Source: CAVPRW01 sp046727435 [NCBI: bacterium] (GTDB lineage Bacteria > Tectomicrobia > Entotheonellia > J063). From it: 21,843 nucleotides of DNA. The position numbers and the translations under genes were made by a program. The stretch's first letter is position 1, and every line of letters starts with the position of its first letter. A model generated the notes under the pieces. That model saw only the letters and a program-made list of their open reading frames with translations. It was not told the origin of the DNA and did no database searches. This document shows, in pieces, positions 1 to 21,843 of the stretch. The stretch covers positions 1 to 21,843 of the forward strand of contig JBKPCR010000454.1 in NCBI GenBank assembly GCA_046727435.1, read 5' to 3'.

Positions 1-884
1 CCGCCCCCCCCATGAGGGGTAGAGAAGGTCTTGTGCAGGTTGAATTGGATGACATCGAAGCCCATGTCCCCTGGGCGCGCGATGCCAACGAGGGCATTAA
101 GATTGGCTCCATCGCAATACACCAGCCCACCTTTGCGATGCACGATGTCGCTCACAGTTTGGATGTGTTTTTCAAAGATCCCCAGGGTATTGGGATTCGT
201 GGTCATGAGGCCAGCGACATCCTCGTCCATCACCTCGGCAACGGCTTGTGGGTCAACGACGCCTTCCTTACTCGATTTCAGCTCGATGACCTGATAACCA
301 CAGAGAGCGGAGCTGGCGGGATTGGTGCCATGCGCCGAGTCGGGCAGGATCACCTTACGTCGCGGGTTGCCCTGGGAGGCATGGTAGGCCCGGATCATCA
401 ACAGTCCGGTCAGCTCCCCATGGGCACCAGCCGCTGGTTGCAGGGTGACGCGGTCCATGCCGCTGATCTCTGCTAGGTAGCGCTCCAGCTCGTACATCAG
501 CTGCAGAGCCCCCTGCACCAGCTCTTCGGGCTCGTAGGGATGGATGCGGGAGAAGCCAGGGATCCGGGCCACCTCTTCGTTCACGCGTGGGTTGTACTTC
601 ATCGTACACGACCCGAGTGGAAATGTCCCGAGGTCGATGGCGTAGTTCCATTGCGATAGCCGCGTGAAATGCCGCACGACGTCGAGTTCCGCGACCTCGG
701 GGAAACCCACGATCTCGTCACGCAACAGATGCGCCGGGATGGCCGCGTCCACAGGGACCTCCGGTACCTCCGCCTGTGGCAGGGAATAGCCTACCCGCCC
801 CGCAGCCGATTGCTCGAAGATGAGGTCCTCGCGATACACCAATCCCTGAATCCCCTGGACAGGATCTGACTGCTTGTTCTCCAT
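1..884 (-). CDS. gcvPB: Glycine dehydrogenase (decarboxylating) subunit 2, partial at window edge
   Basis: This is the PLP-binding half of the two-subunit P protein, which decarboxylates glycine and transfers the aminomethyl group to the lipoyl arm of GcvH. About 294 codons are visible; the C-terminus runs off the left edge. Reading from the ATG at 884, the protein contains the conserved stretch [17 protein letters not shown] near residue 80 and the PLP-lysine motif [14 protein letters not shown], with the lysine at about residue 285. A Shine-Dalgarno AAGGA lies 7 bases before the ATG. The family is about 480-500 residues long, so roughly 200 are missing. It is the last visible gene of the gcvT-gcvH-gcvPA-gcvPB run and is separated from gcvPA by 121 bases that contain a short palindrome. 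Residues are from direct translation; the assignment rests on family knowledge and is secure. Confidence 0.95.
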
Positions 885-918
885 GATTATCCTTCCGCTT
901 AGTGCCTTCGTTGCTTCT

Positions 919-939
919 CCCTCTTCCACCGGGAGAGGG
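919..939. repeat. Short palindrome between gcvPA and gcvPB
   Basis: CCCTCTTCC (919-927), loop ACC, GGGAGAGGG (931-939): a 9-bp stem with one G-U pair on the plus strand. It has no U tract on either side, so it is not a canonical terminator. Similar CCCTCTCC...GGAGAGGG palindromes are scattered between genes in many proteobacterial-type genomes. It might stabilise or partly uncouple gcvPB mRNA; that is inference. Confidence 0.5.
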
Positions 940-1005
940 GACATTGCGATCCTACCTGGTGGACACCTACTCCCCTTATGAGGGCAAGGATGGGGAAGCG
1001 CGGAC

Positions 1006-2364
1006 CTATGATGCCCGCACCGCAGTTGAGAGCGCCGCGCACAGTCGATCGATATCGTCCCGGGAATTCATCTCGGTGACACACATTAAGAGCTGGTGGG
1101 AGCGCTCCGGATAGAACCGCCCCAGATCGATGCCGGGGATCAGGCGCTGCGCGCTCAACTGGCGAATGAGGCCGCCAGCGGGTTTAGGAGTTTCCAGCAC
1201 AAATTCATTGAACGTCGGCCCGGTGAAGGGTAGGTGGCAACCTGGAATGATGGCGAGCTGTTGCCGCGCATATGTGGCGCGCTGCAGATTGAGCTCGGCG
1301 AGTCGCCGCAGGCCGACCTTCCCGAGGGTGCAGAGATGAATCGTCGCCGCCAGCGCACATAATCCTTCGTTGGTGCAGATGTTCGAGGTGGCCTTTTCGC
1401 GGCGAATATGCTGCTCGCGCGTCGAAAGCGTCAGGACATAACCACGGCGTCCCTCGGCATCAACCGTCTCGCCGACCAATCGCCCTGGCATCTGCCGCAC
1501 ATATTGATCTTTTGTGGCAAAGAACCCCAGGTACGGCCCGCCGTAGCTGAGGGCATTGCCGAATGACTGCCCCTCGCCGACGACGATATCGGCACCCCAG
1601 GCGCCAGGAGGCTTAAGCAGGCCCAGCGACACGGGCTCGGCGACGGCCTGGACTAGCAGCGCCTTCTCATGATGCAGCGCCTCGGCAAAACCGGTTAAAT
1701 CCTCGATCACCCCGAAAAAGTTGGGGCTCTGGACTACCACACAGGCCATACGCGGGGACAGCCTTTCCCGCACCCGCGCCAGCGGCGTCTGCCCTGCTTC
1801 ATCCACGGCGATCTCGTGCACCTGCATGCCGAGGTTTTGCAGGTAGGTACGCAGGACGGCGCGATACTCAGGGTGCACAGCTTCGGAGAGCAGCGCCTCA
1901 TCGCGCTGGGTCACGCGTCGGGCCATCAGCACCGCCTCCGCCACGCCCGTGGAGGCGTCATACAGCGAGGCGTTAGCGACTTCCATGTCAGCCAGCTGGC
2001 AGATCAGCGTTTGGTATTCATACACCGCTTGCAACGTCCCCTGCGCCATTTCCGGCTGATACGGCGTGTAGGCGGTCATGAACTCGCCACGTGAGGTGAG
2101 CACGGGGACGATGCTGGGGATGAAATGATGATACGCACCCGCCCCCAGGAATGCGGCATAGTCCTCGACGTTGGCATTATGACCAGCTAAAGTCCGCATA
2201 TGTCGCAACACTTCTTGCTCCGCAAGCGCCTTGGGGATGTTGAGCGGACCCGCGAAGCGGAGACCGTCGGGGATGCCGCTGAAGAGGTCTTCGACAGCTG
2301 GGAGTCCTATGGCTTCCAACATGACCTGACGATCGGCATCGGTGTTGGGGATGTAGCGCATCAT
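1006..2364 (-). CDS. gcvPA: Glycine dehydrogenase (decarboxylating) subunit 1
   Basis: A 452-residue N-terminal-half subunit of the split P protein, the partner of GcvPB in glycine decarboxylation. The family is normally about 440-460 residues, so it looks complete. It opens [20 protein letters not shown] and carries the typical motifs [16 protein letters not shown] (around residue 119), AVLMARR and [16 protein letters not shown] (around residue 330). As expected for this subunit, the PLP lysine is absent and is supplied by GcvPB. The start overlaps the gcvH stop by 4 bases (ATGA), implying translational coupling. Two adjacent ATG codons (2364 and 2361) follow a GAGGGAGGG purine tract that abuts the first, so the second ATG is an equally possible start. 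This protein has no other likely reading. Confidence 0.95.
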
Positions 2365-2753
2365 CCCTCCCTCGCCTGCCGCAGGTAGGCCTGATACTGC
2401 TCTGCTGTCATCAACGTCTCAAGCTGGGCGGGATCGCCGACCTGCACCAGGAGCATCCATCCTTGGCCATAAGGATCGCTGTTCACCAGCTCAGGTCGGT
2501 TGAACAGCTCTTCGTTCACCTGATTGACCGCTCCCGTGACTGGTGAGAAGAGGTCCGAGACGGCCTTGACCGATTCCACCACCCCGAAGGGCTCCATGTA
2601 GCGTACAGCGCCACCGGCGTCCGGCAGCTCGACATAGACCACGTCCCCCAGTTCCTGCTGGGCGTAGTCGGTGATGCCGACGTAGGCCTGATCGCCCTCG
2701 ACCCTGATCCACTCATGCTCTTTCGTGTACCGCAATCCCGCTGGGAACTCCAT
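2361..2753 (-). CDS. gcvH: Glycine cleavage system H protein
   Basis: A 130-residue lipoyl carrier that shuttles the aminomethyl group from the P protein to the T protein and is reoxidised by the L protein. The sequence begins MEFPAGLRYTKEHEW, typical of GcvH, and has the lipoylation motif ESVKAVSDLFSPVTG with the modified lysine at residue 63, where most GcvH proteins have residue 63-65. Length is normal (125-130). It lies 18 bases after gcvT and overlaps gcvPA by 4 bases, so the three are surely cotranscribed. No lipoate ligase or lipoamide dehydrogenase gene lies in the window, so lipoylation and the L protein must come from elsewhere in the genome. Confidence 0.96.
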   Translation of the reverse strand: MEFPAGLRYTKEHEWIRVEGDQAYVGITDYAQQELGDVVYVELPDAGGAVRYMEPFGVVESVKAVSDLFSPVTGAVNQVNEELFNRPELVNSDPYGQGWMLLVQVGDPAQLETLMTAEQYQAYLRQAREG

Positions 2754-2771
2754 AAGCCCTCGCTCTCCCCC

Positions 2772-3890
2772 TTATGCTTTGCGCACCTGTGACGGATAGA
2801 ATGGCGTGGCGGCCACCCGTGCCTGGGCCGGCTTGCCGCGGATGTCGATCTGCACTGGCGTGCCGACCTTGGCACACTCTGTCCGCACATACCCCAGCCC
2901 GACGCCTTTGTTCAAGGAGGGGGACACCGTGCCGCTGGTCATCTCCCCCACGATTTCCCCGTCGGCCAGGATGCGGTAATGCGCCCGTGCCACGCCCCGA
3001 TCGATCATTTCGAGGCCGACGAGCCGGCGCTTGCTCCCCTCGCCTCGCTCTTTCGCCAGCGCCTCGCGGCCGACGAAGTCCCCCTTGTTGAGTTTGACGA
3101 TCCAGCCGAGGCCTGCTTGCAAGGGCGTGGTGTCAGCCGTAATGTCATGGCCATAGAGCGCATAGCCCATTTCGAGGCGCAAGGTATCGCGGGCACCCAG
3201 GCCGATAGGTTTGATCTGGTAGGGTGCACCGGCCTCCATCAACGCGCGCCAGAGTTGCGGTCCTTCTGCGGCGGAGCAATACATTTCAAAGCCGTCCTCG
3301 CCTGTGTACCCTGTACGCGAGATCAAGGTCTCAATCCCTCTCACCCGTCCCTGGGCCGACCAATAATACCGAACGGCGTCAAGCCCGATATCGCATAAGG
3401 GCTGCAGCGTTGCCTGGGCCTGACGACCCTGCAGCGCCAGTTGCGCGATCTGTGCACTGGTGTTGGTGATGTCGGCGTCACCGTGCGCCTGCTCGATGAT
3501 CCAGGCGAAGTCTTTGTCGATGTTGGCGGCGTTGACGCACAGGAGAAAATGCTCTGGGCCCAGGCGATAGACGGTGAGGTCATCGACGATCCCCCCGTGT
3601 GGATAACAAAGGGTCGAGTATTGCACCTGATAGACTTCGAGTTTCGACGCATCATTAGTGGTGAGCCGCTGCACCACCTCCAGGGCCCGTGGTCCCCTGA
3701 TTTCGATCTCTCCCATGTGGCTGACGTCAAAGAGACCGACCGAGGTGCGCACCGCTCTATGCTCCTCGATGATGCCCGCATACTGTACAGGCATTTCCCA
3801 ACCGCCGAAGTCGACGAATTTCGCGCCCACTTCGCGGTGCAGCTCATAAAGCGGCGTCCGCTTCAGGCTGAGGGCTGCTTGTGGTGCCAT
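2772..3890 (-). CDS. gcvT: Aminomethyltransferase (glycine cleavage system T protein)
   Basis: A 372-residue T protein that releases ammonia from the aminomethyl-lipoyl H protein and transfers the C1 unit to tetrahydrofolate. Family length is 360-375. Recognisable parts are FVDFGGWEMPVQYAG near the N-terminus, VGLFDVSHMGEIEIRG, NAANIDKD in the folate-site region, SRTGYTGEDGFEMY, and the C-terminal MTSGTVSPSLNKGVGLGYV. The frame is open 33 codons further upstream (to 3989), but that extension is not T-protein-like. The ATG at 3890 gives the usual N-terminus and has a GAAGGG about 10 bases upstream. The 111-base spacer to ctp holds a 7-bp hairpin just ahead of this Shine-Dalgarno sequence. Confidence 0.96.
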   Translation of the reverse strand: MAPQAALSLKRTPLYELHREVGAKFVDFGGWEMPVQYAGIIEEHRAVRTSVGLFDVSHMGEIEIRGPRALEVVQRLTTNDASKLEVYQVQYSTLCYPHGGIVDDLTVYRLGPEHFLLCVNAANIDKDFAWIIEQAHGDADITNTSAQIAQLALQGRQAQATLQPLCDIGLDAVRYYWSAQGRVRGIETLISRTGYTGEDGFEMYCSAAEGPQLWRALMEAGAPYQIKPIGLGARDTLRLEMGYALYGHDITADTTPLQAGLGWIVKLNKGDFVGREALAKERGEGSKRRLVGLEMIDRGVARAHYRILADGEIVGEMTSGTVSPSLNKGVGLGYVRTECAKVGTPVQIDIRGKPAQARVAATPFYPSQVRKA

Positions 3891-3906
3891 AGTCGAGTTT
3901 CCCTTC

Positions 3907-3925
3907 GAGGAGCCATCCGCTCCTC
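3907..3925 (-). promoter_or_regulatory. Hairpin immediately upstream of the gcvT ribosome-binding site
   Basis: On the minus strand GAGGAGC, loop GGATG, GCTCCTC form a perfect 7-bp stem that ends next to GAAGGG and the gcvT ATG. There is no U tract, so it is not a terminator. It could modulate gcvT translation or protect the 5' end after processing between ctp and gcvT. The structure is seen; the function is inference. Confidence 0.3.
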
Positions 3926-4001
3926 TGCCAGGGTACAAGAGTGGGTTGAGTCTCAGATACACGCCGGAGAGTGTGGCGTGCAGCAACATGCGGGAAGGAA
4001 C

Positions 4002-5489
4002 TTATGGCGATGGAGTGGGAGGCGCGGCGAGCATGCCACGCCCCAGTTCTTTCATCATGACGTTATCGATCGGCCCTGACCCGCGCTGCTGTGGCTGTTT
4101 GCGTCGACCCGTCATGGCCAGAGCCTCCTTCATGATGGCATGGGCCATGTCCAACTGACGATCCTCTTTCCCTTCGTTGGAGAGCTCGATATCGGGTACG
4201 ATACCGACGTGATCGATATTCCGTCCACTGGGCGTAAAGTAGTGGGCGGTCGTCAGGCGCAGCCCGGAGCCATCCTGGAGTGGGAAGATGGTCTGGACCG
4301 ACCCCTTCCCATAGCTCTTGGTACCGATAATGGTCGCCTTCTGTAAATCCTGTAGCGCCCCAGCGACGATCTCGGAGCCGCTGGCGCTACCAGCATTGAT
4401 GAGCACGATCAAGGGGTATTGCCGATATTGGCCACCACCATTGGCCATGAACCGTGAGTTTTGATTGCGCACCCGGCCCTCAGTCGAAACCACAATCAGC
4501 CCCTCATCGACGAAGAGGTTACAGACCTTGACCGATTGACTCAAGAGGCCGCCGGGATTATTCCGCAAATCCAGGACCAACCCTTCCATCTTTTGTTGGG
4601 TCAAGCGATTTAAAGCCTTCTCCAACTCCTGCAGCGTCGTCTCATGGAAACCACGCACTTTGACATAGCCAATGCGCCCGTCGAGGAGCTGGCCTTCCAC
4701 GGTCTTGAGCTCGATCTTGGCGCGCATGAGAGAAACATCCTCGGGCTCCACGCCACCGTGGCGGACGATGCCCAACACCAGGCGGCTTCCCACCGGCCCA
4801 CGCATGCGACGGACGGCTTCCTGAAGTGTCAGTCCTTGCGTGGGTTGGCCATCGATCTTCATAATCCGATCACCCTGCTTGAGACCCGCCTTGGAGGCCG
4901 GCGTCCCGTCCATGGGTTCGACGACCACCACCTGGCCGTCTTCGACGCCGATACGAATGCCGATCCCCCCGAAGCTCCCGCGCGTCTCCTCTTGCATCTC
5001 GCGGAACTCGTGAGGCGGCATAAAGGCAGAATTCCCATCCAGGGACTTGACCATGCCCTCGATTGCCCGGTATTCCCAGTTGGCCGCTTGCCCATTCGAG
5101 CGTTGCTGTTGGAGGAGGAACGCCTGGATGCCGCTGAACGCTTGCACCAGCTCAGTCAGGGAATCTATGGCGGATAGATCAACGGCCTTGGTTTGGCCGC
5201 TGAGGGAGACGACCACCTGCTGGCCCTTATAGTTGATGGTTCCGCCCAGGCGCCGGACATCCTCGTCGACACCATCGACGACCCCCTTGAACAAGCCTTG
5301 AGGATTGAGTTTGCTAGCATCCCAAAAGGAACTCTCGACGACGCGTGTCACCTCGACAAAGACCTCAGGTCGACTGGCGTTCAGTTCTCGAGGGTGGCCA
5401 GTCGCCGTGATCCCACAACTTAAACACCCAACCAGCAATGCAAACACCGCCAACAACGCGGCCCGCCGCCATAATGTCCTATACGTCAT
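4002..5489 (-). CDS. C-terminal processing protease (S41 family, Ctp/Prc type), predicted lipoprotein
   Basis: A periplasmic serine protease that cleaves proteins near their C-termini. With the ATG at 5489 it has 495 residues; a GTG at 5525 would add 12 residues but has no ribosome site. The N-terminus is a signal peptide (MTYRTLWRR, then a hydrophobic stretch) ending in a lipobox LVGC with cysteine 22, so lipid anchoring is likely. A PDZ domain spans about residues 172-240 (FGGIGIRIG, AGLKQGDRIMKIDG). The S41 core follows: LDLRNNPGGLL, the nucleophile in NAGSASGSEIVAGAL (Ser370), and the general base in SYGKGSVQ (Lys395), with the 25-residue Ser-Lys spacing of E. coli Prc. Residues 40-150 are less conserved. 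It lies between etfA (45 bases) and gcvT (111 bases), an odd place for a protease in a metabolic operon. It could be transcribed with them or independently. Confidence 0.93.
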   Translation of the reverse strand: MTYRTLWRRAALLAVFALLVGCLSCGITATGHPRELNASRPEVFVEVTRVVESSFWDASKLNPQGLFKGVVDGVDEDVRRLGGTINYKGQQVVVSLSGQTKAVDLSAIDSLTELVQAFSGIQAFLLQQQRSNGQAANWEYRAIEGMVKSLDGNSAFMPPHEFREMQEETRGSFGGIGIRIGVEDGQVVVVEPMDGTPASKAGLKQGDRIMKIDGQPTQGLTLQEAVRRMRGPVGSRLVLGIVRHGGVEPEDVSLMRAKIELKTVEGQLLDGRIGYVKVRGFHETTLQELEKALNRLTQQKMEGLVLDLRNNPGGLLSQSVKVCNLFVDEGLIVVSTEGRVRNQNSRFMANGGGQYRQYPLIVLINAGSASGSEIVAGALQDLQKATIIGTKSYGKGSVQTIFPLQDGSGLRLTTAHYFTPSGRNIDHVGIVPDIELSNEGKEDRQLDMAHAIMKEALAMTGRRKQPQQRGSGPIDNVMMKELGRGMLAAPPTPSP

Positions 5490-5534
5490 CGCCACGACCC
5501 TTGCTATCGGAAAGGGTGCCGCCACTCCGGTAGC

Positions 5535-6542
5535 CTATTTTTCCAGAAGCTCTTTACATTTGCGTGTAAAGGCTGGAATGATTTTCTGCCAATCGCCCAC
5601 GACGCCGAAGTGCGCCCGCTGAAAGATCGCCGCATCCGGGTCTCTATTGATCGCCACAATGTTTTTCGAGTACCCCATGCCGGCGATGTGCTGCGCCGCG
5701 CCGGAAATACCCACCGCGATGTAGAGATTGGGCGTGACCGTGACCCCCGTCAGCCCCACCTGCATCTCCGGGGGCACCCAACCTTCGTCAACGGCGGCTT
5801 TCGAGGCCCCAACCGCGGCCCCGAGGAGGTCGCCAAGCTCTTTGAGGGGCTTGAAGTTGTCCGCGCCCTTCAGGCCACGCCCGCCGGAGATGACAATCGG
5901 CGCGCCGGTGAGCGTAATGCCTTCCACTGCTTTCTTGTTCCGACTGATGAATTTAGCCCGCACGACCGAAGCGTCGATACCAGAGGGGCGATTCACGATC
6001 TCCCCCTGGCGTGTCTCGTCACGGGGCAGCGGCGCTTGGGTTTTGCCACGCACACTGGCCATTTGGGGGAAGCGGTCGGCGCAGGCCATCTCCAGCATGG
6101 CGTTGCCCCCGAAGACCGGACGTGTCATAATCAGGCGCTTGCTGTCGGCATCGATGCGCAGATTCGTGCAGTCCGAACCAAGCGCCGTCCGCAACCGGAA
6201 TGCCAGTCGCGGCCCCACCTCGATCCCCAGCGAGGTTTTGCCCAGAAGAAGAATGCTCGGCTGGACGTCCCGACAGAGATATTCGAGAGCGGCGGCATAG
6301 GCGTCAGGCTGTGGGCTGGCCAGGAGTGGATCGTCGATAACGTAGGCCTTATCCGAACCATAGGCGATGGCTTCTGTGCCGCTGTCGCCGACCTGACTGC
6401 CAAGCACGGCTGCCGCCAGTTCCTCTCCCAGCGCATCGGCAAGGCGGCGTCCGGCGCCCAGAAGTTCCTGCGCGATGCCAGCGAGTTTGCCATCGCTGAT
6501 CTCCGCCACCACCAACACTCCTCGTACTCCATTCGCAGTCAT
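5535..6542 (-). CDS. etfA: Electron transfer flavoprotein alpha subunit
   Basis: A 335-residue FAD-binding ETF subunit; it accepts electrons from flavin dehydrogenases and passes them to ETF:quinone oxidoreductase. Visible FAD-domain motifs are SGGRG (residues 219-223), GASKAAVDEGW (245-255), GLTGVTVTPNLYIAVGISG (263-281) and NRDPDAAIF (299-307). The N-terminal part starts MTANGVRGVLVVAEISDGKL, normal for EtfA. The frame is open 40 codons upstream into etfB, but the ATG at 6542 has a GGGGGAAGGGG tract just before it and gives family length. It is 16 bases from etfB. No ETF dehydrogenase, FixC or FixX gene is in the window, so the electron donor cannot be named. Confidence 0.96.
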   Translation of the reverse strand: MTANGVRGVLVVAEISDGKLAGIAQELLGAGRRLADALGEELAAAVLGSQVGDSGTEAIAYGSDKAYVIDDPLLASPQPDAYAAALEYLCRDVQPSILLLGKTSLGIEVGPRLAFRLRTALGSDCTNLRIDADSKRLIMTRPVFGGNAMLEMACADRFPQMASVRGKTQAPLPRDETRQGEIVNRPSGIDASVVRAKFISRNKKAVEGITLTGAPIVISGGRGLKGADNFKPLKELGDLLGAAVGASKAAVDEGWVPPEMQVGLTGVTVTPNLYIAVGISGAAQHIAGMGYSKNIVAINRDPDAAIFQRAHFGVVGDWQKIIPAFTRKCKELLEK

Positions 6543-6558
6543 ACCCCTTCCCCCATCG

Positions 6559-7365
6559 CTAGATGAGCTTTGCCTCGCGCAGTCGCAGGGCGAGCTTCTC
6601 GCCTTTCTCTTCGTCGGTGTCGCCGTCGAGAAACTCGCAATGAGCCTCGTGGACGGGGACATAGAGCTTCAAGACTCTGGCGTGCGCGGCGTTTGCTCCA
6701 ATGTGGGCGGGATCGATGCCGAGGGCTGCCGCATCCCACGTCGGGATCTGTTTCTTGCCGGCAGCCATGATCCCCCGCAACGTCGGATAGCGCGGCTTGT
6801 TGATTTCGTTGCTGACAGTAATCAAGGCAGGCAAAGTCACTTCCATAACGTCATAGCCACCCTCGACGAGGCGTTCGACCATCACCCTACCGTCGAACAC
6901 CTCGATCTTCTGGGCGATCGACACACAGGGAATCTCCAAGAGCTCCGCCACACCCACTCCGACCTGCCCGACGTCCCAGTCAGCCGCCTGGCGTCCGCAG
7001 AGGATCAGATCAAAAGCGCCAATCTTCTTGATGGCCTCGGCCAGGATGTATGCAGTGGCGTACGTGTCGGAATCCTCAAAGGCGGGGTCCTTCAGTAAAA
7101 TTCCTTCGTCGGCGCCCATGGCCACGGCTTGTTTCACGGCGCGCTGGGCGAAATCGGGTCCCAGGCTGACAATGGTCACCTTGCCACCGTGCTTTTCGCG
7201 GAGTTGTAGAGCCGCCTCGATGGCATGCTCATCGAATAGACTGATACGCGGGTCGATGTTGGGGGGAGGGATGACCTTGTTCCGCTCAGGATCGATCTTG
7301 AACGTATCGGCGGGGGCCTCCCAGTCCGGCACCTGCTTGATGCAGACGATCAGGTTTAGCGGCAC
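6559..7365 (-). CDS. etfB: Electron transfer flavoprotein beta subunit
   Basis: A 268-residue EtfB. It starts MPLNLIVCIKQVPD (GTG start with a strong GAAGGAGGG Shine-Dalgarno 6 bases upstream) and carries the nucleotide-site segment DLILCGRQAADWDVGQVGVG and the signature around VSNEINKPRYPTLRGIMAAGKK (residues about 190-211), which includes the recognition loop of EtfB. Length is normal (250-265 plus a short tail). It is the first gene of the etfB-etfA-ctp-gcvTHPAPB run. A weak candidate promoter lies about 180 bases upstream. Whether this ETF is a simple carrier or a bifurcating type cannot be decided from the motifs I can read. Confidence 0.96.
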   Translation of the reverse strand: MPLNLIVCIKQVPDWEAPADTFKIDPERNKVIPPPNIDPRISLFDEHAIEAALQLREKHGGKVTIVSLGPDFAQRAVKQAVAMGADEGILLKDPAFEDSDTYATAYILAEAIKKIGAFDLILCGRQAADWDVGQVGVGVAELLEIPCVSIAQKIEVFDGRVMVERLVEGGYDVMEVTLPALITVSNEINKPRYPTLRGIMAAGKKQIPTWDAAALGIDPAHIGANAAHARVLKLYVPVHEAHCEFLDGDTDEEKGEKLALRLREAKLI

Positions 7366-7423
7366 GTCTTTCCCTCCTTCTCGCCCGCGGCATCGAATCG
7401 TATCTCTGGCACCTAACCAACGC

Positions 7424-7462
7424 CTGTCGACCTCCTCACGCTACGGTGTTCGCGGTCGACAG
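7424..7462. repeat. 9-bp inverted repeat in the etfB leader
   Basis: CTGTCGACC (7424-7432) and GGTCGACAG (7454-7462) are exact reverse complements separated by 21 bases. On the minus strand this lies 59-97 bases ahead of the etfB GTG, so it would fold in the mRNA leader or form two half-sites for a regulator. No family of binding site is recognised. Confidence 0.4.
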
Positions 7463-7545
7463 CCGCTATTTCGCCGGAAGGACCTAGCTGGCGAGGCATA
7501 TCTAATTGTATGATTTCTTCAGAGATTACCAGCAATGATGCCGGT

Positions 7546-7574
7546 ACTGTAAGATAACCCCCCGAGGATGTCAA
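7546..7574 (-). promoter_or_regulatory. Candidate sigma-70-type promoter for the etf/gcv run
   Basis: On the minus strand a perfect -35 TTGACA (7569-7574) is followed after 17 bases by TACAGT (7546-7551, 4 of 6 matches). The -35 overlaps the stop codon of the upstream small gene. A TACAAT about 40 bases further on is an alternative -10 with a poor -35. The leader to etfB would be about 175 bases. Confidence 0.35.
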
Positions 7575-7870
7575 CCCTTTTTTGCCGCGCCATTCCTAGT
7601 CGCACGGGTGCTGCAGAGCGGCTCTGTGAGCCGGATGACGGTCTCGAAAAGGGATGCCAGCCGCTGGTGATTCAGAGGCCCTGGATTGTCGGGTGCCAGT
7701 CGTGACACGACGGCCGCGACGCGCTCGTCGAGGCTTTGTGCGGCTTCCTGGCCCGGTGTGGCCTGGGCGAGCCGAGAGGCGAGCTGACGACGCAGGGTTA
7801 GGAGCTGCACGATGCGCTTGTCCGAAGCCTCTATGGCTTGCAGAGCTTGTTCCAGCACCGAGTGCTTCAT
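7571..7870 (-). CDS. Small helical protein with chorismate mutase type II (AroQ-like) resemblance
   Basis: A 99-residue soluble, mostly helical protein. The layout LEQALQAIEASDKRIVQLL, TLRRQLASRLAQ, SLDERVAAVVSRL, then a C-terminal helix with LFETVIRLTEPL follows the spacing of AroQ chorismate mutases. Aligned by eye with E. coli chorismate mutase, the arginine in the second part of helix 1 and the RE-type arginine are present, but the first-helix arginine, the helix-1 lysine, the RE glutamate and the terminal Ser/Gln positions are not. It may therefore be non-catalytic or only a look-alike. The ATG at 7870 has an excellent AAGGAG 6 bases upstream; the longer reading (to 7984) runs through a terminator hairpin and is rejected. 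It lies behind an attenuator-like leader and ends 205 bases before etfB. Confidence 0.6.
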   Translation of the reverse strand: MKHSVLEQALQAIEASDKRIVQLLTLRRQLASRLAQATPGQEAAQSLDERVAAVVSRLAPDNPGPLNHQRLASLFETVIRLTEPLCSTRATRNGAAKKG

Positions 7871-7899
7871 GGGGTCTCCTTTTATGGTTAGAGACCAAT

Positions 7900-7934
7900 A
7901 AAAAAAGCCGTGAATCACATACGATCCACGGCTT
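7900..7934 (-). terminator. Strong intrinsic terminator in the leader of the AroQ-like gene
   Basis: On the minus strand AAGCCGTGGATC (7934-7923), loop GTATGT, GATTCACGGCTT (7916-7905) make a 12-bp stem with one G-U pair, running into seven consecutive T (7906-7900). The plus-strand reading has no T run. It lies 30 bases before the AroQ-like ATG. The only gene upstream (uvrB) is divergent, so this terminator cannot end a known gene on this strand; it must act inside the leader or end a small RNA. Confidence 0.85.
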
Positions 7935-7987
7935 GACCCGGTGCTTCTGCTGTCGAGAACGCCATGGATCAACAGGCAATCCACGGC
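7924..7987 (-). promoter_or_regulatory. Competing anti-terminator segments (attenuator-like)
   Basis: In minus-strand order, segment 1 GCCGTGGAT (7987-7979), segment 2 ATCCATGGC (7969-7961) and segment 3 GCCGTGGAT (7932-7924, the 5' arm of the terminator) can pair 1:2 or 2:3, each as 9 bp with one G-U. Pairing 2:3 would dismantle the 3:4 terminator; pairing 1:2 would allow it. This is the classic attenuator topology. A 16-codon frame starting at 8019 (MISQVVHVGEMPWIAC, stop at 7969) covers segment 1 with one Trp codon and stops at segment 2, but it has a poorly spaced ribosome site, so the signal sensed is unknown. Confidence 0.5.
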
Positions 7988-8165
7988 ATCTCACCGACAT
8001 GCACTACCTGTGAGATCATCCCTTCTTGAGGCCGCAGCTGCCCCTACACACCTGCCAGCCACGCCAGGGCCAGGTGTTCACCGGGGACATATGCCGCTGC
8101 GAATAGATAGAGCGCTGAACCACCAGACGTCACCCTCTCGAAGGATAGCTCGGAAACTATGCGCT

Positions 8166-8193
8166 ATTATAGATGATGCCAAATGATTGTCAA
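8166..8193 (-). promoter_or_regulatory. Near-consensus sigma-70 promoter for the AroQ-like leader
   Basis: On the minus strand TTGACA (8193-8188) and TATAAT (8171-8166) are both perfect matches to the sigma-70 hexamers, with a 16-base spacer (one short of optimum). The start would be near 8159. It points away from uvrB. For a genome of this GC content such a perfect pair by chance is unlikely. Confidence 0.75.
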
Positions 8194-8415
8194 CCAATTT
8201 CCGCGGAGCCAAGATTCACTTCTTGGCCCCTCTCCCTGACCCTTTCCTGACAGGACAGGGCATCAGCTTGGAGACGGTGTCGTCAAGTGGTGACACACAC
8301 CTACGGACACGTATACCCTTGCGAGGACTCCGACAGTTGCGGTACATTCGAGAGGCATATCGTGCCGCCATTCGCCACCGGCTGCATCCGTGAGGAAGGG
8401 AGTGGGAACCACGTC
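8194..8415. other. Intergenic region ahead of uvrB
   Basis: This 222-base stretch holds no supported gene. The uvrB frame stays open back to 8287 but that part is not UvrB-like. No convincing plus-strand promoter or SOS/LexA box is visible; CCTGACAGGACAGG (8246-8259) is the only repeat-like string and does not fit a LexA consensus. Confidence 0.5.
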
Positions 8416-10413
8416 ATGGATCGATTCCAGCTTGCCTCGACCTATCAGCCGCAAGGGGACCAACCGAACGCGATTCGAGAGCTCGTGCAGGGCCTCGAGC
8501 ATGGACGCAAACATCAGGTACTGCTCGGGGTCACCGGCTCAGGCAAAACCTTCACGATGGCCAACATGATCGCTCGGGTCAACCGACCTACCCTGGTGAT
8601 CGCCCCGAACAAGACGCTGGCAGCCCAGCTCTACACCGAGTTCAAAGAGCTGTTTCCCACCAATGCGGTCGAATATTTCGTGAGCTATTACGATTACTAC
8701 CAGCCCGAAGCCTACGTACCACAAACCGATACGTACATCGAAAAAGATGCCTCGATCAATGACAAGATCGACAAGCTGCGCCACTCCGCTACCCGTTCGC
8801 TCCAGGAACGCCACGATGTGATCGTCGTGGCCAGCGTGTCCTGTATCTATGGTCTGGGCTCGCCGCAGGATTACCGCAGCATGCTGGTCCTGTTCCAGGA
8901 CCAAATGGAGATTACACGCGACCACATCCTCAATAAACTCGTCGAAATCCAATATCAGCGCAACGACATGGATTTCCATCGCGGCACCTTCCGGGTGCGC
9001 GGCGATGTGGTGGATATTTTTCCGGCCCACGAAGAGGAGACGGCGATCCGGGTGGAGTTCTTCGGCGATGTCGTGGATGCCATCTGGGAGATCGATCCCT
9101 TGCGCGGCGAGCCGCTGCGGCGCCTGACGAAGATAGCCATCTATCCGGCCAGCCACTATGTGACGACGCAGGAGAATTTAAAGCGGGCCATCGAGGACAT
9201 CGGTGTGGAACTGGAGGAGCGCTTGCAAGAGCTCATGCGTCAGGGCAAGCTGCTCGAGGCGCAGCGCCTGGCCCAGCGCACCCATTTCGACCTCGAAATG
9301 CTACGCGAGATGGGCTTTTGCCACGGCATCGAAAATTACTCGCGCCATCTCGATGGACGCCAGGCTGGGCAGCCGCCGTGGGTCCTGCTCAACTATTTTC
9401 CGAATGATTTCCTGCTCTGTATCGACGAAAGCCACGTGACTGTGCCCCAGATCGGCGGCATGTATCGTGGTGATCGCGCCCGCAAGCAGACCCTGGCGGA
9501 GTATGGCTTTCGCTTGCCTTCGGCCCTCGACAATCGCCCCCTGAATTTTGAGGAGTTCGAGGCCATGGTGCATCAGGCTATTTACGTATCGGCGACGCCT
9601 GGCCCCTACGAGTTAGGGCAGGCCAAAGGCCGCGTCGTGGAGCAGATCATCCGGCCGACAGGACTCATGGATCCCGAGCTCAGCGTGCGACCCGTACGCG
9701 GCCAGGTGGATGACCTGCTTGAAGAGATCCGTAACCGGGTGAAGCGGCGGCAGCGGGTGCTGGTAACCACCCTCACCAAGCGCATGGCCGAGGAACTCAC
9801 CGAGTATTACCAGGAACTGGGCGTGAAGGTGGCGTATCTGCACTCCGATATCGACACGCTTGCACGCCATGAGATCATTCGCGACCTGCGCCTGGGGAAA
9901 TACGATGTGCTCATCGGCATCAACCTGCTACGCGAAGGGTTGGACATCCCCGAGGTGTCACTGGTGGCTATCCTCGACGCCGATAAGGAGGGTTACCTGC
10001 GCTCCGAACGGTCGCTCATCCAGACCATTGGCCGAGCGGCGCGTCACGTCAACGGCCAGGTGATTCTGTATGCCGATGCGATCACCAAATCAATGCGCGT
10101 AGCCATCGACGAGACCAATCGCCGCCGCGAGTTGCAAGGCCAATTCAACGCGGACCACGGAATTACGCCGGAGAGCATCGTCAAGTCGATCAGCGACGTA
10201 CTGCATTCGGTCTACGAAGCGGACTACACGACCGTGCCACTGGCCGCGGAGGAAGAGGACCGATACCACTCGCAAGAAGAGCTGGACAAGCTCATCAAGA
10301 AGCTGCGCAAAGACATGAAAGCCGCCGCCGACCGCTATGACTTCGAACGCGCCGCGGAGCTGCGCGATCGCGTTTTCAAGCTCGAAGGAAAGGAATTGGA
10401 GCTGCGGCCATGA
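8416..10413 (+). CDS. uvrB: UvrABC system protein B
   Basis: A 665-residue DNA-damage recognition helicase of nucleotide excision repair; it is loaded by UvrA and recruits UvrC. Visible parts are Walker A GVTGSGKT (residues 38-45), the beta-hairpin region [12 protein letters not shown] that inserts in DNA, the DESH motif II (337-340), [14 protein letters not shown] and [13 protein letters not shown] (motifs V-VI), and a C-terminal UVR motif (about 625-660, [20 protein letters not shown]) that binds UvrC. Length and motif spacing match E. coli UvrB (673). The ATG at 8416 gives the usual [17 protein letters not shown] start. It overlaps the downstream Uma2 gene by 4 bases, so the accessory gene rides on a housekeeping transcript. 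Confidence 0.98.
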
Positions 10414-10967
10414 CGGTGGATCTGCAGTACTTAACCTATGCAGATTATCTAAGCCTGCCGGAGCTGAAGGCGCGTTATTCGATCATTGATGGGCAATTGG
10501 TGATGGATGCGGCGCCCACCCCGGACCACCAAACCGTCTTGCAAGAAATCTTCGTGAAGCTTGACTCGCTCATGCGAGCGCTGCGACTCGGGAGGGTGTT
10601 CCTTGCTCCCCTCGATATCGTGATTCGGCGCGAGCCACTTCGTACACGGCAACCCGACCTGATGTTCATCAGCCACTGGCGCCGGTCTATTGTCAGACAA
10701 CAGGTCATTGAGGGCGGACCTGAGCTGGTGATCGAAATCTTGTCGCCCTCGAATACTCTCTCAGATGTGCAGAGAAAACTGCAAGATTATCAGAGGGTCA
10801 GCGTACGTGAGGCCTGGATTGTCTCACCGCAGGTACTGATGGTTCAGGTACTGCAGCTCTCTCCGGAGCGCATCGAGCGCTTGGGCCTGTACGGCCTCGG
10901 CGAGCTCATCGTCTCGCAAGTGCTGTCCGAGCTGCAGCTCACAGTTGATGAAATCTTCCCGGAGTAG
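10410..10967 (+). CDS. Uma2 family (DUF820) PD-(D/E)XK nuclease-like protein
   Basis: A 185-residue member of the Uma2 family, which has a restriction-endonuclease-like fold and unknown biological role. The putative active site is complete: Asp83 in RQPDLMFIS, Glu105 and Glu109 in [11 protein letters not shown], and Lys123 in [10 protein letters not shown]. The N-terminal [19 protein letters not shown] matches the family's usual ELIDGEL-type opening. The ATG lies inside the uvrB stop (ATGA overlap), which suggests translational coupling, and a DUF433 gene follows. Uma2 genes occur as multicopy accessory genes in cyanobacteria, Chloroflexi and similar genomes. A broken second copy lies about 500 bases downstream. 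Confidence 0.88.
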
Positions 10968-10999
10968 AGATGTCTCATGACTGTTCCAGAGGAAATGCA

Positions 11000-11311
11000 A
11001 TGGCTACTCTAGCCTACCCGCATATCAATGTTACTCCTGACGGCATACCGTACATCGCTGGCACGCAAACCACAGTGGTCGAAGTGGTCTTAGATCGCCT
11101 TGCATACCACTGGGATGCCGACGAGATCCACCGGCAGCATCCACATCTCGGCCTTGCCCAAATCTATAGTGCACTGGCGTACTACTATGATCACCAGGCG
11201 GGAATGGATCGTGAAATCGACGAGCAACTCCTTGAGGTGGAGAAGATCAAGAAGAGCCTTGGCGAATCGTCGATCCGTCTTAAACTCAAGGCCATGGATC
11301 GCCTGCCTTGA
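11000..11311 (+). CDS. DUF433 family protein (antitoxin-like)
   Basis: A 103-residue protein with the DUF433 pattern: YPHINVTPDGIPYIAGTQTTV, then VLDRLAYHWDADEIHRQHPHLGLAQIYSALAYYYDH, the helix-turn-helix-like core. DUF433 proteins are often antitoxins encoded next to a DUF5615 PIN-like toxin. No such toxin follows here; the next sequence is an unrelated Uma2 remnant, so it looks like an orphan or has a role with the preceding Uma2 gene. The ATG at 11000 has AGAGGA 8 bases upstream and gives the family N-terminus; another ATG at 10970 is possible. The C-terminal tail (about residues 75-103, rich in Lys and Glu) is an added helix. Confidence 0.82.
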   Translation: MATLAYPHINVTPDGIPYIAGTQTTVVEVVLDRLAYHWDADEIHRQHPHLGLAQIYSALAYYYDHQAGMDREIDEQLLEVEKIKKSLGESSIRLKLKAMDRLP

Positions 11312-11459
11312 GCGTGGCTTTGTACATGGGCCATCACGTTTACGCTACTATTACCAATGAAGGTTTCCCTCGCGCTCGATGGTTTAGCGGAAGGGACCGG
11401 TTATCACCTGTTTTCCCCGGCATCGGCCAGTACGGAATTATAGAGGTCGGGCACGAGAC
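11312..11459. other. Decayed spacer between DUF433 and the Uma2 remnant
   Basis: No supported gene. A 28-codon frame beginning with ATG near 11358 has no recognisable similarity. The N-terminal part of the neighbouring Uma2 remnant should lie here but cannot be read in any frame. Confidence 0.4.
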
Positions 11460-11735
11460 GAAATCCGAAATTCACTTGACGATATGGCAGGGTGAGGTCG
11501 AGGTCAATCTGCCGATGCGATTGCACACGCATATCCGGAGCCGTGCGCTGGGCCGTGTGAGCATTGGCGGAGTCGCGTTCATCCAGCGCCGCAATGCCGA
11601 TCGCGTGCGGGCGGCCGATACCACCTTCATCCGCCAGGCGCGTGTGCCGCGCCTGGCGGCGCGGCAGCACATTATGGCGGTGACCCCAGACCTCGTCGTC
11701 GAGATCCTCTCCAATGACACGTCGGGGTCGATGAC
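11460..11735 (+). pseudogene. Truncated second Uma2 family gene
   Basis: In the frame open from 11308 to 11931, residues encoded by about 11490-11735 are plainly Uma2: GEVEVNLPMRLHTHIRSRALGRV, then FIQRRNADRVRAADTTFIRQ and TPDLVVEILSNDT. The Asp of the RAADTTF motif and the Glu of VVEIL are present. Similarity stops right after EILSNDT, before the conserved lysine motif, and the normal N-terminal ELIEGE segment is not readable. The downstream part of the open frame is antisense to the haloperoxidase and has no Uma2 character. So both ends are lost and the gene is dead or a fragment. Coordinates are approximate. Confidence 0.6.
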
Positions 11736-11740
11736 CGACG

Positions 11741-11766
11741 CAGGGGTGCATGGCTGCGCACCCCTG
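11741..11766. terminator. Perfect hairpin at the 3' side of the haloperoxidase gene
   Basis: CAGGGGTGC (11741-11749), loop ATGGCTGC, GCACCCCTG (11758-11766): a perfect 9-bp GC-rich stem. On the minus strand it lies about 13 bases after the haloperoxidase stop codon, and on the plus strand it ends the Uma2 remnant. There is no T run in either direction, so it is at best a weak or factor-assisted bidirectional terminator. Confidence 0.4.
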
Positions 11767-11778
11767 TCGCATACGGGG

Positions 11779-13053
11779 TTAATGAGCCGGTTTCAGGAAG
11801 TGATTGAAGCCAACTTTGCCCACTTTGCCGCCCAGTTTAATCCCCTCCGTGACGGCGTGACGGAAGTGAAACCCAATGTAGACGCGCGAGTCGCCGTTTT
11901 CTTCCGCCGCTTGGGAGAAGCTCGTGAATGAACGCGTGACCCCCGGCAGTGTCGTGCTGGTGGTACTGAAGCTGATCGTGTCGGTGCCGAAGAACCGCGC
12001 CAGTACCTCCGACATGGCGCCTCCCTGGACGCTATGTCCTGAGGTGTAATCTGGGGCAGCGGGGGTCGGCCGCAATGAATTCCAGTCCGGCTCAGCGACG
12101 GTATCCGGGTTGCTGTCGATATCGGCAGCGCGGATGGCGGTGATCGGCCGCCAGAACTTGTAGAAGTACTTGTTCTCAAAATCCGCGATGTAGCCGTCCG
12201 CCGAGGCGAAGTTGAGCAGGCCAAAGAGCCGCGCATTCTCCCACAGATCCAGCCCATGCTGCGCCGAGACGAGTCGCGCGATTCTATTCCACCCATGGGG
12301 AGAGCTTTCTTCCCAGAACAGGGCGATCTCGGTTTGCTCGGCGGTGCGCGTGGTGCTGTTGATGGCGCCCAGACGTTTGACCTCATTGAAATCGGCTGCA
12401 TATTTCTTGCTAGTCAAGGCATAGGGCGCCTTCGCCAGGTACTGCAAGCTGGAGGTCAGCACGAAGGGCGTGACCTCTCCCCATCCCGGCGCGACAGCGA
12501 AATCGGTCCCGGGGATAAACTGGAAGTCCCCCGGATTGGGGCCTGGCTGATAGGTAGAATCCAAAAAGGTGGTGTCCGACCCATCCGCGCCTCTGAGGGC
12601 GAGGATGGCCGCGGCCGCATCCTGGCCGATCTGGACGCCCTGGGTCTTGGCCGGACCATCCGGGATCGCTGCGAGCGCCGCAATGTAGGCCGCTTCGGCG
12701 AGTCCGCTGGCTGCAGCAGCTGCGGCTGGGGGAAAGGGAGGATCAGGGATCTGAGGGAAAAGCTCAATGAGCACATCGTGTGCGGCCGCGGCCACCGCGG
12801 CTTCGGGGGAGGTCCCCGCTGCCGCCTGGGCGTCGAAGGCGTAGGGCTGGAACCGCCGTTCGATCGCATTCAGTGCATCATGGATTGCCACGTGCATCAT
12901 GGCGAAGATCCGTGATTCATGGAGCGGGTCTAGGGTGGACAGGCCGGCAGCGAAGGTGGCGCTGGCGGCGGTCTCATTCCAATCAAGGACTGCATCGGCC
13001 CCGGCAAGCCCTGTCCAACCCAAGACTATGAGTAACACTAATAGCTTCTTCAT
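11779..13053 (-). CDS. Secreted vanadium-dependent haloperoxidase (PAP2 superfamily)
   Basis: A 424-residue protein with a Sec signal peptide (MKKLLVLLIVLGWTGLAGADA) and the vanadate site of vanadium haloperoxidases: KYFYKFWRP (Lys295, Arg302), TSGH (Ser338, Gly339, His340) and SRVYIGFHF (Arg390, His396). Lys-Arg spacing of 7 and Arg-His spacing of 6 equal those of the Curvularia enzyme (K353/R360, R490/H496). The family oxidises halides with hydrogen peroxide; some members are acid phosphatases, since the PAP2 fold is shared. Export to periplasm or outside is predicted. The ATG at 13053 has AAAGGAGG 5 bases upstream, and the longer open frame (to 13224) is rejected. It is divergent from a winged-helix regulator, which may control it. 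Confidence 0.87.
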   Translation of the reverse strand: MKKLLVLLIVLGWTGLAGADAVLDWNETAASATFAAGLSTLDPLHESRIFAMMHVAIHDALNAIERRFQPYAFDAQAAAGTSPEAAVAAAAHDVLIELFPQIPDPPFPPAAAAAASGLAEAAYIAALAAIPDGPAKTQGVQIGQDAAAAILALRGADGSDTTFLDSTYQPGPNPGDFQFIPGTDFAVAPGWGEVTPFVLTSSLQYLAKAPYALTSKKYAADFNEVKRLGAINSTTRTAEQTEIALFWEESSPHGWNRIARLVSAQHGLDLWENARLFGLLNFASADGYIADFENKYFYKFWRPITAIRAADIDSNPDTVAEPDWNSLRPTPAAPDYTSGHSVQGGAMSEVLARFFGTDTISFSTTSTTLPGVTRSFTSFSQAAEENGDSRVYIGFHFRHAVTEGIKLGGKVGKVGFNHFLKPAH

Positions 13054-13350
13054 ACGCGCCTCCTTTTTGCGGGGTCCATTCCTCATGCTGGTTTGTTGAT
13101 CAGAGAGGTGAGACCTCGGATTGCCTGACGGTGGGCGAGGGAGTGCCTCGCGTCTACAGCCCTTGAAGTGCTTGGACACAAAAGGGACTTCACCCCCTTT
13201 CAAGCTGCTCAGTGCTGTCATCACTGTCTAAACACACGACGGTCCCGACTCTACCGCTCCCCGTCTCACAAGTCCTGCACTTTGCCTGCAATTCTTCAGG
13301 AATTTGCTGCAAACTCTGCAACGTGCTATACACGTCTATCCCGCCTCTGC

Positions 13351-13356
13351 TATAAT
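13351..13356 (+). promoter_or_regulatory. Candidate -10 element for the winged-helix regulator
   Basis: TATAAT is a perfect -10 match, but 17 bases upstream there is only ATACAC, so the -35 is weak; an activator-dependent promoter would fit. Transcription would begin near 13363 and leave a leader of about 115 bases. Confidence 0.35.
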
Positions 13357-13459
13357 ACGACCCCCATGGCGCAAGACATCGCCGGTTGGCTAGCAGCCCT
13401 CAACGCCGTCTCTCTGTGGAGCCCGCCGGCCGCTCCAGCAGCGGCCACCGTCATAGGCG

Positions 13460-13473
13460 CCAGGGAACCCTGG
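13460..13473 (+). repeat. CCAGGG-AA-CCCTGG inverted repeat at the regulator start
   Basis: Two 6-base arms flank a 2-base centre, 1 base before the GTG at 13475 and 10 bases before the ATG at 13484. As DNA it could be a dimeric protein site (possibly autoregulatory); as RNA the loop is too small for the full stem. Function is a guess. Confidence 0.3.
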
Positions 13474-13474
13474 G

Positions 13475-14128
13475 GTGCGTGCGATGGTGTACCGGTTCGG
13501 CGACTGTACCCTCGACACTCAGCGACATCGATTGCAGCGCGGCGGCCAGCTCATACGGCTGCGGGCCAAAGTGTTGCAGGTGCTGCTCTACCTGCTGGCG
13601 CATCGGGACCGCACGGTCCTGAAGTCGGAGCTGTGCGAGCAGGTCTGGCCACAGCAGTTCATCAGCGACGCGACCCTCGAAAGCACAGTGCGGGCCGTGC
13701 GCCAGGCCATTGGGGATAGCGGGCGCGAACAGCAGCTGATCCAGACCGTCTACGGCTTCGGCTATCGCTTCATCGCGGCTGTGGAGGTTGGTGTCGACGT
13801 TCCGCATGGCACGGCGAGCGAGGCCATGCGGTCGCTTCCCGATTCCGTGTCAGCGCCTCCGCCGAACAACGATCCCCACGCGGCGCTGGTCTCACGCATA
13901 CCATGGTCAGCGGCAGGCGATCACGACCGCCGTACGCCAGGCGTGAGAGATGAGGGGGAGCCTCCACCCCAGGCTGTCGTGGCGGAACTCGCCCTGGAGC
14001 GCCTGGGGGTGCCGTCCCCCGTGTGGGAGCAGAAGCTGGTGACGGTGCTGGCCATCGAGCTCACGTTTCCGACGGCGACGGAGGATGAGGTTGCCGCCTA
14101 CGAGCCCTGGACGGCGGCGAGTCGTTAG
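13475..14128 (+). CDS. Winged-helix (OmpR/PhoB-type) DNA-binding part of a split regulator
   Basis: 217 residues (214 if the ATG at 13484 is used; neither start has a clear ribosome site). Residues about 5-100 are a trans_reg_C winged helix: YRFGDCTLDTQRHRLQRGG, AKVLQVLLYLLAHRDRTVLKSELCEQVWP, and the wing TVYGFGYRF. A Pro/Ala-rich linker follows (about 105-180), then KLVTVLAIELTFPT, the first strand of a class III cyclase-like domain in which the metal-binding Asp is replaced. The frame ends at TAG 14126-14128 in the middle of that domain. The next gene is in the same frame and continues it exactly, so ancestrally this was one protein. It may bind DNA near its own promoter or that of the haloperoxidase; this is inference. 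Confidence 0.75.
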   Translation: MRAMVYRFGDCTLDTQRHRLQRGGQLIRLRAKVLQVLLYLLAHRDRTVLKSELCEQVWPQQFISDATLESTVRAVRQAIGDSGREQQLIQTVYGFGYRFIAAVEVGVDVPHGTASEAMRSLPDSVSAPPPNNDPHAALVSRIPWSAAGDHDRRTPGVRDEGEPPPQAVVAELALERLGVPSPVWEQKLVTVLAIELTFPTATEDEVAAYEPWTAASR

Positions 14129-14143
14129 GAGCAAGCGCTTGTG
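14126..14143 (+). promoter_or_regulatory. Ribosome site created across the interrupting TAG, ahead of GTG 14141
   Basis: TAGGAGCAAGCGCTTGTG: the stop codon TAG (14126-14128) overlaps AGGAG (14127-14131), a good Shine-Dalgarno sequence 9 bases before the in-frame GTG. Ribosomes terminating at TAG could reinitiate here. Without the stop the next residues would be E-Q-A-L-V-A-K. Confidence 0.5.
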
Positions 14144-17125
14144 GCGAAGGTGCAAGGATTCGGCGGAGTCGTCATTCAGCGCTCGCCGTCGCTATTGCTG
14201 GTGGCGTTTGGCATGCCCCAGGCGCTGGAGCAGCTGCCGCAGCGCGCGGTGCAGGCAGCCCTGGCGCTGCGGCAGCTGGCCGCCGAGGGCACTGAGGGAG
14301 ACCCCTGTCCGGCCCTGCGAATGGTGGTGCATTGGGGGCGGCTGCTGGCGGATGTGCACGCGAGCGAGCCGACGACGCAGCTCCGCCCCATTGGGGAGAC
14401 GCTCGCCTGGCCGGTGCGGTTGTTGGGGCAGGCCGCGACGGGGGAAATTCTGCTCTCGCCGGAGGTCGGGCGGCTGGTCGAGGCGTGGTACGAGCTGCAG
14501 GCGCGCGAGGTCAGGCTCCAACGGGGACAATCGGGGCGGATCAGCGTGTACGCGGTGGTGGGGAACAGACCCCAATGGTCCAGACTAGGGATGCATGGAC
14601 TCCGCCCGCTCAGTCCGTTTGTGGGCCGGGACCAGGAGCTCGCGACGCTGGCCGCGCGGCTGCGACAGGTGGAAGCAGGCCAAGGGCAGGTGGTGGGCAT
14701 CATTGGCGAGCCCGGCATAGGCAAGTCACGCCTGTGCTATGAGTTCATCCGTGGCCACGTGCCCCAGCCGTGGGTGGTCCTTGAGACACAGGCAACCGCA
14801 TACGGCCAGGCAACTCCTTATCTCCCCATCCTCGACCTGCTCAAGAGCTACTGCCACATCGAAGACCGCGATGATCCGCCGACGGTCCGTGACAAGCTGA
14901 CCGCCAAGCTCCATGGCCTTGATGACGCCATCACACCCACTGCGTCGACGTTGCTGACGCTCCTCGATTTGCCGGTCAAGGACCCACAGTGGCAGGTCCT
15001 GGATGCGCCCCAGCGCCGGCAGCGCACCCTGGACGCCATCAAACACCTATTGGTGTGGGAGAGCCAGGGGCATCCGCTGCTGCTCGTCGTTGAAAACCTC
15101 CACTGGATCGATGCCGAGACCCAGGCGGCGCTCGACACCCTCATTGAGAGCCTCCCCGCCGCCCGCCTCTTCCTCCTTACTACTTACCGCTCTGAGTATC
15201 AACATGGCTGGGGGAACAAAACTTACTACACGCAACTCCGGCTTGACCCACTGCCAGGCGAGAGCGCCCGCGAACTCACCGGGGCTCTTTTGGGCGACGT
15301 CCCCGAGCTCAAGCCGCTCAAGCAGCGTTTGATCGAGCGGACCCAGGGCAATCCCTTTTTCCTCGAGGAGAGTATCCGGTCCTTGGTGGAAACGCAGGTT
15401 CTGGTCGGCGAGCGGGAGGCCTATCGCCTGGCGCAGGCATTACCGATGATTCAGGTGCCCGCCACGGTGCAGGCGGTCTTGGCGGCACGCATCGACCGGC
15501 TGCCGCCGGAAGAGAAACAGCTCCTGCAAACCGCCGCTGTCATCGGCACCAAGGTGCCCTTTCCCCTGTTGCAGGCCATTGCCGAGCGGCCCGAGGCGGC
15601 GCTGCACCGTGGCCTGGCGCACCTCCAGGCGGCCGAGTTCCTCCACGAGACACGGCTGTTTCCCGACCACGAGTACACCTTCAAACACGTCCTCACCCGG
15701 GAAGTGGCTTACGGCAGCCTGCTGCACGAGCGCCGGCGCGCCTTGCATCGCCAGATCGTGGAGGCCCTGGAGGCGTTGTCTCCCGACCGCCTGGGTGAGT
15801 ATGCCGAGCGCCTCGCCCAGCACGCGCGGCAGGGCGAGGTGTGGGAGAAGGCGGTGCGTTACTGCCGACAGGCCGGGGAGAAGGCGCAGCACCGCGGGGC
15901 CGTGCGCGAAGCGCTCACGAGCTTCGCACAGGCCCTCGACGCGCTCGGCCACCTCCCCGAGCAGCCCGGCACCGGGGTGTTCGCGATCGAGCTGCACCAC
16001 CGCTTCGGAGGCCTGCTGAACTTGGCGGGAGAGCATGCGAGGAGTCTCGCCCAGTTGGGCGAGGCTGCGGCGCGGGCCCGACAACTCGGCGATCGCGCCC
16101 GGCTGGGAGGGGCGCTGTCCAGGATGGTGACGGTGCGCCTCATCGTCGGGGACGTTGAGGGCGCCCTGGCGGCCGGCCGGGAGGCCCTGGCACTGGCGGC
16201 CGCGCTTGGGGATCCTGCGCTACACGTGCACGCCTCCTTTCGGTTGGGGCACGCCTACGCTGGCATTGGCGACTACCGCCGAGCGGCCGAGATGCTGCGG
16301 GCGAACGTGGCGGCGCTCGCGCGGCGCACGCGTGGTGGCGTGCGTCTTTGGTGCATTCACTCGCAGGCATGGCTCGCGGAGGTGTTGGGGATCCTCGGGG
16401 AGTTCGCCGAGGGGAGACGCCAAGGGGAAGAGGCGTTCCGCCTGGCCATGGGCGATGGGCAATGGGACGACGCACCGTTCGGCGTGGTTGCGCGCCTCGG
16501 CTGCCTGTACCTCGCCCAGGGGGACCTGGACGCGGCCATCAGGGTGTTCGAGGAGGGCCTGGCCCTCTGTCGCGCCTCCGGCAACAGGGCCCCGGTATGG
16601 GCCATCGTTGGGGGCCTGGGTGAGGCGTACGCCCACACGGGACGTCTGGCCGAGGGCCTGGCGCTCCTGGAGGAGGCGCGCCGGGACGATCTTCGCACTG
16701 GCCGGTTGGGCGGCAGTTATGTCACCCACCTCCGGCAGCTCAGCGCTGTCTATCTCCGCGCCGGACGCGTCGACGCGGCCTGGCAGCACGCCTGTCAAGC
16801 GGTCGAGCTGGCCCGACAGCTGAAGGTGCGTGGACACGAGGCGGTCGCGCTGTGCCAACTCGGGGCCGTCCACGCCCACGCCAGCCCCCCCGACGTCCAG
16901 CGGGCCGAGATGCGCTACCAGGAGGCGTTGATCCTGGCCGAGGAACTCGGCATGCGGCCGCTCGTGGCCCACTGTCACCGTGGCTTCGGTACCCTGTATG
17001 TGAAGGCCGGTCGGCCGGAGCAGGCCCGCACAGCCCTGGAGACTGCCGTCGAGCTCTACCGCGCGATGGAGATGACGTTTTGGCTGCCCCAGGCCGAGGC
17101 CGCACTGATGCAAATAGGCGGATGA
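14141..17125 (+). CDS. Cyclase-like / AAA ATPase / TPR part of a split regulator
   Basis: 994 residues. Residues 1-140 finish a class III adenylate/guanylate cyclase-like domain (VVIQRSPSLLLVAFGMP, MVVHWGRLL, PIGETLAWPVRLLGQA), but the acidic metal-binding positions are missing, so it is probably a non-catalytic scaffold. An AAA/NACHT-like ATPase follows: FVGRDQELATL (about 162), Walker A GEPGIGKS (189-196), Walker B-type LLLVVENLHWID (residues 313-324, with E-N where D or E-D is usual), and QGNPFFLEES near 400. From about 560 to 990 the protein is a TPR array, as in MalT- and LuxR-type STAND regulators. Such proteins usually sense a ligand through TPRs and switch on ATP. Start is the GTG after TAGGAG. 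The GC content is clearly higher than in the accessory genes that follow. Confidence 0.82.
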   Translation: MAKVQGFGGVVIQRSPSLLLVAFGMPQALEQLPQRAVQAALALRQLAAEGTEGDPCPALRMVVHWGRLLADVHASEPTTQLRPIGETLAWPVRLLGQAATGEILLSPEVGRLVEAWYELQAREVRLQRGQSGRISVYAVVGNRPQWSRLGMHGLRPLSPFVGRDQELATLAARLRQVEAGQGQVVGIIGEPGIGKSRLCYEFIRGHVPQPWVVLETQATAYGQATPYLPILDLLKSYCHIEDRDDPPTVRDKLTAKLHGLDDAITPTASTLLTLLDLPVKDPQWQVLDAPQRRQRTLDAIKHLLVWESQGHPLLLVVENLHWIDAETQAALDTLIESLPAARLFLLTTYRSEYQHGWGNKTYYTQLRLDPLPGESARELTGALLGDVPELKPLKQRLIERTQGNPFFLEESIRSLVETQVLVGEREAYRLAQALPMIQVPATVQAVLAARIDRLPPEEKQLLQTAAVIGTKVPFPLLQAIAERPEAALHRGLAHLQAAEFLHETRLFPDHEYTFKHVLTREVAYGSLLHERRRALHRQIVEALEALSPDRLGEYAERLAQHARQGEVWEKAVRYCRQAGEKAQHRGAVREALTSFAQALDALGHLPEQPGTGVFAIELHHRFGGLLNLAGEHARSLAQLGEAAARARQLGDRARLGGALSRMVTVRLIVGDVEGALAAGREALALAAALGDPALHVHASFRLGHAYAGIGDYRRAAEMLRANVAALARRTRGGVRLWCIHSQAWLAEVLGILGEFAEGRRQGEEAFRLAMGDGQWDDAPFGVVARLGCLYLAQGDLDAAIRVFEEGLALCRASGNRAPVWAIVGGLGEAYAHTGRLAEGLALLEEARRDDLRTGRLGGSYVTHLRQLSAVYLRAGRVDAAWQHACQAVELARQLKVRGHEAVALCQLGAVHAHASPPDVQRAEMRYQEALILAEELGMRPLVAHCHRGFGTLYVKAGRPEQARTALETAVELYRAMEMTFWLPQAEAALMQIGG

Positions 17126-17207
17126 GGACCTTCAGAGAAGGGCGTGCAGTGAGGTGGAACACCCAATGTCGAGGAGGATTGCACGAACTGGATGGCGGCC
17201 ACGCCCA

Positions 17208-17282
17208 TCAAGAACAGGCACTCAGCCTGGCTGAAGAGATCGGGGAGACGGGGTTGCAGACGCACCCCAGGATCGCCCTATA
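17208..17282 (+). pseudogene. TPR-tail remnant
   Basis: In a frame different from the preceding gene, HQEQALSLAEEIGETGLQ resembles a TPR helix such as YQEALILAEELGMRPL at the end of the intact array. It ends at TAG 17280. It looks like a leftover of a second AAA/TPR gene or of a duplication. The match is short, so confidence is low. Confidence 0.3.
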
Positions 17283-17329
17283 GGCGAGCCATCAGGGTGG
17301 GCTCATACTGGTGGGTTGAGGGTGATTCT

Positions 17330-17479
17330 TCACAGCACTCCGGCCCGCTTCGCATGGAGCGAGGCGATGACTTTTTCGGTGAGGACTTTGGAGGCCCTGA
17401 GGATCTCGACGCCCAGGATATGCCCCGCATCGCCGAACTCGACGCTGATGCCTGGAGAGACTTCAATCGATCGGGTATT
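17330..17479 (-). pseudogene. DUF2283 fragment (N-terminally truncated)
   Basis: On the minus strand the frame reads IEVSPGISVEFGDAG then HILGVEILRASKVLTEKVIASL and stops at 17330. This is the second half of the DUF2283 family (consensus EEVSPGIxxDFDxxGxxVGIEILxAS). The expected N-terminal part (YDxEADALYI) is not present in any frame; instead the sequence runs back to an in-frame TGA and then the end of the PIN gene. No start codon or ribosome site is available, so it is a remnant. DUF2283 proteins are thought to be antitoxin-like. Confidence 0.6.
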
Positions 17480-17509
17480 CCTTGGATTCCGTCATCATCT
17501 ACGAGGCTC

Positions 17510-17914
17510 TTACCAGATCGTTTCCACTGCTGACGTCTGGATCTTTCTGTCTCGACTGATAACTGGAACGCTAAAATATAAGGCTGTCCCTGCAATGATG
17601 CGATCGGGCATATCTGGGACCTCATCGCGGATCACGCGGCCAACCGCCAGGGCAACTGCCATCGTTAGATCAGCCACGCGCAAGGCGCTGTCTTGCAGGC
17701 GGAGCGCTTCTTGAAGGCGCGTGAAGGATTCGGGGGGAATCCTGCCCTTTTCACAGAGGTAGACAACTTCGACAAGCGAAATGGAGGAGATCAGGACGGG
17801 CACGCCGCGTCTTCCAGCCTCATCAATAAACCGTTTCGCCCGATCGGATAGCCGGGCATCAGCGTTCAGATACCAGACGGCTGTGTGAGTATCGATAACC
17901 GCACTCGGGATCAT
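17510..17914 (-). CDS. PIN-domain toxin (VapC-like ribonuclease)
   Basis: A 134-residue PIN protein. Acidic residues of the active site are in place: Asp8 (AVIDTHTAVWYL), Glu49 (SISLVEVVYL), Asp104 (MPDRIIAGTAL) and Asp122 (ISRDRKI). VapC-type PIN toxins cleave specific RNAs. The ATG at 17914 overlaps the antitoxin stop (ATGA), the usual arrangement of a toxin translated after its antitoxin. A GTG at 17941 lies inside the antitoxin and is rejected. The C-terminus VETIW is the normal end of this subfamily, so the gene looks intact even though a broken gene follows. Confidence 0.88.
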   Translation of the reverse strand: MIPSAVIDTHTAVWYLNADARLSDRAKRFIDEAGRRGVPVLISSISLVEVVYLCEKGRIPPESFTRLQEALRLQDSALRVADLTMAVALAVGRVIRDEVPDMPDRIIAGTALYFSVPVISRDRKIQTSAVETIW

Positions 17915-18162
17915 ATGTCTTCCCGGGGAAAGTCTCCCCACATTTCTTGCCGTGCTTTATCGATCTCTTCTGCGCTGATGCTAACGCCAAAATCCTTCCA
18001 CAACCCGTATAAGGAGCGAAGCGGCTTCTCTCCATCCTCAGCCCGCTGGAGCGGCTCTTCTAGGTCGGATACGATCGCCTCGATAAGGCGTAGCTTTTGA
18101 CCTGGAGTGAGGTGCTTAGCTAAGCTCAGAACTTCTTCGAATGTCGGCTCTTGTGTCGCCAT
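17911..18162 (-). CDS. Antitoxin partner of the PIN toxin
   Basis: An 83-residue protein, MATQEPTFEEVLSLAKHL at the start and EIDKARQEMWGDFPREDI at the end. The tail with ARREMW-x-FPREDI is characteristic of antitoxins encoded immediately before PIN toxins of this type; the C-terminal part would bind and block the toxin, and the N-terminal helices would dimerise and bind DNA. The ATG at 18162 has GGAGG 7 bases before it. A longer frame to 18207 has no support. It overlaps the end of the unrecognised gene upstream by about 47 bases. Confidence 0.85.
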   Translation of the reverse strand: MATQEPTFEEVLSLAKHLTPGQKLRLIEAIVSDLEEPLQRAEDGEKPLRSLYGLWKDFGVSISAEEIDKARQEMWGDFPREDI

Positions 18163-18412
18163 ACATGTCCTCCATGATGAAGCTAACCATTCGATAATCT
18201 TCATCAAGCGCGAGCATAGTCCTGCCGGCTAACACTGTGAAGCACTTATCCCCCTTCCGGTGCACGAGTTGGCAACTCTTCAACCGATAGCCATTATGAA
18301 TCGGAGCTTCACTGGCAGCATGGATATCATAAGCAGCACCACGAAATCCGGCTGGCCGGATTCCAGCAGTGGTAAGTTCTTCCTCGTCAGTTTCGGCCGT
18401 CAGCACTTCCAT
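18116..18412 (-). CDS. Hypothetical protein of unknown family
   Basis: A possible 98-residue protein starting MEVLTAETDEEELTTAGIRP; I do not recognise it. It has an acidic N-terminus and a more regular C-terminal half (GYRLKSCQLVHRKGDKCF, MLALDEDYRMVSFIMEDM) that reads like a folded beta-rich domain. No signal peptide or membrane segment. The Shine-Dalgarno is weak. Its last 15 or so codons overlap the antitoxin gene in another frame, so either its true end was lost (a remnant) or it is translationally tied to the antitoxin. The frame is open further upstream to 18568 without plausible content. Confidence 0.35.
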   Translation of the reverse strand: MEVLTAETDEEELTTAGIRPAGFRGAAYDIHAASEAPIHNGYRLKSCQLVHRKGDKCFTVLAGRTMLALDEDYRMVSFIMEDMYGDTRADIRRSSELS

Positions 18413-18486
18413 CCGCTTCTGGAATCGATTCTTGTAGTCAGCTCCTAGGCTGCAGGGTCTGGGGCTGGCAGAGAATTGACAGCTGC

Positions 18487-18831
18487 TTACTTGGCATTGC
18501 CCAACTGTTCCAAAATTATCCAGATACCCCTTTTCAGAACAGGTAGATCCCTCTGGGTAATTTTCCACACTGCCGTGAGATCAACGCCCATATAGTCATG
18601 ATTCAAGACATCACGCAGCCCCGCAATGCGACGCCAGGGGATCTCATGATGCCGGGAGCGCAGTTCCTGGGATAGTCTCTTGGTCGCTTCCCCGATGATT
18701 TCAAGTTGCCGAATCACAGCGTCCTGCCAGTGCGTGGTGGCCATAAAGACATCACGACCGACCGAAATATAAGATTCGATCCGCGCCATAGCATCCAGGA
18801 TGTGCCTGAGATACAGATGGTCGCCTTTCAT
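18487..18831 (-). CDS. hepT: HepT-like toxin (DUF86)
   Basis: A 114-residue helical protein with the HepT motif R-x4-H-x-Y as Arg73, His78 and Tyr80 in RDVLNHDY. Described HepT proteins are HEPN-family RNases neutralised by an MntA nucleotidyltransferase, which adds AMP to the motif tyrosine. It overlaps the mntA-like gene by 4 bases (ATGA) and follows it, as in known MntA/HepT pairs. Length is typical (110-140). Family function is established; activity here is inference. Confidence 0.88.
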   Translation of the reverse strand: MKGDHLYLRHILDAMARIESYISVGRDVFMATTHWQDAVIRQLEIIGEATKRLSQELRSRHHEIPWRRIAGLRDVLNHDYMGVDLTAVWKITQRDLPVLKRGIWIILEQLGNAK

Positions 18832-19118
18832 AAGCTGACCGCTTCCCTCAGCACCTCTTCTCGGATGTAGGGGCTGATTGCCCCTTCGGTGACGACATCC
18901 ACTTCATAGCCGACGAGATCTTCTAGATCTTGCTTGATAGCGATGATGTCAAGTAGACTCCGGCCGGGATCGAGCTTTACCAAAATGTCGATATCGCTGT
19001 CGGGTCGAGCTTCGCCACGAGCCAGGGAGCCGAAGACGCGCACGTCTCGCGCCCCATGGCTGGCGGCGATTCGCAATATCTCGTCGCGCTTGTCTTGTAG
19101 AACCTTGTCGATTTCCAT
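18828..19118 (-). CDS. mntA: MntA-like minimal nucleotidyltransferase antitoxin
   Basis: A 96-residue minimal nucleotidyltransferase. The catalytic signature GS-x10-DxD is exact: Gly30-Ser31, Asp42 and Asp44 in VFGSLARGEARPDSDIDILV; a third acidic residue is expected at Asp74 or so in YEVDVV. It begins MEIDKVLQDKRDEILRIAAS and has CGGAG 7 bases before the ATG. With the overlapping HepT gene it makes an intact toxin/antitoxin pair whose antitoxin works by AMPylating the toxin. Confidence 0.88.
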   Translation of the reverse strand: MEIDKVLQDKRDEILRIAASHGARDVRVFGSLARGEARPDSDIDILVKLDPGRSLLDIIAIKQDLEDLVGYEVDVVTEGAISPYIREEVLREAVSL

Positions 19119-19331
19119 AGACCAACTCCGTGAGCGTCATGTGTTTTGCCGGCTGGTGTGCAAATGCTGTGGGTCGTCGATCCCTTCCGGTGCGCCTCCC
19201 ATATCCGCGGCGCTTAAATTGCGCGTCATCATGGTTCAGGACCTTCTGCTCGGATGGACAGCATCCTCCCACGGCCCATTCTGGCCAAGGCACTCCCGAA
19301 AAGTCTCGGCTAAGCTCGCGTGGACTACAGC

Positions 19332-19390
19332 GCTCCAACGCCGCCAAGGGAATACGTTGGAGCACATAAAATTGGTACACTGGCGTGTAC
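19332..19390. repeat. Two inverted repeats in tandem
   Basis: GCTCCAACG (19332-19340) and CGTTGGAGC (19355-19363) are a perfect 9-bp pair with a 14-base loop. GTACAC (19375-19380), TGGC, GTGTAC (19385-19390) are a 6-bp pair with a 4-base loop. Neither has a U tract. Confidence 0.45.
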
Positions 19391-19400
19391 AGCACTGGCG

Positions 19401-19453
19401 AAATCCCCCCTTCCCCCCTTTGTCAAAGGGGGAGCGCGAAGCGTAGGGGATTT
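19401..19453. repeat. REP/MITE-like palindromic repeat
   Basis: Outer arms AAATCCCC (19401-19408) and GGGGATTT (19446-19453) enclose an inner stem CCCCCTTT (19414-19421), loop GTC, AAAGGGGG (19425-19432). This composition (AAATCCCCC, CCCTTTGnnAAAGGGGG, GGGGATTT) is that of dispersed intergenic palindromes common in several phyla. Only one copy lies in the window, so dispersal is knowledge of similar elements and was not observed here. Confidence 0.6.
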
Positions 19454-19493
19454 ACGACGGCAGCAGCTGTGTACCAATCTTGTGTGGTTCCAT

Positions 19494-21425
19494 TTAGGAC
19501 TCGAATAGATGGCAACGTGCCGCCTCATCCACAATACGAGCGGCGTCTTCGGGCAGCAGCAGACGCGCGTCCTGCAACTCACGTACCACCTCCTTGACCC
19601 GCTGGACGTAGGCCTCGTGATTGCCGTAGCGCTCCTCCAGCGATGGACGGGGATCACCATTCCCCAGGCGCTCTGCCTTGGTCTTGGCAAAGGGCACATA
19701 CGAGCCCTCTCGATCGCAGAGCTCGCCCTCAGGATAGGGAGCTTTGTAGAGATTCCATCCCGTATGGGTGGCCAGCGGCACGGCGATGGCTGGTAGACGA
19801 ATGCCGGCGACCTCGTTCCCATCGCCATCCACTTGAGACACGAGTGGAGTATAGGCGCTGGTGGGTGTCGACTCGGGGTACACCCAATCCGTTAGCACAT
19901 CGACACGGTCGGCGAAGCCCAGCACCTGCATGCCGGGGATGTCTGGAAATTTCACGCCCGTCGGCGCCACCAGTGTCCCTGCTGCCAGCGTTGGCACACG
20001 ACTGGGTGGCGGCTCCACGCCTTCGGAGACCCAGCGATCGAGCGCAACTAAGAGAGCCCGGAGCGCTGGCGTCGGGTCGTGGGGGTTGCGGGGATGTATG
20101 CCAGTCCCGCGTGCGGCTCGCATACCCGCGCGGCCGCCGTGCTGGGTACCAGCCACCATGTAATGGCGGACCGAGGGGGGAATGACGATGTCCTGCTGCC
20201 CCAGCGGATCGGTGTGCAACAGTGACGCGCCCTTTTGCCAGTATTCAGTCGAGGTATTGACTTCGATGACCAGCGGATCAAAGCCATCGCCACGCCATAA
20301 GCCTCCGGTCTGGCCGGTCACGGGGTCGGTGAGCGTCGCGTGGGCAAACGGAAAGTTGTTTTCGGGGAACCAATGATCCTCATGCTGGGTACGAGTACGG
20401 TATGGCTGGCCAAATTCGTAGTTGGCGAAGACCTTGCCAATGCCGGCGACATGGCTCAGGTAGCCGTCGATGACTCTGCGTCCCGTTTCATCTTGATTGA
20501 AGCCGAGGGCGACGTGATCGCGCAGATACCGACCGCTCTGCGATTGGCCGAACGCTAGCACCGCTCTGAACCCCGGGTCACCGCCGTTGAGCGCCACGGG
20601 GTTCGTATTGCCAGCGCGGTCTCGGGCCTCGTAACGCAAGAAAGAGATGAGATCGCGCGTCGCCGCAAAGCCAATCCCCAGCACCTTGGGATCCTTCGCC
20701 GGATACCAGAAATCATAGATCAAACCGGGCTGGAACGCAGTCCCCTCCGGGAGTAACTTGATGCTGCGGGCATTCGCATAGGCCCACTGGCTCGACGGAA
20801 TCTCGGTGCGTGGGTCCCCCTCTCTGATGCGTACGGTGAGACGCGCCTGGCTCTGGTCGAGAGTCGCCGCCTCATAGCTCAGAGGTGCTGTCAGCCGTGT
20901 GGTGGGAACCCGCGTGCCGAACACGAACTCATCCCGAATGGTTCTCACGATGGTCGTGCCATGATACGTGGCGACCGGGACGCGCATCGCCAGGCCGTGA
21001 TTGGCACGTGGGGCATCTGGGTCCCACCCACTCCACACTATGGTATAGCCGGCACGGAAGGTAAAACCAGTGCCAGCATCCGTCGCCGTGACGGGATCAT
21101 TGTAGGACGTCGGAGAAGTCTCAGGTGCCACATGGAACACTGGCAGGAGATTCTTGCGTCCCCGGTTCACCACCTCGTAGAGGATCCTTCGGTTGCCTCT
21201 TTCGACATCCGCCGGCCGCAGGATATCGAACTCCGCCTCATACTCGACGAGACCACGGCCATTGCGGGGCGCCTTGTCCAGGTTGACGATGACGGCATTC
21301 AGCGGATGGTCTGGGTCCAGCTCCCCGTACGCCGTTCCGGTAATGCGGAGGTAGCCCCCCGCCGTTCCGAATTCCTGCCCATCGGCAAATGGCTCCATGC
21401 GGTCGATCTTCAAGTTGATCAGCAC
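19494..21425 (-). CDS. Alpha/beta hydrolase domain protein (Abhydrolase_10 family)
   Basis: 643 residues, matching the large Abhydrolase_10 family. The nucleophile elbow is AFGQSQSGRYLRD with Ser295 (or Ser297) as nucleophile; nearby YLSHVAGIGK, an HTDPLGQQDI segment and VAGTQHGG (a likely histidine) are family features. The N-terminal domain (about 1-270) with GGYLRITGTAYGELDPDHPLN and WSGWDPDAP is also typical. No signal peptide is seen: the GTG start at 21425 begins MLINLKIDRME, with AAAGGGG about 7 bases upstream. Substrates are unknown; family members are annotated as esterases or lactonase-like enzymes without firm evidence. It follows a beta-propeller gene on the same strand by 67 bases, perhaps as an operon. 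Confidence 0.82.
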   Translation of the reverse strand: MLINLKIDRMEPFADGQEFGTAGGYLRITGTAYGELDPDHPLNAVIVNLDKAPRNGRGLVEYEAEFDILRPADVERGNRRILYEVVNRGRKNLLPVFHVAPETSPTSYNDPVTATDAGTGFTFRAGYTIVWSGWDPDAPRANHGLAMRVPVATYHGTTIVRTIRDEFVFGTRVPTTRLTAPLSYEAATLDQSQARLTVRIREGDPRTEIPSSQWAYANARSIKLLPEGTAFQPGLIYDFWYPAKDPKVLGIGFAATRDLISFLRYEARDRAGNTNPVALNGGDPGFRAVLAFGQSQSGRYLRDHVALGFNQDETGRRVIDGYLSHVAGIGKVFANYEFGQPYRTRTQHEDHWFPENNFPFAHATLTDPVTGQTGGLWRGDGFDPLVIEVNTSTEYWQKGASLLHTDPLGQQDIVIPPSVRHYMVAGTQHGGRAGMRAARGTGIHPRNPHDPTPALRALLVALDRWVSEGVEPPPSRVPTLAAGTLVAPTGVKFPDIPGMQVLGFADRVDVLTDWVYPESTPTSAYTPLVSQVDGDGNEVAGIRLPAIAVPLATHTGWNLYKAPYPEGELCDREGSYVPFAKTKAERLGNGDPRPSLEERYGNHEAYVQRVKEVVRELQDARLLLPEDAARIVDEAARCHLFES

Positions 21426-21492
21426 ATTGCACCCCTTTCCGCTTCATCCGTGAATATTCCGTCATATCCAGCCAGCCGTGTAAGAACCCTCT

Positions 21493-21843
21493 TTAGTTGG
21501 GCAGCCATGCCGCTGCCCTGATTTCACCGAACTCCCGCCCGATCTTGGCCCAGGAATCGCCAGCGTCGTCGCTGATGTATACCTCTCCGAACAGGCTGAA
21601 GGCCAGGATGCGGTTCGCCTCAGCCGAGTGCGTCGCCAGGCCCCAGATGGTTGAGTTGGCCGGTGCGGGGAGTGTGAGAATTTCCCACGTCTCTCCCGCG
21701 TCAGTGGAGCGCAGCACATGGCCTCTCTCTCCGGTCGTGGTCTCGCCACAGCCGGCATAGAGTACTCCAGGATCATCGGCCTTGACGGCGATGCCCCGCG
21801 CATAGGGCAGAGGCCATTTCGCTTTGACGCCGAGCGGCTGCCA
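21493..21843 (-). CDS. BNR/Asp-box beta-propeller protein, C-terminal part
   Basis: The frame is open from the right edge and ends at 21493, giving the last 116 residues of a larger protein. Two Asp-box motifs are seen: STDAGETW and SDDAGDSW (S-x-D-x-G-x-[TS]-W), with the typical intervening beta strands (NRILAFSLFGEVYI). This is the fold of sialidase/sortilin-like or photosystem-stability-factor-like propellers, often annotated as exo-alpha-sialidase or glycosyl hydrolase although most are not. The start and any signal peptide lie outside the window. Position supports cotranscription with the Abhydrolase_10 gene. Confidence 0.7.
   Translation of the reverse strand, partial: WQPLGVKAKWPLPYARGIAVKADDPGVLYAGCGETTTGERGHVLRSTDAGETWEILTLPAPANSTIWGLATHSAEANRILAFSLFGEVYISDDAGDSWAKIGREFGEIRAAAWLPN

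What the first reader, a model, noticed from the sequence alone, without database searches (positions are those of the whole stretch)
7900..7990. Attenuator-like terminator with competing segments ahead of an AroQ-like gene
Seen: a 12-bp stem plus 7 T terminator on the minus strand lies between a consensus promoter and an ORF with a perfect Shine-Dalgarno, and no gene on that strand could use it as its 3' end. Two upstream segments give a 1:2 / 2:3 / 3:4 choice (GCCGTGGAT at 7979-7987 and 7924-7932, ATCCATGGC at 7961-7969), the topology of classical amino-acid attenuators. Inference: transcription of the chorismate mutase-like gene, and possibly the etf/gcv run beyond it, is set by read-through.
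Basis: partly seen in the sequence, partly recalled or inferred. Interest (0 to 1): 0.65.

Follow-up and report, generated by a model that had tools for sequence, protein, structure and literature searches.

The report
Tryptophan-codon attenuator before chorismate-mutase-like gene
The RNA leader of this gene looks like a switch in which a ribosome stalling at tryptophan codons decides whether transcription continues into a small chorismate-mutase-like protein; such switches are known, but a tryptophan switch on this kind of protein is unexpected.

Summary
In detail: on the minus strand a perfect promoter (8193-8166), a leader of about 290 nt, three competing segments, a terminator (7934-7900), a Shine-Dalgarno and a 99-aa AroQ-fold gene (7870-7571). 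The attenuator reading is supported and extended. Genome G001 (UvrB 80% identical) has an ortholog (37%) behind the same segments. Upstream of segment 1 both leaders carry a Trp-rich short ORF: TWPWRGW here, VWRWWWTALR-stop there. Folding with a ribosome footprint gives a his-operon-type switch: with the ribosome on the Trp codons an upstream strand takes segment 1 and 2:3 (antiterminator) can form; at the leader stop 1:2 forms and the terminator follows. This is clear in the relative. In the window the stop state is firm, but the stalled state equals the ribosome-free state and depends on transcript ends. Both proteins have lost the equivalents of Arg11 and Glu52 of E. coli chorismate mutase; G001 has a canonical mutase elsewhere. 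So Trp, not Phe/Tyr, seems to gate a probably non-catalytic mutase-like protein. Read-through control of etf/gcv is not supported. Limits: two sequences, no expression data.

The parts
8166..8193 (-). sigma-70-type promoter TTGACA-16-TATAAT
   Evidence: 12 of 12 matches; transcription start near 8159 is inferred from spacing
8016..8123 (-). candidate leader ORF, GTG start (in-frame ATG at 8090), ...MSPVNTWPWRGWQVCRGSCGLKKG*; SD-like GAGAGGG upstream of the GTG
8055..8072 (-). candidate regulatory codons TGG CCC TGG CGT GGC TGG
   Evidence: with the ribosome here 1:2 is 0.04-0.21 in the folding model; depends on transcript ends
8003..8011 (-). upstream strand (his-type 'B'), ACAGGTAGT; pairs with 7980-7972 and lies partly under a ribosome at the leader stop
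7978..7989 (-). segment 1 (his-type 'C')
7959..7970 (-). segment 2 (his-type 'D')
7923..7934 (-). segment 3 (his-type 'E'), 5' arm of the terminator, alternative partner of segment 2
7900..7916 (-). segment 4 (his-type 'F') and T tract of the intrinsic terminator
7876..7882 (-). Shine-Dalgarno AAAGGAG
7571..7870 (-). AroQ-fold (chorismate mutase-like) gene, 99 aa, with the residues matching R11, K39, E52 and Q88 of E. coli CM replaced
7546..7574 (-). promoter-like site TTGACA-17-TACAGT ahead of etfB; suggests that etfB does not depend on the attenuator
   Evidence: 10 of 12

Best explanation
It is a leader-peptide (ribosome-mediated) transcription attenuator that senses charged tRNA-Trp and controls a small, probably non-catalytic chorismate-mutase-like protein. 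RNA polymerase transcribes a leader whose short ORF holds a cluster of Trp codons. With enough Trp the ribosome runs to the leader stop and covers the strand just downstream (B). Segment 1 (C) then pairs with 2 (D), segment 3 (E) pairs with 4 (F), and transcription ends. When Trp-tRNA is short the ribosome stalls at the Trp codons, B pairs with segment 1 and its loop, segment 2 pairs with segment 3, the terminator cannot form in time, and the gene is transcribed. Shown here: the segments, the leader ORFs, their recurrence in a relative, and the switch in a folding model. Inferred: translation of the ORF, the direction of control, and the loss of catalysis.
For: (1) The relative's locus L053 in G001 has the gene's ortholog (37% id, E 8.5e-10) with the same four segments, T tract and SD. 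Where the arms differ, the 1:2 stem keeps pairing: A-U to C-G and U-G to A-U. An A to G change in segment 3 is matched by T to C in both segment 2 and segment 4 (read by eye after moving one gap). (2) Both leaders hold a Trp-rich ORF upstream of segment 1: L053 MPCSVLSIPVWRWWWTALR* with SD -5.9 kcal/mol (4 Trp in 5 codons in 0 of 2000 shuffles) and the window's TWPWRGW (3 in 6 codons in 30 of 2000) (both thresholds set after seeing the ORFs). (3) Ribosome-footprint folding of transcripts ending 2 nt past segment 3. L053: 1:2 is 0.00 at three of the four Trp codons with all three footprints and 0.00, 0.00 and 0.31 at the fourth, with 2:3 between 0.03 and 0.71; from two codons after the last Trp to the stop 1:2 is 0.84-1.00; at the first six codons it is 0.90-1.00. 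Window: 1:2 0.04-0.21 and 2:3 0.66-0.80 at the Trp codons, against 0.99 and 0.00 at the stop. (4) With the upstream region shuffled and the segments kept, the Trp-versus-stop drop in 1:2 was reached in 1 of 150 (window) and 0 of 150 (L053), the 2:3 gain in 2 of 150 each. (5) The B:C strands differ in sequence (ACAGGTAGT/ATTGCCTGT; CCGGTAAGGC/GCCTTACCGG) but have the same place and effect. (6) Arg11 and Glu52 equivalents are L and V/G in the two orthologs but R and E in 4 of 4 other CMs aligned.
Against: Only two sequences; on them the pair counts do not exceed shuffled partners (118 of 500 as high). In the window the stalled state is not special to Trp codons: 2:3 is favoured without a ribosome and with one at the ATG or anywhere from codon Asn (index 81) to Val (108); only passage beyond about codon 114 turns 1:2 on. 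The window's switch depends on transcript ends: stopping 2 nt short of segment 3's end gives 1:2 at 0.68-0.99 even with a ribosome on Trp codons; with 15 nt cut from the 5' end the two states are about even at the later end points; with 30 nt cut only the first Trp codon flips it, and at the shortest end point none does. 14 of 150 shuffled window leaders also showed a drop above 0.5 (2 of 150 for L053). In the finished RNA 3:4 dominates in every state, so the choice must be made during transcription. In L053 2:3 is only 0.03-0.42 at the second and third Trp codons. The window's leader start is uncertain (GTG with good SD, ATG with poor SD). G001's trpE shows no Trp leader in the roughly 180 nt upstream that its contig holds. 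Induction of a mutase by Trp lack would be metabolically odd if the protein were active.
Confidence: 0.72

Rival explanations
1. Classical three-segment attenuator using another ORF, MISQVVHVGEMPWIAC (8019-7969), which overlaps segment 1 and ends in the 1:2 loop, with one Trp codon.
For: SD-like AGAAGGGA (-5.3 kcal/mol). A ribosome at its Trp codon gives 1:2 0.00 and 2:3 0.74 when segment 3 has just been made; at its stop both are 0.
Against: A single Trp codon; the one L053 ORF over segment 1 that one search lists (GTG 1398) has no Trp, and L053's Trp codons all lie upstream.
Confidence: 0.1
2. The attenuator works as described but the protein is an active chorismate mutase (or another chorismate enzyme), giving cross-pathway control by Trp.
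For: CM_2 Pfam hit above the curated cut-off (30 against 27 bits); Arg28 and Arg51 equivalents are kept in both orthologs and Lys39 in L053.
Against: Arg11 to Leu and Glu52 to Val/Gly in both, Lys39 to Thr in the window; every NCBIfam model listed stays below its cut-off for both proteins; G001 has a canonical CM elsewhere (L054).
Confidence: 0.2
3. A ligand- or protein-binding leader (riboswitch or RNA-binding protein) that happens to contain Trp codons.
For: The no-ribosome state of the window favours the antiterminator in the base model; the leader is long and structured (z -2.47).
Against: No Rfam family at gathering scores in the window, only sub-threshold hits to unrelated families (best mir-876, 23 bits against 88); the upstream half aligns poorly between the two leaders apart from the Trp cluster and strand topology.
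Confidence: 0.1
4. A constitutive leaky terminator with chance repeats.
For: Terminator-like sites are common in shuffles (2.3 expected in 4 kb).
Against: The whole arrangement recurs ahead of the ortholog; 0 of 200 shuffles fold as well.
Confidence: 0.05

Closest known systems
his operon attenuator of Salmonella (A:B default; B:C and D:E when stalled; E:F terminator)
   Same: Regulatory codons upstream of the switching segments; stalled ribosome gives B:C and D:E, release at the stop gives the E:F terminator; in L053 the untranslated state also favours termination. Topology taken from passages of PMC4046918.
   Different: Trp instead of His codons; controls a single CM-like gene, not the his operon; in the window's base model the untranslated state does not favour termination; no Rfam match.
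trp operon attenuators (Corynebacterium and Streptomyces, PMC1262725 passages; E. coli trp recalled)
   Same: Leader peptide with clustered UGG codons, antiterminator and terminator with a shared strand.
   Different: Those passages report trp operons and trpS as the Trp targets; here the target is a chorismate-mutase-like gene, and one more upstream strand is used.
Attenuators of pheA, chorismate mutase/prephenate dehydratase (Phe leader recalled), and the Phe/Tyr-rich leader found here at L064
   Same: A leader peptide and terminator ahead of an AroQ-fold gene. A table in PMC2659441 (passage) even lists an Rfam Trp_leader (RF00513) match ahead of Shewanella pheA.
   Different: pheA makes the Phe-branch enzyme and the same paper's text counts it under phenylalanine; here the codons themselves are Trp, read in both sequences, and the protein is a short stand-alone domain with lost catalytic residues.
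Anti-TRAP (rtpA) of Bacillus subtilis
   Same: A small regulatory protein made when charged tRNA-Trp is short (PMC11255114 passages).
   Different: T-box and unrelated zinc protein; here a leader peptide and AroQ fold, and the partner is unknown.

Membership tests
ribosome-mediated (leader-peptide) amino acid attenuator | intrinsic terminator between promoter and gene | tested here: met
   for the window; in L053 the terminator is met but no promoter-like site was found just upstream
ribosome-mediated (leader-peptide) amino acid attenuator | mutually exclusive antiterminator sharing a strand with the terminator | tested here: met
   present in both sequences
ribosome-mediated (leader-peptide) amino acid attenuator | short ORF with clustered codons of one amino acid | tested here: met
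   clear in L053 (0 of 2000), weaker in the window (30 of 2000)
ribosome-mediated (leader-peptide) amino acid attenuator | stall position favours antiterminator, stop position favours terminator | tested here: inconclusive
   folding model only: met and robust for L053's loss of 1:2; in the window met in the base model but end-dependent and not special to Trp codons
ribosome-mediated (leader-peptide) amino acid attenuator | leader translated, and read-through changes with the amino acid | not testable with these tools
   needs ribosome profiling or reporters
his-type six-strand topology | B:C and D:E against C:D and E:F | tested here: met
   structures, both sequences
his-type six-strand topology | untranslated leader defaults to termination through A:B | tested here: inconclusive
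   L053: 1:2 0.73 without ribosome; window 0.07; both change with the 5' end
Rfam RNA families (4227, among them amino acid leaders) | covariance model score at gathering cut-off | tested here: not met
   0 matches in the whole window; sub-threshold hits to unrelated families only for the two leaders
AroQ-class chorismate mutase | CM_2 family by sequence | tested here: met
   Pfam CM_2, 30 bits against cut-off 27. The window protein alone found no CM among solved structures (only an ArsR-type protein at E 0.038); the single-sequence model has three helices but mean pLDDT 58 and no useful fold match
AroQ-class chorismate mutase | catalytic residues Arg11, Arg28, Lys39, Asp48, Arg51, Glu52, Gln88 (E. 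coli numbering; list from PMC5526877 passages) | tested here: not met
   window keeps 2 of 7, L053 3 of 7. Of the losses, Arg11 and Glu52 (4 of 4 kept in comparison CMs) are telling, Lys39 too (window only); Asp48 is absent in 4 of 4 and Gln88 in 2 of 4 comparison CMs, so these tell little

The most novel reading that the evidence does not exclude
A Trp-starvation switch that makes a catalytically dead chorismate mutase. [quoted passage not shown]
Probability: 0.25. Interest if true: 0.75.

Novelty: new variant of a known kind. Interest (0 to 1): 0.5.

Why it matters
Leader peptides usually name the pathway they control; a Trp leader on an AroQ-fold gene breaks that rule and, with the lost catalytic residues, points to a small regulator at the chorismate branch point. 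A 2010 survey (PMC2965389, passages) knew leader-peptide systems in Proteobacteria and Actinobacteria and added Firmicutes; this one lies in a poorly sampled lineage related to a MAG labelled Nitrospinota (only 5 genomes of its phylum are held). The two orthologs give a direct test of whether a dead mutase steers flux.

Tried and rejected
Read-through control of etf/gcv: rejected (etfB has its own promoter-like site; in the relative etfB stands elsewhere). Rfam families: none. Covariance model R1 (built from the window and L053) over 386 relatives of G001, with strict filters and at most 10 candidates scored per genome: 4 genomes with hits at E 0.01, namely G001's own row and three (G245, G058, G056) that by eye are terminator-like hairpins (L087, L088) or lie in GC-rich coding sequence (L089), none ahead of a CM gene. 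Profile A1 (same two proteins) over 386 relatives, at most 13 candidates scored per genome: 39 genomes with hits at E 1e-9, but only G001's L075 (same place as L053, a row of the profile) scored like an ortholog (155.8 bits; next 56.9). First genome-contig scan with the CM-like protein: no relative; the allowed second scan used EtfB (52 loci; nearest L001, 67%). One viral-contig scan and plasmids: none; phages and E. coli genomes were not searched. Structure: single-sequence AlphaFold model of low confidence and no useful PDB match, so no weight is put on it.

Upstream scan of CM loci: read minus-strand loci in the wrong orientation; corrected (55 loci, including duplicates, a few non-CM hits such as L055 and L074, and L069 with only 58 nt upstream). 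Next to a terminator, a Trp-rich ORF was seen only at G001's locus (L053/L075) and a Phe/Tyr-rich one at L064. Seven other loci (L057, L091, L092, L095, L097, L104, L112) had aromatic-rich ORFs, none with a terminator between it and the gene. The scan asked for 4 aromatic residues in 8 codons and would have missed the window's own three Trp.

Literature: the searches (0 papers; 52 papers, 15 listed; 9 papers; 704 papers, 15 listed) show no title or abstract start about a Trp leader ahead of a chorismate mutase gene; only PMC2659441 among the nine was opened (passages), and its table lists an Rfam Trp_leader match ahead of Shewanella pheA. The library is open-access papers only. All papers cited were seen as passages, none read whole.

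Full report
What is there. On the minus strand a perfect promoter (TTGACA-16-TATAAT, 8193-8166) is followed by about 290 nt of leader, an intrinsic terminator (7934-7900), a Shine-Dalgarno and a 99-aa gene at 7870-7571. The gene matches Pfam CM_2 at 30 bits (cut-off 27) and falls below the cut-off of every NCBIfam model listed.

A relative with the same device. The window's own genome is not held. The window's EtfB led to a MAG labelled Nitrospinota isolate J063 (L001, 67%), handle G001. UvrB is 80% identical over the part held in G001 (residues 81-667), against 71% in G002 and G003 of the same phylum; G004 and G005 gave only pieces. G001 has a 90-aa ortholog (37%, E 8.5e-10; its other CM scores 7.8e-4) at L053:1489-1761. 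Ahead of it are the same four segments, a seven-T tract and an SD. Its neighbours differ: an amidohydrolase-like ORF upstream and a peptidase-like ORF downstream (labels by eye). The element therefore travels with this gene and not with etf or gcv. Among 386 relatives of G001, only G001 had it by RNA model and only G001 had the ortholog by profile; G001's copy is a row of both models, and each search scored a limited number of candidates per genome.

The codons. Upstream of segment 1 in L053 is MPCSVLSIPVWRWWWTALR-stop, with a good SD, starting at 1291, inside the end of the upstream ORF, which ends at 1301. In the window the corresponding place holds TWPWRGW in an ORF that starts at GTG 8123 (good SD) or ATG 8090 (poor SD) and stops at 8016. 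Four Trp in five codons were reached in 0 of 2000 shuffles of the L053 leader; three in six in 30 of 2000 for the window (thresholds chosen after seeing the ORFs). The window's ORF alone would not convince; the pair does.

The switch. I folded transcripts ending 2 nt past segment 3 with the ribosome's footprint held unpaired, moving it codon by codon with three footprint sizes. In L053, 1:2 is lost when the ribosome stands at codons from about Ile to the last Trp, and is at 0.84-1.00 from two codons after it to the stop. The reason is visible in the structures: CCGGTAAGGC, at the end of the leader ORF, pairs with GCCTTACCGG, the segment-1 tail and loop. In the window ACAGGTAGT (8011-8003) does the same with ATTGCCTGT (7980-7972). 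The sequences are unrelated, the place and consequence the same. Shuffling only the upstream part mostly removes the effect: the observed drop in 1:2 was reached in 1 of 150 (window) and 0 of 150 (L053), the gain in 2:3 in 2 of 150 each; a drop above 0.5 occurred in 14 and 2 of 150. This is the his-operon scheme (B:C, D:E against E:F; PMC4046918, passages).

Results against. In the finished RNA the terminator dominates in all states, so the choice must be kinetic. In the window the antiterminator is favoured with no ribosome (0.78) and with a ribosome at most places before codon 111, so a stall at Trp codons is not special there; what is firm is that a ribosome near the stop gives 1:2 at 0.98-0.99. 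The window's balance also depends on the ends of the transcript: two nt short of segment 3's end, 1:2 stays at 0.68-0.99 with a ribosome on Trp codons; with 15 nt cut from the 5' end the states are about even at the later end points; with 30 nt cut only the first Trp codon switches it clearly. L053 without a ribosome favours 1:2 (0.73; 0.33-0.58 with 30 nt cut). Pair counts on two sequences do not beat shuffled partners (118 of 500), although two pairs of the 1:2 stem changed on both sides and a change in segment 3 is matched in segments 2 and 4 (by eye after moving one gap).

The protein. A profile of the two orthologs with four other CMs (A5) matches 19 PDB sequences at E 1e-3, AroQ domains and PchB, and its ungapped alignment to the B. 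subtilis domain 5gmu lets the active-site list of PMC5526877 (passages) be mapped. The window protein alone finds none of them. Arg11 is Leu and Glu52 is Val or Gly in the two orthologs; the window has also lost Lys39 (Thr) and Gln88 (Cys). The four comparison proteins keep Arg11, Lys39 and Glu52, 4 of 4 each, but Asp48 in 0 of 4 and Gln88 in 2 of 4. G001 encodes a canonical mutase (L054) with no Trp-rich leader or T run in the 420 nt upstream. A catalytic role is thus unlikely, though not excluded.

Context. In L064 (genome G050) a canonical mutase gene stands behind a Phe/Tyr-rich leader (IFNYFYYYDLF) and a terminator, the expected specificity. Of 55 loci scanned (duplicates and a few non-CM hits included) only G001's had a Trp-rich ORF next to a terminator; the scan's threshold would have missed the window's. 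G001's trpE shows no Trp leader in the roughly 180 nt its contig holds upstream. A table in PMC2659441 lists an Rfam Trp_leader match ahead of Shewanella pheA (passage), so a trp-like leader on a mutase gene has been tabulated before, there under phenylalanine. Why Trp should control an AroQ-fold protein is open. My guess is a regulator of the branch point, similar in logic to anti-TRAP (PMC11255114, passages); this is inference.

Verdict.

Noticed in passing
L064:1342-1489 (genome G050): A canonical monofunctional chorismate mutase gene preceded by a Phe/Tyr-rich leader ORF (MKRKLKIFNYFYYYDLFSVVEGER) and a terminator: a likely Phe/Tyr attenuator.
   Followed up: partly
window 7574-7546: Promoter-like TTGACA-17-TACAGT whose first hexamer overlaps the stop of the CM-like gene, ahead of etfB.
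   Followed up: partly
window 18487-19118, minus: HepT-like (HEPN) and nucleotidyltransferase (MNT-type) genes side by side, a likely toxin-antitoxin pair (Pfam).
   Followed up: partly
window 17510-18207, minus: PIN-domain gene with a 98-aa ORF without Pfam match overlapping its start, VapBC-like in layout.
   Followed up: partly
window 13475-17125, plus: OmpR-type DNA-binding ORF (13475-14128) and a 994-aa AAA_16/TPR ORF (from 14141) lie in the same frame, 12 nt apart; possibly one protein interrupted by a stop, not examined.
   Followed up: no
window 11779-13224, minus: Weak vanadium chloroperoxidase/PAP2 matches, below the curated cut-offs.
   Followed up: no
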